From Rhizohabitans arisaemae (GTDB lineage: Bacteria > Actinomycetota > Actinomycetes > Streptosporangiales > Streptosporangiaceae): 64,000 bases of DNA. Positions 1 through 64,000 of the stretch are shown here, one piece after another. The stretch is from assembly GCF_025996515.1 (NCBI RefSeq), contig NZ_BLRH01000035.1, positions 496,001 to 560,000 on the forward strand. The letters run 5' to 3'. Positions within the stretch are counted from its first letter, which is position 1; each line of letters starts with the position of its first letter. Both the position numbers and the translations under genes were made by a program. The notes under the pieces are model-generated. The model worked only from the letters and a program-made list of their open reading frames with translations. It was not told the DNA's origin and did not search any database.

Positions 1-849
1 ATCGCGGCTCGCCGGGTCAACGCGGCGGAACTCGAGCATCGCCCGTCGGCAGATCCGGGCGACCTGGTGGTCGCCGTGTCGCAATCCGGCCGCAGCCGGG
101 AGACCGTGGGCGCCCTGCGGCATGTGACGTCACGCACCCTCGCGATCGTGAACGTGACGGATTCGCCTATCGCGGCGCGCACGGACGAGGCGATCCTGCT
201 AGGTGACCTGCCGGACAGTCTCGCCTCGACGATCGGGTACACGGCGACCGTCGCGGCGGCGTCGATGCTCGCGGAGTCCTGGGCGCTCGGAGCTCCGTCT
301 CCCCATTGGGATTCACTCGGCGATCGCCTCGCCGTGTTCCTGACAGCGGTACCTGACGAGATCACGCTCCTCGCGGAGCTGCTCGACGAAGCCCACGTCG
401 TCGACGTCGTCGCGCCCGTGGAGCACCTGGGCGCGGCCGAGGCCGCCGCGCTCCTCCTGCGCGAGGTGCCTCGCGTGCCCGCGGCGCCGTTCGAGTCCCG
501 CCAGTATCTGCACGGGTTGATGGAAGCGGCCGGCCCCGGCACACTCCACCTCGTCTTCGACGGGCCCGACAGCGTTCACCTGCTGCCGAGCCTGGCGAAG
601 GGGTCGGGCCGGGTGCTGCGATTCGGATCGAACGCGACGACGTACGGGCCGGAGGGCGACGGCGTGCTCACGATCTCGCCACCGGCCGTGTCCGCCGCGG
701 AAACGTCGATCTTCACCGCGGCGGTGCTTCAGCAGGCGGCCCGGCTCGTGTCGCGCTCGCGCTCGATCGACCCGGACGAGTTCCTGTTCCTCGACACAGA
801 CATCAAACTCGGAGATGAGGTGGTCGAAGATAATGAGCCACGGAGATGA
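1..849 (+). CDS. SIS-domain phosphosugar isomerase/deaminase-like protein (5' partial)
   Basis: The reading frame is open from base 1, so the N-terminus lies outside the window. The visible 282 residues include the SIS signature VVAVSQSGRSRET (phosphosugar-binding serine loop) and a second SIS half after about residue 110. This is the architecture of AgaS/GlmS-isomerase-type proteins that isomerise or deaminate aldose/ketose phosphates in the cytoplasm. It precedes a GntR/UTRA regulator (stop 34 bases before that regulator's SD-supported ATG) and nagA, so glucosamine-6-phosphate deaminase (NagB-II type) is the most likely role. Exact substrate is inferred from context only. Confidence 0.85.
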   Translation: MAARRVNAAELEHRPSADPGDLVVAVSQSGRSRETVGALRHVTSRTLAIVNVTDSPIAARTDEAILLGDLPDSLASTIGYTATVAAASMLAESWALGAPSPHWDSLGDRLAVFLTAVPDEITLLAELLDEAHVVDVVAPVEHLGAAEAAALLLREVPRVPAAPFESRQYLHGLMEAAGPGTLHLVFDGPDSVHLLPSLAKGSGRVLRFGSNATTYGPEGDGVLTISPPAVSAAETSIFTAAVLQQAARLVSRSRSIDPDEFLFLDTDIKLGDEVVEDNEPRR

Positions 850-883
850 TCGGCCGCAGCCGCGGCACGGAGAGGGGAACACG

Positions 884-1684
884 ATGGCGGACGGTTCGCT
901 GCTGCACCGCAGAATCAGCGATGCGTTACGCGAGCAGATCGAGCGTGGGGAGCTGGCACGTGGCTCCCGCGTGCCATCGGAGCGCACCCTCGCGGAGCAG
1001 TTCGGCGTCAGCCGCCTGACGGTCAGACAGGCCCTCAAAGACCTCGAACTCGAGGGGCTCGTCCAGGTGATCGGCGGAATCCGGTGGATCACCCGCCTTG
1101 AGAGCTCGATCGAGGAGGGCGGATCGGGACTCGTGAGCTTCTCCGATCTGGCCGCCGCCAACGGATTCCGGGTGACCTCGCGGGTGCTCACGTACCAGAC
1201 GCGGTCGAGCACGCTCGACGAGGCCTCGGTGCTCGGGATCGCGCCCGGCGCCGACGTCATCGACCTGGCCCGTCTGCGCTTCCTCGACGGGGTGCCCGTC
1301 GTCGTCGACTACACCCTCATCCCCGAAGCGGTCGCCCCCGGCCTCGAGGGCGTCGACTTCACGACCGAATCGCTCTACGCGATCCTCGCCGAACGGTTCG
1401 GCGTCCACACCGTCAACGCGGAGTGCGTCATCGAGGCACGTGGGGCGAGCCCCGAGCTGGCCGAGTACCTCGGCTTGAGCGCGGGGGAGCCGATTCTGGA
1501 GATCATCCAGCTGATCTACGACGATCGCGGCCGCGTCGTCCAATCGGGCCGGAGCGTGTACCGCGGCGACCGATACCGTTTCCGCGCGCTCCTGGAGTCG
1601 GGCCGTGGTGCCAGGAGAACGGTCAACCGAGCCGTGGAGCGCGTGACCGACCCGTCGCCGAACTTCGGGAAGGTGCTGCGGTGA
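884..1684 (+). CDS. GntR family transcriptional regulator with UTRA domain
   Basis: 266 residues. The N-terminal winged helix holds 'RVPSERTLAEQFGVSRLTVRQAL', the GntR recognition helix (residues about 27-50), and the rest is a UTRA effector-binding domain of the HutC/DasR subfamily. An upstream ATG at 815 or 833 is in frame, but AGAGGGG at 871-877 sits 6 bases before the ATG at 884, so I use that start. The stop overlaps the GTG of nagA by 4 bases (GTGA), so the two are translationally coupled. By family and context it should respond to an amino-sugar phosphate (GlcNAc-6-P or GlcN-6-P) and control this operon. Confidence 0.9.
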   Translation: MADGSLLHRRISDALREQIERGELARGSRVPSERTLAEQFGVSRLTVRQALKDLELEGLVQVIGGIRWITRLESSIEEGGSGLVSFSDLAAANGFRVTSRVLTYQTRSSTLDEASVLGIAPGADVIDLARLRFLDGVPVVVDYTLIPEAVAPGLEGVDFTTESLYAILAERFGVHTVNAECVIEARGASPELAEYLGLSAGEPILEIIQLIYDDRGRVVQSGRSVYRGDRYRFRALLESGRGARRTVNRAVERVTDPSPNFGKVLR

Positions 1685-2778
1685 GGATCTCCGCGAGCGG
1701 GGCGGTGATCTCGGGCGCCTGGGTCGCGGGCGACCTCGAGATCCATGACGGGCGGGTCGTACGCTGCGGACTCCCGGCGACGGGCAAGGGCGTCGTGCTG
1801 CCCGGGCTCATCGACGCCCATGTCTGCGGGTACGCGGGCGCCGACTTCAACACCGCGGACGCGGAAGGCATCGCGATCGCGCGCGCCGCGCTGCTGCGTG
1901 ACGGGGTGTTCGCGTTCCAGCCGACCGTCATCACCGATGACGTGGACGTGATGGTCCGCCAGTTCCGTCGGATCGCCGACGCGCCAGGCGAGGCGCACGG
2001 GCTCTCCGGAATCCTGGGCGTGCACGCCGAAGGGCCGTTTCTCTCACCGGACCACCGCGGGGTGCATCGACCCGAGTTCCTGCGAAAGCCTGACATCGAC
2101 ATCGTGACGCGGCTGCGTGAAGCGGGGCCGTTGACCACCCTCACCATCGCCCCCGAGCTGGACGGCGCGCTGCCGCTCATCTCCTGGGCCGCGCGCCAGG
2201 GAATCGCGGTGCACCTGGGCCACACCGGCGCCGACGCGGCGACGGCGCGCGAGGCCTTCGCCCGCGGCGCCCGCGGCGTGACGCACCTCTTCAACGGGAT
2301 GGCGCCGTTCCACCACCGCGAGCCGAACGTGGCGGCGGTGGCGCTCGCGCGAAGCGGCATCACGATCCAGCTCATCGCCGACGATGTACATGTCGCGACC
2401 GAGGTCGCCGAGACCGCGCTCCGCGCGGCCGCCGATCGGATCGTGCTCGTCACCGACTCCACCTCGGCCGCCGGGGGCGCCGACGGGCCGCTCACGATCG
2501 CCGGGCTGTCCGTCATGGTGGTCGACGGTGTTCCCCGGCTCGCGGACGGAACCCTCGCCGGCAGCACCGTCACGCTCTTCGAGCAGGTGGCCCGGCTCGT
2601 CCGGCGCGGCTGGGCTCCGGACACGGCGGTCAACCTGGCCAGCCGCGCCCCGGCCCGCACCCTGACACGCGCCGGATCGGGCGAACTACAGCTCGGCGGG
2701 CTGGCCGACCTGCTCGTCACAACCGACGACTTCCGGCTGGACCGCGTCCTCCAGGCCGGCGTGGACGTCAAGCGCTGA
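1681..2778 (+). CDS. nagA: N-acetylglucosamine-6-phosphate deacetylase
   Basis: 365 residues, usual length. Removes acetate from GlcNAc-6-P to give GlcN-6-P. Amidohydrolase motifs appear in order: 'LPGLIDAHVCGYAGADF' (metal-binding strand 1, with Cys where many homologues have a second His), 'HAEGPFLSPDHRGVH' (metal Glu), 'HLGHTGA' (metal His), 'THLFNGM' (metal His, substrate Asn) and 'LVTDSTSAAG' (catalytic Asp). Starts at GTG 1681 inside the GntR stop (GTGA overlap). The longer in-frame extension to 1423 lies wholly inside the GntR gene and is rejected. With the upstream SIS protein it makes a short GlcNAc catabolic operon. Confidence 0.93.
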   Translation: MRISASGAVISGAWVAGDLEIHDGRVVRCGLPATGKGVVLPGLIDAHVCGYAGADFNTADAEGIAIARAALLRDGVFAFQPTVITDDVDVMVRQFRRIADAPGEAHGLSGILGVHAEGPFLSPDHRGVHRPEFLRKPDIDIVTRLREAGPLTTLTIAPELDGALPLISWAARQGIAVHLGHTGADAATAREAFARGARGVTHLFNGMAPFHHREPNVAAVALARSGITIQLIADDVHVATEVAETALRAAADRIVLVTDSTSAAGGADGPLTIAGLSVMVVDGVPRLADGTLAGSTVTLFEQVARLVRRGWAPDTAVNLASRAPARTLTRAGSGELQLGGLADLLVTTDDFRLDRVLQAGVDVKR

Positions 2779-3061
2779 CCGATATCCCCGCCCCTACTCG
2801 GCTTCGACGACCTCCGACCTGCCGGACTGGCGCGTGGCTTCGAGGGGTTTCACGTCGATGCGCATCCACGGGTACATCGGCGAACGCCGGAAGATCGAGA
2901 CGGACGGCAAGGTCATCTGGCGCGGAGGACGTCCGGCCGGTGACGTACGGGCCGTGCCCCGCGGGGACACCGTCGTCTTCTCCGGCATCCGCGGCGACCA
3001 CACCTTCGCCTGGAGGGGTGACCAGCCAACCGCGCGGAGGGGCGGTAAGAACTTTGCCGTT
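2779..3061. other. Intergenic region with a possible truncated reading frame
   Basis: No gene recognised. A plus-strand frame runs through about 2780-3060 with ordinary-looking protein ('RIHGYIGERRKIETDGKV', then 'VVFSGIRGDHTFAWRGD'), which reads like the C-terminal piece of a lost gene. I cannot assign a family. It has no SD-supported start, and the frame continues into unrelated sequence after 3060. Treat as debris between the nagA operon and the scar region that follows. Confidence 0.3.
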
Positions 3062-3092
3062 GTGACCGGACGAGACGGCCGCGTCCGGTCAC
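3062..3092. terminator. Inverted repeat, probable terminator
   Basis: Perfect 11-bp arms GTGACCGGACG / CGTCCGGTCAC separated by 9 bases. It lies about 30 bases beyond the end of the minus-strand methyltransferase remnant and 280 bases after nagA, so it could serve either strand. No T-run follows, which is common for actinomycete terminators. Confidence 0.5.
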
Positions 3093-3123
3093 CTGGCATG
3101 CCGGGATCGGCGACGTCAGCGCT

Positions 3124-3285
3124 TCACCTTTCCTTCTTGGTCGCGACGATGAGTTCGACGGGGCCGGGGATCACGGTGACGTCGCCGAAACCGCTCTCCC
3201 GCAGGAGGCGTTCGTAGTGGTCGATCTCGTACAGGCGGCTGACACAGGCGTCGATCCCCATGAGGAAGTACGACCAGAAGAACTG
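3124..3285 (-). pseudogene. Methyltransferase C-terminal remnant (duplicate of the gene at 10637-11668)
   Basis: The last 53 codons encode 'FFWSYFLMGIDACVSRLYE' followed by 'HYERLLRESGFGDVTV' and 'PGPVELIVATKKER'. These match the end of the intact methyltransferase at 10637-11668 ('FFWSYFLMGVDACVSRLYE', 'HYVRLLRESGFGDVVV', 'PGPVELIVATKKDL') nearly residue for residue, in the same orientation. Upstream of residue Phe of FFWSY the frame switches to unrelated sequence (about 3290-3400, then IS256-like), so only the tail is left. It lacks the SAM-binding domain and cannot be functional. Confidence 0.85.
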
Positions 3286-3405
3286 GGCAAGGTGACACAC
3301 ATCAGGGCCGAAGACGTCTTCCCGCAGCCTCTCCACGCCTTGGCGTAATTGCCTCGTGCGCAGGACTTCAGACATTCTTGCGTACGACTTCGGAAATCGA
3401 CACCG

Positions 3406-3600
3406 TGTTTCCGAGCGGAGCACGCCGGACTCACGGTAGTCGTCTTTGAGTACCATCAGTTCCTTGGAGCCGTCGGCACGGACCCCGATCAGAGCCTTAG
3501 TCGACGACCACGCGTTCGGAACCCTCAAGCCGCCCAAGACCACATTCGGACCTGGGCTTCTTCGTAGGCGAACCGAATGGTCAAGGCCGTGCAATTGCAC
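3406..3600 (-). pseudogene. IS256/Mutator-type transposase remnant
   Basis: The minus-strand frame encodes 'VQLHGLDHSVRLRR', then 'KALIGVRADGSKELMVL' and 'DDYRES'. The IS256 family core reads roughly DGIHxxVRL...VLIGVRADGxKELxALxDGYRES, so this is a recognisable but decayed internal slice, with a short insertion between the two motifs. No terminal inverted repeats and no start were found. It is fused in frame to the methyltransferase tail downstream, showing how the scar formed. Confidence 0.6.
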
Positions 3601-3738
3601 GGTCGGTTGCTCGGTGGTTACTCTTCGGCCATCGGCACCTGTGAACACGCGGTGGCATTTGGGGTATTTCGGGGACGGCGGAAAGGGGTGGAGCGTTACA
3701 AGGAAACGCACTTAGGTATGGCCTTACACAAAGGCTAG

Positions 3739-3782
3739 CGACTCTTGATCAGCGGGCCGGGGTTCGAGTCCCTGGCGGCGCA
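3739..3782 (+). repeat. tRNA-Lys(CTT) 3'-end remnant, candidate attachment-site copy
   Basis: The segment runs from the anticodon arm (ACTCTTGATC, anticodon CTT) through the T-arm (GGGGTTCGAGTCCC) to the acceptor 3' strand GGCGGCGCACC. This is the 3' half of an actinomycete tRNA-Lys with one base deleted in the variable loop. The 5' half is absent, so it is not a working tRNA. It is followed at once by a strong hairpin (3790-3823). A second degenerate copy in the same orientation is at 10512-10553 and a third at 61336-61389. Integrases often use tRNA 3' ends, so I read these as att scars. Confidence 0.7.
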
Positions 3783-3789
3783 CCCGTTA

Positions 3790-3823
3790 GAAACCCTGGC
3801 TCAGGGCGCTGAGCCAGGGTTTC
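3790..3823 (+). terminator. Rho-independent-type hairpin behind the tRNA-Lys remnant
   Basis: Perfect 14-bp stem GAAACCCTGGCTCA / TGAGCCAGGGTTTC with a GGGCGC loop. Its position, 8 bases after the tRNA 3' end, is where a tRNA transcription terminator would sit, which supports this copy being the original tRNA-side junction. Confidence 0.75.
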
Positions 3824-4104
3824 TCGGTTCTTAGCGGACCTCCGCCAGCCTGCGGATAGACCGAGGTGCTCTATCAACGGCTAGGTGCGTGTGGGTGTGG
3901 CCTATTTCCGTGATCCACATTTCCAGGAACACGATCATGTTGAGTCGGCTGCAGGCCGGTGCTGGCGTTGGGATACTGCTGTGTGTCAACCATAGAGCTT
4001 CAGGCGGTCGTGTTCCTCGGCGACTTGCTGGTCGACCTCGGGGACGGTGGACAGATGCTACACCTGCAGAATGTTGCTGACCTTCTAAGGGGGAACTTCG
4101 GCGA

Positions 4105-4160
4105 GCTGGTTTTGTTCGCGAGAAGTGGATCTGGATCAAACTCTCGCGAACAAAACCAGC
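4105..4160. repeat. Long inverted repeat (19-bp perfect arms) in a gene-free stretch
   Basis: Arms 4105-4123 (GCTGGTTTTGTTCGCGAGA) and 4142-4160 are exact reverse complements around an 18-base spacer. The surrounding stretch 3824-4442 contains no gene I can support. It lies about 280 bases beyond the end of the minus-strand operon, so it could be that operon's terminator. It could also be a recombination or IS terminal structure. Confidence 0.5.
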
Positions 4161-4442
4161 GAGCCATTTGTCGAGCACGCACGAGCCCTCGGTAGGCACC
4201 TTGATCTGTGATCTTTAGCGTAGGGCATGCGGGGTTGGCAATGGCACGTGCCCGCAAGGCGTAGATGCTTGACATCGCATCCATTCGGGCGGCGGCAGTC
4301 GCGACCGGTATTTAGTGATCTTCTGCGAGGAGATCAAGAGGGCCAGGGCCGCCATCGCAAGACAACCCCCTCGACATCAGCGCACCCGAACATGCCTGTG
4401 GGCGCGCTGCCTGTCATCCAGATGATCTTCTTCCGTCATGTT

Positions 4443-5600
4443 CTACGTGAGTTCACCGGTGTCAGAGGACTCTGGAGTGGCCAGAAGAGATCGGGCCTGA
4501 GCCCCCCAGCCACTGACGTAACTGTTCGCCGAGGCCATCCGAGCTACGGCTGATGTGATCTTGGAGAGTGGCTTGCGAAGCTGGCGGCTGAGGTCTTTCC
4601 CCGAGTCGATGACATGGGACATCTCCAGGAGATAGCCGATGGCCTCGTTTGCGATTTCCTCCAGATCAATGAGACTGCTCAGGATCTCGTTGGTCTCTTC
4701 GGGACGCTCGTTGAGAGGTAGGCTCTCAACATGGGCGAGGACTAGGCGGACGCCGGCGTCGGCTGAGTACAGCCGCTCTGTGCAGTGTTTCGAGCTCGTA
4801 TCCATGTCGTTCGCAGGCCCACTGATTGCGGTCGCGAAACGCAGTATGACGGCCAGCATCGCCGTTGGCCGACGTTCCCCTTCCGTGAGCCTGCTGATTT
4901 CTGGAAGAAACGCGTCACAGGCTTCCATGATGGCTTGCAAGGAAGCGGTCAGATTCTCCAGATCGTCGACTATGGCCACCATCTCGACTTCGATCTGAGC
5001 GTAGGCGTCCAGTAGCCCCAGTGCGTCTTCTTTCTCGTCGATGGTGACGACGTCAGAGTTGACGACTGCGCCGTGCAGGATACGGGCCGGTGTGAGGATG
5101 TCGAATCCATTGCGAATGCCGAGTTCCAGCGTCTGGCGAAGAGCTTCACGAGCCTCGATCAGTCCGCCCTTGGTTCGGCCATACATGATGGTGCGGACCT
5201 TGGCGAGATAGAAAGGCAGGTCCGCTGCGTCGGCCGCGTCGCGGAGCTGGATCGTGGGTTTCCCTGTTCCCTGCCGGAGCGCCAGCTCCCAAATCACGTT
5301 GGGGTTGAGGCCAGTAAGATCGGCGATGACGAGGTCGGCCTCCTTGACGTGGCGGCAGATCTGGTCGGCGATTTCCCCAGTGCTGGGCAATTCGTCCGCT
5401 CGGATTGGGGTGATACCGAAGGCTGCGCAGGCAGTCTGAATAACGTTCTCGTAGACAACGCGCATTTCTTCGTAGATCTTCAACTTGGGGCTTCCCGCTT
5501 TGGCGTAGGGATCCCCGAGCGGTCCGAGTACGAAACACGACCAGGTTCCACCCAGTTCCTCTGCTGGGGCCCCGGCAATGGGGATATTGGCGATTGTCAA
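4443..5600 (-). CDS. TIR-like / nucleoside 2-deoxyribosyltransferase-like protein
   Basis: 385 residues. The N-terminal third has the fold signature shared by nucleoside 2-deoxyribosyltransferases and TIR-like NAD-processing domains: 'SCFVLGPLGDPY' (strand 1), 'RADELPSTGEIADQI', then 'EADLVIADLTGLNPNVIWEL', where the Glu of NVIWEL is the expected catalytic residue. The remaining 230 residues look mostly helical and are not recognised. The start is TTG at 5600, supported by AGGAGG at 5605-5610 and a 4-base overlap with the upstream HTH gene stop. Last gene of the six-gene operon. By analogy with TIR and deoxyribosyltransferase-like effectors it may hydrolyse a nucleotide or NAD; that is inference. 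Confidence 0.7.
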   Translation of the reverse strand: MTIANIPIAGAPAEELGGTWSCFVLGPLGDPYAKAGSPKLKIYEEMRVVYENVIQTACAAFGITPIRADELPSTGEIADQICRHVKEADLVIADLTGLNPNVIWELALRQGTGKPTIQLRDAADAADLPFYLAKVRTIMYGRTKGGLIEAREALRQTLELGIRNGFDILTPARILHGAVVNSDVVTIDEKEDALGLLDAYAQIEVEMVAIVDDLENLTASLQAIMEACDAFLPEISRLTEGERRPTAMLAVILRFATAISGPANDMDTSSKHCTERLYSADAGVRLVLAHVESLPLNERPEETNEILSSLIDLEEIANEAIGYLLEMSHVIDSGKDLSRQLRKPLSKITSAVARMASANSYVSGWGAQARSLLATPESSDTGELT

Positions 5601-5872
5601 CGAACCTCCTCATATTCTCTGGCGTGGTGGATACCCGATTTGATGTGCTCTGCATGAACGGGAACCTGCTCGAGTCCGAGCGCTTCCATCAACAGGGCTG
5701 TGGGGATGCGGTAATGGCGGCCGATGCGTAGGACAGAGCAGGGAAACGCGTCCGTGTGGATCAGCCGGTAAGCAGTGGCACGACAGATACCGAGGGCTTT
5801 CGCCGCGGTGGGAAGATCGAGTGTCAGCGGAAGGTCGAATGCTTCCGCGAAGGTGAGCGGTGTCTTGATCAA
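5597..5872 (-). CDS. Small excisionase/MerR-type helix-turn-helix protein
   Basis: 91 residues. A single HTH_17-like domain is visible: 'TAAKALGICRATAYRLIHTD' is the helix-turn-helix, followed by the short wing 'VLRIGRHYRIPTALLMEALG'. Proteins of this size and make-up bind DNA as excisionases (recombination directionality factors) or as small regulators. It overlaps both neighbours by 4 bases (ATGA upstream, TTGA downstream), so it is co-translated with the 236-aa protein and the TIR-like protein. No integrase gene is in the island, so a regulatory role is at least as likely as excision. Confidence 0.75.
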   Translation of the reverse strand: MIKTPLTFAEAFDLPLTLDLPTAAKALGICRATAYRLIHTDAFPCSVLRIGRHYRIPTALLMEALGLEQVPVHAEHIKSGIHHAREYEEVR

Positions 5873-6579
5873 CGGCGCGCTCCGATCGCGCGAAGCGAGA
5901 TGTGTCCCGTCGCCGCATCATCCAGCGGCCGTCGTGCGCGGAGGACGATATCGGCAAGTCCCAACCGGTAGGCGAGCGTCCCAAGACGTTCACCCTCGAT
6001 CCGGGTGGAGTCAGCGACGAAACGGAGGGGAGCGGAGAGTCGGTCAGGCCGTGGTGGTGGAATGAACTCCAATTCCCAGCCGCTTTCGGCGTACGACTCT
6101 AGGTCGTCGCGTGCCATGAGGTCGCACGAGTCGTTGACCGGTCGCTCCCGTCTGGCGGCGCATGCGAGTGCCCAGGTGCTCCTCGATGCGGCTATGAGGA
6201 GACTCTCACTGGCATCGAGCCGGTTCAGGTCGATGTTGTGCAGATTCTCCAGGAAGGCGGTGACGAACTCGGCCTCCAGATCCTCGCGAGATTCGCGGAA
6301 GCGGCTGGAGATCATGGACATGACGCGAGTCATCCATGGTTCGGCCAGCCAGACCGCAAACAGGAAACTTAGCTCTTGGTCGGGTTCGCCATGCCGTGCT
6401 GCCAGGATTGCAGCACGCCAGACGGCTTCGTATGGCCTGTTGCCCCTGATCGAGGCTTTCGCCTCCTGCGGAGTGAGACGGATCAGGCCGGAACTCGTGT
6501 CAACCAGCAGACCGGGATGCTGCTCGACAACGCGCGTCTCGATTGTCTGGAACAGGACGTTTCGTGGACGCAATGTCAT
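5869..6579 (-). CDS. Unrecognised 236-aa protein, weakly sigma-factor-like
   Basis: Not confidently recognised. The middle ('ISSRFRESREDLEAEFVTAF' and the following 'LENLHNID') resembles in pattern the helical region 2 of sigma-70-like proteins, where a 'sDLeqE' stretch is followed by a leucine-rich helix. No clear region 4 helix-turn-helix is seen. Residues 1-60 are unlike anything I know. Start ATG 6579 is backed by GAGGAGAG just upstream, which overlaps the end of the STAND-like gene (10-base gap). The stop overlaps the next gene by ATGA. Its fixed place in the operon suggests a functional link with the HTH protein and the TIR-like protein. Confidence 0.6.
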   Translation of the reverse strand: MTLRPRNVLFQTIETRVVEQHPGLLVDTSSGLIRLTPQEAKASIRGNRPYEAVWRAAILAARHGEPDQELSFLFAVWLAEPWMTRVMSMISSRFRESREDLEAEFVTAFLENLHNIDLNRLDASESLLIAASRSTWALACAARRERPVNDSCDLMARDDLESYAESGWELEFIPPPRPDRLSAPLRFVADSTRIEGERLGTLAYRLGLADIVLRARRPLDDAATGHISLRAIGARR

Positions 6580-6589
6580 TGATCTCTCC

Positions 6590-8452
6590 TCAGTACTGTT
6601 GATCGAGAACGGCGAGGAGCTGCTGGATGGCTGGATGCCGGTCCTCCCGTACTGTCGCTAGGAGCGCATCAAATGGTGCGGATCCGTCGGGGGAGAGGTA
6701 GGCGAATCGCTGCCAGGCGAGCATGGTGTCGCGGAGGCGTGACCCTGATCCGTGCGAACGTGTCACCCGACGAATGAGAATGGCTACCGAGCGTCTACCA
6801 GACTCCTTCACGATGTGCGCCTGGAACCAGGTGAGATATCTGGACAGGAGCCTGGGAAAGAGTGTTGTGGCGTAGCGTGTCTCCGCTTGGCCTGACTCCG
6901 TCCATCGCGTCAGCTCCTGCAGGACAACCGTCCGGTCACCCTGGTAGAACCGGTCCATCAGGGCTTCATCGATAGCGTTCGCGATGCGTGGGGCAGGATC
7001 CAAGTCTGAGTTTCGGATGAGCCTGACGACCAAGCCTAGGATGGGTGCGGTAGGCGTGGTCTCGGCACTGCCGCCGCAGGTCAGCGCTGTCACATAGCGG
7101 AGCCGCTCGTCGGTGCTGCCGGCCCAGCCGCCGAGCTGGGCGAAGATCTCGTCGGCATGTGTCATCTCAGCCACGAGGGTTCGCAGCGCGGCAGCGGCGA
7201 CCTTTGGGCCGCGTGGGTCGCGGGAAACGGCGCTGGCCCGAATCCGAGTCAGTTGCAGGTGTCGTGGGTGGACAACGGCCGACGTTGCGAGTGCCTGGCC
7301 TGCGGGCGGGATCAGTTCGGCCTCGGGCACACTGCGCAGCCACTCGGCGGCTGGCTCGGCGAGCGGGCCCCGCCAAACCTGACGGAGGATTGCTTTCGCC
7401 CAACGGCTGCGGGCGAAGACCACCCGGACCGGTGGGTCGTTGTGGCTATGCCTGACCGTCTCGACTCGCACGCCGACAGGGCGCAGGAGCGTTTCCAGAG
7501 ACCGAGGGGCCGCTTCGTTGGGAACCGTTCCTGCGATGCGTGCCAAGCGCCGAGCCTGTTCCGATACTGTTTCGGGCGGTTGGCCGACGAAGGCGGCCGC
7601 CGAAATCAGGACGTGGCGGAGGTCCTTGTCCAGGAACCAATCAGGGATGAGTTCGTGGACTTCTCTGTCCGCCCCCTCGTCAAGAGTCGATCTGATCGCG
7701 GCAAGTCTGCTTCTGTGAAGGTGGTCAGACGTATCGAGAAGTGCTTCGAGGACGTCCATGGCGTCTTGGGGAGAGCCGTCGCGTGAGAGTACGTTCCTGA
7801 GAAAACCCGGGGGAAGACCTCGGGTCACAAGACCTCGTTCCGATTCCTCTGGGACAGCCGCTCTGAGGCGCGCCGCGAAGACCTCTTCGGCGGAGGGCGG
7901 CTGACAGCGTACGAGAGCAGGACCGATGAGCCCCATCGTCCGATCGTCGAGACGGACCCCTTCAGGGAGGATCACGACCATTACCGCGTCCGCTGCCATC
8001 AGCCTCTCCCTGACCGCCACAATAGCCGCGCGGGATTGCATCAGAAGACTCGGTGAGCCATCTACCAGATAGCCGTCAGCCGCGCCTGGTTCGGGCGTCC
8101 AAGTCGCGAAATCGACATCCGGGCTCAGGCAGCGAATGATCACCTTGTCGTTCCGAAGGCCTGCGAGAAGGGCGCAGGCCACGGTCCGACGTCCTGTGCC
8201 GCGTTCTCCGGCCAGGAACAGGAGCCCTTCGCGAAGACCCTTCCTCGCTTTGCGGATTCCCCTTACCGGCACGAAGCCAGGCACGGGTTCGACAAGCAAA
8301 GACCCGATCAGGTTGGGGCTCGCAGACGGCACCTCCAGAGGCGACCGGGGATGTGTGCAGGACTGACTGCCTTGAACCCTTCCGTTGTTCAGGTTGTGAG
8401 CGATGTTGATAAGGAACTGGAAGGGTTCCTTCGACGCGTCGTCATGCATCAC
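6590..8452 (-). CDS. STAND-like NTPase/sensor with degenerate P-loop
   Basis: 620 residues. After a 60-residue N-terminal stretch comes a P-loop-like element 'LFLAGERGTGRRTVACALL' (residues 78-96). The Walker A lysine is replaced by the RR pair, so nucleotide hydrolysis is doubtful. 'ADAVMVVILPEG' is in the Walker B position but lacks the usual acidic pair. The C-terminal half is leucine/arginine-rich and helical, like a sensor repeat domain. The N-terminus carries N-L-N-N-G-R-V-Q-G (residues 20-28), nearly the same motif as the C-terminus of the upstream cyclase-like protein. The two genes overlap by 11 bases. Most likely a signalling scaffold paired with that protein. Confidence 0.6.
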   Translation of the reverse strand: MMHDDASKEPFQFLINIAHNLNNGRVQGSQSCTHPRSPLEVPSASPNLIGSLLVEPVPGFVPVRGIRKARKGLREGLLFLAGERGTGRRTVACALLAGLRNDKVIIRCLSPDVDFATWTPEPGAADGYLVDGSPSLLMQSRAAIVAVRERLMAADAVMVVILPEGVRLDDRTMGLIGPALVRCQPPSAEEVFAARLRAAVPEESERGLVTRGLPPGFLRNVLSRDGSPQDAMDVLEALLDTSDHLHRSRLAAIRSTLDEGADREVHELIPDWFLDKDLRHVLISAAAFVGQPPETVSEQARRLARIAGTVPNEAAPRSLETLLRPVGVRVETVRHSHNDPPVRVVFARSRWAKAILRQVWRGPLAEPAAEWLRSVPEAELIPPAGQALATSAVVHPRHLQLTRIRASAVSRDPRGPKVAAAALRTLVAEMTHADEIFAQLGGWAGSTDERLRYVTALTCGGSAETTPTAPILGLVVRLIRNSDLDPAPRIANAIDEALMDRFYQGDRTVVLQELTRWTESGQAETRYATTLFPRLLSRYLTWFQAHIVKESGRRSVAILIRRVTRSHGSGSRLRDTMLAWQRFAYLSPDGSAPFDALLATVREDRHPAIQQLLAVLDQQY

Positions 8453-9182
8453 GGCTCCAGGCGATCTGGTGGCCTTGAACGACGCCGTTGTTGATGTTTC
8501 CGTGTTTCACGTGATTGCTCATCCACATCGGCGGCCGTGAACCAGGCCCTCCACGTGGATCGGCGGATGTGGAGACGTTCTGGATCAGTCCTGTAGACGG
8601 GATGGGAACATAGAGGTAGCCCGGTTGGTGGAATCTCTTCGACGTCGCCTCTACCTTCGTGAACTGGCTCGGGCGAAGAGTGGTACGACCGCCCACGACA
8701 GTATTCTCGAATACCTCGGAGGACAGCAGGATCGCGGTGAAGGTGACGTCCGGATCGCTTTCCTCCAGAGCGCGATACAGGGGCTGGCTGTTCAGGAGTC
8801 GCGAAACCGTGTTCGTCGCGGCGGAGACGCCGGGGGTATCTGGACGCCGGTCATCCAGCAAGCCGGCATGAAGGGCTAGACGGAGTCGGAGGCGGATGCC
8901 TTGTGAACGCAGTTCTGGTCTCATGTCACTCAGGCGATGCTGTACGTGAGCGGCGAAGGGATCGATGAGCCGCGCGAGAGCTTGAATGGGGAAGGCTGCG
9001 AGGACGCCGTCGCCTTTGAACACTCTGAAAGCGAGGGCGTCCCAACTTTTGCCGAGTCCGGACGCCTCACAAGCGTCTCGAATCACTCGCTGGAAGTACA
9101 GGGAGACATCTGGCAGCGCAGTGTCGGGATGGGTGGTGAAGCCTTCTACATCGGCCGCCAACAGCGCTCGGTACTCCTCCAT
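8442..9182 (-). CDS. Class III nucleotide cyclase-like protein
   Basis: 246 residues, single catalytic-type domain. Metal-binding Asp11 lies in 'LLAADVEGFTTH' and Asp58 in 'VFKGDGVLAAF'. The transition-state pair Asn124/Arg128 lies in 'ATNTVSR' with the canonical N-x3-R spacing. The position of the adenine-specifying Lys of adenylate cyclases is Val54, so the base used is not predictable. 'LRLALHAGLL' matches the strand before the dimer-interface glycine. The C-terminal tail carries N-I-N-N-G-V-V-Q-G (229-237), shared with the next protein. It lies 64 bases downstream of a Crp-family gene with a cyclic-nucleotide-binding fold. Probably makes a cyclic nucleotide, possibly as a phage-response signal; activity is unproven. 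Confidence 0.75.
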   Translation of the reverse strand: MEEYRALLAADVEGFTTHPDTALPDVSLYFQRVIRDACEASGLGKSWDALAFRVFKGDGVLAAFPIQALARLIDPFAAHVQHRLSDMRPELRSQGIRLRLRLALHAGLLDDRRPDTPGVSAATNTVSRLLNSQPLYRALEESDPDVTFTAILLSSEVFENTVVGGRTTLRPSQFTKVEATSKRFHQPGYLYVPIPSTGLIQNVSTSADPRGGPGSRPPMWMSNHVKHGNINNGVVQGHQIAWSRDA

Positions 9183-9246
9183 GGGAGAGCCTCTCTATGA
9201 TCGGATGGGCACCCCAACTATGCGCGATGGTGATGAGGGCGGCTGC

Positions 9247-9957
9247 CTAGGATTTGGCACGGCGCTGTCCACTTTCGGACAGGGAAACGAGGTGATCCCA
9301 CCTCAAGATCACAACGCGCCTCTGCTCGGTCTCGACGGTTCCAGCGCGACGAAGCCAGTGGAGTGCGTTGTCGACGGACTGGCGGCTTACGCCCACGGAT
9401 CCTCCGATCTCCTCATGGGTGAGCCTGACCTCATGCATGCCATCCGGCCGACGGCGGGCGAAGCGGAGAAGTGCATGACACACTTTCCTCTTGGCAGGAA
9501 GATGGATAATTAGGGTGTGCCAAGCGTTTATGTCGGCAACTCGAATCATGGCTTGTCGCCGCAATTCATCGCCAAGCTCCGATTCTCGGGCAAGCTTAAG
9601 AAACTGATTCGCCTGTAGCGTTGATATCTGGCATCGAGTCACGGCCTTAATTGAGCAGGATCGGGGCATTCCCGAGAGTATGCCAGTCGCTCCTAGGGTT
9701 TCTTTATGCTCAACAATCGAAAGAAGTATTGGCTTGCCGTCTGGCTGCTCCCTGACTGCCTTTACTTGTCCGTCAAGAAGTAGGATGACGCGATCAGGCA
9801 ATGTTCCCTGGTGGAGGATTGATTCTCCGGGAGACACGCATCGGGGGTGCCCGAATTCAATCAGCCCGTCCAAGAGGGCTTCTGGAATCTTCACCCTACC
9901 CACTATTGTCGAGCTAAAGGATGTAATCAAGATGTTTGGAAAAGTGAGCTGAGTCAC
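9247..9957 (-). CDS. Crp/Fnr family transcriptional regulator
   Basis: 236 residues from GTG 9957. Residues about 25-140 are a cNMP-binding beta-roll ('SPGESILHQGTLPDRVILLL' and 'DGQVKAV'), and the C-terminus has the HTH_Crp helix 'LTHEEIGGSVGVSRQSVDNAL'. First gene of the operon that includes the cyclase-like protein, so it is the obvious receptor for its product. A Crp-type palindrome (9943-9958) overlaps the GTG. Alternative GTG starts at 9903 or 9894 would leave this operator some 40-50 bases upstream, a normal regulatory position, so the true start may be shorter. Base composition is low for the window (29 G+C of 60 in 9601-9660), suggesting transfer. Confidence 0.9.
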   Translation of the reverse strand: MTQLTFPNILITSFSSTIVGRVKIPEALLDGLIEFGHPRCVSPGESILHQGTLPDRVILLLDGQVKAVREQPDGKPILLSIVEHKETLGATGILSGMPRSCSIKAVTRCQISTLQANQFLKLARESELGDELRRQAMIRVADINAWHTLIIHLPAKRKVCHALLRFARRRPDGMHEVRLTHEEIGGSVGVSRQSVDNALHWLRRAGTVETEQRRVVILRWDHLVSLSESGQRRAKS

Positions 9958-9958
9958 A
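9943..9958. promoter_or_regulatory. Crp-type operator (TGTGA-N6-TCACT)
   Basis: Read on the minus strand the bases are TGTGACTCAGCTCACT, matching the Crp consensus TGTGA-N6-TCACA at nine of ten fixed positions. It lies at the annotated GTG start of the Crp-family gene. Autoregulation of the operon by the Crp protein is the simplest reading. Confidence 0.65.
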
Positions 9959-10207
9959 TAAGGGGAGGTGTAGGGTCGGAGTGTAGATGATCATTCATGG
10001 GAATCGAATATGTTGGGCCTTTCATGTTTCCGGTTGTCGGCACGTCAGGCTTCAGGTGATGGCGATAGGTGAGGTCCTGAGCCGGGCGGACAGTCCGTAA
10101 GAGCGATGCTTACCTTGAGTGTTAATCTCTGTTTCTTCGAACGACGATCATGCGGATCGACCATCAAGGATCACTCGTACGCGCTTGTATCCACAAAGGC
10201 GACACCT

Positions 10208-10500
10208 ATGCTGACCGCGTTGCCCCGCGATCTGCCGGAACGCACGATAGATCCCCACGATCGACCCGCGAAGAGCGATCCTGCGCTTGATGTGGGTGCG
10301 GGTGGGCGCGCCGGCCTGATGCGGCTCCTGGCAGGCGATGTACGGATTTTCGCTGTTGGCAGCTGGGCGGGAACCTGGCAGCGGATCCTGGCCGGTCTAC
10401 GAGCACAGGCAGATGCGGCGGGATTGATCACCTGAGAGGTGGGCCTGGACTCCGCCATCGCCCGGGTGCATCAGCACGCCGCCGGGGCTCGCAAGCAGCC
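10208..10500 (+). pseudogene. IS5-type transposase remnant
   Basis: The frame from 10208 gives 'LTALPRDLPER' (the SPWRDLPERYG motif of IS5-type transposases). It resumes at about 10370 with 'GTWQRILAGLRAQADAAG', then just past a stop (10439-10500) with 'DSAIARVHQHAAGARKQPDL'. These are the DLPER, GTWxRIL..ADAAG and VDSTxARVHQHAAGAR blocks in correct order. The sequence between blocks is scrambled, a stop codon interrupts, and the DDE core downstream is missing. The end runs into the tRNA-Lys-like scar at 10512. Confidence 0.7.
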
Positions 10501-10511
10501 TGACCTGCCGT

Positions 10512-10553
10512 CTCATGATCAGCGGGTCTGGGGTTCGAGTCGTCGGCGGCGCA
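10512..10553 (+). repeat. Second tRNA-Lys 3'-end remnant, candidate attachment-site copy
   Basis: TGATCAGCGGG, then GGGGTTCGAGTC, then GGCGGCGCA occur in the same order, spacing and orientation as at 3739-3782, with a few substitutions (the CTT anticodon triplet has become CAT, and the T-stem 3' strand has changed). Together the two copies bracket the 6.8-kb segment with the cyclase/Crp operon, as left and right att scars would. No terminator hairpin of the 3790-3823 kind follows this copy. Confidence 0.6.
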
Positions 10554-10572
10554 TTACGACAGTAGTCATGAT

Positions 10573-10605
10573 CTGGTCATACTCCACTCAGTGGAGTATG
10601 ACCAG
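10573..10605. terminator. 33-base perfect palindrome downstream of the methyltransferase
   Basis: Arms CTGGTCATACTCCACT and AGTGGAGTATGACCAG flank a single C. It begins 32 bases past the methyltransferase stop on the minus strand, so a terminator for the tryptophan dioxygenase/kynureninase/methyltransferase operon is likely. A DNA-binding dimer site is the alternative. Confidence 0.6.
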
Positions 10606-10636
10606 CATCGTTTCCGGGACCTATTCGGGGTCACCG

Positions 10637-11668
10637 TCACAAATCTTTTTTGGTCGCGACGATGAGTTCGACGGGGCCGGGGAGTACGACGACGTCGCCG
10701 AAACCGCTCTCGCGTAGCAGACGCACGTAATGCTCGATCTCGTACAGGCGGCTGACGCACGCGTCGACCCCCATGAGGAAGTACGACCAGAAGAACTGGG
10801 CGGCGAGCCGTTCCGGGGTGCGGAACTCCTCGCAGATCAGGATCCGGCCGCCGGGCGGCAGGGCGCCGTGGGCTTTGCGGAGCAGCATGCGCGCCGTGGG
10901 GATCGGCCAGTCGTGCAGGACCCGGACGAACGACAGGGCGTCGTACCCGGCCGGGAGGGGTTCGCCCAGGAAATCACCGCCGACGAACCCGAGCCGGTGC
11001 CCGTGGGGGCTGTCGAGGCGGGTACGGCCGACCAGCGGCTCCGCTTCCGGCAGGTTGTAGACGTCCACGCGCAGGTCCGGGGAGTGCGCCAGCAGGTGGG
11101 CGGCGAGGGTGCCGTCGCCGCCTCCGACGTCCAGCAGGCGTGACCCGGGCGTGTTCCACAGTAGCTTCGCGTGCGTGCGGAACGTCTGGACGAACGGGGT
11201 GAGGCCGGCCGCCATGCTCTGTTCGAAGCCGGCCAGTTGCACGGCTCCCTGGGGTGGCCAGGCGAAGGCGTGCGGGGGGATCGACGTCATGCCGCGGAGT
11301 ACGCCGGCGAGGTCGCCGTACAGCATCCGCCACGGGTAGCGGTCGCGGTCGAGTTCCAGCGATCCGGGGCCGACGACTTCGGCCGCCGCGCGGCGCAGGC
11401 CGGGAACGGCTCGGTATCGGGTCAGGGTGTAGTCGTCGACGACGGCTTCGGCGCGGACCATGCCGAGGCTTTCCAGGCAGTCCAGCAGCTTGAACAGGCG
11501 ACCGGGAAGGACGTCCAGCCGGGCGCCCAGCTCGGCCACGCCGACGTCGGCCTCCTCCAGCGCGTCGAGCAGGCCGAGGTCGAGCGCGGTCCGTATGACG
11601 TCCATGGCTTTCGAGCCGTTGGCGAGGAGGCTCATGAGCGCTCGCGGCGAGTAGGCGGTGCCGGTCAT
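10637..11668 (-). CDS. SAM-dependent methyltransferase (O-methyltransferase family)
   Basis: 343 residues. The N-terminal dimerisation helices contain a winged-helix-like region, then the SAM motif 'LLDVGGGDGTLAAHLLA', 'VLHDWPIPTARMLLRKAH' (with the His-Asp pair of plant-type O-methyltransferases) and 'LPPGGRILICEEF'. Start ATG 11668 overlaps the kynureninase-like stop as ATGA; the longer in-frame extension upstream is antisense-frame noise. With tryptophan dioxygenase and kynureninase in one operon the substrate should be an (hydroxy)kynurenine or anthranilate. The same family does the C-methylation in actinomycin and sibiromycin aminobenzoate formation, so O- or C-methylation cannot be decided here. 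Confidence 0.88.
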   Translation of the reverse strand: MTGTAYSPRALMSLLANGSKAMDVIRTALDLGLLDALEEADVGVAELGARLDVLPGRLFKLLDCLESLGMVRAEAVVDDYTLTRYRAVPGLRRAAAEVVGPGSLELDRDRYPWRMLYGDLAGVLRGMTSIPPHAFAWPPQGAVQLAGFEQSMAAGLTPFVQTFRTHAKLLWNTPGSRLLDVGGGDGTLAAHLLAHSPDLRVDVYNLPEAEPLVGRTRLDSPHGHRLGFVGGDFLGEPLPAGYDALSFVRVLHDWPIPTARMLLRKAHGALPPGGRILICEEFRTPERLAAQFFWSYFLMGVDACVSRLYEIEHYVRLLRESGFGDVVVLPGPVELIVATKKDL

Positions 11669-12795
11669 CGGCCGACCTGCTTGCGTTCGACGTCCACGGC
11701 GTCCATGAAGGCGTCGACTTCGGCGATCGTGGTGTAGATGTGCGGGGCGACGCGGAGGGAGCCGCGCCAGCTGCACACGATGCCGCGGCCCGCCAGCCTG
11801 TTTCGTACGTGTTCGGCTCCCGGGAAGCGCAGGCAGACGACGCCCCCGCGGCTGTCCGGGTCGCGCGGCGTGAGCACCTGGATGTCTGCGGCGTCCGCGC
11901 GTTCCAGGATGCGGTCGGTGCAGGCGAGTGAGTGGCGCCGGATCTCGTCGATGCCGACGAGGGCCAGCAGGTCGAGCCCGACCCTGGAGATCATCGGCCC
12001 CAGGGGCATGGGGGTGCCGCCGGAGAGGCGCCGGGCGTCGGGGGCCCATCCGGCGGCCGGTCTGAAGCCGGTCGGGTCGGCGCCGGCGAGCCAGCCGGTC
12101 GCCGCCGGTCTGAGTTCGGGCAGCAGGTCGGGGCGGATGTAGAGGAACGCGGTGGAGGCTCCGCACATCCATTTGTGCGCGCCGCCCAGCAGGAAGTCGA
12201 CGCCGAGGGCGGTGACGTCCAGGGGGACCGCGCCCACGGTCTGGTAGGCGTCCACGATGACCTTCGCGCCGACCGCGTGCGCGCGGGCGACGATCCGTTC
12301 CAGGTCGAGGAGGGCTCCGGTCGCGTAGGCGCCGTGGGTGACGCACACGCACCGGGTGCGTTCGTCGATGGCGGCTTCCAGCGCGCCCACGTCGTGGCCT
12401 TGCAGGGGTACGACCTCCAGGTCCGCCCCGTAGCGGGCGAAGCCGCGCCACAGGAACGGGACGGTGGGGAACTCCAGATCGGTCGTGACCACTTTGGTGC
12501 GCCGGCCGGTGAAGTCGAGGCAGGTGGCGACGCGGGCGAGGAGGGTGCTCAGGTTGACGTCGGTGACGACCGATCCGGGTGGCGCGCCGATGAAACCGGC
12601 CACGGCGTCGGCGTAGGCCTGCGTCTGCTCCAGCCAGCCGGACCATATCTCGTCCCGCCAGTTGACCAGGGTCTGCCAGTAGCGCCGCAGGACCGTCTCC
12701 ACCCTCCGGGGTATCGCTCCGGTCGAGTTGCTGTTCAGGTACAGGCAGGTTTCCAGCAGCGGGAACTCGGCGCGTAGCGTGGCCTGGTCCATCAT
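11665..12795 (-). CDS. kynU: Kynureninase-like PLP enzyme (class V aminotransferase fold)
   Basis: 376 residues. 'CLYLNSNSTGAIPRRV' begins the fold; 'KVIVDAYQTVGAVPLDV' holds the PLP-pyridine Asp; 'LLGGAHKWMCG' holds the PLP Schiff-base Lys. Cleaves kynurenine or 3-hydroxykynurenine to (hydroxy)anthranilate plus alanine if it is a true kynureninase. Cysteine-desulfurase-like relatives share the fold, and the assignment leans on the neighbouring tryptophan dioxygenase. The start ATG at 12795 overlaps the dioxygenase stop by ATGA; a second ATG follows immediately. Confidence 0.85.
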   Translation of the reverse strand: MMDQATLRAEFPLLETCLYLNSNSTGAIPRRVETVLRRYWQTLVNWRDEIWSGWLEQTQAYADAVAGFIGAPPGSVVTDVNLSTLLARVATCLDFTGRRTKVVTTDLEFPTVPFLWRGFARYGADLEVVPLQGHDVGALEAAIDERTRCVCVTHGAYATGALLDLERIVARAHAVGAKVIVDAYQTVGAVPLDVTALGVDFLLGGAHKWMCGASTAFLYIRPDLLPELRPAATGWLAGADPTGFRPAAGWAPDARRLSGGTPMPLGPMISRVGLDLLALVGIDEIRRHSLACTDRILERADAADIQVLTPRDPDSRGGVVCLRFPGAEHVRNRLAGRGIVCSWRGSLRVAPHIYTTIAEVDAFMDAVDVERKQVGR

Positions 12796-13598
12796 TTCTC
12801 CGCCTGCGCGGTTCGCTCGGTCCCGGGGGCGTATCCGTCGCCGCGGTCCCAGCCCGCGGTCATCCGCTCGCGGACTTTCCAGAGCGGGCGGAAGAGCGGC
12901 TGCGTCATCCGGCCGGTCAGCACGGTGGTGGGCACCCCGTCGAGTGCCGCTGTACCTCTGCCGACGCCGATGGTCCGGCGGACGAGCATGAAGTGGGTGA
13001 ACAACCAGGTCTGATACGCCTCGTCGACATCCATCAGACATTCGAACGTGCGCTTGAGGTCGAGGTGCTCAGGGTCCGGTACGGCGTACACGTCGTAGAC
13101 GGAGGTTCCCCGGCGGTCCACGAGCCGGTCGAGCGCCTCCGACACGAACCCCGCGGCCAGCTGCACGCGGTTGAATCCCGGGGACTCCTGGCCGCTGCCC
13201 TTGCCAAGGTGCCGTCTGATGGTCTGGTAGGTGTCGGGGGTAAGCGTCTCCAGCACGCGCATTTCGCCTGCGAGGCACCGGCTGATCCGGATGATGCGCT
13301 CCAGCCGGGCGGTGGCGCTCCAGAGGTCGTCGCCCTCCAGTTCCCCGACCAGCTCGGTCAGTTCGTGCGTGAGGAGCTTCAGCCACATTTCCTGCACCTG
13401 GTGCACGATCTGGAACATCAACTCGTCGGAGCAGACGAGTTCGTCCGCGGGGGACTGCAGGGTGAACAGCTCGGAGGTCTTCAAATACAGCTCGTAGTCG
13501 AGCTTCCCCTCGCCCACAAAAGTCTTGAGCACGGAATTGAATATCGGCTTCGACACCTCATGGCGAAGGTCGTCGACGGTGATGCACGCTGTGTTCAC
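12792..13598 (-). CDS. kynA: Tryptophan 2,3-dioxygenase
   Basis: 268 residues from GTG 13598; an in-frame ATG at 13640 would add 14 residues, but the purine-rich AGAGAAGAG just before the GTG favours the shorter form. Family landmarks: 'MFQIVHQVQEMWLKLLTHEL' (heme-pocket helix), 'GSGQESPGFNRVQL' (substrate loop) and 'AYQTWLFTHFMLVRRTIG' (His/Arg segment). Opens the indole ring of Trp to N-formylkynurenine using heme iron. First gene of a three-gene operon. No kynurenine formamidase and no 3-monooxygenase gene is in the window, so those steps must be supplied elsewhere. Confidence 0.93.
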   Translation of the reverse strand: MNTACITVDDLRHEVSKPIFNSVLKTFVGEGKLDYELYLKTSELFTLQSPADELVCSDELMFQIVHQVQEMWLKLLTHELTELVGELEGDDLWSATARLERIIRISRCLAGEMRVLETLTPDTYQTIRRHLGKGSGQESPGFNRVQLAAGFVSEALDRLVDRRGTSVYDVYAVPDPEHLDLKRTFECLMDVDEAYQTWLFTHFMLVRRTIGVGRGTAALDGVPTTVLTGRMTQPLFRPLWKVRERMTAGWDRGDGYAPGTERTAQAEK

Positions 13599-13979
13599 AA
13601 CACTCTTCTCTCGCCGTGAACCGGCATATCGGGGAGACACCGAACGGCGAAGCCACTCGGTGTTCGTTTGGTACGGGTGTACGAAGGCGGTTTGAGCCGG
13701 CCGCCCTTTGCCACGCCCACACTGCGGCGAACCGGTCCGGCGGACCAGGCCTTATTACTCATTCGTGGCGGATCTCGCTTGTGGCGGATGCCGCCCGACT
13801 CACCGGCGTGCCGCCGCAGGGGTTCGCGCGATGAGCGCCGTACGGGAACTCAGGCTTCGGGCACCACGTCCTGGACACGCCGCCTGAAGTGGACGGCGTA
13901 GAGAACGGCCTGCGGCGCCGTGGAGCGAAAGGCGTCGTCTACGGTCGAGAACGCGATGCGCGGCGCCTTGTTCTTCGCT
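13599..13979. other. Intergenic region, promoter of the tryptophan dioxygenase operon
   Basis: About 380 bases between the end of the SARP-like gene and the dioxygenase start, both minus strand. No gene recognised. It must contain the operon promoter, and the SARP protein upstream is the obvious regulator. I looked for the heptamer direct repeats that SARPs bind and saw no convincing pair. Confidence 0.4.
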
Positions 13980-15785
13980 CTATCGGTCCGGAATCGTCAG
14001 CAGTTCGGTCAGCGCGGGATTGTCGATGTCGGCGCCGAGCACCCGGGCGGACGCGAGCGCCTGCCCGTCACCGAGGCGGTACCGGTGGAGGTGCGCACGC
14101 ACCACGAGTTCCCGCATGTCGCACCGTGCGGCCAGGAGCGCCAAGGCCGAGACGAGCGGCCTGGCCCGGTTGTGGTCCCCGCGGGCCAAGTCGTTTGTGA
14201 TCGTCGCGTCGAGCACGTATCCGTGGACCCATTGGTAGCGGTCGGGTACCCGGTTGGAGCGGAACGCCGCTTCGCCGAGCCAGTCCCTGGCCGCGACGTG
14301 GTCGCCCCGGCTGGCGTTGAGCAACCCTAGGCCGCGTGCGGCCATGCCCTGCCAGCAGGGGTCCTCGACCTGACAGGACAGCGCCCAGGCCTTCTCGAAC
14401 CGGTCGGCCGCGAGCTCCAGGTGACCGGCGTGCAGATCGAGCTCCGCGCGGAGGGCCTGCGGCCAGGGCAGGAACGCCATCCAGCGCTGCCGGTGCGCCA
14501 GGCGCAAGGAGCGCGTCAGCGCGGCGGAGGCCTGGCTGCGCTCGCCGCGCAGCAGGTGAGCCCGTGCCGCGATCGACAGCGACCACGCCTCCTGCCGCTG
14601 GTCGTCGCGCAGGTTCGCCCGCTCGATCGACTCGTCGAGGTATCGGAAGGCGGCAGGGTAGTCGCCACGGTCGGAGGCGTTCATGCCACGGACCCCGAGG
14701 ATTCCGGCGATCTCCTCGTCGGTCTCGGCCAGCGCCAGGGCTTTCACCAGAAACGCGTCCGCGGTCGTGCGCCGGCCCGCCTGCACCTCGACGAACCCCA
14801 GCACCCGGTGCGCCGTCACGGTAGTGGCGCGGTCACCCGATCGATCGGCCAGCAGGATCGCCTCGTGCAGGACCGCGGCGCCTTCCTCGTCCCGGCCCCG
14901 CACCGCGTGGACCAGCGCGCTTCCGAGAGCGCAGAGCGCGCGGGCCTGCAGGGCGACGTCCCGGCATCGGGTCGCCTCGAGCACGGCCCGGCGCAGGCAC
15001 TGGATGCCTGCGTCCGCGGCACCGGCCGCGATGGCGGCACGCCCCGCCTCAAGCTGACTCGTGGCCGCCGCCCTGCCGCTCAGCGGCAGAACGATCAGCG
15101 AACCCGCCCCCACGGTGGCCGCCTCCCGAAGCGCCGCCGAGGCTTCGACGCCGAGCTCACGCCGCAGTACGTCCTCGCACACCGCGACCTGCCGCATGGC
15201 GCCGACCCGGTCACCGTTCACGGCCAGGCTCCGCACCAGCAGTTCGTGGTTGCCCTCCTCCAGCGGATTGCGGGCCACGGCACGCGCGGCGTACGCGATC
15301 GCGTCACCCGCGTGCCCCGACGCCAGCAACGCCACCGCAGCCTGGCGCAGTCGCGCCTCGACGGCTCCCGAGATCCGCTGGCGCTCCACCACGAGCCAGG
15401 ACTCGAACTCCGGGCTGGAGGCCAGGTCCATGCCTTCGAGCAGCTCGCCGTCGAGGTCCAGGAGGGGGGTGGGGTCGGCGTGTTCGCGGTTGAGCAGCAG
15501 GACGTCGACCACCACGTCGTCGCCGAGCGCGGTGACCACGGGGTCGCCGGTGAGCACGCCGGGCAGGCCGAGAGCGCGGCGCAGCTCGGCGAGCGTCCAC
15601 CGCAGGGCACCCAGCGGGTCGTCGGCGTCGCCGAAGAACAGCTCGGCCAGGCGTCTGCGGCCGGGCGGCCGTTCGGTCAGCAGAACGTAGGTGAGGAGGG
15701 CCCATGCCTTACGGCCCCGCGGCGGCCGGACCGCTTGGCCGTCCCGCTCGACGGATGGAGGTCCCAGCAACCGGACCTTCAACAT
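13980..15785 (-). CDS. SARP/BTAD-type transcriptional activator with TPR region
   Basis: 601 residues. It opens with the winged-helix and BTAD layout of SARPs ('LKVRLLGPPSVERDGQAV', 'PPRGRKAWALLTYVLLTERP', 'DDPLGALRWTLAELRRALGL'). Then comes a BTAD region ending near residue 230 ('CEDVLRRELGVEAS') and a C-terminal half of tetratricopeptide-like helices. There is no NB-ARC NTPase between them. Start: AAGGAGGTG precedes ATG 15785 by a normal distance; the GTG three codons earlier is part of that SD. It lies directly upstream of, and co-directional with, the tryptophan dioxygenase operon, so it is the likely pathway activator. Confidence 0.85.
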   Translation of the reverse strand: MLKVRLLGPPSVERDGQAVRPPRGRKAWALLTYVLLTERPPGRRRLAELFFGDADDPLGALRWTLAELRRALGLPGVLTGDPVVTALGDDVVVDVLLLNREHADPTPLLDLDGELLEGMDLASSPEFESWLVVERQRISGAVEARLRQAAVALLASGHAGDAIAYAARAVARNPLEEGNHELLVRSLAVNGDRVGAMRQVAVCEDVLRRELGVEASAALREAATVGAGSLIVLPLSGRAAATSQLEAGRAAIAAGAADAGIQCLRRAVLEATRCRDVALQARALCALGSALVHAVRGRDEEGAAVLHEAILLADRSGDRATTVTAHRVLGFVEVQAGRRTTADAFLVKALALAETDEEIAGILGVRGMNASDRGDYPAAFRYLDESIERANLRDDQRQEAWSLSIAARAHLLRGERSQASAALTRSLRLAHRQRWMAFLPWPQALRAELDLHAGHLELAADRFEKAWALSCQVEDPCWQGMAARGLGLLNASRGDHVAARDWLGEAAFRSNRVPDRYQWVHGYVLDATITNDLARGDHNRARPLVSALALLAARCDMRELVVRAHLHRYRLGDGQALASARVLGADIDNPALTELLTIPDR

Positions 15786-15896
15786 GAAGCCCACCTCCTT
15801 GGCGGTGCACCTGGCGTGAAGCCGCCGGAACGGCCCGATTCGATCTTGACACCGGTCGGCGGCCCACGCACGGGAGACCGGTCATCCGGCTCTGAC

Positions 15897-16112
15897 TCAG
15901 CCTGCGGCCAGGGCCTTCACGTCCGCGGTCGTCAGCGGCTTCCCGCCGATGCCCCAGTCACCGCTCTTGACCTCGTCGACGACGACCCAGGTCACCGGGC
16001 GCATGTTCTCGCCCTCGATGCCCACCATCGCCTCGGTGAGCGTCCGCACGATGTCGGCCTTCTGGTCGTCGCTGAACACACCTTCGATGACCTTCACGTT
16101 GATGAACGGCAT
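15897..16112 (-). CDS. 4-oxalocrotonate tautomerase family protein
   Basis: 71 residues beginning M-P-F-I-N-V-K-V. Pro2 becomes the N-terminal catalytic base after Met removal. The length and 'SDDQKADIVRTLTEAM' helix fit the 4-OT/DmpI family. Strong SD GGAGGGGAAA before the ATG. Keto-enol tautomerisation of a small dicarboxylic or aromatic-derived acid is expected. It lies 110 bases upstream of the SARP start on the same strand, so a role in modifying the kynurenine-derived product is possible but only inferred. Confidence 0.85.
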   Translation of the reverse strand: MPFINVKVIEGVFSDDQKADIVRTLTEAMVGIEGENMRPVTWVVVDEVKSGDWGIGGKPLTTADVKALAAG

Positions 16113-16629
16113 TTTCCCCTCCGTGGTTCACCTGGCGCGCCGGCACGTCCGGCGGGCTATGCCATGACGATGCGGCACGGGGGTGTGAGCGACCGTGTGA
16201 CGAATCGGCCGCCTCGGCGCCGGCGAACCGGCGCGGACGCACACGCTTCTTCACACGTCGACACCGCAGGCTTCTACTCATCCTCCGGAGCGGACACGCG
16301 TCACCGTGTCCGGGAGAAGGGAATCCATGAACAGGGTGCAAGCCGTACACGCCGCCAAGGAAACGGGAGCGAAGGCGTCGTCGGCTTCGACCGTCAAAGT
16401 GTGCCACCGGCCGCCGGGGTGGGACCGAGAGGTGACGGGCGGACCGGGGCCACCGGGCTCCTAAGACGGGAGGGGCCCGGTCGGCCGGGTGCGCGGATCC
16501 GTCGTCGGACCGCGCACCCGGCTCCGCGGGCGGGCGGCCTGGCCCGCCCGCGACCTCGCGGTTTTCACGGCTCAGGCTTCCGACATCGGCTACGGGCCGC
16601 GCCGCCGTACAGGCAAGGAGAAGTACGTC
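16113..16629. other. Intergenic region between divergent tautomerase and DsrE genes
   Basis: About 520 bases with no gene I can support. Frames open here on both strands, but none has an SD-supported start or recognisable protein. Divergent promoters for the tautomerase (minus) and the DsrE-like gene (plus) must lie here. Confidence 0.4.
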
Positions 16630-16995
16630 ATGGCCGGAAAGGCTGTCATCAGTTTGACCACCGGGTTGGAGGATACCGAGCGGGTCACCGTGGCTTTCCT
16701 CGTGGCCGTCGCCGCGGCCGAGGAGGGCCGGCCCACGCTCATGTTCCTCACCAAGGAAGCGGCCCGGCTGGCCCTGGAGGGCGTCGCCGTGGCCGTCGCG
16801 TGCCACGGCTGCCCGCCGCTGGCGGACCTCGTCGACCGGTACGCCAAGGCGGGCGGGAGCTACCTGGTCTGCCCGATCTGCTTCGACTCCCGCAAGCTCG
16901 ACAAGAGCCTGCTGATCGACGGTGCCGAACTGGGCGGGACCGTTCCCATGTGGAAGTGGATCGGAGACGAAGGCGCGACCACCTTCAGCTACTGA
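16630..16995 (+). CDS. DsrE/DsrF-like family protein
   Basis: 121 residues from ATG 16630, with AAGGAG at 16615-16620. 'KAVISLTTGLEDTERVTVAF', 'TLMFLTKEAARLAL' and 'VCPICFDSRKLDK' follow the DsrE sulfur-relay fold. A Cys-x2-Cys pair (CPICF) and a further CHGC are present, more cysteines than the usual single active-site Cys. This suggests thiol or persulfide handling, or metal binding. It faces away from the tautomerase and has no obvious partner gene. Confidence 0.8.
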   Translation: MAGKAVISLTTGLEDTERVTVAFLVAVAAAEEGRPTLMFLTKEAARLALEGVAVAVACHGCPPLADLVDRYAKAGGSYLVCPICFDSRKLDKSLLIDGAELGGTVPMWKWIGDEGATTFSY

Positions 16996-17081
16996 CGCGG
17001 GCCGCGTCGCCAGAGCGCTCTCCGCCGGTGTCCTCCTGGCTGGCGCGCTGATTTCGATCCGGACGGTAAGGCCGACATCCT

Positions 17082-17230
17082 CTAGCGGGACGGCACTTTC
17101 GCGATCTGGCCGATGAACGGCGCCCAGTTTAGAGGGTCTGTGGATCCGGGAGGGTACATCGCGTCGCGGTGGGAGTCTCTGGGCGTGACCCGAGATCCGG
17201 TTCCGACGGCCACCGCGGTCCCGGATTTCC
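17082..17230 (-). pseudogene. Possible DUF397-domain remnant
   Basis: The minus-strand frame reads 'SRVTPRDSHR' followed by 'DPLNWAPFIGQIAKVPSR', which follows the DUF397 pattern vRDSkdp..L.F....W.aFi..ik. The N-terminal WRKSS part is not clean. The rest of the 16996-17610 interval holds no other gene. DUF397 genes normally follow an XRE regulator; none is adjacent, so this is probably debris. Confidence 0.35.
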
Positions 17231-17610
17231 GGAAACACCCGAGCCTCCGGTGGTAAACGTCAGGGCCAGGCGGCCATAGCCCGCCTGGCCTTTCGCCATG
17301 CTCCGGCGCCATATCGAACGCGGCGCGAGGGTCGTGCAGCGCCGTCTCACGCTCACGCAGGCGCCGCATGTCGGCGGTCGTCACCTGCGGGCGGGCTTCC
17401 GTCATGCTCCGGGTGGCGACCGCCGGGTCGGCGCGATGTCCTGTCGACACCCCCACCTGTGAGCCTCACCTGTGCGGCAACGCGATGGCAACACGGCCTG
17501 GATATCAAAGACTCGGCTCAGGAACAAGTGAGAGTTTCCGCGGAGTCGCCCGGCTGGGAATTCGGCGAACAAGCCGAATCCCAACCGGAATGAAGAGCGA
17601 TGGGGGAGGA

Positions 17611-17682
17611 ATGAACTCTGAAGGTCAATATCTGCTTCAGTGGTGCATAGGGTCGCCTTCGACAAACCGATCCGGTCAATAA
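17611..17682 (+). CDS. Small upstream ORF before the class III synthetase
   Basis: ATG 17611 directly behind GGGGGAGGA opens a 23-codon frame ('MNSEGQYLLQWCIG' onward) that stops 14 bases before the LanKC start. Its single Cys lies before the Ser/Thr residues, opposite to the order needed for a class III core, so it is not an obvious lanthipeptide precursor. It could be a translational coupler or attenuator peptide, or chance. Confidence 0.35.
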   Translation: MNSEGQYLLQWCIGSPSTNRSGQ

Positions 17683-17696
17683 GCGGGGACGTATTC

Positions 17697-20243
17697 ATGC
17701 TTCGAATTTATGGCTACGCACAGGCGGATCCTGAGTTCTACGCCCCATTGTCACGGATTTCCGAGGCCGGGAGGCGATTCACACCCGAGGGTCTCTCCGA
17801 CGGCTGGACCTGTGCCACTCACGACATATGGACCGTCTGGCGTCATCCCGAGGTGGTTACCCCGGACCAGGGATGGAAGGTGCACGTTTCCGCTCGCCTT
17901 GACCGCGCCGACTTCGTGCTGAACACGGTGGCGCGGGCCTGCGATGCGGAGAAGGTGGCCTTCAAGCACCTGTCCGCGGAGGCGTTCTTCCTGTTTGTTC
18001 ATCACAAGCATGGGCCTAGGTCGCAGGCAGGGAAGTTCTGCGCCCTGTATCCGGCCGATGAACGGGCCGCCCTGCGCCTGATGGAACGGCTGGCGCGGGA
18101 CCTCGCTGAGGAGGAGGGACCCTACGTCCTTTCCGATCGGCGCTTCCGCGACTCGCGCACGGTGCACTACCGCTATGGCGCGTTCCGGTCACGGAGCCGG
18201 ATGCTGGCGAACGGCGATCGGGAAAGCCTGGTCCGCGACGGCAACGGCCTCGACGTACCGGACGTGCGGGGTGTCTCCTTCACGCCGCCTCCCGGCATCG
18301 AAGATCCTTTCACCGAGCCGCCGGACGGGGTGTGCGGGGGCCCGGTGACGATCCACGGCTATGAGATCGTCCAGGTCCTCCAGCACAGCAATGCCGGTGG
18401 GAGCTACCAGGCCAAGGACACCCGGACGGGCCGCATCGTGTTCGTCAAGGAGGCACGCGCGCACAACGGCCTGTTCTGGGATCGCACCACGGCCGTCGAC
18501 CGGCTACGACGGGAACATCGGGTGCTCACCGAGATCCACCTGGCCGTCCCCGGCGCCTGCCCCGAACCGTTGGACTACTTCCAGGAGTGGGAACACGAGT
18601 TCCTGGTGACCGAGTTCGTCGAAGGAACACCACTGAACAGGTGGATGGCCCGGCACTCGCCGCTGATCCAGTCCGGTCGGAGCGTGGCCGACTTCGACGC
18701 CTTCTACGGCAGCTGCACGCGGTTCCTCGACGAGCTGGACCATGCCCTCGGCCGCATCCACCAGGCCGGCTACCGCTATGGCGATCTCAATCCTCGAAAT
18801 GTGATGGTGAGCCCCGCCGGAGCCAGGCTGATCGACTTCGAGTCGTGTGAACACCGCACCGCTCCACTCATCCGCATGGGTGCGAACGGATACATACCGC
18901 CCGAGGAACTTGCTCTGGAGGGCCCTTTCGCCTGGGACGAATACGGTCTTTCCGCCGTCGCACTGGGCCTGATCATGCCATTGCACTCGGTGATCCAGCG
19001 GAGTTCGGGAAACCTGCGCCTGCTGCGCAGGGACGTCGAGCGGCACGCTCCCGTTCCCGCCGAGCTCTGGCGGCGTGCCACCCGGTTCCACAACGAGCGG
19101 GACACGGCACAGCGGCTCCCCACGCCCGAGGAGCTCGACGAACGACCGCGGGAGAGCCTTGGACGGTTCGCCGAGCAGGTCAGGATCGGGCTGGCCGACA
19201 TGGTCGGCGTCGAGCGGCTTGATCGAGTCTTCCCCACGGTTCCCCGCGGGTACGAGACGAACCTGCTCTCCGTCGCCTACGGCTTGGCCGGCATCCTGCA
19301 CGCCTTGCAGGTCACCGGCTCCACGATCCCGGCCGAGCTGGTCGAACGTCTTCGCGTCCAGGCAGTGAACGGCGGCGCCGACCTTCCACCGGGACTGCAC
19401 ATCGGGGCGGCCGGCGTCGGCTGGATTCTCGCCGATCTCGGGCTTCTCGACGAAGCCGGTGACCTGCTCACGGGCGCTGCCCGTCATCCTGTGCTGGGTA
19501 CGTCGACCACGCTGGGCGAGGGGCGGGCCGGCATCGGTATGGCGGCTCTGCGCATGCACCTTGGCACCGGCGAGCAACGTTTCCTCGACATGGCCGTCGC
19601 CTCGGGCGAGGCCATTGTCGGCACGGGCGATCTGCGCTCGACATTGGGACCGGACAACGCCCGCGGGCTGCTGCACGGCCGGTCCGGCCTCGCCCTGTTC
19701 CTGCACCGGCTGGGCGCCGTGACCGGTGACCACCGGTATGTGCGACAAGGAAGGCGTCTCCTGCATGGGGAGCTCGACCTGGCGATGGAGATGCCGGACG
19801 GTGCGCTCTCTTTCACCGACAACGATCTGACCAGGCGTTCCATGCCCTATCTGTTCAGCGGCTCGGCGGGTGTCGGGTTGGTGTTGGGCCGGTACGCGGC
19901 CGACGCCGCCGACGAGCGGATCGCCGCTGCCCTGCCACGTGTCCTCAGCGATTTCCATAAGAACTGCTGCGTGTTTCCCGCGCTGTACTGCGGTCTGGCG
20001 GGTCTGGCGTTCGCGCTCGCGGACTACGCCGACGTCGTTTGGGATCCGAGAGCGGCGGACGACGCCGTGAAGGTCGCCACCGGCTTGGTCAAATACGCGA
20101 TCGAAGGTGGGCAGGGCGTTCGCTTTCTTGGCGACGGAAACCTCAAGTTCAGCGCGGAGCTCTGGAGCGGCGGAGCGGGTGTACTGCTGGCCCTGCATCG
20201 GGTGCTGAACGGTTCTTCCGGTCATTTCCTGTTGCTCGATTGA
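17697..20243 (+). CDS. lanKC: Class III lanthipeptide synthetase (LanKC)
   Basis: 848 residues. Order: N-terminal phosphoSer/Thr lyase-like domain (about 1-210), Ser/Thr kinase domain (about 220-480) with catalytic-loop Asp363/Asn368 in 'YGDLNPRNVMV' and Mg-binding Asp380 in 'LIDFES', then a LanC-like domain. The LanC zinc sites are altered: 'YLFSGSAGVG' where zinc enzymes have WCxG, and 'ALYCGLAG' where they have CHG. That makes it class III, able to form labionin as well as lanthionine. Start ATG 17697 after AAGCGGGGA. Two precursor genes follow. Phosphorylates, eliminates and cyclises Ser/Thr with Cys in those peptides. Confidence 0.92.
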   Translation: MLRIYGYAQADPEFYAPLSRISEAGRRFTPEGLSDGWTCATHDIWTVWRHPEVVTPDQGWKVHVSARLDRADFVLNTVARACDAEKVAFKHLSAEAFFLFVHHKHGPRSQAGKFCALYPADERAALRLMERLARDLAEEEGPYVLSDRRFRDSRTVHYRYGAFRSRSRMLANGDRESLVRDGNGLDVPDVRGVSFTPPPGIEDPFTEPPDGVCGGPVTIHGYEIVQVLQHSNAGGSYQAKDTRTGRIVFVKEARAHNGLFWDRTTAVDRLRREHRVLTEIHLAVPGACPEPLDYFQEWEHEFLVTEFVEGTPLNRWMARHSPLIQSGRSVADFDAFYGSCTRFLDELDHALGRIHQAGYRYGDLNPRNVMVSPAGARLIDFESCEHRTAPLIRMGANGYIPPEELALEGPFAWDEYGLSAVALGLIMPLHSVIQRSSGNLRLLRRDVERHAPVPAELWRRATRFHNERDTAQRLPTPEELDERPRESLGRFAEQVRIGLADMVGVERLDRVFPTVPRGYETNLLSVAYGLAGILHALQVTGSTIPAELVERLRVQAVNGGADLPPGLHIGAAGVGWILADLGLLDEAGDLLTGAARHPVLGTSTTLGEGRAGIGMAALRMHLGTGEQRFLDMAVASGEAIVGTGDLRSTLGPDNARGLLHGRSGLALFLHRLGAVTGDHRYVRQGRRLLHGELDLAMEMPDGALSFTDNDLTRRSMPYLFSGSAGVGLVLGRYAADAADERIAAALPRVLSDFHKNCCVFPALYCGLAGLAFALADYADVVWDPRAADDAVKVATGLVKYAIEGGQGVRFLGDGNLKFSAELWSGGAGVLLALHRVLNGSSGHFLLLD

Positions 20244-20262
20244 ACTCCACTCGATATGGGAC

Positions 20263-20405
20263 TCCGGCCTGTGATCCGCTGGCCGGGAATGCGCTATCGA
20301 TGGGGAGGGGGTGAAGATGATGTCTGATGTTCTTGCTCTTCAGGAGCTTGGTGTCGAGCAGGGTGTGGATGCCGCTGCGTATCCCACTATCGGTGAGATC
20401 AGCAC
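20263..20405 (+). repeat. Direct repeat copy 1 (with 20526-20668)
   Basis: 143 bases identical to 20526-20668 at an offset of 263. Each copy starts with a hairpin (CCGGCC, 11-base loop, GGCCGG), continues through the SD and the entire precursor leader, and ends at the first core residues. Similarity resumes after the core. The precursor unit was duplicated in tandem and only the core has diverged. Confidence 0.9.
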
Positions 20406-20430
20406 GTTCAGCTGGTTTAGCTGCAGCTGA
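20317..20430 (+). CDS. lanA1: Class III lanthipeptide precursor 1
   Basis: 37 residues. Leader 'MMSDVLALQELGVEQGVDAA' carries the LxLQELxxE-type helix typical of class III leaders; then 'AYPTIGEI' and the core 'STFSWFSCS'. The core contains Ser-x2-Ser-x3-Cys (S29-T-F-S32-W-F-S-C36), the labionin/methyllanthionine-type motif used by LanKC enzymes. GGGGAGGGGG precedes the tandem ATGs at 20317/20320. Found by reading, since it is too short for a standard gene call. Confidence 0.92.
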   Translation: MMSDVLALQELGVEQGVDAAAYPTIGEISTFSWFSCS

Positions 20431-20457
20431 TTTCTGCTGATATAGGTGAATGATGTG

Positions 20458-20489
20458 CGGCCGGTGTCTGGTTTTTCGGATGTCGGCCG
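20458..20489 (+). terminator. Hairpin after precursor 1 (covaries with 20721-20752)
   Basis: Outer stem CGGCCGG / TCGGCCG (7 pairs, one G-T), inner stem TCTG/CGGA, T-rich loop. The second copy has CGGTCGG / CCGACCG: the C-G pair at position 4 became T-A, and the closing G-T became G-C. The double compensatory change supports a conserved RNA stem (terminator, attenuator or transcript-stability element). Confidence 0.65.
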
Positions 20490-20525
20490 TACCATTTGTT
20501 GGATCCTATTTCGCTCGTTTCGGGT

Positions 20526-20668
20526 TCCGGCCTGTGATCCGCTGGCCGGGAATGCGCTATCGATGGGGAGGGGGTGAAGATGATGTCTGATGTTCTTGCT
20601 CTTCAGGAGCTTGGTGTCGAGCAGGGTGTGGATGCCGCTGCGTATCCCACTATCGGTGAGATCAGCAC
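20526..20668 (+). repeat. Direct repeat copy 2 (with 20263-20405)
   Basis: Second copy of the 143-base identical unit, containing the hairpin, SD and leader of precursor 2. The perfect identity of a leader-encoding repeat next to divergent cores indicates recent duplication or gene conversion. Confidence 0.9.
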
Positions 20669-20693
20669 AGCGAGCTTCTTCAACTGCAGTTGA
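20580..20693 (+). CDS. lanA2: Class III lanthipeptide precursor 2
   Basis: 37 residues. Leader identical to precursor 1; core 'STASFFNCS' in place of 'STFSWFSCS'. The Ser-x2-Ser-x3-Cys spacing (S29, S32, C36) and the trailing Ser are kept while F31, W33, F34 and S35 became A, F, F and N. Same SD and tandem ATG. One LanKC therefore probably makes two related labyrinthopeptin/SapB-like peptides. Confidence 0.92.
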   Translation: MMSDVLALQELGVEQGVDAAAYPTIGEISTASFFNCS

Positions 20694-20720
20694 TGCCTGC
20701 GGATTCAGGTGAATGATGTG

Positions 20721-20752
20721 CGGTCGGTGTCCGGTTTTTCGGATGCCGACCG
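20721..20752 (+). terminator. Hairpin after precursor 2
   Basis: Perfect 7-bp outer stem CGGTCGG / CCGACCG with inner stem TCCG/CGGA and T-rich loop. Lies 27 bases after precursor 2, in the place equivalent to 20458-20489. From 20753 to 21080 I see no gene; the AfsR-like gene starts after it. Confidence 0.65.
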
Positions 20753-21080
20753 TATCATTTCCTCTCTCATATTCTGTGCGTCATTTGCATTGATTATCAG
20801 CCAACCCGCAAGATCGGCTCTGTGTCGGTATTCCGTTTCATACCCCGTCGAGTTCGCGTCGCGACAGATCGCGGGGCGGTGTCACCCGCCGGATCACATG
20901 GTGGTGCCGAATGCTTCATGGAGCCGTAGGCGCTATCGGCACGCGATAAGGGGGAGATTCGTGGCTGGGCCGACAGGCATCACATCACGAAGGCTGCGGA
21001 ACCGGATGAGCCGGTTTCCGGGAAGTGTCGGATCCGAGACGAAGGAGCGACCATCCCTGGTTTTCAGTGAGTCACTGGGA

Positions 21081-24000
21081 ATGCCACACGGTTTGGGAAC
21101 GGAGCCCCAACCATGGGTGATCAACCTGCTCGGGCCGGTGGACGCGCGACGCGCGGGACACCTTGTCACATTGCCGCCACGGCGCAGGAGTCTGCTGACA
21201 CTGCTGGCGCTCAGAGCGGGCGGCGTCGTCACGGCCGAGCACCTGGCGGACGGGCTGTGGGGCGAGGAGGCCCCGCCCACGGCCGTCCGCACGCTCCACG
21301 CCCACATCGCCAAACTTGGTTCCGTTCTGGGGGAACACGAAGGAAGACGGGTGATCCAGAGGCGGGACCCCGGCTACATACTGAACGCGGATGCGGTGCA
21401 TGTCGATCGAGACAGGTTTGAGGACCTGGTCACGATCGGCCAGAAGTCCTCAGCGGAAGGGCGGTTCGCCGAATCGGCACGGAGCTTCGACGCGGGCCTG
21501 AGGCTGTGGCGAGGGGAGGCCCTGTCAGGTTGCCGAGTGTACGGGTGGGCCGCCGCCGAGGCCGGCTACCTGGAGGAGCTAAGGCTCCAGGCGTTTGAGG
21601 GCCTGTTCGCGGCGAGCTTGGCCGCGGGCGTGTATGACACGGTGGTCGGGAAGGTCGAGCGCTTGGTCGCCGAGTATCCGCTCCGCGAGCGGCTTTGGGA
21701 ACTGCTGATCGTCGCGTTGCAGGTGACCGGCCGGTCCGGTGACGCGCTCATGACGTATCAGCGGGCCCGCCGCACGATCGTCGACGAGCTTGGCATCGAA
21801 CCGGGGGAGGGGCTGCGGCACGTCGAGGCCTGCGTTCTTGAAGGGGCCACCGAACCGCGGTCGCTGCTTCGCCTGGCGGCGCCCACCAGGACGGGTCCGT
21901 CGGCCCCCGAACCGGCCACCCTGCCGCAGGAGATGAGCACCCTCATCGGGCGGAAAACGGACATCGCAGAGACAGCAGCCGTACTGAACACCGCCCGGCT
22001 GGTGACCCTGACCGGATTCGGGGGAAGTGGGAAGACCAGGCTGGCGGTCGCGGTCGCACGGGCGGTGGCGGCCGACTTCGCCGAGGTCGTGTTCGTCGAC
22101 CTGGCCGCTACAGGCGACAAGGACGCCGTCGGGGACGCGATCGCGTCCGCGCTGGGCATCCGGCGAGAGCCAGGTGCTCGTAGTCTTGATCAACTCGCTC
22201 GGCGTGTCTCGCAGGCACGTGTGCTCATGGTTCTCGACAACTGTGAGCGTCTCGTGGGTGAGTGTGCGGATATCGCGCAGGTCCTGCTGACGCGCTGCTC
22301 CCATTTGAAGATCCTCGGGACGAGCCAGGAAGCTCTGCGCCTGCCGGGGGAGGTGGTCCGCGCCGTATCGGGGCTCGGCCTTCCGGATCCGGACTTGGTA
22401 CGCACCGCCGCAGACCTTGTCGGCTACGACGCGGTCACGCTGTTCTGCGAACGCGCGGAGATCGGGGACGTCGCGGCGCTGTCTCCCGTGGACGCGCGCG
22501 CCGTCGCCGCCATCTGCGCGAAGTGCGATGGATCACCCCTCGCCATCGAACTGGCCGCGACCAGGGCGAGGTTGCTGACCCTGCCGGAGATCGCATATCG
22601 GATGAGGGACCCGTACTCGGTTCTCACGAACGGGCCACGCGGATCACGTCCGCAGCACCGGGCACTGCGCGCGACCGTCGAATGGAGCTACAACCTGCTC
22701 GGCGCCGAGGAACGCAGCGCCTTGCGACGGTTCAGCGTTTTCGGAGGCGCGTTCACGCTGGAGGCGGTGGCCGCCGTACATCCGGACCCGTCGGTCCTCG
22801 AAACAGTGGGCCGGCTGGTGGACAAGTCGCTCCTCAAGCCCCTCTTCACTCTGTCCGGGATGCGCTACCGGCTGCTTCGGACCATCCGGCGCTATGCACT
22901 TGAGCAGCTCACGGCCCGTCCCGGGGAGCATACTCAGGCACGCCGCGCCCATGCCACGCACTACCTGCGCTGTGCGGAGGAGACCGAGCGGCGACTTCAG
23001 GGACCGGAACTGGGTGACCTCGTGAAGGAGCTCGCCGAGCACCATGACGACATGCGGGAGGCGGTGAACTGGCTGATCGGCGACGACCCCGAGTCCGCGC
23101 TCCGCCTGGCCGCGGCGTTGTGGCGGTACCACCACCTGCGCGGCCGGTACGCGGAAGGGCGCGACTGGCTCAGGACGGCGCTCGCGGCGTCGGCCACCGG
23201 CATGTCGAGGCGGGTTCTGGCGAAGGCGTACTGGTCGGCGTCGAGGCTCGCCGTACTGGAGTGTGACTATCAGGAGGCCGAAGCGCTCGCGGCGTCGGCC
23301 TTGGAGACGTACGAGGCCGAGCACGATGACGACGGCGCGGCACGCTCCCTGGCACTCCTTGGTGAGATCTCCCGCGAACTGGGCGACGACGGCCGGGCGA
23401 TCGAGCTTGGCCGACGGTCGTTGGCCGTGGCCGAGCGGGGTGGGGACGAGTGGGCCGCCGGTCACGCGTTGCGGTCTCTCGGCTTCGCCTCCTGGCTCCG
23501 CGGCGACTTTGCCGGAGCCGCGCTCCTGTCCAGCAAGGCGGCCCGGCTGTTCGACCGGTTGGGTGATAGCGAGCGGTTGGCCTGGTGCCGCCTTGACCTC
23601 GGCGCGGTGGCCTTCTACACGGGAGACCTCGGCGCGGCTTCCTACCACCTGGGCCTGGCGCTGTCGGCGTTCCTGGAGATGGACTTCGACGAAGGCATAG
23701 CCTGGGCGGAGAACCTGCTCGCCCTCGTGGACCTGCGGCTGGGTCGGCAGGACGCCGCTCTAGGACGCCTCGCCACCAGCCTGCGGCTGCACCATGAGCT
23801 GGGTGACCGGTGGCGTGCGGCCGTCGTCCTCGGCGCGCTCGCGCGCGCGGTCGCCGTCTTCGGCGAGGGTGAGTTCGCGGCCGAACTGCTCGGTGCGGCC
23901 GAGCACATCCGGCAGGAGATCGGGACACCCGTACCGTCCTGTGAGCGTGCCGCGTACGAGGAGACCCGGGCCCTCATCAGGGGCATGGTCACCGCCTCGG

Positions 24001-24101
24001 CTTACCAGGTCGCCGTCTCCTACGGCGTCGGTCTCGACATCGAACGACTGTGGCAACGGATCACAGGTCTGCTCAGTCCGGTGGCTTCGGGCACTCGCTG
24101 A
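21081..24101 (+). CDS. AfsR-like SARP regulator (BTAD, NB-ARC NTPase, TPR)
   Basis: 1006 residues from ATG 21081. SARP winged helix ('VINLLGPVDARRAG', 'PPRRRSLLTLLALRAGG', 'TAVRTLHAHIAKL'), BTAD to about residue 260 ('RARRTIVDELGIEPGEGL'), NB-ARC with Walker A 'LTGFGGSGKTRLA' and Walker B 'RVLMVLDNCE', then winged-helix and TPR repeats to the end. The frame stays open up to 20709, but that part overlaps the precursor hairpin, and the SARP fold begins only after 21081; ATG 21006 is an alternative. Co-directional with the class III genes and convergent (12-base gap) with the class IV operon, so either could be its target. Confidence 0.85.
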   Translation: MPHGLGTEPQPWVINLLGPVDARRAGHLVTLPPRRRSLLTLLALRAGGVVTAEHLADGLWGEEAPPTAVRTLHAHIAKLGSVLGEHEGRRVIQRRDPGYILNADAVHVDRDRFEDLVTIGQKSSAEGRFAESARSFDAGLRLWRGEALSGCRVYGWAAAEAGYLEELRLQAFEGLFAASLAAGVYDTVVGKVERLVAEYPLRERLWELLIVALQVTGRSGDALMTYQRARRTIVDELGIEPGEGLRHVEACVLEGATEPRSLLRLAAPTRTGPSAPEPATLPQEMSTLIGRKTDIAETAAVLNTARLVTLTGFGGSGKTRLAVAVARAVAADFAEVVFVDLAATGDKDAVGDAIASALGIRREPGARSLDQLARRVSQARVLMVLDNCERLVGECADIAQVLLTRCSHLKILGTSQEALRLPGEVVRAVSGLGLPDPDLVRTAADLVGYDAVTLFCERAEIGDVAALSPVDARAVAAICAKCDGSPLAIELAATRARLLTLPEIAYRMRDPYSVLTNGPRGSRPQHRALRATVEWSYNLLGAEERSALRRFSVFGGAFTLEAVAAVHPDPSVLETVGRLVDKSLLKPLFTLSGMRYRLLRTIRRYALEQLTARPGEHTQARRAHATHYLRCAEETERRLQGPELGDLVKELAEHHDDMREAVNWLIGDDPESALRLAAALWRYHHLRGRYAEGRDWLRTALAASATGMSRRVLAKAYWSASRLAVLECDYQEAEALAASALETYEAEHDDDGAARSLALLGEISRELGDDGRAIELGRRSLAVAERGGDEWAAGHALRSLGFASWLRGDFAGAALLSSKAARLFDRLGDSERLAWCRLDLGAVAFYTGDLGAASYHLGLALSAFLEMDFDEGIAWAENLLALVDLRLGRQDAALGRLATSLRLHHELGDRWRAAVVLGALARAVAVFGEGEFAAELLGAAEHIRQEIGTPVPSCERAAYEETRALIRGMVTASAYQVAVSYGVGLDIERLWQRITGLLSPVASGTR

Positions 24102-24113
24102 ACCACCGGCGTG

Positions 24114-25865
24114 TCACGCGTGATCGGAGTGAGTCGGCACGCTCCAGTCGCCCACCAGGTCGGCGTACCGGGGAGCGGTGGCGACCAGCTCCCCGTGCGT
24201 CCCGGACATCGCGGTCGTCCCGTCCAGAAGCAGGATCCGGCGGGCTCGGCGGGCGGAGCTGACGCGGTGCGCGATCACGATGAGGGTACGGCCGCCGGCG
24301 GCGAAGGCCTCCTCGGCGCGGGCCTCGGCGACCGGGTCGAGGAGGCACGTGGCCTCGTCGAGCACGACGACTCTGGCTGTGGAGACGTAGACCCGGGCGA
24401 GGGCGATGAGCTGGCGCTCTCCGGCGGAGAGGGTCGCTCCGCCGACGCCCAGCGGAGCGCCGTACCCGCCGAGGCGGTCCACCAGGGGGCGGATGCCGAG
24501 CGCGTCGACGGCCAGGTCGAGTTCAACCGTCGACGCGCTCGGGCGCAGGTAGGCGATGTTCTCCCGCAGGCTCCCGGTGAACACGTACGCCTCCTGCGGG
24601 AGCAGCGCCATTATGCCGCGAAGATGCGAGGCGTCGATCTCGGCGAGAGGGGTTCCGCCGAGCCGCACGGTGCCGGCCTGGGGGACGGCCAGACCGGTGA
24701 GGAGCGCGGCCAGCGTGGACTTGCCGATACCGCTCGGCCCCACGACCGCCAGGTGCTCCCCGTCGGGAACGCGCAGATCGAGGTTGTCGATGACCGGTGC
24801 CGCGTGCGGGCCGTAGGCGAAGGTCAGCCCGGTGACATGGATGTCGCCGGACTCGGGTGTGCCACGCCCGACGTGCTCGGGGGTCGGCGGGACCGTGCTC
24901 GTCTCGGCGATCCGGTGCAGGAGCACGCCCAACTGCCGGGCCCACGACGCGACGGTCCCGGTCAGCGAGTGAAGGGCCGGGCTCAGCGTGCCGACCAGAT
25001 AGGTGGTCGCGCCCACGAGTTCACCGGGGGTCATCCGGCCGGACCGCAGCAGCCATGGCGCCGACGCCAGGACCAGGAGCACCGGCATCGTGTCCCCCAA
25101 GGCCACGATCACCGTTCGGATCGACAAGGTTCGGGCCAGGGCGAGGCCCGCTCGCGCTTGCGCCGTGGCCGCCTGATCGACGACTGCGCCCGCGCTGTCG
25201 ACCGCGCCGGCCGCCACCACGTCGCGCAGGCCCTCGAAGGTGTCCGTGGCCACGCTTGCCATCGTCTCCTCGGCCAGGACCATCTCACGTTGGCGAACGG
25301 CGAGTGCCCGTGTCAGCCAGGCGAACAGCACCAGGCACAACGAAACCAGCGGAATCGTGATCAGCGCGACGACCGGGGCCAGGGCGGCCAGTCCGGCCAG
25401 CGCCAGAACCAGCGACGCGATCGCGGGTCGCAGGGTGCGCAGAAGCGCGGCGACCAGGTTCCGGACCGCCTCGGTCTGCCCGCTCAGCCGCGCCACCACG
25501 GCGCCGTCCTGGCGCTCGTTCCCCTCGACGGCACGTCGAAGAGCCGCCGACACGACGATCCGGACCATCGCGTCGCGCACCGGTTCCACGATCGCGGCCA
25601 GCCAGGGAAAGGCGTTTCGGGTCGCCGTTCCCTGGACCACCGCCGCCAGGCCGAGCACCCCCAACCAGGCCAGCCCAACCAGTGGCCGTCCGGAGAGGAA
25701 GCCCTGGTCCAACGCCGCCGCCACGGCGAATCCGGATATCAGCGCGGGCAGGGACTCGACGACCGACCACGCGCCGAGGAACATCAACGGTCGCCGCCGC
25801 CGGGCCAGCTCCCGGGTCAGCAGCCGCCACCCGGCCCGGCTCACCGTACGGTCGTACTTGGTCAT
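24114..25865 (-). CDS. ABC exporter half-transporter B (membrane domain plus ATPase)
   Basis: 583 residues. N-terminal six-helix exporter domain, C-terminal ATPase with Walker A 'VVGPSGIGKSTLAA', signature 'LSAGERQLIALARV' (SAG instead of SGG) and Walker B 'VVVLDEATCLLD' with the catalytic Glu. Start overlaps the stop of half A by 4 bases. Paired with half A it gives one normal ATP site (this Walker B with A's LSGGE) and one degenerate site, the usual plan of heterodimeric exporters. Last gene of the class IV lanthipeptide operon, so it probably exports that peptide. No fused peptidase domain. Confidence 0.9.
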   Translation of the reverse strand: MTKYDRTVSRAGWRLLTRELARRRRPLMFLGAWSVVESLPALISGFAVAAALDQGFLSGRPLVGLAWLGVLGLAAVVQGTATRNAFPWLAAIVEPVRDAMVRIVVSAALRRAVEGNERQDGAVVARLSGQTEAVRNLVAALLRTLRPAIASLVLALAGLAALAPVVALITIPLVSLCLVLFAWLTRALAVRQREMVLAEETMASVATDTFEGLRDVVAAGAVDSAGAVVDQAATAQARAGLALARTLSIRTVIVALGDTMPVLLVLASAPWLLRSGRMTPGELVGATTYLVGTLSPALHSLTGTVASWARQLGVLLHRIAETSTVPPTPEHVGRGTPESGDIHVTGLTFAYGPHAAPVIDNLDLRVPDGEHLAVVGPSGIGKSTLAALLTGLAVPQAGTVRLGGTPLAEIDASHLRGIMALLPQEAYVFTGSLRENIAYLRPSASTVELDLAVDALGIRPLVDRLGGYGAPLGVGGATLSAGERQLIALARVYVSTARVVVLDEATCLLDPVAEARAEEAFAAGGRTLIVIAHRVSSARRARRILLLDGTTAMSGTHGELVATAPRYADLVGDWSVPTHSDHA

Positions 25866-27634
25866 GCCGACTCCCTCGCGCCCTCACCGGCCAGGTCCGC
25901 GCCGTCGGTCGCGAACATGGCGCGGTAGGCCGGTTCTCGCCACAGCAGGTCATGCGGCCCCGTGGCCCGTACTCGTCCGTTCTCCAGCCACACGACCAGA
26001 TCGGCTCGGGCGGCTGTGCCGGCGCGATGCGCGACGACGATGCGCGTACGGTCGGCGAGCAGGCGGGTCAGGGACGCGGTCACCTGGGCCTCGGTCGCGG
26101 TGTCGAGGCTGGAGGTGGCGTCGTCGAGGATCAGCACACGGCGTTCACGGGTGACGGCACGGGCCAGACCGAGCCGCTGCGCCTCTCCTCCGGACAGCGG
26201 CGCCCGAGCCAGGGGGGTGTCGTAGCCTTCGGGGAGCCGTTTGACGAAGTCGTGTGCGGACACCTGCCGGGCGGCGTGTTCCACCTGCTCCCGAGTCATG
26301 TCCCGAGAGCCGTACGCGATCGTGCCGTGGATGGTTTCGCCGAGCAGGGCCGGCCGCTCGAAGGCGTAGGAGACCGCGCGCCGTAGCTGGTCGGGCCGTA
26401 CCTCCGTCATCGATGCGCCGTCGAGCAGCACCTCGCCGCGGTCGGGAGCGAGCAGGCCTCCGGCAAGTGCGGCGAGCGTGGATTTCCCCGCTCCGGACCG
26501 CCCGACGACGGCGACCGCGATGCCGGCGGGAATCGCGAGATCGATCCCGTCGAGCAGCACCTCGCCGTCAGGGTGCACGGTCACCGAGCGGAACACGATC
26601 GCGCCCGGGCCCTCCGGCAGCGGCCGTTTCCCTCCGGGGCCGGGCGGCAGGGCCAGCACCTCGGCCAGCCGGGCTGTTCCGGCCCGGATGTGTACGAAGC
26701 CCATCAGCTTGTCCACCACGCCGAGCAAACCCAGTGCGACGCCGACATAACCGGCCACCGCGATCCAGGATCCAGGGGTGATCCGTCCGGCGGCCACACC
26801 CATCCCCGCCGTGGCGAGGACCGCGATCTGGGTAACCGGGCTGAGCAGGGCCACCTTCCACACCGCGCGGCGCTGGATGTTCCAGATCGCCCGGCCTGTC
26901 GCGGTGAGGTCGGCCAACGGCGTCAGAACCCGTTCGACCTCGCGATCCAGAGTCCCGCCGGCGCGGATGGACCGTGCCCCGGAGACCGCCTCCACCAGCC
27001 GGGCCGCGAGCGTCCCCTGGAGTTCCTGGTAGTGCGTGATCGACTGTGTCGCCTCGGCGGTGAACCGCCGGAACAGCGGGACTGCCACCGGCATGAACAC
27101 CACGAAAACGGCCGCGAGCGTCCAGTCGATGAACACGAGCCCGACCAGCCCGCCGACGGAGAGGACCAGCGCGTGGACCATGGACAGGACGACCGACACA
27201 AGTCCGGAAGCCTCGGAGGCCCCCGTCACCATCCGGCTGCTCACATCGCCCGCCGCGAACCGGCGCCGCCCCGCGATCCCCGCCCGGAGAACCCGCTGGG
27301 TCAGGGCCCGGCGCAGCGACAACTCGACGACGATGCCGCTCGCCGAACCCGCCCACACGCTCAGCATGTCGATGACCAGGCCCGCGGCGAAAAGGGCTCC
27401 CAGCCAGGCGAGCGCCGCCTCGGCGTGCGCACCGGCGACGGCGGTGTCCACGGTTCGCGCGATCGACGCGGGCAGCGAAAGCGCGATCACCACATCGGCC
27501 GCGGACGACGCCACCAGCACGGTGGTCCAGACCGGCGCCCGCCGCACGGAGAACAGCAGCATGCGCGCAGGTGAGTTCACTTCCTGAGCCGTGATTCCGT
27601 CATCGTCATACAACCCGTTGCGCGGCCGGTCCAC
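25862..27634 (-). CDS. ABC exporter half-transporter A (membrane domain plus ATPase)
   Basis: 590 residues. Six-helix membrane domain, then Walker A 'VVGRSGAGKSTLAALAG', canonical signature 'LSGGEAQRLGLARA', and Walker B 'RVLILDDATSSLD', where Asp replaces the catalytic Glu. That substitution, with the SAG signature of half B, makes one ATP site degenerate. Follows the precursor gene after a hairpin (27657-27684). A leader-cleaving peptidase domain is absent, so leader removal must be done elsewhere. Confidence 0.9.
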   Translation of the reverse strand: MDRPRNGLYDDDGITAQEVNSPARMLLFSVRRAPVWTTVLVASSAADVVIALSLPASIARTVDTAVAGAHAEAALAWLGALFAAGLVIDMLSVWAGSASGIVVELSLRRALTQRVLRAGIAGRRRFAAGDVSSRMVTGASEASGLVSVVLSMVHALVLSVGGLVGLVFIDWTLAAVFVVFMPVAVPLFRRFTAEATQSITHYQELQGTLAARLVEAVSGARSIRAGGTLDREVERVLTPLADLTATGRAIWNIQRRAVWKVALLSPVTQIAVLATAGMGVAAGRITPGSWIAVAGYVGVALGLLGVVDKLMGFVHIRAGTARLAEVLALPPGPGGKRPLPEGPGAIVFRSVTVHPDGEVLLDGIDLAIPAGIAVAVVGRSGAGKSTLAALAGGLLAPDRGEVLLDGASMTEVRPDQLRRAVSYAFERPALLGETIHGTIAYGSRDMTREQVEHAARQVSAHDFVKRLPEGYDTPLARAPLSGGEAQRLGLARAVTRERRVLILDDATSSLDTATEAQVTASLTRLLADRTRIVVAHRAGTAARADLVVWLENGRVRATGPHDLLWREPAYRAMFATDGADLAGEGARESA

Positions 27635-27656
27635 TCAGCCCCCGTAAGTATGTGAG

Positions 27657-27684
27657 GCGGAGTGGGTACGAATACCCACTCCGC
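27657..27684 (-). terminator. 12-bp stem with UUCG tetraloop between precursor and ABC genes
   Basis: On the minus strand GCGGAGTGGGTA-TTCG-TACCCACTCCGC, a perfect 12-bp stem closed by a UUCG tetraloop. It lies between the class IV precursor stop (27764) and the first ABC gene start (27634). No U-run follows. Likely a partial terminator or RNA-stabilising element that raises precursor over exporter mRNA. Confidence 0.75.
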
Positions 27685-27763
27685 TGCTTTGGTTGTGACT
27701 TCCCGGATCACCAGGCTGTTTGGTCAACCGCGTACCTTCGTACGGGGCGAACCGGCTATGTCG

Positions 27764-27898
27764 TCACGTGGTGGGGTACGTGTAGCTGGTGCAGGTGATC
27801 AAGTAGCAGGTGAGATTGCAGGTGACGGGCTTACACGGCTTGAGGCCTTCGACCTCTGAGATCGGTAGCATTTCCAGCGCGTGGATATCGATTGACAT
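27764..27898 (-). CDS. lanA: Class IV lanthipeptide precursor
   Basis: 44 residues, not long enough for standard gene calls. Leader 'MSIDIHALEMLPISEVEGL' is acidic and amphipathic; core 'KPCKPVTCNLTCYLITC' then 'TSYTYPTT'. Four Cys (22, 27, 31, 36), three of them immediately preceded by Thr (T-C, T-C, T-C), and a Ser/Thr/Tyr-rich tail. Very strong SD AAGGAGGTGA before the ATG. Located between the LanL operon genes and the ABC exporter. The repeated Thr-Cys pairs are unusual and would make overlapping rings; ring topology cannot be read from sequence. Confidence 0.92.
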   Translation of the reverse strand: MSIDIHALEMLPISEVEGLKPCKPVTCNLTCYLITCTSYTYPTT

Positions 27899-28060
27899 TT
27901 GTTTTCACCTCCTTTCTGAATAGTGGGCGACTTTCATTCCCGGGTGTCCTCCCGCTGGGTGCCCGATGGGTTTTCGCGCACGTCGAACCGGGAGGAAACC
28001 AAGGAAGCATGAGTTGTCCGGGCAGCAAGGGGGGGGCCTTCCGGCTCGGCCGTATGGCTC

Positions 28061-28321
28061 CTAAGGACGGAGAAGGCGACGGGTCGGTTCGGGACCCTGC
28101 TCACCGTGGCCTCCGGTGCGTGGTTCCAGATAGACGAAGTCCTGTGGTTCGTGCCGACCGGCACGGGGCAGGCATTCGCGGAGGTTGACCGGGATCACTT
28201 CGTCACCGCCGCTGTGCATGATGAGCAGGCGGGCGATGATCCGGTCGCAGAGCCGGGCGAGATCGCGTGAGCCCAGGTCGTCGGTCACCGGTGGGGCCAC
28301 CGTGGTCGGCGATGAGGTCAT
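28061..28321 (-). CDS. Unknown 86-aa protein between LanL and its precursor
   Basis: Not recognised. Polar N-terminus, a helix 'DLARLCDRIIARLLIMHSGG', then 'EVIPVNLRECLPRAG' and a charged tail. Start ATG 28321 is preceded by GGGGAGGTG, which is formed by the last codons of lanL, and the gap to lanL is 3 bases, so it is translationally coupled to the synthetase. Two Cys and few Ser/Thr make it a poor precursor. A leader-binding, immunity or protease-adaptor role would fit its place, but this is inference. Confidence 0.6.
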   Translation of the reverse strand: MTSSPTTVAPPVTDDLGSRDLARLCDRIIARLLIMHSGGDEVIPVNLRECLPRAGRHEPQDFVYLEPRTGGHGEQGPEPTRRLLRP

Positions 28322-28324
28322 AGG

Positions 28325-31096
28325 TCACACCTCCCCGGCCGGGTGGGCCGACTGGATGCGCCGCTGCCGGGTGTCCGGGTGTGGGCAGGTGAGGAGTTCG
28401 TCGGGCATCCACATTCGGGGGCCGCCGTAGCGCAGCCGCAGCAGGAAGGCCAAGGCGCCGCCGAGGCCGGTGTTGTAGGCCGGGTGGACCTCGGTGCCGG
28501 ACTCGTCGGGCAGGACCATGAGTTCGTCGCGGAGGGTGTTGCGGGCGTACATCGCCGTGGCCAGTTCGGCGGCCCAGTCGTGGTAGCGCCGCTCACCGGT
28601 GAAATCGGCCAGGTCGAGCAGGAAGTCGGCGTCGCCGGACAGCCCGTGGCAGGAGCCGGTGCCCGAAGTCCACATCCCCTGGCGGATCGCGGCGCCGGCT
28701 TTTTCGGCGAGGTCCCGGTGGTGTTGTTCCCCGGTCGCGACCCACAGGCGAATCAGGAACGTGCCGACGCCTGAGGAGCCGCTGCACCAGTGCCGCATCC
28801 GGTCGCGGGAGGCGTTCTCCATCTCCCCGCCGGGCCACCAGGCCGCGTCGCCCTCGACGTCGGCCACGGCCGTCAACGTCCGTGCCGCACGCTGTGTCGC
28901 GTCCAGATACTCGGTACGGCCGGTGGCGAGCCAGGAGTACAGCAGGAACGTGCCGGCCCCGGCCACGCCGTGTGCGAAGCCGTAGTGGACCAGCCCGGCC
29001 AACTCCGAGTCGAAATCCTCCGGGATCGGCCATACCGTCAAGCCGTCCTCCCGCTCGTGGGCCGCTTTGAGCACGCAGTCGGCGGCTGTCACGATCCGGT
29101 CCCGCAACTCCGAATCGCCGGTCGCCAGCCACAGGTGCAGCTGAGTCATCCCGGCGCCGGCCGCGCCGTGGCATATGTCGTGGTTGGGCCAGACCACCGG
29201 TACCCGCTTGGCCAGTTCGATCGCCTGTGCGGCCATCTCGTCGTCGCCCAGCAGGCCGGCGGCGTCGTACAACGCCCAGGCCGTTCCCGACCGGCCGAAG
29301 TACAGCCCTGGAAGGAGGCGGGGAACGTCGTACCGGCGACGCTGAATCCACCGGGCCGCGGTCGAGGTCCCCTCATGCAGCCGGTGCCCGCCGAGCAGCC
29401 GGGCGCTGTGGGTGAGCACTCCCAACACCCCGCTCGCGCCGTGCTGCACATTGCACGGGTCGGTCGATTCGCCGGACTCGCCGACCGTCCACAGCCGGGG
29501 GCTCTTCGGGTCCATGGCGGCGAGGATGTGGCGCAGTCCGTCGCCGATCAGCCGGTCCACCTGAGTCGTCGGCAGACGCCCGTCGCCCGTTTCGCCGCCG
29601 GGGTCGACCGGCGTCAGGGTGGCCAGGAACTCCCGCGCCTGGGCCAGGGTCCACCGTTGCTCGGGATCATCCTTGGTCAGGCCCAGCACCAGCGGCGACA
29701 GCTGCCGCAGCGTCGGCATGTCCACGCCGAGGAGCCCGACGAACTCGGCCAGTCGTTCCTCGCCGGAACGGACGGCAGGCACATCCTTGGGCAGTAGCGG
29801 ATCCACACCGGAAGCCAGGTGGATGAGCGTCGCGCCGAGGCTGTACAGATCCACCCGCTGTGAAGGAGCCCTGCCGAGCCTGTCCCCCGATATCTGCTCC
29901 GGCGCTCCGTAGGCGGGGGTGAAAGCCCGGTAGACGAGGGAGCCGGGAGGAACCGCGAGCTCCAGATCGATCAGACGCAGCCGGCTGTCCGGTGTGACCA
30001 TGAGGTTGTTCGGATTGAGATCACGCAGCACCAGGCCCTGCTCGTGGACCGCGGCCACGATTTCCACGAGTCGGCGGGCTATGTCCAGGGCTTCGATCGG
30101 CGGCACCCCCCGGCCCCGCGACTCCGTGCACCACTCCGCCACCCGGTTTCGCAGGGTGACGCCTGGGACGAGCTCCTGCACCAGGAACAGGTTGTCCTGC
30201 TGGGTCACCAGCGCCACCTTGCGCGGCGCCAGCCCCAGCGGGCTCAGCAGATCGAGGACGTTCGCCTCGTGCCGCAGCGTGTCCTGCGCGTCCAGGCCGG
30301 TCGGCATGCTCATCACATGGGGTCGTGCCTGCTTCAGGATGACCTCGTCCCCGGTTCGCTGATCCGTTCCCCGGTAGACCCCGCCACGGTAGGAGTGCCG
30401 GATCGCCCTCGCCACCACGAACCGATCAGCGATCAGCACCGGCTTGGCGTCCGTGTTCGCGGCCGTGGGCTCCGGCTCGGGCAGCGGAGGCTCGGCCCAC
30501 GTCGGCGGGCTGTACCAGGCCAGGCGCCGGTCTTTGTACGTCTTCCCGTCCGGGCCGGTCAACCTCGACTCGAAACTCCCGTCGTTGGTGAACACCGGCT
30601 CGGCGCCGAGGACGCCGAAACGGTAGTACACCAGGCTGCCGGGACGCAGCCGCCGGTCGGACAGGATCACCGGGCCTGGCAGGCCGTCGGTCGCGATGTC
30701 CAGTTCCATGGCGAGGTGGCGAAACCGCTCGTCGTCCCCGGGGTACGCGGTGATGAACTTCCCGCCGCTGCCGCGATCGCAGTTGACGGACAGCAGATCG
30801 GCCAGCCGATCCGGATCGCGGGCGAACTTGAACGCGCAGCCGGCCCCGATCAGGACCGTCGCGACACGCGCCAGCACGACCGGCGCGGACAGTTGCGTGG
30901 CCGACACGTGCAGCTTCCACCCCTGATCGAGGATCCGCCCATCGGGTGGCGTGAGAGAGCACCAGAACTTCCCCGGCTCGAACCTCCAGCCCCCGGCGCT
31001 CTCCCGCGCCAGCACCGCCAGAGCGATGTCCTGCAGCAGCCGCGAGTCGTCCACCGCTGCCGGGCCTTGTGCGCGCTGGGTCCCCTTAGTGCTCAT
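28325..31096 (-). CDS. lanL: Class IV lanthipeptide synthetase (LanL)
   Basis: 923 residues from ATG 31096 (GGGGGA just upstream; the in-frame ATG 63 bases earlier lacks an SD). N-terminal lyase domain, kinase with Asp359 in 'LRDLNPNNLMV' and Asp377 in 'LIDLE', and a LanC domain with all three zinc ligands: Cys771 in 'RHWCSGSSGVG' and Cys816-His817 in 'GSCHGLSGD'. The complete zinc site separates it from the class III enzyme at 17.7-20.2 kb and makes it class IV, forming only (methyl)lanthionine. Heads the operon lanL, 86-aa protein, precursor, ABC A, ABC B. Confidence 0.93.
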   Translation of the reverse strand: MSTKGTQRAQGPAAVDDSRLLQDIALAVLARESAGGWRFEPGKFWCSLTPPDGRILDQGWKLHVSATQLSAPVVLARVATVLIGAGCAFKFARDPDRLADLLSVNCDRGSGGKFITAYPGDDERFRHLAMELDIATDGLPGPVILSDRRLRPGSLVYYRFGVLGAEPVFTNDGSFESRLTGPDGKTYKDRRLAWYSPPTWAEPPLPEPEPTAANTDAKPVLIADRFVVARAIRHSYRGGVYRGTDQRTGDEVILKQARPHVMSMPTGLDAQDTLRHEANVLDLLSPLGLAPRKVALVTQQDNLFLVQELVPGVTLRNRVAEWCTESRGRGVPPIEALDIARRLVEIVAAVHEQGLVLRDLNPNNLMVTPDSRLRLIDLELAVPPGSLVYRAFTPAYGAPEQISGDRLGRAPSQRVDLYSLGATLIHLASGVDPLLPKDVPAVRSGEERLAEFVGLLGVDMPTLRQLSPLVLGLTKDDPEQRWTLAQAREFLATLTPVDPGGETGDGRLPTTQVDRLIGDGLRHILAAMDPKSPRLWTVGESGESTDPCNVQHGASGVLGVLTHSARLLGGHRLHEGTSTAARWIQRRRYDVPRLLPGLYFGRSGTAWALYDAAGLLGDDEMAAQAIELAKRVPVVWPNHDICHGAAGAGMTQLHLWLATGDSELRDRIVTAADCVLKAAHEREDGLTVWPIPEDFDSELAGLVHYGFAHGVAGAGTFLLYSWLATGRTEYLDATQRAARTLTAVADVEGDAAWWPGGEMENASRDRMRHWCSGSSGVGTFLIRLWVATGEQHHRDLAEKAGAAIRQGMWTSGTGSCHGLSGDADFLLDLADFTGERRYHDWAAELATAMYARNTLRDELMVLPDESGTEVHPAYNTGLGGALAFLLRLRYGGPRMWMPDELLTCPHPDTRQRRIQSAHPAGEV

Positions 31097-31596
31097 ACGT
31101 CCCCCGTCGTCATCTCGGCACGAGTCCAAGTGCGGGGTTGGACTCTGTGATCCGGCCACATCCTGAAGAAGAGGACGTGCACTCGTTCATGAGCGGACCC
31201 ATTGATAACCAAAGGCTGTTGCCGTCGTGTTGTCACGCAGATGGCGGCCCACCGCCGCTGACGCTGCGGACATCCGCTTCTCGGCAAACTGGGACGGGGT
31301 ATCCCGCATCGGTCCACACCTTCCTGCTGTAGAGGATCAGGACGGCGGACTCCCCATCTACGCAATCGGCCACCCCGCGTGCACCGCCCTACCCCGGTGG
31401 CACCGACGGGTGGCTTGCGTGAAGGATGACCACCCGGTTGGGCGGTGTCGGACCGGTGGCAAGCGGGCATGCCGTATCCATACTTTCGCCACCGCCGGTA
31501 CGGGTGACACCGGCCACGCCACCGGCGCCAAGCGTGAGCACGTGCTCCGGATGACGGGTCGGCGGCCATAAGCGACGCTTCGTCGAGGAAGAGAGC
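31097..31596. other. Intergenic region between divergent lanL and dehydrogenase genes
   Basis: About 500 bases with no supported gene. Promoters for the lanL operon (minus) and the dehydrogenase (plus) must lie here. Short frames on both strands look like noise or old IS debris, and I could not name a family. Confidence 0.4.
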
Positions 31597-32493
31597 ATGG
31601 TCATGTCGGTTGGGTGGATCGGTCTCGGGCGGATGGGGGCGGCGATGGCCCGACGCCTGGTCGACGCCGGCGAGGACGTGACCGTCTGGAACCGTACGGC
31701 GGCCAAGGCCGCGCCGCTGGCCGCCGCCGGAGCGCAGGTCGCGGACTCTGTGGCCGGGGTCGCAGGCTCGAACATCGTGTTCGTCATGGTCTCCGGGCCC
31801 GCCGACGTCGAGGAGGTCGTCGCGGGGCCTGCCGGGCTGCTCGCGGCGGACGTCCTCCCACAGGTCATCGTCGACTGCTCGACGGTAGACGTGGCGACCT
31901 CGGCATCGATCCGCCAGGCCGCCGCCGAGCGCGGAGTCCGGTTCCTCGCGTGTCCGGTCAGCGGTAATCCGCATGTCGTCGCCGAGGGGGAGGCGGTGCT
32001 CGTGGCCTCCGGGCCGTACGACACCTATGAGCGTGTGCGCCCGCTTCTCGGATCGATCGGAAAGAGCGTGATCTGGACGGGTGAGGGAGAACAGGCGAGG
32101 CTGGTGAAGATCTGCCACAACCTGTACCTCGGCCTGCTCGTGCAATCCCTGTCGGAAGTGACGACGCTCGCGGAGAAGGCCGGTGTCTCGCGGGCTTCGT
32201 TCCTAGAGTTCCTGAACAGCACCGTTCTCGCCACAGACTGGGTACGCAAGCGGACGCCGGATCTCCTGGCGCTGGACTGGACCCCCACGTTCACCACGGA
32301 ACTTCTGCGCAAGGACTTCGATCTCGGTCTTGCCGCCGCGCGCGAGGAAGAGGTGACGATGCCGCTCGCGGCGATCGTGCTTCAGCTCATTCAAGCGGCG
32401 ATCGGTCGCGGGCACCGCGACGACGACTTCCTCTCGCTTTTCGCGGTACAGGCCGAGTCCTCCGGAATGACCGTCACCGCAGTCGCGAAGTGA
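31597..32493 (+). CDS. 3-hydroxyisobutyrate dehydrogenase family NAD(P)-dependent oxidoreductase
   Basis: 298 residues. Rossmann motif 'VGWIGLGRMGAAMARRL', substrate loop 'VDCSTV', 'ACPVSGNP' (usually GPVSGG) and catalytic Lys in 'ARLVKICHNLYLG' (K-x3-N). Oxidises a beta-hydroxyacid or reduces the matching semialdehyde. Followed by a sugar isomerase/epimerase-like gene 228 bases downstream, so the pair may act on a hydroxy or sugar acid; exact substrate unknown. Confidence 0.9.
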   Translation: MVMSVGWIGLGRMGAAMARRLVDAGEDVTVWNRTAAKAAPLAAAGAQVADSVAGVAGSNIVFVMVSGPADVEEVVAGPAGLLAADVLPQVIVDCSTVDVATSASIRQAAAERGVRFLACPVSGNPHVVAEGEAVLVASGPYDTYERVRPLLGSIGKSVIWTGEGEQARLVKICHNLYLGLLVQSLSEVTTLAEKAGVSRASFLEFLNSTVLATDWVRKRTPDLLALDWTPTFTTELLRKDFDLGLAAAREEEVTMPLAAIVLQLIQAAIGRGHRDDDFLSLFAVQAESSGMTVTAVAK

Positions 32494-32720
32494 GGGCGTA
32501 GGGGCCGAGCCGGTTCCGTCCACGCGGCTCAGGTCGCGATCGCCGAGTCGGCCGGGGCCGTTCGCAGCCCGATCTCGCCGTTGCACATCCGTTCAGTGGC
32601 ATGTTGCGGTTCTGTACCCGTCGCGCAGGCTCTGCACAGCCCGTACCCGGCCGAAGGGGGCAATCCCGCACGACAACGAGTGCTCCTTGCCTTCTTGAGC
32701 CGGACACTCGCGGAGAAAGA

Positions 32721-33551
32721 ATGAGCGCTATGTATGCGTTTGTCACAGCGAACTTCATTGGGCGGGAACTCGGATACTCCCTTCCCGGGTGGCGGGTGGA
32801 CGATCCTGTTCATCCGTTCCTCGGCGGGTGGGACACGTGTGCGGCAGCCGTCAGGGAGGCGTTCTCTCCGGAGGAGACGTACCGGGAAAGGCTCGGCGCG
32901 CTGCTTGGCCCGGTCCGGGCGGCGGGGTTTGAAACCATCGAGTTCTGGTCGGGACACCTGAATCCGCTCTGGGCGACCGACCGGCAGATCGGCGTGGCAC
33001 GCGAGGTCGTCGATGGGCTTGGGCTGCGGGTTGTCGGATTCTCCGGGTACATCGGGGCATCACGGGAGTACGCGGAACGGACCTGCCGGATCGCAGCGGC
33101 CCTCGGCACACCGCTGCTCACCGGTGGAGGCGGGGCCTTCTTCCGCGAGGAGCGGGCCGCCGCGCTCGGCCTTCTGGACAGGTACGGGCTGCGCCTGGCC
33201 ATCGAGAACCATCCCGAGCACCCGACCCCGGAGGTCCTGCTGGCCGAGGTGGGAGGAGACGCCGAGCTGGTCGGCGTCAACCTCGACACCGGGTGGTGGG
33301 CCACCCACGGCTACGACGGGGTGAAGGCCGTCGGGGAACTGGGAGATCGGCTGTTCCATGTCCAGCTGAAGGACGTCGCCGCAGTCGGGACGCACCATCC
33401 CACACCGTTTGGGACAGGCGTGGTGCCCGTTCAGGAGGTCCTCGACGCCCTGGACGGGTACAGCGGTGCGATCTCCCTGGAGTACCTCGCCGCCGACACC
33501 GATCCGATCCCGCCCTGCCGCGACTTCCTCAGCCGCGCCCAGGGACGGTAA
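32721..33551 (+). CDS. Sugar phosphate isomerase/epimerase-like TIM-barrel protein
   Basis: 276 residues from ATG 32721 with GGAGAAAG before it. AP-endonuclease-2/xylose-isomerase-like barrel: 'FETIEFWSGHLNP', 'LAIENHPEHPTPE' (metal Glu), 'GVNLDTGWWATHG' (metal Asp), 'LFHVQLKDVAAVGTHHPTPF' (metal His and loop) and 'GAISLEYLAADTDP' (metal Glu). All four metal-ligand positions appear present, so it should be an active isomerase or epimerase. Substrate cannot be assigned. Confidence 0.85.
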   Translation: MSAMYAFVTANFIGRELGYSLPGWRVDDPVHPFLGGWDTCAAAVREAFSPEETYRERLGALLGPVRAAGFETIEFWSGHLNPLWATDRQIGVAREVVDGLGLRVVGFSGYIGASREYAERTCRIAAALGTPLLTGGGGAFFREERAAALGLLDRYGLRLAIENHPEHPTPEVLLAEVGGDAELVGVNLDTGWWATHGYDGVKAVGELGDRLFHVQLKDVAAVGTHHPTPFGTGVVPVQEVLDALDGYSGAISLEYLAADTDPIPPCRDFLSRAQGR

Positions 33552-33743
33552 GAGCACAGCCGGGTTTCATCGCTTCCGGTCACCCTCGAAGGCCGGACGC
33601 GACGACGGCGAAGCGCGTCGTACCGATCGGGATCGTGGATCTCAGCCGCTCAAGGGGGCGGGCGAAGCCGACATGGTCGTGTTCGGTCCGGAGCCGACAA
33701 TTGACTTGCGTTCGCCGGACCTCCTCCCCCTAATGTCGGGAGC

Positions 33744-33838
33744 ATGGCAGTCGATCACGACGAGCTGGTGCCGCTGCGGGGATTTCCGTGGGCCGACCTT
33801 TCGCATCGGCAGGCATTGGCCGAACTGGTGTTGCTGTG
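33744..33838 (+). pseudogene. Truncated 5' end of an unknown gene
   Basis: ATG 33744 behind GTCGGGAGC opens 'MAVDHDELVPLRGFPWADL' and continues about 30 codons before running into the IS-derived sequence at about 33838. Protein-like start with nothing downstream; probably a gene cut by the IS insertion. Family unknown. Confidence 0.35.
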
Positions 33839-34171
33839 TAGTCCCCGGGTCCCGTGCTCGATGAACACCAGCACATACAGCCGCTTGAGCAGTACCGTCT
33901 CCACCACGAGGAAGTCACACGCGATGATCGCTTGAGCCTGAGCGGCCAGGAACTGCCGCCAAGTCGGCCCGGCGCGGCGGGGCGCCGGCTTGATCCACGC
34001 CGGGTTCTCCCGCGCCATCCGCACAATCAATGTCTTGACCGGCCGACGTGTGCCGGGCCGCCCCGGACGCCGTCTGTAGTTCTCGCGGTAGAGCGTAGTG
34101 AAGCGCGCCTCCACCTTCCGGTCCACCATTGATGCGCCCTCATATCCAAGGAATGTCCGGAGCCCGGCCAA
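33755..34171 (-). pseudogene. Integrase-core (IS3-like) transposase remnant with internal deletion
   Basis: Codons read 'RRPGRPGTRRPVKTLIVRMA' and 'RENPAW', then jump to 'IKPAPRRAGPTWRQFLAAQA' and 'IIACDFLVVETVLLKRLYVL'. In intact relatives the RENPxW block is followed by GYRRIHGEL and about 40 residues before PAPRRxGPTWxQFLRAQA, so that middle is deleted. The DDE catalytic region after YVLVFIE is lost too. Clearly non-functional. Confidence 0.8.
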
Positions 34172-34174
34172 TCC

Positions 34175-34804
34175 TTACACCACCACTTGGAGCTTTCCGG
34201 CCCGTACGGCCAGGCAGATCATCCACACGCTCCAGGCCAGGTAGCCGAGGAAGTTGGCCAGGTCGGTGCCGGGCACGTCGAGGGGGATGAGCAGGCCGGA
34301 GAGGATGGCGACGGCGGAGACGGCGCCGAGGGCGATGAACCAGCGCGGGGCCGGCAGGGCGCGTAAGACCAGGATCGTCCAGGCACCGGTGAGCAGGTAG
34401 CCGAGGGTTTCACCGAGGCCGCTGCCCAGGTAGCTGTGGAGCACGGTGAAGATCGTTTCGGCGGTGACCCGGTCGGCGGCGTGGGCCAGCGCGGGCACCG
34501 CGAACGGCCAACGGAGCAGGCCGATCACCTGGACGAGCCCGGCCAGCACGCCGACGTGCACCGAGAGCGCGGCGGCCGAGCTGTCCTGGAGACGGCGGCC
34601 GAGCAGGACCGCGACCGGGATGAGCGATCCGGCGCCCAGCGCGAGCAGCAGGAACAGGGCGGTGACGGTCGACTGGTCGGCGGCGAACCTGGCGAGGATC
34701 TCGGTCGGCGGCTCGGCGAGCACGTCCGGGTATCCGAAGACGATGCCCAGGCCGATGAAGGCCAGGTTGGCCGCGATGACACCCGCGACGAGGATCGATC
34801 TCAT
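34175..34804 (-). CDS. DUF4386-type integral membrane protein
   Basis: 209 residues with about six hydrophobic helices ('ILVAGVIAANLAFIGLGIVF', 'VTALFLLLALGAGSLIPVAV', 'TLGYLLTGAWTILVLRAL', 'FIALGAVSAVAILSGLLIPL'). Size and helix layout fit the DUF4386 family of unknown function. Divergent from a TetR gene across an 83-base gap containing a dyad operator, so it is almost certainly the regulated target. Role in efflux or stress is a guess. Confidence 0.8.
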   Translation of the reverse strand: MRSILVAGVIAANLAFIGLGIVFGYPDVLAEPPTEILARFAADQSTVTALFLLLALGAGSLIPVAVLLGRRLQDSSAAALSVHVGVLAGLVQVIGLLRWPFAVPALAHAADRVTAETIFTVLHSYLGSGLGETLGYLLTGAWTILVLRALPAPRWFIALGAVSAVAILSGLLIPLDVPGTDLANFLGYLAWSVWMICLAVRAGKLQVVV

Positions 34805-34820
34805 GGCAGACTCCTACTCC

Positions 34821-34863
34821 ATAACTCTGAACGATGTTTAAATTAAACGCCGTTCAGAGTTAT
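34821..34863. promoter_or_regulatory. Nested dyad operator between DUF4386 and TetR genes
   Basis: Outer arms 34821-34833 (ATAACTCTGAACG) and 34851-34863 are exact reverse complements. Inside lies a second palindrome GTTTAA-A-TTAAAC (34836-34848). The position covers the promoters of both divergent genes and fits autoregulation by the TetR protein at 34888. Confidence 0.8.
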
Positions 34864-34887
34864 TTGAGAAGAGGCTAAGGTCATCCC

Positions 34888-35535
34888 GTGACACGAGGAC
34901 CACGACGCTCCGTCCAGCCGGACGCCGTCCTGGACGCGGCTCTGGAGTTGATCGACGAGGGCTCACTGACCATGCGCGCCCTGGCCACCCGGGTCGGCCT
35001 GACCCCCGGCGCGCTCTACACCTATTTCCCCGACCGCTCCGCAATCGTTGCAGCCCTGGCCGACCGGCTCCTCGCCGAAGCCGACCTGTCCCTGCTCGAC
35101 GACCCGTCCCAGTCCCCCCACCAGCGCATCGAGAACTACTCCCTGGCCCTGCGCGAGGTTCTGCTGGCCCATCCCGCCGCCGTCCCCGCCATCCTCGGCG
35201 CCGCCTTCAACGGCCCGGTGGCCCTGCACGTCGGCGAATCCCTCCTGGGCGTGCTCCCCGACGCCCGCGCCACCTACACGGTGATGGTCTACGTGCTGGG
35301 CTCCATCGCCCTGGAAGCCGCCGACCTCGAAGCTTTCGGCACTCCCCCGCCCCCGGAACCGGACAGAATCGCCGCCCGACGCGCCGTTTTCGTCATTGAC
35401 CCGGAGCAGTTTCCTCGTACGTACGGAGAGATCGACGCCATCGCCGCCTACAACTCAACCGGGCAGTTCCGGTGGGGGTTGCACCGCGTACTGGCTGGTC
35501 TGAGCGGTTCTCAGCAGTCTGGATGTCAGCACTGA
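34888..35535 (+). CDS. TetR/AcrR family transcriptional regulator
   Basis: 215 residues. N-terminal HTH 'LTMRALATRVGLTPGALYTY' and 'FPDRSAIVAALADRL', C-terminal ligand/dimer domain with a Pro-rich loop ('GTPPPPEPDR'). Controls the divergent DUF4386 gene, most likely as a ligand-released repressor acting on the dyad at 34821-34863. Ligand unknown. Confidence 0.9.
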   Translation: MTRGPRRSVQPDAVLDAALELIDEGSLTMRALATRVGLTPGALYTYFPDRSAIVAALADRLLAEADLSLLDDPSQSPHQRIENYSLALREVLLAHPAAVPAILGAAFNGPVALHVGESLLGVLPDARATYTVMVYVLGSIALEAADLEAFGTPPPPEPDRIAARRAVFVIDPEQFPRTYGEIDAIAAYNSTGQFRWGLHRVLAGLSGSQQSGCQH

Positions 35536-35602
35536 TTCGTCTTGGCGTCCTGTGGGGCTCAACAATTGGATTCGATGCTTGACCTGCCGGTTCGCGACGA
35601 CG

Positions 35603-35659
35603 TCAGCTGGCGACCCGGTACTCGTTGATAAGGCCTCCGAGGATCGCTCTGCGATGGAC
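35603..35659 (-). pseudogene. Transposase C-terminal tail remnant
   Basis: The minus strand reads 'VHRRAILGGLINEYRVAS' and stop, the usual last residues of actinomycete integrase-core transposases of the same family as the remnant at 33755-34171. The order relative to that remnant is wrong for a single copy, so at least two insertions decayed here. Confidence 0.55.
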
Positions 35660-35672
35660 TCGGTGGTTGGCC

Positions 35673-36632
35673 ATGCCGCTCGGTTGGCGGATCCTCGCCG
35701 AGCACGACGCCGCTGGTACGCCGCTCACCCGCGACCGCCTTCGCGACGCCGTCCGCGAGACCGGCCAGTCCATTTCCACCGACCGGGCGGAGCACTGCTC
35801 GCCCTCCCCCGGTCTGAGAGGGTCTTTTGAGAGTGAATGTGATCCCGACCTGCGGCACCCCGAACGTTATCTGGACTTCCTCGCGGCTCGGCGCGAACTG
35901 CTGGCCCAGGCGTCGCAGTCCTTCCTCACCGAGCTCCGCGACGGCGTGCGGGCCATCGGTGCGGCAGAGCTTCGTCCGCTCGTGGTCGTCACAGAGAAGA
36001 AGGACGACGTCCGCGCCGCACAGATCACCTTCCTCGTCGCTGAACTGGGCCGCCGGGGGTTCGCCGAGCCCGCCCTCGACAGCGAGATCGCGGACCCGGC
36101 CAACGGCGCGGCGCTGGCCGTCGCCGAGGCCTTCTGGCCGGACGGCCTGCAAACCGGCCAAGGTCAGCCGGTTGTACTGGAGCTCGACCCGTCCACCGCA
36201 AACCTGCCGCGTCTGGAAGAGCTCGGCTATCTGGTCTTCACCTCGGTCGACGCGTTGCTCGGCTACGCCGTACGGCTGAATCAGGCGGCGTCCGGCGAGG
36301 AGGAAGCTCCGCCCGAGGAGCCGTCACCCGATGGTGGCCCGGTCGCCCTGGAGTTCGAGAAAGCGATGCGTGAGCTCTACGAACGGGCCAGGAGTGAGGC
36401 GAACTACCACACCACGTACTTCCTCGGCATGCTGGCCGAGCTCGGAGCACTCGTCACCGCACGCAAACTCCTTTACGCACCCGCCGTCTCCGACGGCTTC
36501 GCCATCCTCTGGGAACGTGGCCGCCTGGACCTGACCGTCGAGGCCTTGGTGATCCAGCCGCGCTTCGCGGACCTGTTCACCACTCAGGAGATCGAAATCG
36601 CCCGGCACCGCCTCGACCGCTTCGGCTACTGA
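35673..36632 (+). CDS. Hypothetical protein, probably with a chimeric N-terminus
   Basis: 319 residues if started at ATG 35673; not recognised. The first 45 codons ('LTRDRLRDAVRETGQSISTD') look like the helix-turn-helix end of a SpdB/DUF2637-type mobile-element protein whose continuation is in another frame ('GALLALPRSERVF' then stop). This suggests that part is a scar fused to the real gene. The coherent protein starts near 35850 ('RYLDFLAARRELLAQASQSF'), has a central 'LRPLVVVTEKKDDVRAAQ' segment and ends with a conserved-looking 'FEKAMRELYERARSEANYHT'. No catalytic motif seen. Confidence 0.55.
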   Translation: MPLGWRILAEHDAAGTPLTRDRLRDAVRETGQSISTDRAEHCSPSPGLRGSFESECDPDLRHPERYLDFLAARRELLAQASQSFLTELRDGVRAIGAAELRPLVVVTEKKDDVRAAQITFLVAELGRRGFAEPALDSEIADPANGAALAVAEAFWPDGLQTGQGQPVVLELDPSTANLPRLEELGYLVFTSVDALLGYAVRLNQAASGEEEAPPEEPSPDGGPVALEFEKAMRELYERARSEANYHTTYFLGMLAELGALVTARKLLYAPAVSDGFAILWERGRLDLTVEALVIQPRFADLFTTQEIEIARHRLDRFGY

Positions 36633-36639
36633 TCCCGAT

Positions 36640-37449
36640 CCTTTCTGGTCTGCGGGAAGCCAGGATCTCGCGGATACCGGTTGCGCTGTTCCGATCGACA
36701 CCGGCCGAGGCGATCGACTGCGGCGGCGCGGTGGACGGGCGGGAGCACACGTACGAGGACAGCGGGTCCGGCGAGGGGTTCACCGAGCTGGACCGGGAAC
36801 TGCTCGAACGCTCGATCGCAGCCGGTATCCAGGACCGGATCAGTGCGCGCAGCGAGGTGCCGTCGGGCTAGCGCCGCAGGGCGCAGGAGCGCACACGTCC
36901 CTCGGCGCACTCATCCGGCGCGGGGTGAACACGGTGGCCGGGCAGGTCGACTTCAGCTACCGCCGCCCGTCACGACGGGCCGGCGCGTACACCGACATCG
37001 TGCCACCGTCGATGGTGCGCGCGGTCCCGGACACGCTGCTGGTGATCGACACCTCCGGCAGCGTCACCGGCGAGGTGCTGAACCGGCTGCTCACCGAGGT
37101 CACCGGGATCATCGACGGGGTGGCCGGACCCGGCCGTCGGCTGCGGGCGTTCTGCTGCGACGTTGGCCCGCACCCGGTCCAGACGGTACGCCGGGCAAGC
37201 GACATCGAACTGGTCGGTGGCGGCGGCACCGACATGCGGGCCGGCATCGCCGCGGCCATGGCCCTGCGGCCCCGGCCGGACCTGGTCATCGTGCTGACCG
37301 ACGGCGAGACCCCGTGGCCGGAGCGGCGTCCCCCTGCACACGTGATCGTGTGCCTGATCGGCGACGGCGGGCACGCGCCCGACTGGGCCACTATTGTGCG
37401 TATCCCGGCGGATTTGTCCAGGCGGGTGCCGGCGAGAGGAGAATCATGA
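36640..37449 (+). pseudogene. Decayed DUF2201-type metallopeptidase/VWA protein
   Basis: The second half is a VWA-like domain in good shape ('VPDTLLVIDTSGSVTGEVL', 'ELVGGGGTDMRAGIAAAMAL', 'PDLVIVLTDGETPWPE'). The upstream part, in a different frame, reads 'AIDCGGAVDG' and 'ELDRELLERSIAAGIQD', which belong before the VWA domain in intact relatives. TAG at 36869-36871 stands where relatives have Trp (VPSG-W-R), and the frame also shifts before 36925. The N-terminal zinc-protease domain is missing. A separate VWA-only product from 36925 is possible but unlikely. Confidence 0.6.
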
Positions 37450-38191
37450 CGACGCGGTACGCCGACGAGCCGAACCCTAGCCGCTGTACGAGTGGCGGGA
37501 GCGCGGCTTCACCGTCGCCGAGGCACGGCAGTGGATCGACGACGGCTTCTCGATCGGCGACGCGGAACGCTGGCGCAAGTCCGGCGTCTACACCGCGTCC
37601 GACGTCCGGCCGTGGCGCACCGTCGGAGCCACCCCGTACACCGTGGACCTCTGGCTGCGGGCCGGGATGACACCGCGGGACGCGGTGCGGTGGCGCGAGT
37701 TCGGCTACCCACCGGAGGAGGCGGCCGACCGGCACCTCGCTGGAGAACGCCCCCACCCGCGCGGCCGGCTGTGGCGGCTGCTGCACCGCAAAAAGAGCAC
37801 CGGCGCCGCCTTCGCCGATGAGGAGCGTTCCCGCAGCATGCGCGAGCTGCTGCGAGCCGGCATACCGGCGGCCAAGGCGCGCGCGTACGTCGAGGCGGGC
37901 TGGCCCGGCGCCGAAGCGGTTCCCTGGGCCGGACGCGGCGTCGAGCCAGGACAGGCACGCGTGTTCCAAGCGCTCGGCCTGTCCCCCCGCGAGGCCGGGC
38001 GCATACTCGACTCGGGGGAGGACGCCATCTCCCTGATGACCGGATTCTGGCGGGCCGGGATACCGATCGACGAGGTGGCCGTTTGGCGCGGCGGGTTTCA
38101 CCGCCGCCGAGGCGGCCCGGATGCGCGCAGAGGGCACCGACGTCGAGCAGGCCCAGGTGCTACGGGCATTGACCGAGGGCGACGGACCCTG
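37446..38191 (+). pseudogene. Frameshifted 'EAxxW'-repeat protein of the MoxR/VWA locus type
   Basis: Reads as repeats of the form 'ERGFTVAEARQWIDDGFSIG', 'AGMTPRDAVRWREFGYPP' and 'AGIPAAKARAYVEAGWPG'. One frameshift near 37480 separates the ATG from the repeats, and another near 38093 leads to the natural ending 'AAEAARMRAEGTDVEQAQVL'. Such repeat proteins sit next to MoxR ATPase and metallopeptidase/VWA genes in many actinomycetes, so with 36640-37449 it forms one decayed locus. Confidence 0.55.
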
Positions 38192-38209
38192 ACGGCTCAC
38201 CGCTCGGAT

Positions 38210-39325
38210 TCACCACATGCCTATGGAGAGGATGTCCCGCAGTGCCGCTTCGGCCATCAGTGCAGCGTCCATCACGGACTCCACTACCCCAACAGGTATT
38301 CTTTCACCGAGTCCGGCACCCTGGACAAGCGCAGTGAGCACCACGATGGGCTCTTCCCCGTCAATCACCGGCAGGGCCTGCGGTAGCAGCTCGCGCGCGG
38401 CGTACGCGTCCCTGGACGTAATCGCCTCAGCGATGATCTGCTTGGCCACTGGCGACGCCTGGGCCGCATCGGTGCAAAGGCCCAGGACAGTCAGTCCGAG
38501 CCGGACGTAGAAGACAACCTGTTGACGCGGCGGCCGGTACTCCAGGAACGCCTTGATCATCGTGGCGGTGGCAGACGCCGACGCCCGGCCTGCCCGTGCC
38601 AATAGCAGCGCATATAGGCAGGCCGCCATAGGCCTCTCCCAGCTTTCAGTCGGGACACTGCGGGCCAACATCTCAAACCCCGCCTCAGCTGTCGCTTGGG
38701 CGAGCACCGCCACCTGACGCCCTTCCAGCAGTCGTTCGCCGATTCCGTGATGTCGGGTGAGATGTTCCAGTGCTTCCTTCCATCGGCCCGCACGGGTGAG
38801 AGCGCGGGTGCCATCGTGGAGCAGTACTCGCCACACCCACTTCACAAGTTCGGCGTGACCGGCGCCGACGACCAAGTTGTGAAGGTGTGTCGTTGTCGCA
38901 CCGATCCTCACGTCGCCCAGGTCCCGGACCGCATTCAACAGCCCCTCGAACGTCCGGTAGGCGGCATCGGCGTCACCCTCGCGGGCGTGCAGACGTCCGA
39001 GATTGATGAGCGGCTGCAGCGACAGCTTCGCTACGTCCACCGTGAACGGCCTACCCTCCCGGAACAACAGCGCCTGCTGCCGACACAGCTGCCGGGCGAG
39101 GTCGGGGTGACCGCCGTCGCTCAGGAGCAGAGCGGCGAGGTTGAGCGCTCCCGCCCCGCGATCCAGTGCGTCTTTCCCACCCGCGGCCGCGTCTTTCGCT
39201 CGCGTCTGCACCTGTACGATGCGGGCCTCGAGGTCCAGGCACCGTGGCTTGCCGCCCGGCACCAGCGGGAAACGGAGGGTGAGTTCGTCCAGATTGTGGA
39301 AGTACGCTCGGGTCGTGGACGTCAC
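38210..39325 (-). CDS. TPR-like helical protein of the FxLD lanthipeptide cluster
   Basis: 371 residues from GTG 39325 (AGAGAAGG just upstream; ATG 39340 is the alternative). All-helical repeats such as 'GAGALNLAALLLSDGGHPDL', 'LINLGRLHAREGDADAAYRT' and 'GRWKEALEHLTRHHG' follow TPR spacing. No catalytic motif. Follows the FxLD methyltransferase by 45 bases on the same strand and ends the cluster. Relatives in FxLD loci are usually annotated only as hypothetical; a scaffold or regulatory role is inferred. Confidence 0.65.
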   Translation of the reverse strand: MTSTTRAYFHNLDELTLRFPLVPGGKPRCLDLEARIVQVQTRAKDAAAGGKDALDRGAGALNLAALLLSDGGHPDLARQLCRQQALLFREGRPFTVDVAKLSLQPLINLGRLHAREGDADAAYRTFEGLLNAVRDLGDVRIGATTTHLHNLVVGAGHAELVKWVWRVLLHDGTRALTRAGRWKEALEHLTRHHGIGERLLEGRQVAVLAQATAEAGFEMLARSVPTESWERPMAACLYALLLARAGRASASATATMIKAFLEYRPPRQQVVFYVRLGLTVLGLCTDAAQASPVAKQIIAEAITSRDAYAARELLPQALPVIDGEEPIVVLTALVQGAGLGERIPVGVVESVMDAALMAEAALRDILSIGMW

Positions 39326-39369
39326 GGTGCCTTCTCTCATCAGCCCAGCCCGAAGGGCCTAGGTAGGGG

Positions 39370-41499
39370 CTACCACGTGATGACGAACCGAGTGTCCGGC
39401 CGGTTGATGACGTATCCAACCGTCGGCTCCCCGGCCGAGGCGCTGACGGGGTAGGCGGTGATGACCGGTTGCTCGGGTCGCGTGTGGTCCCATTGGTGCA
39501 GCAGCTCAACGAGCTGAGCCGCGAGCTTGCCGGCGCCGGGGCCGTGTGCGGTCACGCCGAGTTCGTAACCGTCCTCGCCTGCGGGGCGTGCGGCCACATA
39601 GGCGAGCGTCCCGTTTTCATACAGCGCTGCGCCCGCCCACCTGCGCGCTGGGTCGGCGAGCCCTCGCTCACGTGCGGCCTTTCCGGTGGCCATCCGGCCA
39701 AACGGCGCTCCGCTGGTAGCCAGCCACAGGTCCAGGTGTTCGGCGGGCTGCTCGTCGGTGACGCGGATGCCGGTCCATTTCCGCACCGCGGAGTGCGTGA
39801 GCGCGTCCTTGAGGCCGTCATCGACGGCCGAGCCGCCCCGGAAGACGACGTCGTCAGCCAGTCGGACGGGCGGGCGCTCGTGAGCGGTGGAGCCGCGCAT
39901 GTCTACGAATCCGCACACCAGTGCCTTCCCGGACGAGGTCAGGCGGCCAGGTGCGACCAGGTCGAGGGCGATGCTTCGGGTCAGACCGCTGTCGTGCAGC
40001 TCCATCGGGACCACCAACCGGCCACCGGGCCCGAGTTGTTCCCACCACGGACCGGGGATGCTCCACGCCCCTGCGGTCACGATGATCCTGTCGTACGGCG
40101 CGCCGTCAGGGTAGCCGTCGGCACCGTCCCCGACGAGTGCCCGTACTCGTTCGTGTCCGGCGGCGGCCAGGCCGGAGCGGGCCTGGGCGACGATGTCGTC
40201 GTCGATGTCGACCGTGACCACCGAGCCGTTCTCGCCGACAAGCAGATCGAGGAGGGCGGCGTTGATGCCCGTTCCGGCGCCGATCTCCAGCACGTGGTGG
40301 CCGGGCTGCGGGTCGAGCTGGCCGAGCATCGCGGCGACCAGGTTCGGGTGGGAGGCGGAGGAGATTGTGGTGCCATCAGCGGTGTGCTTGGTGCGGACGA
40401 CCTGCGGTAGGTATGCCTCCCGTAGGTCCACGCCGGGCAGGAACAGATGCCGGGGAACGGCGGCGAAAGCCGCCTTGATCCGTGGAGAGGTGAACGTTCC
40501 ACGCCGGTCAATGGAGTCGACGAGTGCGGCGCGCAACTGCTCCGGGCTGGGGCTCTGAGGTTCGGGGTCGGTGGTCACCGCGTTCAGGGTAGCGACCACC
40601 ACCTCATCAGGAGCGCTGGTCAGACCCAAGTCAATGTCCGGTATCGAGGCAAACACCACACGTGCAGCCGTCGCGGAGAGCAGGCCCTGTTCTCCAGGCG
40701 GGATTCCGGCGCGGTTCCAGGCGAACAGGATGATGTGCGCGAGGACCGCGCGAAGGCCGCGAGTCAGCAGGCCCTGCTCGAACAGGTGGGCCAGCGCGGT
40801 GCCGGTGTCTGTGAAGGCGCGGCTCCAGTTCGGTGCGGCCGCGAGGGGACTGTGCGCTGCCGGACTGGAGGCGGTGATCAGAGCCTGCACCTGGTTGGCG
40901 GCCAGGGACCCGGGCGCCGGCGGTCTGGCGGCAGGGGTGCTCAGACGGTGCCCGGCGACCCTCGCCCACACGTCACCCTGCTCGTACCAGCCTTGGCGGG
41001 CACCGCGCAGCAGCTGTGCGGCGAGGATCAGCCCGAGCTCACGTCGTAGGTACGGCTGGCCGCCTTCAGCCGCGTGGCTGAAGTGCTTCAGGAGGTGGAA
41101 GCTGTCGGCGTGGAACAGTTCGTGCACGACGTTCATGGCCTCGTCGCCGCCGAACGCACGGGTTTCCGGCTCGTACACCTGCACGGCCCGATGGCGCACC
41201 TGCGGGCTGGTGGCCACCTCCTCCAGGAGTGTTCCTGCCTGCTTATCCTTCCCTTGAGCGGGTAATATGCGCACACGCAGAATCTCTCCGGCTTCACCCT
41301 TGCGTAGGAACCACCAAGCGGAGATCAGGCCCGCGACCTCGGCGGCGATGAGCCGGTCGGTCATCGCGATGGCCACGCGTTCGGCGGTGTCGGCGCTACC
41401 GCACGACAGGCTCACCTGCCGCCATCGGGTGGGCGGGTCCATGTGCTCCGCTTCGTGGGCGTCGTCCGGGGCTAGTTGATCAGCAGGCATGTTTCCCAT
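39370..41499 (-). CDS. FxLD-system methyltransferase (SpaB_C-like plus PIMT-like)
   Basis: 709 residues. N-terminal 330 residues resemble the thiopeptide/LanB C-terminal (SpaB_C, elimination) domain ('WWFLRKGEAGEILRVRILPA', 'ELFHADSFHLLKHFSH'). Residues about 340-560 are a protein-L-isoaspartate methyltransferase-like domain ('TISSASHPNLVAAMLGQLD', SAM motif 'VLEIGAGTGINAALL'). The C-terminal 150 residues are a poorly known appendix. Such enzymes methylate Asp side chains of the modified peptide, which can then form succinimide or isoAsp. The core of the local precursor is Asp-rich. Overlaps the LanC stop by 28 bases; ATG 41490 is an alternative start. Confidence 0.85.
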   Translation of the reverse strand: MGNMPADQLAPDDAHEAEHMDPPTRWRQVSLSCGSADTAERVAIAMTDRLIAAEVAGLISAWWFLRKGEAGEILRVRILPAQGKDKQAGTLLEEVATSPQVRHRAVQVYEPETRAFGGDEAMNVVHELFHADSFHLLKHFSHAAEGGQPYLRRELGLILAAQLLRGARQGWYEQGDVWARVAGHRLSTPAARPPAPGSLAANQVQALITASSPAAHSPLAAAPNWSRAFTDTGTALAHLFEQGLLTRGLRAVLAHIILFAWNRAGIPPGEQGLLSATAARVVFASIPDIDLGLTSAPDEVVVATLNAVTTDPEPQSPSPEQLRAALVDSIDRRGTFTSPRIKAAFAAVPRHLFLPGVDLREAYLPQVVRTKHTADGTTISSASHPNLVAAMLGQLDPQPGHHVLEIGAGTGINAALLDLLVGENGSVVTVDIDDDIVAQARSGLAAAGHERVRALVGDGADGYPDGAPYDRIIVTAGAWSIPGPWWEQLGPGGRLVVPMELHDSGLTRSIALDLVAPGRLTSSGKALVCGFVDMRGSTAHERPPVRLADDVVFRGGSAVDDGLKDALTHSAVRKWTGIRVTDEQPAEHLDLWLATSGAPFGRMATGKAARERGLADPARRWAGAALYENGTLAYVAARPAGEDGYELGVTAHGPGAGKLAAQLVELLHQWDHTRPEQPVITAYPVSASAGEPTVGYVINRPDTRFVITW

Positions 41500-42710
41500 C
41501 CGGGGATCGTGGTTGCGGTCATGGAGTGCAGAATCAGGGCGGCACCGGCCCGGCCGTCGATGAGACCGTCCGCGGCACAGTGTTCAGCCGTGTTGATCAA
41601 GGCGGTGAGCAGACCGGTCAGGTGGTCGGCGATTGCACTGGTGGAGGCATCTGTTGCGGCCACCCGGACGGTGGCGGCGAGTCCGGCCCAGCCGTGGCAC
41701 AGGCCGGGATCGATGATGCGGACCAGCTGGCGAGGGTCGGACAGGCTGTTGAGGATCGCGCGGTCGGCGAGTAGTAGCCACTCGCGGGCGTTGAGGGCGT
41801 GCGCGGCCAGTTGCATTGCGCGGGCGATGCCCGGTGTGCCGTAGCACCAGGACGGACGGGTTGGCCCGGAAAGGACGGAGCCGTCGCGGTGGGCGGCGAG
41901 GACGATGCGCTCGGGCCACCACGAGCCGGACATGCCGGCCTGCTGCCAGGCTTCCAGCCAACAGCAGATGCGGTCCATCGCCTCGGCCTGCCCGTCCACG
42001 ATGACGCCATCACGCGCAGCCAACGCCATCAGGGCCAGTGGGCCTGCGATGCCGTGCGCCATTCCGAGGTCGGCGTGGCCGTGGGGGAAGTCGGCCGGTG
42101 AGCGACCGCCGGGGATGTCGTGCGTCCACCAGCCGGGCACCTCCGTCCCCGCCATGTCGTCGGCTTCCACGGGGAAGGTGAGCTGAACCAGGTAGTTGAG
42201 AAGCTGCCGGAGCTGGTCGCCGTCGGGGTCGCGGCGCAGTAGGTGCGCGCCCAGCCCGGTCAGCCCGCTCACGAGATCGTATTCAGTACGGGCAGGCCGC
42301 CGCCGGGCCTCGATCCGCGCCTCCGCGGCCTCCAGTCGGGCAGCCACCGTCTCGGCCACAACCTTGTCCAGTAGCTGCAGCGCCCGCTCGTACTGGACGT
42401 GTGGGGCTACGGTCGCGAGCGCGAACGCGACCGCGGGTGCGCCGAACCACAGACCGGCGCCGGGTCCGGCCTCCAACGGGGCGAACGTCGCGGCCTTCAG
42501 CCACGCGTGCACCCGATCCCAGTTACCGGTTCCGGCGTGGGCGCGGGCCGCGTGCAGCAGCGAGACTCCCGCGGCCCCTCTGCTCAGGGATTGTGTGCGC
42601 CAGCGCAGGCTGTCGTCCTCGATAGGGCTGGGTACGGCGAGCATTTCGGCGATGCGGTCCGCCGTCGCGCTCGCCCGGCCCGCGAGGTCATCGTGACGGA
42701 CGGTGCTCAT
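41472..42710 (-). CDS. lanC: Class I lanthipeptide cyclase LanC
   Basis: 412 residues from ATG 42710 (ATGA overlap with the dehydratase stop). Zinc ligands Cys289 in 'PSWCYGTPG' and Cys338-His339 in 'GLCHGWAG'; catalytic-site 'GMAHGIAGPLAL'. Adds Cys thiols to dehydro residues made by the dehydratase, forming the thioether rings of the FxLD peptide. Standard length and complete active site. Confidence 0.93.
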   Translation of the reverse strand: MSTVRHDDLAGRASATADRIAEMLAVPSPIEDDSLRWRTQSLSRGAAGVSLLHAARAHAGTGNWDRVHAWLKAATFAPLEAGPGAGLWFGAPAVAFALATVAPHVQYERALQLLDKVVAETVAARLEAAEARIEARRRPARTEYDLVSGLTGLGAHLLRRDPDGDQLRQLLNYLVQLTFPVEADDMAGTEVPGWWTHDIPGGRSPADFPHGHADLGMAHGIAGPLALMALAARDGVIVDGQAEAMDRICCWLEAWQQAGMSGSWWPERIVLAAHRDGSVLSGPTRPSWCYGTPGIARAMQLAAHALNAREWLLLADRAILNSLSDPRQLVRIIDPGLCHGWAGLAATVRVAATDASTSAIADHLTGLLTALINTAEHCAADGLIDGRAGAALILHSMTATTIPGWETCLLIN

Positions 42711-45700
42711 CCTTGGGACCCCTTCCGGTGGGCATGGGCCAGCGCGACAGCGCGCGCTAAGCGGCGGCATGTTCGTTCCGAACCCGGCTGGAGGCCGATG
42801 GCGCGCACGTGGTGCAGGTGCAGCAGTGGCGTCAGCACCTCGCTAGGCGTCAGATGGGTGCCGTCCAGGACGGTGGCGTACGCGGCGGCCGAAAACATGC
42901 GCCTCTTCCAGACATCGGCCAGCTCACCCCGTCGATGGGGATGGTCCTGGTCGGCCAGAGCGACGGCCTGCCGCAGCAGTGCCCGATCGAGTGCGTCGCC
43001 GCTGGCATGAGGTCGTTCCAGCAGCCACCGCATGCCCTCCTGCGCCGAGTCGGCCATCGCGGTCACCAGGGCAACCATCGAAGCCGCGGTGAGTGCCCGC
43101 GCGTCCACCGTCCGGACGCGGGCCAGCAGACGAAGCTGGGCGGTGGCAACGGCTGAGTCGGCGGCGAACAGCTCCTCGGCGGCCTTCAGCGCGGCTTCGG
43201 CGCCGTAGCGGGCGGTCTCGGGCTGGTAGGTATCGAGGACGAGGTCGGCGGCCAGCCCGTGTGTCCGCAGCTCGGCCGCCCACCGCCCGACCAAACTAGC
43301 CACCGATCCCCATGCGGCAGGGTCGGCGAGATGCAGGCGCAGTCGCAGATGTGAGCGCGGGTCGCGGAAGCGGATGAACCACCAATGCTCCACGAGGTCA
43401 CCCGCGAGGTGCACGAGGCCGGGCAAGTGCTTGGTCAGGATCACGTCGTGCATCGCGGGGCTGGCATAAACCTTGGCTGACACCACCCGCCCGCCTGGTA
43501 GGACATCATCGTCTGGCCTGATCATGGGGAGTGGCGCCCTGGAGGCCAGTACGGTGGGCGGGTCAGCAGCCGGGCGGGCGGAGGCCACAGGGATGACGAT
43601 CTCGTGAGCGCGGCCCCCGATCCAACCGTGATCGGCGGCGTCCGGCGCTTCTGTCACGGTGGTGGCCGAAGGGTTCTTGTCGATGTAGGCCCGTAGCAGC
43701 GCCAGGTCCATCGGCTCCTCAAGGCTCAACCGGAGTCGCCGATCACGCTCCCCGACATACACGTTCTCTGGCAGTCGCAGCCGGGCGCGCACCTCCTTGA
43801 ATGCCCGCTCCCACTCCATCGTGGAAACCTTCGGCCCCGGCAGCGCATCGGCGCCCACCTGCCACCGAGCCGCCGCCAGGATGGTGCGTCCGCACCGCAA
43901 CCGAGGTAGGAACGGCAAGTCGGCGGCCGCACCCCATGAGAACGGCGTCACCTCAGCCGAAAGCGCGCGCGGAAGCTCAAACAACAGCCTGGCCAGTGGC
44001 GGGACGCCTTTCAGAGACGCGGCGTTGGACAGAGTCGGTTCCACCAGCCGCCGCTCGGCCACATGCACCACATGAAACCGGTCAGCGTCGACAGTGACGG
44101 CCAAATCGTCGACCCCGATCACGTCATTGCCGTCGTGGTGCTCAGCCAGCGCGATCACATGCGGGGCCAGCCGAACGGTGTGGGTCACGTTCTCCAACCG
44201 CCGATGCCAGGGCACACATGACACCTGGGCCCGCCCCGCGCCGCCGACCGAGACGGGCAATTGCCGGTGCACGGCTGCCATCCGGCGCCGCTCAATCGCC
44301 GAGATCAGATCCAGGAACCGGCCCGCGCACGCGGTGCCGCTACGGCCCACCCCCGTGATTGCCAGCGTGAACGTCCCCTCCTGTAGGTAGGGGAGACTGC
44401 TCGCGCGTACCTCGGCGCACACCTCCGCATCCGTGACGACAGCGGGCAGTTGGCCGCCACTCAACCGCCCGATCAACTCCTCGTCGAGAACGACCTCGAT
44501 CGTGCCGTTGAGCGCGGCCTGCTGCGCGAGCGCGAACAGCTGCTCGTCCCGCTCCGACAGCGGCGCCCGCTCCTCCGAGCCGCCCGAATGGTGGGCTGGG
44601 AAACCGATGCCCGCCACCGGGTCGACAAGCTGGCGAAGCGGGACCACCGCGCCGACGCCGTACCGGTTCACGAATTCCATGTGGTAGGCGCGCCAGGCGG
44701 GGTGACCGGCCGGATGCCGGCTCAGCCGGGCTAAGGTTCCGGCCGCGACAGAGGCCTCCGCCGCCACCTGTTCGGGCAGCGTCACCGCGCAGTCGAGCAG
44801 CAGGTTCACCGTCAGCGGCTGCGTCTCGGCGGCTGTGCCGGTCAACGCCCGCATTCGCGACGCGACCACTTTTCGGGCGGGAGCATCTACGTGGCCGGTG
44901 CGGGGTCGCCCGCCCAGCAGCGCACGGATGACCCGCAGCTCGGCCAGCAACCTCTCGGCTACTTCTCCGACATCGGCGAAGGTATCTACCTCGGCCAAGA
45001 CGTGGGTGAGGCCGTCAGTGCACGTGGACGGGGGCCTCAGGTTGCTCACCAGGACGCCGAGCCTGATCAGCTCGGCCACCATGCCGTCGGCTGCCGCCTG
45101 CGGGGAGTCGTGCTCGGCGGCTAGCCAGCCGACGAGGGCGCCGACGCCGACCGAGCTGCAGGCGAGCTTGAGCGACGCCTGGACAGCCGGGCTAAACCCG
45201 ACCGACACGTGCTCGATCCTGCCCCAGCTGGGGTCGGACGCGGGCGGTTGCCACATCACTTCCAGCCGGTCACCGCGCACCTGTAGCAGGTTGTTTGCGA
45301 CGACCCGTAACCGCCGTCGCACCAGTGGGTCGGCCTCCAGCTGGGCGATCACCGCGGCTAGCCACACCATGTCGGCTCGGACCTTGGCCCGGTGGACGCC
45401 ACCCCATGTCACCGTCGCGTCAGACCCGAGTCGGACAGGCGCCACCCCGGCGAATAGACCGAACGGTGTGGATCGCCCGCGCACCCGCACCATGTAGCGG
45501 GCTAACGCCATCACCATTCGTCGCACCTGCGCTGGACCAGGGCGATACCCCGAGCACACAGCCTCCACCCCGGCCGCAAGGCCAGGGCTGGCCACAGCCA
45601 CCGCGTCGGCGAACTCGGGATGCGCCCATACGCTGGCCAACCACGCACAACCTTCGCCCACCACGGCGTCGCCGTGGAGGTTCGGCCACACGTCGAAGCG

Positions 45701-45775
45701 GGGAGCGTCGACTGCGCTGATGCGGATGAGCGTCGCGTCCACGTGCCGGAACAGCGACGGCCTGTCGGCGGCCAC
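42707..45775 (-). CDS. lanB: Class I lanthipeptide dehydratase LanB (full length)
   Basis: 1022 residues. N-terminal glutamylation domain with 'RVRGRSTPFGLFAGVAPVRL' and C-terminal elimination domain ('HWWFIRFRDPRSHLRLRLHL'). Glutamyl-tRNA-dependent dehydration of Ser/Thr in the precursor. I start at GTG 45775, which has GGAGGA 4 bases upstream and gives 'AADRPSLFRHVDATLIRISA'; the frame opens 11 codons earlier with TTG. Located directly after the FxLD precursor, co-directional, then lanC by ATGA overlap. Confidence 0.93.
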   Translation of the reverse strand: MAADRPSLFRHVDATLIRISAVDAPRFDVWPNLHGDAVVGEGCAWLASVWAHPEFADAVAVASPGLAAGVEAVCSGYRPGPAQVRRMVMALARYMVRVRGRSTPFGLFAGVAPVRLGSDATVTWGGVHRAKVRADMVWLAAVIAQLEADPLVRRRLRVVANNLLQVRGDRLEVMWQPPASDPSWGRIEHVSVGFSPAVQASLKLACSSVGVGALVGWLAAEHDSPQAAADGMVAELIRLGVLVSNLRPPSTCTDGLTHVLAEVDTFADVGEVAERLLAELRVIRALLGGRPRTGHVDAPARKVVASRMRALTGTAAETQPLTVNLLLDCAVTLPEQVAAEASVAAGTLARLSRHPAGHPAWRAYHMEFVNRYGVGAVVPLRQLVDPVAGIGFPAHHSGGSEERAPLSERDEQLFALAQQAALNGTIEVVLDEELIGRLSGGQLPAVVTDAEVCAEVRASSLPYLQEGTFTLAITGVGRSGTACAGRFLDLISAIERRRMAAVHRQLPVSVGGAGRAQVSCVPWHRRLENVTHTVRLAPHVIALAEHHDGNDVIGVDDLAVTVDADRFHVVHVAERRLVEPTLSNAASLKGVPPLARLLFELPRALSAEVTPFSWGAAADLPFLPRLRCGRTILAAARWQVGADALPGPKVSTMEWERAFKEVRARLRLPENVYVGERDRRLRLSLEEPMDLALLRAYIDKNPSATTVTEAPDAADHGWIGGRAHEIVIPVASARPAADPPTVLASRAPLPMIRPDDDVLPGGRVVSAKVYASPAMHDVILTKHLPGLVHLAGDLVEHWWFIRFRDPRSHLRLRLHLADPAAWGSVASLVGRWAAELRTHGLAADLVLDTYQPETARYGAEAALKAAEELFAADSAVATAQLRLLARVRTVDARALTAASMVALVTAMADSAQEGMRWLLERPHASGDALDRALLRQAVALADQDHPHRRGELADVWKRRMFSAAAYATVLDGTHLTPSEVLTPLLHLHHVRAIGLQPGSERTCRRLARAVALAHAHRKGSQG

Positions 45776-45873
45776 GAATCCTCCGGAAGATCGCCAGATT
45801 GGGAACAAGCAGAGTTGGTGGAGGTTGGGTCCTCCTCCGGGGCAGGGGAGGACCCAACAGGTTGGCAGGTGGG

Positions 45874-45999
45874 CTAGCAGTCGCCCTGAGCCTGGGTGTC
45901 GCAGCCGTTGTCGGTGTCACCGCTGGCCGGCGGAGCGCCGTCTCCCTGCTGGATGGTGACGTCGAGGTCGAACGTCGAGGTGTCTGCCGTCGAAGCCAT
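45874..45999 (-). CDS. lanA: FxLD family lanthipeptide precursor
   Basis: 41 residues. 'MASTADTSTFDLDVTIQQGD' contains the family-defining F-x-L-D (F10-D-L-D13); the core 'GAPPASGDTDNGCDTQAQGD' ends with Cys41. Two Cys (33, 41), Ser26, Thr29 and Thr35 allow two rings, and five Asp in the core give targets for the PIMT-like methyltransferase. AGGAGAAA stands before the ATG. First gene of the lanA-lanB-lanC-methyltransferase-TPR operon. Too short for ordinary gene calls but unambiguous. Confidence 0.93.
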   Translation of the reverse strand: MASTADTSTFDLDVTIQQGDGAPPASGDTDNGCDTQAQGDC

Positions 46000-46171
46000 G
46001 GGCTTTCTCCTGTCGTAGCGGAACGCGTTGTGCCTGGGTCAGGGGTAGCTGACGTGCTGTTCACTCCGTCTCGGGTTACCCGTACAGCATCCGCCTGCTG
46101 AAGGCACGATGGGGGAGCACGCTGTGCGTGCCCACACCGTGCCCACACGCTGACCGAGAAGGGACCTCCTG

Positions 46172-47533
46172 GTGGAAGCGCCATCCCTGCCGCTACCGGA
46201 TCTGCTGAAACACCTCCGGGCGCGTGCCGACATCACTCAGCAGCAGTTGGCGGATAAGCTCAGCGCCATCACCGGCACGTACACCATTACCCGGCACGAG
46301 ATCGGGCGATGGGAGCAAGGCCGTGTCCGGCCCACTTCCTGGCTGCCCCCACTGGCAGACGCCCTCGATGTGGGCAGGGAGGTGCTGGAGAACGCCCCTG
46401 ATAGACCCGGGAAGAAAGGGCGAGGATCTCGCCCCGTCCCGGAGGACGACATGGAGCAGGTGAGCGAGGTGCTTCGTCGGACGTTCCTGCAGCGAGGAGT
46501 CGCAGCAGCCGCGGTCTCCGCCCTGGACACACCTGACGACCTGCGGGTCGTCCAAGCCCTCAACATCGTTGGTGCCGACCATCTCGGCAGTGTGGTGGAC
46601 GGTTTGGGCGAGCTCATTGACCACTACACCCAGACGATCGGCGCCCTTCCGCCTGCGGACGTGTACGACGAGCTGCTCACTGTCCGGTCGTATGCCACTG
46701 GCCTGCTCGCCCACGCCGGAACTACCCGGCCGAGTACTGAACTCGTCCTGGCCACAGGGTGGCTCTCGCACCTTCTGGCCGTTGCCGCATGCGACATGGG
46801 GGAACACGCGGCCGCTCGCGTGTGGTGCTCTGACGCCGAACGCCGAAGCAGGGAAACTGGGTATTCAGAGCTGGAGGCGTGGGCGACTCTCACAAAGGCC
46901 ATGATCGCCTGGTATCAGGGACAACCTCGCCAGTCAGCCACACTGTCAGCACGCGGCCAACAGGTCATCGCCAAAGGGACCATCGTCTACGCCAAACTGG
47001 CTTCCCAGGAGATGCGGTCCGCGGCGATGGCCGGTGATGTCGACGGGATGAGTCGCGCCCGACGTACGGCGGTTGCAGCGATCGCTGCACTTCCTGCCGA
47101 TACCCCTACGAGCGGGGCCTTGTCCATCGCGCTAACGGACGATCCGCCCTACACCGCCACATCTCTTCTCTATGTCGGCCGCTACCGGGAAGCCGTCACC
47201 ACCACCAACCGCGTCATCGAGACCGTCTACCAGCCAGAAGCCCGCCAGAACGGTGGACATCCTTCCGGATACGCCCGATCCCTGCTGATTCTCGGACTGG
47301 CCCAGGCTGCCCTGGGCCGACTGGATGAGTCGATAGCCGCCGGCCACGCCGCGTTGGAAGGAAGACGACCTGTCTGGCCCACGATGGTGCTCGCCGACAA
47401 GCTCGACAAGGTTCTGGCCCAGCAATACCCTGGCGCCCGCCAGACCGTTGAATACCATTCCCGCTACATGGAAGCGCTCGACACTCCGGCTGCGCATCAG
47501 CTGCAACTTCCGCGGGCAAAGGAGCGTCAGTGA
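46172..47533 (+). CDS. XRE family regulator with TPR-like C-terminus
   Basis: 453 residues from GTG 46172 (AGAAGGGA upstream). N-terminal HTH_XRE 'DITQQQLADKLSAITGTYTI' and 'TRHEIGRWEQGRVRP', then a Tat-like or hydrophobic-free linker and a long helical TPR-like region. Divergent from the FxLD precursor, so it probably controls that cluster, possibly via a peptide signal as other XRE-TPR regulators do. Stop overlaps the YdcF-like gene by GTGA. Confidence 0.85.
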   Translation: MEAPSLPLPDLLKHLRARADITQQQLADKLSAITGTYTITRHEIGRWEQGRVRPTSWLPPLADALDVGREVLENAPDRPGKKGRGSRPVPEDDMEQVSEVLRRTFLQRGVAAAAVSALDTPDDLRVVQALNIVGADHLGSVVDGLGELIDHYTQTIGALPPADVYDELLTVRSYATGLLAHAGTTRPSTELVLATGWLSHLLAVAACDMGEHAAARVWCSDAERRSRETGYSELEAWATLTKAMIAWYQGQPRQSATLSARGQQVIAKGTIVYAKLASQEMRSAAMAGDVDGMSRARRTAVAAIAALPADTPTSGALSIALTDDPPYTATSLLYVGRYREAVTTTNRVIETVYQPEARQNGGHPSGYARSLLILGLAQAALGRLDESIAAGHAALEGRRPVWPTMVLADKLDKVLAQQYPGARQTVEYHSRYMEALDTPAAHQLQLPRAKERQ

Positions 47534-48129
47534 CCGACTTCAGCCTCGACCACATCGCCGACATCACCGCCTTCGTGGACATCCAGGCTTCTCCACCCGA
47601 CGACAAGCCCACTGCGCTCTTCCTCTTCGGCACCAACCAGGCCCCGCCAGTTGAGATCGCGGCCGAGCGCCACCACGCCGGCCTCGCCCCAATGATCATC
47701 GTGACCGGTGGGGTGAACCGGCACAACGGGATTATCGAAGGCCGCACCTTCCAGCGGCTCCTCCTTGAGCGCGGCGTACCCGAAGACGTCATCCGCTGCG
47801 AAGACCACTCTGCCAACACGTGGCAGAACGTGGAACTTGCGCTGCCTTTCCTCCTTGAGGCCATCAAGTCCGGCCTGACGGTCACGGCGGTGTCGAAGTG
47901 GTTCCACCGGCGCTCGATCCACATACTCAAGACCGTGTTCCCCGACATCGGACCCTTTCACGCCATCGGCTGGGAACCGATCTACGATGACCAGGCTGTG
48001 ACCAGGTCATCTTGGCCACACGTCCCGGGAGGCAAACGGCGGGTGCTCAGGGAATGGGATGAGGTCTCCCGCCGGATCGAGGAAGGAAGCCTCGCCGGAC
48101 TACAGCATGACAATGGCAGCTGGCGGTGA
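47530..48129 (+). CDS. YdcF/DUF218-family protein
   Basis: 199 residues. 'TALFLFGTNQAPPVEIAAER' (nucleotide-binding-like first strand), 'APMIIVTGGV', 'RGVPEDVIRCEDHSANTWQN' (conserved E-x-S-xNTxxN box) and 'TAVSKWFHRRS' are the DUF218 landmarks. No membrane helix, so cytoplasmic. Reaction unknown; E. coli YdcF binds SAM. GTG start overlaps the XRE gene, giving a two-gene operon. Confidence 0.85.
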   Translation: MTDFSLDHIADITAFVDIQASPPDDKPTALFLFGTNQAPPVEIAAERHHAGLAPMIIVTGGVNRHNGIIEGRTFQRLLLERGVPEDVIRCEDHSANTWQNVELALPFLLEAIKSGLTVTAVSKWFHRRSIHILKTVFPDIGPFHAIGWEPIYDDQAVTRSSWPHVPGGKRRVLREWDEVSRRIEEGSLAGLQHDNGSWR

Positions 48130-48213
48130 AGAAGCTCCGGCGCCCCTTCAACGTGCTGAGGGGTTGCTGACGGCACTTACAACCGACTTGCGTTCGGACC
48201 GTTACGGCGGGGC

Positions 48214-48411
48214 TTGGACGGCCGGACCGTGCTCATCGACGTCTTCTGCATGGACGGCGCCGCCCTGTACGGCCAGATCCTCAAGGACGCCACCGTCGTC
48301 CATGAACGCCTCCCGCACAGCCGCTACGCCCTGGACATCCCCTACATCGCCCGCGAAAGCACCGCCGAGGAGATCACCACCCTCCGAACCGCCTGGACCA
48401 CCGGCACCTGA
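48214..48411 (+). CDS. Small hypothetical protein or gene fragment
   Basis: 65 residues from ATG 48214: 'LIDVFCMDGAALYGQILKDA', 'VHERLPHSRYALDIPYIA' and 'EITTLRTAWTTGT'. The frame is open further upstream to about 48155 without a good SD. Reads like the C-terminal end of a larger protein. From 48130 to 48580 there is nothing else I can support. Not recognised. Confidence 0.4.
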   Translation: MDGRTVLIDVFCMDGAALYGQILKDATVVHERLPHSRYALDIPYIARESTAEEITTLRTAWTTGT

Positions 48412-48694
48412 ACAAACCAGACCACAGCAGAGAGTCGGGCTTTCTTCACCCGTACTGCCTATTAGCGCCGAGTGGTTCGGAAATGACTGGTTCCGTGATT
48501 GTGATATGGGTTACATCGCTTCTGATGTAGATTTCGCGTTCTAGGTGGCGCGCCATCACAAACTCTACGATGATCAATAGGTGTACTGCCCCCGACCGAC
48601 GTACCCGGCGGAAGAGCCGCGTACGGGCGACCTGGGAGTCACACGCTCTGGCATGTTCTACTCGCCGATTTGGACTGATCATGAGAGGTCTCGG

Positions 48695-49264
48695 ATGCCG
48701 ACGGAGCACATCGAGGCTCCCAGAGAGGTTCCTGATCGGCAGCAGCCTGGTCGGCGACTCTGCGCGATTCTGCTCAACCCCGCCCTGCGGTCGATGGCGA
48801 CCACGATCACCTATCGGAACGTGGAGGCGGCCTTGCAATTGGTCAGCTGTACGGAATTGGCCCTCACGAACCTGCTGGACCTGGCGACGAAGGACGCCCC
48901 GGAGCTTAACCGGAGCACGATCAGCAACCAGGGCATCGAAGCTGCACGAGACCAGATTTCGCAGGCCCTGCTTGGCGCGGATGAGGTGCTGCTTGCCTGG
49001 GGCACGGGCGGTATGACGGGGCCGGTTCGAACCGTGCTTCGTGCTCAGACCGAGTGGCTGTTCGATGCGCTGAAGGAGCGGAGAATCGGCCATGTATGGA
49101 CGATCACCGACAAACCGCGCCATCCCTCCCGCTGGCGGCAGTACGTGGGGCCGGAGAAGCAGAGAGTCACGGGAGATACCTTCGAGGAGCGTCTCTCCAA
49201 GGTTCTGATCAAGACCTCGCTCAGCAGCGCAGCAGGTCGCGTGATTTTTGATCGCGCCTTCTGA
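48695..49264 (+). CDS. DUF1643 family protein
   Basis: 189 residues from ATG 48695 (GAGAGG upstream); in-frame ATG 48653 is an alternative. 'RLCAILLNPALRSMATTITY' is the DUF1643 opening (CxxMLNPSxAD-like), with 'VLLAWGTGG' and 'ERRIGHVWTITDKPRHPSRW' as the later conserved strands. Function unknown; DUF1643 genes are frequent in defence and mobile regions. It lies 105 bases before the DUF4365 gene on the same strand. Confidence 0.7.
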   Translation: MPTEHIEAPREVPDRQQPGRRLCAILLNPALRSMATTITYRNVEAALQLVSCTELALTNLLDLATKDAPELNRSTISNQGIEAARDQISQALLGADEVLLAWGTGGMTGPVRTVLRAQTEWLFDALKERRIGHVWTITDKPRHPSRWRQYVGPEKQRVTGDTFEERLSKVLIKTSLSSAAGRVIFDRAF

Positions 49265-49369
49265 CCTGCCCTGGCACAGACGCAGACCCGGCAAAGTCTT
49301 GTTCAAGATTGACCGGGCGGTTACTCTCGCCGCAAGCGAGGTGGCCGGGGCGATGGGGAGATTGGGCGG

Positions 49370-49915
49370 ATGGCGCTGGGCCCGGAGGAGCGTCTGGGAC
49401 GCTACGGCGAAGCGTTCGTGACCGCTATTGCCGAGTCGGCTGGTCTCACGGTGCTCAGCAAGCGGCCTGCGGACTTCTATCTGGTGGACCTTGAGATCGG
49501 ACACCCTGGCCCTCGTGGCCGGATGCGCACGCCGATCCTGAACGTGCAAGTGAAGTGCACTCAGAATGCCGTCGTAACTGACAATCTCGTCCAATACAAG
49601 ATCAAGGCCAGGTACTACAACGATTATGTCCGACCTTGCCATGAGTTCGGCAATCCGATCTTTGTCGTAGTGGTAGTCGCACCCAAAGAGTTCGAAAATT
49701 GGGCGGACGTCAGTAGAGATCGGCTGGTTCTACGCGAAGCTGCCTACTGGACCTGTCTTCACGGAGAGAAGCCGAGCAGCTCGTCGGGCGATTCCAAGGT
49801 CCGGGTAACCTGGCAGCGAGATGATGAACACCTGCTGGACAAGAAAACCCTCCTGGCGATGTTTGATCATGCGGAGCGGATGAGGTACAGCAGGGAGGGG
49901 GTGTTCCAAGTATGA
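49370..49915 (+). CDS. DUF4365 (restriction-endonuclease-like) protein
   Basis: 181 residues. 'GRYGEAFVTAIAESAGLTVL' (helix with Glu), 'RPADFYLVDLEIG' (catalytic Asp) and 'LNVQVKCTQ' (Q-x-K) fit the PD-(D/E)xK-type DUF4365 fold. Expected to bind or cut DNA, or to serve as a nuclease-like adaptor. Overlaps the next gene by 4 bases, so it belongs to the operon that leads into the helicase/methyltransferase/ATPase set. Confidence 0.75.
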   Translation: MALGPEERLGRYGEAFVTAIAESAGLTVLSKRPADFYLVDLEIGHPGPRGRMRTPILNVQVKCTQNAVVTDNLVQYKIKARYYNDYVRPCHEFGNPIFVVVVVAPKEFENWADVSRDRLVLREAAYWTCLHGEKPSSSSGDSKVRVTWQRDDEHLLDKKTLLAMFDHAERMRYSREGVFQV

Positions 49916-51093
49916 CGTCCCCGTGGTTGTTGACGAGCGATGCCGATCTCAGTCCGGAGCCCATTCGAATTTACCTTCGAGCGCATGGCTGGCATCTCTT
50001 TGAAGAGCAACCTCGCACCGAAGTATGGGCAACGACCGTCGATGGAGAACAGGCCGAAGTGGTCGTACCCAAGCACACCAGGCTGTTCGACTATGAGAAG
50101 CTCGTCCATCGGCTGCTGGAGGACCTGGAAGTCTACGAGGAACGCAGTATCCCCCAGATACTGATGGATCTCACTACAGCCGTTGTCGATCGTCACCAGG
50201 TTCGGCTGCAGCCCACTGGTGTGCCATCAGGCGTCATTTCGATGAGCGACGGCACCAAAGCGTACGCCAGTTTTCGCGATCTCTTCCTGAGTGCGGTCTA
50301 CCGTGCCTCATTGGCGCAAAGCGGACAACCGCTTCAGCCGGTGGAACCTTCCCGAAAGCCGGACCGGATCTACAGCTTTCTCAATGCGATCAGGCTCTTG
50401 GCACCGACCTCCGGTAGCTATGTGTTGACCGCAGAGGTCCCGCTTGCCGGAACAGGACCGGAGCAGTTGCCCTTGGATGTCCCAGATCGGGTCACCGGAA
50501 TGCTCCCGCCACGCCGCGTGTCTGTAGCCCTGCAGGAAGGGACTCAAGGGGCATGGAAGGCGGCTCAGGAATACCTTCTCGGAGGCAGTCGGGATCTCGA
50601 GGTATTTGAGAGCTTTGCGAACGAGACCTGGGGCCTAACAGCCAATCTATGCGAGGCCCTGGTAGAAATCTCCTCAAAGGGTCGGGTCCCCTTTAGCCTG
50701 AGGGTCGCCTACGCCACCCAGTGGGAACACGACCACCCGGCTCCCCTGCTCGAGTTCGACGCCGAGTTGATTGATGCCCTTCAGGCTGGCGCTGAGTTTC
50801 TGCGTGGGCGGTTCACCAAGTCAGAGGTGCTCTTCCGCGGGACCGTGGCTCAGTTGGACCGCGCGCCCACCCAAGGGCCCGGCGGAGCGGTCCTGCTTAT
50901 CCGACCCGAGGCCGAGCCGAGGGCCAAGCGTCGGCGAGCCCACGTCGATCTAGACGAAGCTCGGTACAACCTGGCGATCAATGCACACCAAGATGGCAGG
51001 GAACTGCTCGTTCAAGGTGACCTCGTTTATGAAGGGAACCGTTGGCGTCTGCTGCGGATCCAGACCTTCCAGCTCGAGGAACCATTCGACTGA
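49912..51093 (+). CDS. Unknown protein upstream of the defence helicase
   Basis: 393 residues, not recognised. Soluble, with 'LRAHGWHLFEEQPRTEVWAT' and 'YEKLVHRLLEDLEVYEERSI' near the N-terminus, a central 'RPVEPSRKPDR'-like basic patch region and a beta-rich C-terminus ('VLFRGTVAQLDRAPTQGPGG'). No nuclease or ATPase motif. Start overlaps DUF4365 (ATGA), and the helicase follows after 78 bases. Position says it is an accessory of the Hma-like system. Confidence 0.65.
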   Translation: MTSPWLLTSDADLSPEPIRIYLRAHGWHLFEEQPRTEVWATTVDGEQAEVVVPKHTRLFDYEKLVHRLLEDLEVYEERSIPQILMDLTTAVVDRHQVRLQPTGVPSGVISMSDGTKAYASFRDLFLSAVYRASLAQSGQPLQPVEPSRKPDRIYSFLNAIRLLAPTSGSYVLTAEVPLAGTGPEQLPLDVPDRVTGMLPPRRVSVALQEGTQGAWKAAQEYLLGGSRDLEVFESFANETWGLTANLCEALVEISSKGRVPFSLRVAYATQWEHDHPAPLLEFDAELIDALQAGAEFLRGRFTKSEVLFRGTVAQLDRAPTQGPGGAVLLIRPEAEPRAKRRRAHVDLDEARYNLAINAHQDGRELLVQGDLVYEGNRWRLLRIQTFQLEEPFD

Positions 51094-51171
51094 TCCTTCC
51101 CACCCGGTCGTATTTAGGGGTAGCAGTGTTCGGCAGGAATGCCGCGGTCATGGTGAGGAAGTAGGAGATCT

Positions 51172-54100
51172 GTGGTCAGTGGGGCCAGTCAAGTCGAGGG
51201 AGAAGACGGCCCTTCCAGGATACGGCTGGAGGATCTCCTGCCAGGGGCGGTCGTCGTCGGACTCGCTGCTGGCCGCCGTTGCACGGTGGTGCGGGCGGAT
51301 TTACGGGGGAGCAACGCTGTGGAGGTGGTGTTCCAGGATGAGAAAGGCGCCTACGACACGGTCATTCTCTACCGGGAGCATGAGAGCAGGTTGCGCCTCG
51401 CCAAGCAGGAGAGTAAGCAAACCTTCGAGGGAGATCCGCATGCCTTCCGATTGGCTGCGGAATCGCTCCGGCTGCGGATGGCAGGCCTGTTTGATCCCAT
51501 GCTCGCTGTTGCGACATCGGAACTCGAGCCTCTGCCTCACCAAATTCGGGCCGTGTACGGTGAGCTCCTGCCCCGAACTCCCCTCCGCTTCCTCCTTGCA
51601 GACGACCCTGGCGCTGGGAAGACGATTATGGCTGGGTTGTATATCAAGGAGTTGCTCCTCCGGGGTGACCTTGAGCGCTGCCTGATCGTCGCACCAGGCT
51701 CGCTGGTTGATCAGTGGCAGGCCGAGCTGATGGAGAAGTTCGATCTGCAGTTCGAGATACTTGCCAGAGGGGTCGGAACGCAACTCCCTCCCCAGTTGAT
51801 CGCGCGGATGGACCAGCTGGCCCGAACTGATGACCTGCGAAGCCTCGTCACCCGCACCGACTGGGACCTGATCATCGTGGATGAGGCTCACCGTATGTCG
51901 GCGCACTGGTATGGCGGCGAGTTGAAGACCACCCGGCGCTACCAGTTGGGACAGGCTCTCGGTCAGTGCGCCCGCCACCTGCTGCTCCTGACCGCCACCC
52001 CGCATGCGGGCAAGGAGGAGGACTTCCAGCTTTTCCTCGGTCTGCTGGATCCCGACCGGTACGCGGGAAGGTATCGGCAAGGGGTTCATGAGGCTGACTA
52101 TGAGGGCCTCATGCGTCGCATGCTTAAGGAGGAGTTGCGCACCTTCGAGGGCAAGCCTTTGTTCCCTGAGCGGCGGGCGTACACCGTGCCTTACCGGCTG
52201 TCTCCCTTGGAGAGGGAGCTATACGAAGCGGTGACCTCCTACGTGCGGGTCGAGATGAATCGGGCTGACCGCCTGAGGCAAGCGGGCGACTCCCGGCGGG
52301 GCAATACCGTGGGCTTCGCCCTTACCGTCCTGCAGCGCCGCCTTGCTTCCAGCCCTGAAGCCATCCTGAACTCCCTCCGCCGGAGGCGAGAGCGCTTAGC
52401 ACTCCAGCGGCAGGAACTCCTAACGGGTCGTCCTTCCGTGGTACCAAACGAGACGGCGGAAGGCATCTTCGGTTCCATCAGCAGAGATGATGCCAAAGAC
52501 TTCGAAGCTCGCCTGGATGACCTGGGCGGGGAGGAGCTGGAGAAGCTGGAAGAGGAGGTAATCGATGCCTCGACAGCAGCGCGCACTGTAGAAGAGCTTG
52601 ACGCTGAGCTCATCAGTCTGGGCGCCTTGGTGGAGCTGGCGGCCCGCGTCCACCGTTCAGGCCAGGATCGCAAATGGTTGGAGCTGAGTCGGCTCCTTCA
52701 AGACGACGAAGAAATCCGCGACTCCAGCGGCCTACCCCGCAAGATCATTCTGTTTACCGAACATCGTGACACTCTGAACTACTTGGTCGCTCGTGTCAGG
52801 GCCCTGCTGGGTAGCACAGAAGCGGTGAAGTCTATCCACGGCGGCGTCAGCCGGATGGAACGGCTACACGTCCGAGAAGTGTTTACTCAGGATCATGAAG
52901 TACGCGTGCTGGTGGCCACCGACGCTGCCGGCGAAGGCCTCAACCTGCAAGCCGCCCACTTGATGGTCAACTATGACCTCCCCTGGAACCCGAACCGACT
53001 GGAGCAGCGGTTCGGCCGGATCCATCGCATCGGCCAGCAAGAGGTCTGCCATCTGTGGAACCTGGTCGCGATCGAGACCCGGGAGGGCGCGGTCTTCCAG
53101 CGCCTGCTCGACAAGCTGGACAAGCAACGGGAGGTCTACCGGGGCAGAGTTTTCGACGTGCTCGGTGAGGCCTTCGAGGAGCGCCCCCTTCGGGAATTGC
53201 TGCTCGAAGCCATCCGGTACGGTGACCAACCTGAGGTCAAGGCGAAGCTCAACGAGATCATTGACCGCAACGTTGGAGAGGGCCTGGAAGAGCTCCTCGC
53301 GAAGGAGGCACTCCACCACGACATGCTCAGCGAGCAGAACGTCGCCGAGACCAGAGCCCAGCTCGAAGAAGCCCGGGCTCGGCGATTGCAACCCCACTAT
53401 GTGGAGGCATTCTTCCGTGCAGCCTTTCACCAATTTGGTGGTCGGCTTGCGGAGCGTGAAGGTGGCCGTTCGGAGATCAGCAACGTTCCCGCCATCCTTC
53501 GAGAACCGGGAAGAGCGCTGGGCCGAGGCTCCCCGGTGCTCCGCCGGTACGAGCGCGTGGTTTTTGAGCGCAGCAGACGCAGATTTTCAGGCAGGCCGGA
53601 TGCGGCTCTACTAGCCCCTGGCCACCCACTCGTCGATGCTGTCGTTGCCCTCACTATCGAGCGGCACGCCCACACCCTGCGCAGCGGGAGCGTCCTCATC
53701 GACAGGGCCGACCTCGGGACCACGCCGCATCTGCTGGTCGCCGTCACCCAGCAGATCGTAGATGGCCACCCCAAGCCCCGGACGATTGACAAACGCTTCG
53801 ACTTCGTGGAGCTGAGACCCGATGGCTCAGCCGTACCCGCCGGCCCAGCCCCCTACCTCGACTACGAAGCTCCTGAGCCGGATGAATCAAGCGTGGTCGC
53901 CAGACTCACCATCGAACTCCGAGCTGAGCCGTGGCTGACGGGCGGCTACGAAGAGGTCACTCTGACCTGGGCGATTGAGCAGGCCGGACCTGACTACCTC
54001 TGTGAGGCACTTTCACGTGTACGACCTCGCGTGCAGAAGCATCGGGAACAGGTCACCCAGCGGCTGACCTTGGAGGCGGACTATTGGTACGCCCGCTATC

Positions 54101-54738
54101 TGGAGCTGATCGATGGCGAAGATAGCGGGAGGAGCCAACGGCTCAAGCCCGAAACCGCTCAGCGACGAGCCCGAGAACTTGAGGCCCGGCTGGAGCGCCG
54201 TCTCCGTGGCTTGGCGCAAGACGAAGAGCTGAGGCTTCGTCCACCTCAGGTGGCAGGTGGCGCACTGATTCTTCCGCAGGGCCTGCTCAATCAGGCCCAA
54301 GGGGCTGGGGATCGCGACAGGGTCTTCGCGGCCAGGGAGCAAGAGGCCATTCGGGCTGTAGAACGGCGGGCTGTCGACGCAGTCGTCGCAGCCGAGCACC
54401 GTCTAGGCCGAGTGCCGGAAGAGATGTCCACCAACCACAGGGGCTTCGACCTCCGTTCCTGGAGCCCCGGCGGTGAAGAGCTTCTTCACCTGGAGGTGAA
54501 GGGCCGGATCTCTGGGGCTCAAGACTTCACCGTGACTCGGAACGAGGTTCTCCACGCCAAAAACGCTGGAAATCGCTACCGCCTGGCGCTGGTTCGGGTT
54601 TCGCCGCGGGGCCCCTCCCACGATGAGATTCGGTATCTGATCGAACCCTTCGCCGAGACCAACACCGACGATTTCAACGTCACCAAGTTTGTCTTCCACT
54701 GGGATCGCATGTGGGCGCGCGGTGGACCCCCCTGTTGA
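51172..54738 (+). CDS. SNF2-family helicase with C-terminal DUF3883 (Hma-like)
   Basis: 1188 residues. Walker A 'LADDPGAGKTIMAGLY' (Lys150), DEAH box at Asp237 ('IIVDEAHRMS'), motif III 'LLLLTATPHAG', helicase-C motifs 'IILFTEHRDTLNYL', 'VATDAAGEGLNLQ' and 'RFGRIHRIGQQ'. A long insertion (about 440-520) is coiled-coil-like. The C-terminus has 'GEELLHLEVKGRISGAQDF', a DUF3883 nuclease-like fold. Together with the DUF1156 methyltransferase and DUF499 ATPase downstream it makes the helicase/methyltransferase/ATPase combination known as an Hma-type defence set, related in logic to DISARM. Confidence 0.9.
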   Translation: MVSGASQVEGEDGPSRIRLEDLLPGAVVVGLAAGRRCTVVRADLRGSNAVEVVFQDEKGAYDTVILYREHESRLRLAKQESKQTFEGDPHAFRLAAESLRLRMAGLFDPMLAVATSELEPLPHQIRAVYGELLPRTPLRFLLADDPGAGKTIMAGLYIKELLLRGDLERCLIVAPGSLVDQWQAELMEKFDLQFEILARGVGTQLPPQLIARMDQLARTDDLRSLVTRTDWDLIIVDEAHRMSAHWYGGELKTTRRYQLGQALGQCARHLLLLTATPHAGKEEDFQLFLGLLDPDRYAGRYRQGVHEADYEGLMRRMLKEELRTFEGKPLFPERRAYTVPYRLSPLERELYEAVTSYVRVEMNRADRLRQAGDSRRGNTVGFALTVLQRRLASSPEAILNSLRRRRERLALQRQELLTGRPSVVPNETAEGIFGSISRDDAKDFEARLDDLGGEELEKLEEEVIDASTAARTVEELDAELISLGALVELAARVHRSGQDRKWLELSRLLQDDEEIRDSSGLPRKIILFTEHRDTLNYLVARVRALLGSTEAVKSIHGGVSRMERLHVREVFTQDHEVRVLVATDAAGEGLNLQAAHLMVNYDLPWNPNRLEQRFGRIHRIGQQEVCHLWNLVAIETREGAVFQRLLDKLDKQREVYRGRVFDVLGEAFEERPLRELLLEAIRYGDQPEVKAKLNEIIDRNVGEGLEELLAKEALHHDMLSEQNVAETRAQLEEARARRLQPHYVEAFFRAAFHQFGGRLAEREGGRSEISNVPAILREPGRALGRGSPVLRRYERVVFERSRRRFSGRPDAALLAPGHPLVDAVVALTIERHAHTLRSGSVLIDRADLGTTPHLLVAVTQQIVDGHPKPRTIDKRFDFVELRPDGSAVPAGPAPYLDYEAPEPDESSVVARLTIELRAEPWLTGGYEEVTLTWAIEQAGPDYLCEALSRVRPRVQKHREQVTQRLTLEADYWYARYLELIDGEDSGRSQRLKPETAQRRARELEARLERRLRGLAQDEELRLRPPQVAGGALILPQGLLNQAQGAGDRDRVFAAREQEAIRAVERRAVDAVVAAEHRLGRVPEEMSTNHRGFDLRSWSPGGEELLHLEVKGRISGAQDFTVTRNEVLHAKNAGNRYRLALVRVSPRGPSHDEIRYLIEPFAETNTDDFNVTKFVFHWDRMWARGGPPC

Positions 54739-54888
54739 ACTCGTCGACCTGTCAACCGCCCCTGTTTCCCGGGAAGACTTGGCAGGTCGTCAGTCCTACG
54801 CCCTACTCTGATACGTGGACCACGAGCCGGGCTCTCACCGAGTTCGATCGGTGCCGCACCAGCCACTTAGCCGAAAGTCGGGCCCTGC

Positions 54889-57660
54889 ATGTCGAGCACG
54901 CTCAAGCGTAAGTTGATCGAGGTCTCCCTCCCGCTGGAGATCATCAACAAGGAGTCCGCGCGCGAGAAGTCGATTCGGCACGGTCACCCGTCCACACTGC
55001 ATCTATGGTGGGCCCGCCGTCCACTGGCGGCCTGCAGAGCGGTCCTCTTTGCACAGCTCGTCGACGACCCATCAGCTCACCCGGACCGGTTTCCTACGGA
55101 GGAGGATCGGGAGAAGGAGCGCAAGCGACTGTTCCGGCTGATCGAACGACTGGTGGTCTGGGAGAACACCACCGATCCGGTGCTCCTGAAGGAAGCCCAC
55201 GAGGAGATTCTTAAGTCGACGGGGGGTAAGCCCCCTACGATCCTTGACCCCTTTGCAGGTGGTGGCTCTATCCCGCTTGAAGCTCAGCGGCTCGGTTTAG
55301 AGGCGTATGCTTCTGACCTCAATCCCGTTCCAGTTCTGATCAACAAAGCATTGATCGAAATCCCGCCAAAATGGGTCGGTCGGCCTCCAGTATTCCCTGG
55401 AGCAGCCGACGAGGTAGGAGTGGACGCGTGGCCGAACGCAACTGGGCTGGGTGAGGACGTCCGCCGCTATGGCCAGTGGATGCGCGAGGAAGCCGAGAAG
55501 CTGATCGGCAAGCATTATCCTAAGGCGATTCTAGCCGATGGGACCGAAGGCAACGTCATCGCTTGGATCTGGGCGCGAACTGTGACATGCCCGAACCCTG
55601 CCTGTGGCATTCAGATTCCGCTTACCAAAACATGGTGGTTGAGCAAGAAGAAGGGGAGGGAAGTATTCGCTATACCTGTCATAGAAGGCCGCGTCGTGAG
55701 TTTCAAGCTTAGTCAAGAGATTAAGCGGGGACCCTCGAAGGCACAGGATGGCACCGTTGGCCGGACGGGGGTGACGTGCATTGCCTGCGGGAACAATTCC
55801 GCTCTGGCGCACGTACGAGCGGCAGGCAAGGCTGGTCTAATCGGTCACCAGCTCATGGCAATTGTTGCCGAGAACAGGAGAGGGCGCGCTTATCTATCGC
55901 CGACTGAAGAGCAGGAACTCGCGGCCCAAATCGATCGACCGGAAGATATTCCGGAGACCGAGCTTCCCGAGGCCGCGCTAGGTTTTAGGGTTCAAGGCTA
56001 CGGTATGACGCATCATTCGGACCTGTTTACGAATCGGCAACTAATCTTGCTGGCTACATATAGCAAGCTGGTAGGAGAAGTCGCGAGCAGAATTGTGGCG
56101 GACGCGATTGCGGCTGGTTATGGTGATTTTGATGCCGAAGAGCGCGCTCGTGCTGTTGGTCTATACCTAGCTCTTGCTGTTAGTAGAACTGCAGACCTCA
56201 ATAACTCCTTGGTTACGTGGTCAAACAGCCGCGATCAAGCAAGAAACCTGTTCTCTCGTCAAGCGATCCCCATGGCGTGGGACTTCGTCGAGGTCCACCC
56301 TTTCGCAAAGGCCGCCGGGGATGTTGGTATATCGGTTGAGACGGCTGCGAAAGTTCTTGCGCAGTTGCCATCGAGATCAGTGGGCAAGGCTGAGCGAGCT
56401 GACGCATCTACTCGAAGCTATGATGGCTGCCTGGTTGCAACAGACCCACCATATTATGACAATATTGGATATGCTGATCTGGCCGACTTTTTCTATGTCT
56501 GGCTGCGTCAATCTGTGATTTCGATATACCCAGAAGAAACAAGTACGATGCTCACGCCAAAGGCAGATGAGCTAGTTGCCGATGCAATGAGATTTGGCGG
56601 CGACAAGCTTAAGGCTGAGCAGCATTTTGAAGAAGGATTTGTGAAGGTGTTTTCTCAAATCCGGGAGTCTGCCCCATTTGACATCCCCATTACGGTCTTC
56701 TATGCGTTTAAGCAGGCAGAGGGAGATGCCGACGGCGTTGCGTCGACCGGATGGGAGACAATGCTAGCTGGACTGGCAAGAGCTGGGTTCAGCGTCACGG
56801 GGACATGGCCAATTAGGACCGAAAGATCAGGTCGCTCTCGGGACAACGAGAGCAACGCCCTCGCCTCGTCAATAGTCCTAGCCTGCCGCCCCCGACCGGA
56901 GGATGCGGGGACCATTAGCGCAAAGGTCTTCCTAGACTTTCTCCGGGATGAACTCCCGGACGCTCTCAACAAGCTGCAGCAGGGGGCCATCGCGCCGGTG
57001 GACCTCGCACAGGCAGCGATTGGGCCGGGCATGGCAGTGTTTTCACGATACGCGGCAGTCATCGAGGCGGACGGTAAGCACATGCTGGTGCGTACCGCCC
57101 TCAAGCTGATCAACCAGATCCTCGATGAAGTCCTCTCTGAGCAGGAGGGCGACTTCGATGCCGAGACTCGGTTCTGTGTGAAGTGGTTCACTCAGTACGG
57201 CTGGAACGACGCTGACTCAGGCACCGCAGACACGCTGTCACGGGCGATGAACACAACCGTGGAGGCGGTGGAGCGAGGCAGTGTGTTCCGCGCGAAGGCG
57301 GGACGTGCCCGGCTGTTAGCCTTCGAGGAACTCTCGGCAAACTGGAACCCGCTGACTGACGATCGGATCAGCCTGTGGGAGGTGGTCCTCCGCCTGGCCA
57401 AGGCCTTAGCCGAAGTTGGCGGACAGGAAGCGGCCCGGCTAATGGCGCTGGCACGCCAGCGCGTGGACCTGGACGCGGCTCAGGAACTCGCCTACCTGCT
57501 GTTCAGCCTCTGTGAGAAGCGCAACTTAACCCAAGACGCGATCCTGTTCAATGGTCTGGGCCAGTCCTGGTTTGACCTCACCTCATCCTCCCTCAAGCTC
57601 GCGGCCACCCTCCCGAAGCCGGTCCAGGGCCAGCTTGACCTCATGGAACTGGGTGATTGA
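54889..57660 (+). CDS. DUF1156 DNA adenine methyltransferase (Hma-like)
   Basis: 923 residues. 'SLPLEIINKESAREKSIRHG' and 'HPSTLHLWWARRPLAACRAV' are the DUF1156 head; motif I 'DPFAGGGSIPLEA' (Asp120); motif IV 'TDPPYYDNIGYADLADFFYV' (Asp519). A zinc-knuckle-like CPNPACG ... CIACG pair lies between, in the probable target-recognition part. Base composition falls in the middle third (25 G+C of 60 at 56461-56520) compared with both ends, suggesting recombination of the recognition region. Should modify host DNA at N6-adenine to mark self. Starts 150 bases after the helicase. Confidence 0.9.
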   Translation: MSSTLKRKLIEVSLPLEIINKESAREKSIRHGHPSTLHLWWARRPLAACRAVLFAQLVDDPSAHPDRFPTEEDREKERKRLFRLIERLVVWENTTDPVLLKEAHEEILKSTGGKPPTILDPFAGGGSIPLEAQRLGLEAYASDLNPVPVLINKALIEIPPKWVGRPPVFPGAADEVGVDAWPNATGLGEDVRRYGQWMREEAEKLIGKHYPKAILADGTEGNVIAWIWARTVTCPNPACGIQIPLTKTWWLSKKKGREVFAIPVIEGRVVSFKLSQEIKRGPSKAQDGTVGRTGVTCIACGNNSALAHVRAAGKAGLIGHQLMAIVAENRRGRAYLSPTEEQELAAQIDRPEDIPETELPEAALGFRVQGYGMTHHSDLFTNRQLILLATYSKLVGEVASRIVADAIAAGYGDFDAEERARAVGLYLALAVSRTADLNNSLVTWSNSRDQARNLFSRQAIPMAWDFVEVHPFAKAAGDVGISVETAAKVLAQLPSRSVGKAERADASTRSYDGCLVATDPPYYDNIGYADLADFFYVWLRQSVISIYPEETSTMLTPKADELVADAMRFGGDKLKAEQHFEEGFVKVFSQIRESAPFDIPITVFYAFKQAEGDADGVASTGWETMLAGLARAGFSVTGTWPIRTERSGRSRDNESNALASSIVLACRPRPEDAGTISAKVFLDFLRDELPDALNKLQQGAIAPVDLAQAAIGPGMAVFSRYAAVIEADGKHMLVRTALKLINQILDEVLSEQEGDFDAETRFCVKWFTQYGWNDADSGTADTLSRAMNTTVEAVERGSVFRAKAGRARLLAFEELSANWNPLTDDRISLWEVVLRLAKALAEVGGQEAARLMALARQRVDLDAAQELAYLLFSLCEKRNLTQDAILFNGLGQSWFDLTSSSLKLAATLPKPVQGQLDLMELGD

Positions 57661-57789
57661 GCAGTCGTGGCGTCAACAAGGAGAACCGTGGCCGAGACGA
57701 GCGTCGCATACTGTTGTGAGATGCGTCACTTTCGGTTGGTTTTGTCTGGGATCATTGGGGTTGGAGGCTGACGAAAGCGAGGGGTCGAG

Positions 57790-60700
57790 TTGGCGGGGAT
57801 GAGCAACAAGGCGCGGGTCCAGGAAGGCTTTACTGTGTTGGCCGAGGGCCTCGAGCCCTTCGTGGACGAGGTGATGTCGGCTGCTGCCCAACCGCCAGAC
57901 GCTGACTGGGTGAAGTTGCTCGAGGCTAGGGATGTCGTCAAGTTTGGCACCAACCGTAGTTACGCCAAGAACGACCCCCAGGTCCAGCTTCGTATGATCA
58001 CCGAGGAGTGGCGGGCGGGCTTCAAGGACCGGTTATCCCGTGCTGACCAGTCACTCGCCTCGTTGCTCCGTGGTCACCGTGACCGTCTCGCACACAACCA
58101 GTCGTTCAGCGCGGATGACACCACCCATGTACTCGATCTGATCGAGCGGCTGTTGATTGCTGTCAACGACGTGACGCGTGCGGGGGCCGTACGGAAGCTG
58201 CGCCGTGACCACGAGCGTGCGCAGTACGAGGCAGAGACTCGTAGGGCGGTTAGAGAGGCGCACTCCTTCTCGGGAGTGCTGGGCGAGTCTGCCGGATTGA
58301 CCCTCAAGCCCTGGCGGAAGGTAATCCAGCCCCATGCCGACGTTAGCTCCGGGAGGTTCAAGCAGGCAGACTTCGCCGCAGACCTCTACGAGGTGGCCGA
58401 AGGCGCGGAGGAGACTGAGTACTCCGACCCGGTCGCCTTCTTCCAGCGGACCTACCTCACAGAGGGTATGAAGAAGCTGCTCACCAACACCGCGCGACGG
58501 CTGAGCGGAGATGGAAGCGCGGAGCCGGTCATCAACCTGATGACCAACTTCGGTGGCGGCAAGACCCATTCCATGCTCGCTCTCTATCACCTGGCCTCGG
58601 GATGCCCTCTGGCCGATTTCCCCCAGGAAGTTCAAGACCTGCTTTCTGAGTTGCCTATGCCCACCAAGCCGGTGAGGCGGGTCACTCTGGTCGGCACGGA
58701 GATCGCCGCTGCGAGTGGCGTAGAGCACAAGGATGCGCAAGGGACGGTTCGCGTACGGACTCTATGGGGAGAGCTCGCCTGGCAACTCGGAGGCCGGGCC
58801 GCCTACGAGAAGATTCGCGTGGACGACGAGGCTGGGACCAATCCCGGTTCGAAACTCCGTGAGCTAATCAAGGAGTACAGCCCGTGCCTGATTTTGATCG
58901 ACGAGTGGGTGGTGTATGCACGCCAGCTCTTCGCGCGCGATGACCTCGACGGTGGCACCTTCGAAACTCAGCACGCGTTCGCGCAGACGCTCACTGGAGC
59001 GGTCAAAGCAGCTCCGGGTGCTCAGCTGGTGGTCTCGATCCCGGCCTCGGAGAAGTTGGTCGGCACGGATATTGAGGATAGCGATTCCGGGGTCAGCGAC
59101 ACCGAGGTCGGGGGGCTCCACGGCCGCAAGGCCTTGATCATGCTGTCGAAGGTGATCGGGCGGACGGATTTCAACTGGCAACCGGCTTCACCCACCGAGA
59201 TCTTTGAGATTGTCCGCCGGCGGCTGTTTACCGAGCCGGGTGCCGACGGTCGAGCGGACATCGCGTTCGTGGCTCGCGCCTTCGTCGACTACTATCGCGG
59301 TCACACCGGAGAGTTCCCGCGGGACTGCAGCGAGATCGCCTATGAGCGGCGCATTGCAGCCTGCTACCCGATCCATCCCGAGTTGTTTGATCGGCTCTAC
59401 AAGGACTGGTCGATCCTGGACCGCTTCCAGCTCACTCGAGGCGTACTTCGGGTCATGAGCACGGTGGTGCACGCGATCTGGAACAAGGGGAACGACTCTG
59501 ATCCGTTGATCATGCCGGGTTCGTTGCCGTTCAACGTGCCGGAGGTCTCTGGTGAGATCACTCAGTATCTGGGTGACCCTTCCTGGCGAACTATCGTCCA
59601 GACCGACGTGGACGGGGAGACTTCGGTTCCGGTCCAGATCGACGTGATGCGCACCACATTCGGGAAGCGCTCCCTGACTCGGCGACTGGCTCGCACCATC
59701 TTCTTCGGCTCAGCGCCGTTGGCTCAGACCGAGCATCGTGGCATTGAGCGCCAGTATGTCTGGCTGGGCACTGCCGTTCCGGGGGATACCTTGGGCAACT
59801 TCGGCTCGGCCTTGGACTTGTTAGCGCAGCGAGCCACCTACTTCTACCCAGAAACGGGCCGGTATCGCTACAACACAGCACCCTCGATCACCAAGAAGGC
59901 ACAGGATCACGCCGAACGACTCCGCACCGAACCCGAGGTGGTCTGGCAGGAGCTCGTTCGACGCCTTAGCGAGCAGGCCGCTGGTGTCACTCCCATCAAG
60001 GTGCACACCGCGCCTGAGGATACTTCCCACGTACCGGACTTCGAAGAAGCCCGGCTCGTGATGCTGCACCCTCGCTACGCCCACGCTAGGGGAGAATCCG
60101 ACTCCTCCGCACAGGGTTTTGTGGCTGACTGTCTGAAGCACAGAGGCTCAGCCCAGCGGGTGAACATCAACCAGCTCGTGTTTCTTGCCCCAGACAAGAA
60201 GCGACTAGAGGAATTGGAAGACGCGGTCCGCTACTTCTTGGCTTGGCGAGATGTGGTGGCTCGCAAGGGACCCGAGGAGTTGAACCTCAACCCTCAGCAG
60301 GCCAACATGGCCGAGAACCAACGAGCGGACTTCGATCACACCGTTGATCTTCGGATCTCCACGGCCTATCAGTGGGTCCTCTATCCCAAGCAACAGGAGG
60401 CCAACCGTCCCTGGAAGGTCGACGCAATTAAGGCAGAGGGAACCGAGACCAATCTCGGAAAGCGTGTCTATGAGCTCCTCCGCCGTAAGGAAGAGCTGGT
60501 GGACCGCTACGGCTCCTACCCGATTCGGATGCATCTGGACGGTCCACTGAAGAAGGTATGGGAGACCGGGCATGTCACTGCTGGCACGCTGTGGGACCTC
60601 TACCGCAAGTACCCCTATCTGGACCGCCTCCGCGACCGTTCGGTTTTGGAGGCCGCCGTGCAATCCGCTATGGATCAGGTCTTGTGGGAAACTCAGGGTT

Positions 60701-61233
60701 TTGCGCTTGCTGAGGGCTATGACCAGGAGGCCGGCGTGTACATCGGCCTCGCCATTCCGCCGCACGATCGCTTCAGCCTCCCCACCGATGGCACTCTCCT
60801 CGTCCGCCCGGACGTGGCTGAGGAACAACGTCGCCGCGAGAAGGAGATCGTAGAACGCGAGCGTGAGAAGGATCAGAAGGGCCCCGACCCTAAAGAGGTG
60901 GTGCCCGACGGTAGTAGTGACGAAAGTGCCACGGGCAGGGAAACAGGCCGCGAGGGGGGCACCCCACCCCTGCCGGAGCCTGAGCCGAGGGTCGTCCCCA
61001 ATGCGCGCTTCTTCGGTACTTTTCCAGTAGACCCCGCTCGCGCAAGCCGTGACTTCGGCAGGGTAGCCCAGGAAGTGCTCCAGCACCTACAGTCCCACGC
61101 GGGCGCGACATTGACCATCAAGGTTGAGATCGAGGCGGCCCACCCAGAGGGCTACCCCGAAGACAAGGCCCGGACGGTTACGGAGAACGCCAGGACCCTG
61201 AAGTTCGAGAATTACGGCTTCGAAAATGAGTAG
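57790..61233 (+). CDS. DUF499 AAA-like ATPase (Hma-like)
   Basis: 1147 residues. An N-terminal helical part is followed by Walker A 'TNFGGGKTHSMLALY' (Lys258) and Walker B 'CLILIDEWVVYARQL' (Asp371), then a long DUF499 body and an acidic, charged linker near 1020-1060 ('REKEIVEREREKDQKGPDPK'). TTG 57790 with GAGGGG 5 bases upstream is used; ATG 57799 is the alternative. Third member of the helicase/methyltransferase/ATPase set. Expected to drive DNA sensing or translocation. Confidence 0.88.
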   Translation: MAGMSNKARVQEGFTVLAEGLEPFVDEVMSAAAQPPDADWVKLLEARDVVKFGTNRSYAKNDPQVQLRMITEEWRAGFKDRLSRADQSLASLLRGHRDRLAHNQSFSADDTTHVLDLIERLLIAVNDVTRAGAVRKLRRDHERAQYEAETRRAVREAHSFSGVLGESAGLTLKPWRKVIQPHADVSSGRFKQADFAADLYEVAEGAEETEYSDPVAFFQRTYLTEGMKKLLTNTARRLSGDGSAEPVINLMTNFGGGKTHSMLALYHLASGCPLADFPQEVQDLLSELPMPTKPVRRVTLVGTEIAAASGVEHKDAQGTVRVRTLWGELAWQLGGRAAYEKIRVDDEAGTNPGSKLRELIKEYSPCLILIDEWVVYARQLFARDDLDGGTFETQHAFAQTLTGAVKAAPGAQLVVSIPASEKLVGTDIEDSDSGVSDTEVGGLHGRKALIMLSKVIGRTDFNWQPASPTEIFEIVRRRLFTEPGADGRADIAFVARAFVDYYRGHTGEFPRDCSEIAYERRIAACYPIHPELFDRLYKDWSILDRFQLTRGVLRVMSTVVHAIWNKGNDSDPLIMPGSLPFNVPEVSGEITQYLGDPSWRTIVQTDVDGETSVPVQIDVMRTTFGKRSLTRRLARTIFFGSAPLAQTEHRGIERQYVWLGTAVPGDTLGNFGSALDLLAQRATYFYPETGRYRYNTAPSITKKAQDHAERLRTEPEVVWQELVRRLSEQAAGVTPIKVHTAPEDTSHVPDFEEARLVMLHPRYAHARGESDSSAQGFVADCLKHRGSAQRVNINQLVFLAPDKKRLEELEDAVRYFLAWRDVVARKGPEELNLNPQQANMAENQRADFDHTVDLRISTAYQWVLYPKQQEANRPWKVDAIKAEGTETNLGKRVYELLRRKEELVDRYGSYPIRMHLDGPLKKVWETGHVTAGTLWDLYRKYPYLDRLRDRSVLEAAVQSAMDQVLWETQGFALAEGYDQEAGVYIGLAIPPHDRFSLPTDGTLLVRPDVAEEQRRREKEIVEREREKDQKGPDPKEVVPDGSSDESATGRETGREGGTPPLPEPEPRVVPNARFFGTFPVDPARASRDFGRVAQEVLQHLQSHAGATLTIKVEIEAAHPEGYPEDKARTVTENARTLKFENYGFENE

Positions 61234-61572
61234 AGGGTCGAGCACCCGTGTGGGCGGGTACACGAAAATCAGCGGAGGCGGGGAAACCAGATCGTAGCCG
61301 GACGCGCAGACACCCGTCCGCGTGAGGAGACAGCGAGAGCAGCTGACCCTACTCAGTGGGCACAGAGCTTGAGTCCCTGGAGGCACACCCGACAACAACC
61401 CCAGCTCAGCATTGATCAGCGTACTGGTCGGCGATGGCTTCCTTGTGGCCTCGGGCTGCCCCGGGGCCGCAAGATGGGGCTGCCGGCTCAAGGCCAGTTA
61501 GAGCCCGTGCACCTCACCGTGGCCAACCGACGGAAGGGACACCCGTGGCCCCATAGCACCCAGGTGGCAATA
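61234..61572. other. Intergenic region between convergent DUF499 and mcrC genes
   Basis: About 340 bases with no supported gene; it includes the decayed tRNA-Lys-like remnant listed separately. No clear bidirectional terminator was seen. Confidence 0.4.
61336..61389 (+). repeat. Third, decayed tRNA-Lys-like remnant
   Basis: AGAGCAGCTGAC (D-arm end to anticodon stem), CTCAGTGGG (variable region), TTGAGTCCCTGG (T-arm) and AGGCACACC (acceptor end) occur in the order and spacing of an actinomycete tRNA-Lys. Differences are mostly transitions, as in decay. It sits between the Hma-like set and mcrC. Could mark an older integration boundary; weaker than the copies at 3739 and 10512. Confidence 0.45.
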
Positions 61573-62802
61573 TCACGTTTGCTGAGGGTCAGTGGCTACA
61601 GGTTTATGGTCAAGACCGTATCGGATGATCGATCCTGCTAGGCGATTGACTGAATCGAGCAGTTCCGCAGGTGGCAGCATGAGATCTAGCGCATGCTGGA
61701 CGATCCCGATTCCAGCACGGTGAATCATGTGATGGTATGGCTTGCTCTCCCCCTTGGCATATACGAGGTGTCCAAGAGGGAGGCCGAGCACAGTGCAGTA
61801 GGCAAGTGCTTGGTAGAGATCATCACTATGCCCAGCGGGGGCTGTGGAGATCTTGTACTTGACATCCACTACTGCTGCCGGGTGCTCGGTGCCGTTGGGA
61901 GCTGTGACATATCGGATCAGGTCGGGTCGCAGCGGCACCTTCTTTCCGTGGTCGAGGTGATGCTTGCGATCTTGTAGTGCACTGCGCCCGCCGTAGGGGT
62001 GGAAAGCTTCGGACAGAGCGACGGTGACGAAGTCCTCAAAGGTCCGCCACATCTCGATCAAGAGGCCGTCCACTCGCAGGGTCCTGCCGTCGTTGAGTTC
62101 GCACGATGATCCACTTAGCACGAGTTCCGCGAGCCGCAATGCTGTGTGATACCGAGCATTAAGCCGTGTAGCCCTCCAACGCGGGAGTGGCCTGCCCGGC
62201 ATCAGCGCTGACACACCTGTCAACCGTGACAGTACATGTCGCAGCATCCTACGGGTGACGACTGTCAGTCCAGGTAGGCGCAGCAGTCGGCCCGTGGCTG
62301 CCAGAAGGAGCTGGTTCTCCGCTATGTCCACAGCGAACTCGTCGTAGCGCACTTCGACGGGCAGCAGCAAGCCGTACCGCCGTCTGACCTGGTCAGCCTC
62401 ACGGATCCGCCCACGGACGAACTGCAGCGAATCCTCCACGGTGTGATAGCTCTGGAGGACGCCCTGACGCAGCGTCCGCTCGGCAGATCGGGCGAAGGCG
62501 TGGGCGAGCGCGGGAACGACGTCAGGTTGCTCGCCGACATCGATCTCTTCTTGCCGCCATCCGCGCTGCGACTGGCTGTAGCCGAAAAGGAAGAGCACCC
62601 GGTCGATCGGTGTTTTTGGCTTGATCCGGACTGACATGCCGCCAATCGTGGCGGCGCCGATGTACCCATTATCGCGGACCCGCCAGAGCCCGGACCGCGG
62701 ACCGGGCGTGACCCGTACGGCCTTTGATGCCAGCAACGCCGCAACCTGATCCGATGACAATTCAAAGTCCTGTGGCGGGCCGCCCTCAATGAGGCTGATC
62801 AC
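61573..62802 (-). CDS. mcrC: McrBC restriction system subunit McrC
   Basis: 409 residues. N-terminal McrB-binding part and a C-terminal PD-(D/E)xK nuclease with 'PLRPDLIRYV' (Asp) and 'AAVVDVKYKIS' (D-x-K), as in McrC. Cuts modified DNA with the McrB GTPase. GTG 62802 overlaps the mcrB stop by 4 bases (GTGA). Convergent with the DUF499 gene. Confidence 0.9.
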   Translation of the reverse strand: MISLIEGGPPQDFELSSDQVAALLASKAVRVTPGPRSGLWRVRDNGYIGAATIGGMSVRIKPKTPIDRVLFLFGYSQSQRGWRQEEIDVGEQPDVVPALAHAFARSAERTLRQGVLQSYHTVEDSLQFVRGRIREADQVRRRYGLLLPVEVRYDEFAVDIAENQLLLAATGRLLRLPGLTVVTRRMLRHVLSRLTGVSALMPGRPLPRWRATRLNARYHTALRLAELVLSGSSCELNDGRTLRVDGLLIEMWRTFEDFVTVALSEAFHPYGGRSALQDRKHHLDHGKKVPLRPDLIRYVTAPNGTEHPAAVVDVKYKISTAPAGHSDDLYQALAYCTVLGLPLGHLVYAKGESKPYHHMIHRAGIGIVQHALDLMLPPAELLDSVNRLAGSIIRYGLDHKPVATDPQQT

Positions 62803-64000
62803 GAGAATCCTCGACGCAGGCTCTCTAGTCCATACCGTTCGGTCACGTTGGTGCCGTCGCCGTAGTGGTGCTCCTCGAGGAGCGGCAGGATCTGCGTACG
62901 CCAGACCCGCTCGAACCCCTTCGCGTTGTGATAGATCACTGGACGCATCAGATATGAAGGGCCGATCTTGAAGTCGCGATCCTCGATCCGGGCGTTGAGT
63001 TCGTCCAGCAGTTGCGCAGCCTCGTCAGAGAGATTGTGGCGGGCTAGCCAGCGACGTAGCAGGTCTGCTGTCGGCTTCTCCTCGGGATGCAGCTCCATGA
63101 AGGCGAATCGCCGCCGCATCGCGGCATCCACTAGGGCGATCGACCGGTCAGCCGTGTTCATCGTGCCGATAATGATCAAATTCCTGGGCAGGGTAAACGG
63201 CTTACCCGCCTCATCCGCTGAAGAGTAGAGCAGGTCGATAGCATTGCCCCGGTATTCCAGCAGGAAGTAGAGCTCACCGAAGATCTTCGCGATATTTCCC
63301 CGGTTGATCTCGTCGATGACAAGAACGAAGGCCTCGGATGGCCGCTGCCGTGCAGCGTCCACCAACCTGAGTAGCGGACCAGGCAGCGGCTTGAACACCA
63401 CTCCTTGTCCGTCGGGTGTCTGGACCGGGCGGAACCCCTCGAAGAAATCTTCATAGGCGTACGACGGGTGAAACTGGACCAGCTTCACGTTCTCTGGTTT
63501 GCCGCGTGCGACGTGCTGGCCGAGATGCTGTGCGATGAACGTCTTTCCTGTGCCTGGCGGTCCGTACAGGATGAGCTGTGGCCGGTCGCGGAGCAGGTCC
63601 ACACACTCCTGCAACCACTCCTGATCGATCATCAACTCTTCAACCAGTTCTACCGTGATATCAGGAAGCATGGCCTCCCGCGCTAGAGGCTCGCCCGCCT
63701 CCTCCATGACCAGCAGTTCCAAATCATCAAGGAACTCGGTGAGATCGAGCACATCATGCTGGGTGGCTAGCTTGGCGGACATCTCATCCGGTAGATCGGC
63801 GAGGTCAACCGGATTGTTCCCGTTTAGCCATTCGACCGGTCTCTGCAGGCTCGCTCGGCTCTCTACGCTCGCACGGATGGCCGTCCCGCCGCGAAGGTGG
63901 CCTAGGTAGACCTTCCCGCCCTCGTTGGTGAGTACCAAGTCGTCTTCGCGCATTCGGCTCAGAAAAGCGTAGAATTCTGCGGTCTTCTTCAGCTTGTCGC
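62799..64000 (-). CDS. mcrB: McrB-like AAA+ GTPase (5' end beyond window)
   Basis: The frame continues past ATG 63953 to the window edge ('KLKKTAEFYAFLSR' upstream without a stop), so the gene probably starts outside and the DNA-recognition N-terminus is not visible. Walker A 'LILYGPPGTGKTFIAQHLG', Walker B 'AFVLVIDEINRGNIAKIFGE' and 'GTMNTADRSIALVDAAMRRR' are McrB hallmarks. Motor subunit for the downstream McrC nuclease; the two overlap by 4 bases. Modification-dependent restriction next to a methyltransferase-containing defence set is common. Confidence 0.9.
   Translation of the reverse strand, partial: DKLKKTAEFYAFLSRMREDDLVLTNEGGKVYLGHLRGGTAIRASVESRASLQRPVEWLNGNNPVDLADLPDEMSAKLATQHDVLDLTEFLDDLELLVMEEAGEPLAREAMLPDITVELVEELMIDQEWLQECVDLLRDRPQLILYGPPGTGKTFIAQHLGQHVARGKPENVKLVQFHPSYAYEDFFEGFRPVQTPDGQGVVFKPLPGPLLRLVDAARQRPSEAFVLVIDEINRGNIAKIFGELYFLLEYRGNAIDLLYSSADEAGKPFTLPRNLIIIGTMNTADRSIALVDAAMRRRFAFMELHPEEKPTADLLRRWLARHNLSDEAAQLLDELNARIEDRDFKIGPSYLMRPVIYHNAKGFERVWRTQILPLLEEHHYGDGTNVTERYGLESLRRGFS

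What the first reader, a model, noticed from the sequence alone, without database searches (positions are those of the whole stretch)
8369..8498. Shared N-x-N-N-G-x-V-Q-G motif at the C-terminus of the cyclase-like protein and the N-terminus of the STAND-like protein: possible amyloid-type docking pair
Seen: N-I-N-N-G-V-V-Q-G (cyclase residues 229-237) and N-L-N-N-G-R-V-Q-G (STAND-like residues 20-28), seven of nine identical, at facing ends of adjacent overlapping genes. Known: bacterial amyloid-signalling sequences (RHIM-like BASS motifs with V-Q cores) pair NLR/STAND N-termini with neighbouring effectors in multicellular bacteria. Inference: the two proteins dock by homotypic assembly, wiring cyclase output to the STAND protein.
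Basis: partly seen in the sequence, partly recalled or inferred. Interest (0 to 1): 0.72.

Follow-up and report, generated by a model that had tools for sequence, protein, structure and literature searches.

The report
Cyclase and receptor sharing matching tags
Two neighbouring genes in an actinobacterium, one for a predicted messenger-making enzyme and one for a predicted sensor-like protein, carry the same short tag at their facing ends, and across many relatives the two tags change together, which suggests that the sensor switches on the enzyme by tag-to-tag (probably amyloid-like) docking.

Summary
N-x-N-N-G-x-V-Q-G occurs at cyclase residues 229-237 (8472-8498, -) and partner residues 20-28 (8369-8395, -), and nowhere else in the 8.3-Mb assembly. 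It is not chance. In relatives the cyclase's C-terminus and the next protein's N-terminus share a short motif whose class switches in both partners together. Alignment z is at least 4 in 57 of 73 cyclase-partner junctions, against 4 of 313 other adjacent gene pairs. Own partners outscore swapped ones among 14 representatives under 40% identical (p 5e-5). Codons at shared residues agree only slightly more than expected (64% vs 59%), so DNA duplication does not explain it. The cyclase looks like an active class III nucleotide cyclase; the partner is an undescribed, degenerate P-loop-like protein; a Crp-type cNMP-binding regulator lies upstream in 49 of 58 loci. Amyloid formation is inferred, not shown. 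New variant of a known kind (BASS/NLR signalling).

The parts
9247..9957 (-). Crp/Fnr-type regulator: cyclic-nucleotide-binding domain plus Crp HTH; first gene of the module
   Evidence: Pfam cNMP_binding 9.1e-17, HTH_Crp_2 7e-13; homologue directly upstream of the cyclase in 49 of 58 loci (recounted)
8442..9182 (-). Predicted class III nucleotide cyclase, 246 aa; codons of D11 (9150-9152), D58 (9009-9011), R128 (8799-8801), K182 (8637-8639)
   Evidence: No Pfam or NCBIfam match above a cutoff; D11, G57, D58, R128, K182 invariant in 39 of 39 aligned sequences; weak profile match to Ma1120 cyclase; Foldseek of a low-confidence model ranks class III cyclases first
8472..8498 (-). Cyclase-side motif NINNGVVQG (residues 229-237), 9 residues before the C-terminus
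   Evidence: covariation
6590..8452 (-). Partner protein, 620 aa: N-terminal motif, degenerate P-loop-like stretch, C-terminal part probably helical
   Evidence: No Pfam, NCBIfam or PADLOC match above a cutoff (nSTAND3 E 0.11 over residues 60-107); homologous to the partners of the other clades (hhalign 99.9%, E 4.5e-34); weak P-loop and armadillo-repeat profile matches; helices only from a low-confidence model
8369..8395 (-). Partner-side motif NLNNGRVQG (residues 20-28)
   Evidence: covariation
8183..8209 (-). Degenerate Walker A of the partner, GERGTGRRT (residues 82-90), lysine replaced by arginine
   Evidence: GK in only 2 of 35 aligned partners (L039, L081)
5869..6579 (-). 236-aa protein of unknown family, part of the window clade's module
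   Evidence: same order in 6 of 6 clade members, window included; no Pfam match, none for its relative in L093
5597..5872 (-). 91-aa HTH protein (HTH_17/excisionase type)
   Evidence: Pfam HTH_17 9.6e-10; same order in 6 of 6 clade members
4443..5600 (-). 385-aa nucleoside-deoxyribosyltransferase/TIR-like protein, candidate effector
   Evidence: PADLOC TIR effector model matches 6 of 6 members (best 4.7e-7); Pfam Nuc_deoxyrib_tr weakly in 6 of 6 (best 0.0013, window 0.084); PDB Rcl/DNPH1 E 0.04, below coiled-coil hits to the helical part; E105 invariant in 6 of 6

Best explanation
The two motifs are the halves of a homotypic docking device of the amyloid-signalling type. SHOWN by sequence: the pair, its position at facing termini of overlapping genes, its concerted change across relatives, conserved cyclase catalytic residues, and a cNMP-binding Crp-type regulator beside most such pairs. 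INFERRED: the partner (degenerate P-loop-like stretch plus helical part) is the sensor; when triggered it oligomerises, its N-terminal motifs form a beta-arch nucleus that recruits and templates the C-terminal motifs of cyclase molecules; clustering drives dimerisation, which class III cyclases need for activity; the cyclic nucleotide made binds the Crp-type regulator and changes transcription of the locus and probably others. In the window's clade the downstream NDT/TIR-like protein would be the terminal effector. Likely purpose: defence or stress response of an actinobacterium of presumably filamentous habit.
For: Own-pair termini beat all 200 shuffles in 47 of 53 pairs (9 of 62 loci set aside by hand). 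57 of 73 cyclase-partner junctions have z>=4, against 1 of 75 Crp-cyclase, 4 of 66 partner-next and 4 of 313 other junctions. Swapping test without hand-added pairs: p 5e-5 with 14 representatives under 40% cyclase identity, 2e-4 with 9 under 35%. Partial Mantel 0.37 after removing both core identities, 0 of 2000 permutations. Motif classes differ between clades but match within pairs. Some short cyclases without a partner lack the tail (L125, L128, L129, L130). Catalytic residues invariant in 39 of 39. Crp upstream in 49 of 58 loci. Order cyclase, partner, 236-aa, HTH, 385-aa kept in 6 of 6 clade members, one split over two contigs.
Against: No amyloid assay or BASS profile was available; no Pfam amyloid-motif family was among the window proteins' hits at E<=1. 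Structure models are poor (mean pLDDT 42.8 and 37.9). The partner lacks the Walker A lysine in 33 of 35 and has no recognised sensor repeats. 16 of 73 junctions have z<4: eight (L062, L084, L112, L124, L127, L133, L138, L142) look matched by eye, two (L117, L120) faintly, and L063, L070, L078, L110, L119, L148 show no pair. The window Crp has GA in place of GE in the cNMP pocket. The cyclase asparagine is kept in only 19 of 39. Tails without a called partner exist (L079, L132, L141).
Confidence: 0.62

Rival explanations
1. The motifs dock the two proteins through an ordinary stoichiometric beta-strand or other interface (or onto a shared third protein), giving a standing complex rather than a templated amyloid-type assembly.
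For: The covariation data fit any homotypic or matched interface; amyloid character was not tested. In L070, L078, L080 (and more weakly L073) matched motifs join the next protein's C-terminus to the N-terminus of the gene after it instead, so the tags behave as general adaptors, as EADs are proposed to do (PMC7159879, section 30 read).
Against: The motifs are short, mostly rich in Gly, Asn and Gln with interspersed hydrophobic residues, sit at the ends of long tails, and are near-copies of each other in each pair, as in published amyloid signalling pairs (PMC7889193 and PMC8086366, passages). This is resemblance, not proof.
Confidence: 0.25
2. The partner silences the cyclase or the cyclase is a non-catalytic nucleotide sensor, and the motif pair mainly brings nucleotide sensing to the partner.
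For: The transition-state Asn is missing in 20 of 39 aligned sequences and base-selecting positions vary; several cyclase domains fused to vWA components of conflict systems are reported inactive (PMC7159879, passages).
Against: Both metal-binding Asp, the Arg and the triphosphate Lys are invariant in 39 of 39; a cNMP-binding regulator accompanies the pair in most loci (49 of 58).
Confidence: 0.1
3. The shared motif is a by-product of DNA duplication or gene conversion across the gene overlap, without function.
For: Window motifs share 21 of 27 bases, and 8 of 11 codons at identical aligned residues versus 5.5 expected; L035, L036, L052, L075 and L088 also exceed expectation.
Against: Over 50 pairs the same codon is used at 488 of 761 identical residues (64%) against 59% expected from codon use; the two copies are in proper frame at fixed protein termini and persist at deep divergence.
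Confidence: 0.03

Closest known systems
BASS / NLR amyloid signalling gene pairs (Dyrka et al. 2020, not held; described in PMC7889193, PMC8086366, PMC12261475, passages seen)
   Same: Short motif repeated at effector C-terminus and receptor N-terminus of adjacent or overlapping genes; several motif families without clear common sequence; actinobacteria among the hosts
   Different: Effector is a class III cyclase, not Bell, CHAT or TIR; partner matches no NACHT/NB-ARC family; a Crp-type regulator accompanies the pair; 'cyclase' does not occur in the main text of PMC8086366, PMC12261475, PMC9815663 or PMC7889193
EAD-coupled conflict systems (VMAP, iSTAND2; PMC7159879 passages and section 30, PMC8195603 passages)
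   Same: Copies of one adaptor on a core NTPase component and on an enzyme encoded next door, proposed homotypic coupling; cNMP cyclases occur among the coupled enzymes
   Different: EADs are small folded domains, mostly helical; here a short terminal tag of highly variable class. The partner matches no VMAP model above cutoff (VMAP-M8 E 0.083)
Pycsar
   Same: Class III-type cyclase plus cNMP-binding protein in one locus; Foldseek lists the pyrimidine cyclases 8jsz and 7r65 at ranks 8 and 24
   Different: The cNMP-binding domain is on a DNA-binding regulator, not on TM or TIR effectors; no PADLOC match of cyclase or partner
Fungal HET-s / PP / sigma amyloid motifs and mammalian RHIM
   Same: Principle of receptor-to-effector templating; Asn/Gly/Gln-rich short motif
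   Different: None of these families among the Pfam hits of the window proteins at E<=1; the RHIM tetrad (recalled) is absent from the window motif

Membership tests
BASS amyloid signalling pair | Same short motif at effector C-terminus and at N-terminus of the adjacent receptor gene | tested here: met
   junction overlap or gap of at most 15 bases in 67 of 73
BASS amyloid signalling pair | Match to one of the ten BASS profile families | not testable with these tools
   BASS profiles not held; Dyrka 2020 not held
BASS amyloid signalling pair | Effector domain Bell (or CHAT, TIR) | tested here: not met
   effector side is a predicted class III cyclase
BASS amyloid signalling pair | Receptor with NLR/STAND architecture | tested here: inconclusive
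   P-loop-like stretch with degenerate Walker A, nSTAND3 E 0.11 far below cutoff, weak P-loop and armadillo profile matches, no NACHT/NB-ARC Pfam match
BASS amyloid signalling pair | Fibre or prion formation | not testable with these tools
   needs experiment
RHIM | Pfam RHIM match / [IV]Q[IVLC]G core (core recalled) | tested here: not met
   no RHIM hit at E<=1; window core reads VVQGHQ
Class III nucleotide cyclase | Two metal Asp, transition-state Arg, triphosphate Lys | tested here: met
   D11, D58, R128, K182 in 39 of 39; assignment of roles from recalled cyclase anatomy
Class III nucleotide cyclase | Cyclase fold | tested here: inconclusive
   profile match to Ma1120 E 0.04; Foldseek ranks 1-13 are class III cyclases, but model pLDDT is 42.8 and the listed TM-scores are 0.43 or less
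Class III nucleotide cyclase | Makes a cyclic nucleotide | not testable with these tools
   needs assay
STAND NTPase | Walker A GxxxxGK[ST] (recalled) | tested here: not met
   window GERGTGRRT; GK in 2 of 35 aligned partners
Pycsar | PycC cyclase with CNBD-TM or CNBD-TIR effector; PADLOC models | tested here: not met
   CNBD is fused to HTH
EAD-coupled systems | Folded adaptor domain shared by core and effector | tested here: inconclusive
   shared part is a short terminal tag and no shared Pfam domain appears; EAD profiles themselves were not run by name

The most novel reading that the evidence does not exclude
A widespread, undescribed actinobacterial signalling system in which a receptor-like protein switches on a class III nucleotide cyclase by prion-like templating of a shared terminal motif, so that an amyloid nucleation event is amplified into a diffusible cyclic nucleotide read by a Crp-type regulator encoded in the same locus; motif classes diversify pair by pair, insulating parallel pathways in one cell.
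Probability: 0.5. Interest if true: 0.88.

Novelty: new variant of a known kind. Interest (0 to 1): 0.77.

Why it matters
Published bacterial amyloid-signalling pairs are described with Bell, CHAT or TIR effectors, and the outcome of the signal in filamentous bacteria is said to remain to be explored (PMC7889193, passages). A pair whose effector makes a second messenger, next to a regulator that should read it, would turn that question into a simple enzyme and transcription assay. It would also give three protein families without a Pfam or NCBIfam match above cutoff (cyclase, partner, 236-aa protein) a first functional hypothesis, and offers dozens of naturally matched motif pairs for testing specificity.

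Tried and rejected
Considered and set aside. Chance or composition: shuffles reject it. Shared ancestry alone: representative and partial Mantel tests reject it. DNA duplication: codon test. Membership in Pycsar or a known defence system: PADLOC negative for cyclase and partner. RHIM membership: Pfam negative.

Results against or weak, and rows dropped. Loci were chosen by hand, mostly from the top of the listed matches, not all of them. L031 (contig of 4,811 bases) was not refetched; its cyclase has a 13-residue tail without motif and no partner was seen. On the first 53 pairs the swapping test had no power for the most distant clades: 4 representatives under 40% gave p 0.17, 2 under 35% p 0.5. 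There nine of 62 loci had been set aside by hand after seeing them (L063, L067, L070, L073, L078, L079, L080, L090, L091); one of these, L091, does share a motif with a small 112-aa neighbour. (81 pairs) added L146 and L147 by hand after I had seen their motifs and dropped L148, whose partner start was not found; one search repeats it without these choices (80 pairs, L148 kept, only fused L067 dropped) and gives the same result. One search has no hand selection but leaves out the window, L033, L085 and L092, for which the gene caller failed. The own partner is the single best match for only 23 of 53 and 34 of 80, because close relatives share a motif class. The top PDB profile hit for the cyclase (7rdr, 4e-5) is a designed repeat protein with no passing stretch, and the top hits for the 385-aa protein are coiled coils; both were disregarded. 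The Crp count (63 of 72 with partner, 8 of 25 without) uses a model built partly from the same genes, so one search is the cleaner figure. L117 and L120 show faint matches near residues 140-146 of long partner N-termini.

Full report
WHAT IS THERE. Reading on the minus strand, the module runs Crp-type regulator (9247-9957), cyclase-like protein (8442-9182), partner (6590-8452), a 236-aa protein (5869-6579), a 91-aa HTH protein (5597-5872) and a 385-aa protein (4443-5600). The cyclase copy ends nine residues before the C-terminus; the partner copy starts at residue 20.

RELATIVES. Of 297 genomes of the same family (own genome included), 159 encode a relative of the cyclase at E<=1e-6. I took 60 of the listed matches, chosen by hand and mostly from the top, with about 6 kb on each side where the contig allowed, and later 40 more; these include places from a profile scan of 396 genomes of the phylum, of which 8, own genome included, had matches at E<=1e-10. 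The nearest relative found is in Nonomuraea typhae (76%). A scan of 341 family genomes with the partner finds 6 genomes, the window's included; one of them, G707, has a contig of the same length as the N. typhae record and is counted as that one. All 6 members of this clade keep the order cyclase, partner, 236-aa, HTH, 385-aa, in one case split over two contig ends. The Crp gene was found by tblastn in 4 of the 5 relatives; in the fifth, L158, an upstream frame looks Crp-like by eye.

THE MOTIF PAIR IS GENERAL. In the close clade the cyclase ends in a motif like GVTINGDGAQNAIGNTVGGDFRQ and the next protein begins with FTISGDGAQNVIGNTVSRDLIVQ (L034). In other clades the motif is quite different, yet the two partners still agree: AVFRERVGQAFTGGTFHGDFNF with EFYERVETAIVDGTFYGDFTF (L074), GGIGSIGGDVGTALGEVRGPVNIGGTQ with GGIGSIGGGVGTAVAGVRGPVNVGGTQ (L088), HFANAHVRADKVVGGDEITYL with NLTGARVRAQKVVGGDEITYI (L143). 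Some look RHIM/BASS3-like to me from recall (L082, NDHGQVVQAGTLHGG with NGHGRLVQAETVHGG). The window's own clade has GN[ILV]N[NT]G in the cyclase in 5 of 6 members, with a matching motif in the partner each time; the sixth, G712, shows it in neither, its cyclase tail being only about a dozen residues long.

STATISTICS. Of 53 pairs, 47 beat all 200 shuffles of the partner N-terminus and 50 are reached by at most one; L062, L085 and L092 are not significant. As control I scored the other adjacent same-strand gene pairs (gap up to 300 bases) in the same loci: z>=4 for 57 of 73 cyclase-partner junctions, 1 of 75 Crp-cyclase junctions, 4 of 66 partner-next junctions (three of them the L070 clade) and 4 of 313 others. 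Exchanging partners among representatives lowers the score: with 39, 28, 24 and 14 representatives (cyclase identity below 60, 50, 45 and 40%) the permutation p is 5e-5 each time, the floor of the test, and with 9 below 35% it is 2e-4 (with hand-added pairs agrees). A first, smaller set had no power below 40%. Similarity of cyclase tails predicts similarity of partner N-termini beyond the identity of both core proteins: partial rank correlation 0.37, 0 of 2000 permutations. At identical residues the codon is the same in 488 of 761 cases, 64% against 59% expected, so the match is kept mostly at the protein level; the window (8 against 5.5) and a few loci lie above expectation, leaving room for occasional conversion.

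NATURAL CONTROLS. Several relatives of the cyclase without such a partner are short and without a tail (13-20 residues beyond the core in L125, L128, L129, L130, L063), whereas the 49 cyclases with a partner whose core end could be placed have tails of 45-145 residues. The core end could be placed automatically in only 62 of 98 loci; L079, L132 and L141 have tails of 49-73 residues but no called partner, and L080 and L073 (46 and 24) precede a neighbour just under the length limit. In L070, L078 and L080 the cyclase lacks the motif, and a strongly matched pair joins the following protein's C-terminus to the N-terminus of the gene after it; in L073 that match is weaker. In L067 the cyclase continues into a P-loop-like region in one chain, by eye.

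WHAT THE PROTEINS ARE. The cyclase has no Pfam or NCBIfam match above a cutoff. In 39 aligned sequences D11, G57, D58, R99, R101, R128 and K182 are among the invariant residues; by recalled class III anatomy D11 and D58 are the metal ligands, R128 the transition-state arginine, K182 the triphosphate lysine; N124 is kept in 19 of 39 and base-selecting positions vary, so the substrate is open. A profile matches the mycobacterial cyclase Ma1120 at E 0.04, below one spurious designed protein. A poor model (pLDDT 42.8) still gives class III cyclases as the first 13 Foldseek hits, with low TM-scores. Each result is weak alone, but they agree. The partner is homologous to the partners of the other clades (hhalign probability 99.9%, E 4.5e-34 over 563 columns). 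It has a P-loop-like stretch whose Walker A lysine is missing in 33 of 35, with weak matches to nSTAND3 (0.11), P-loop NTPases and armadillo repeats. 'STAND-like' is therefore a fair description but not a demonstrated membership. The Crp-type gene is firm; the canonical GE of the cNMP pocket is present in 34 and GD in 9 of 50 aligned Crp rows (two of the 52 rows, L040 and L066, are not Crp and were left out of this count), the following R in 50 of 50, while the window and L033 read GA...RS and L093 GR...RS. The 385-aa protein resembles deoxyribosyltransferase/TIR-type enzymes: the PADLOC TIR effector model and, weakly, Pfam Nuc_deoxyrib_tr match 6 of 6 members, and the PDB profile search gives Rcl/DNPH1 at 0.04 beneath coiled-coil hits.

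MECHANISM. The architecture is that of amyloid-signalling pairs: motif at the effector's C-terminus, same motif at the N-terminus of the receptor encoded next door, genes adjacent or overlapping (43 of 73 junctions overlap by 4 bases, 56 of 73 overlap), actinobacterial hosts, many motif classes (PMC7889193 and PMC8086366, passages). I therefore propose that the partner is the trigger and the cyclase the receiver: motif-driven clustering brings cyclase chains together, which suits an enzyme class that is active as a dimer (stated in PMC4886424, first of six parts read), and the cyclic nucleotide acts on the Crp-type regulator. Everything after 'the motifs are matched' is inference.

NOVELTY. 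Searches of the held library touching cyclases and amyloid or NLR signalling listed no paper on a cyclase in amyloid signalling, judged from titles and abstract beginnings, and the word cyclase does not occur in the main text of PMC8086366, PMC12261475, PMC9815663 or PMC7889193. The 2020 paper defining BASS is not held, nor were supplements readable, so a cyclase pair could be listed there. Kaur et al. describe cNMP cyclases coupled to NTPase systems by EADs (PMC7159879 passages and section 30; PMC8195603 passages), the nearest printed idea. I rate it a new variant of a known kind.

Noticed in passing
L070, L073, L078, L080: In this clade the cyclase has no tail motif; instead the following protein's C-terminus (GGVFVGGSFHNGAIATGKDTKAEDNS in L070) matches the N-terminus of the next gene (GGVFIGGSMTGGAIVTGKEGRAEDRS), as if the coupling device had moved one gene on; weaker in L073.
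   Followed up: partly
L067 (583-aa ORF): A cyclase continuing into a P-loop-like region in one open frame, with an FHA-like stretch by eye: a possible natural fusion of the two partners.
   Followed up: no
L091: The cyclase tail motif NVAYGGGDAIGGHKVGRDLNL recurs as NLAYGGGDAIGGHQIGRDLNI in a small 112-aa downstream protein rather than in a large partner.
   Followed up: no
L062, L064-L066, L068, L069, L071, L072, L074-L077, L081-L084, L086-L089: A further gene family (221-585 aa) follows the partner in 20 loci, often with a 4-base overlap; three members scanned (L062, L074, L075) had no Pfam match; function unknown.
   Followed up: partly
L075 and L088, sixth and seventh genes after the cyclase: A second Crp-type regulator and a second cyclase relative lie a few genes downstream, suggesting tandem copies of part of the module.
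   Followed up: no
window 10640-13640 (-): Tryptophan 2,3-dioxygenase, kynureninase-like aminotransferase and O-methyltransferase genes next to the module, as in biosynthesis from 3-hydroxyanthranilate-type precursors (pathway recalled; Pfam).
   Followed up: partly
window 17640-20243 (+): A RamC-like kinase/LanC-like protein (Pfam RamC_N 3.4e-59), of the type linked to lanthipeptide morphogens (role recalled).
   Followed up: no
G000:C8 (L119) and G000:C33 (L120): The same genome holds two further cyclase-partner arrangements of other clades; L120's tail shows only a faint match inside its partner and L119's none.
   Followed up: partly
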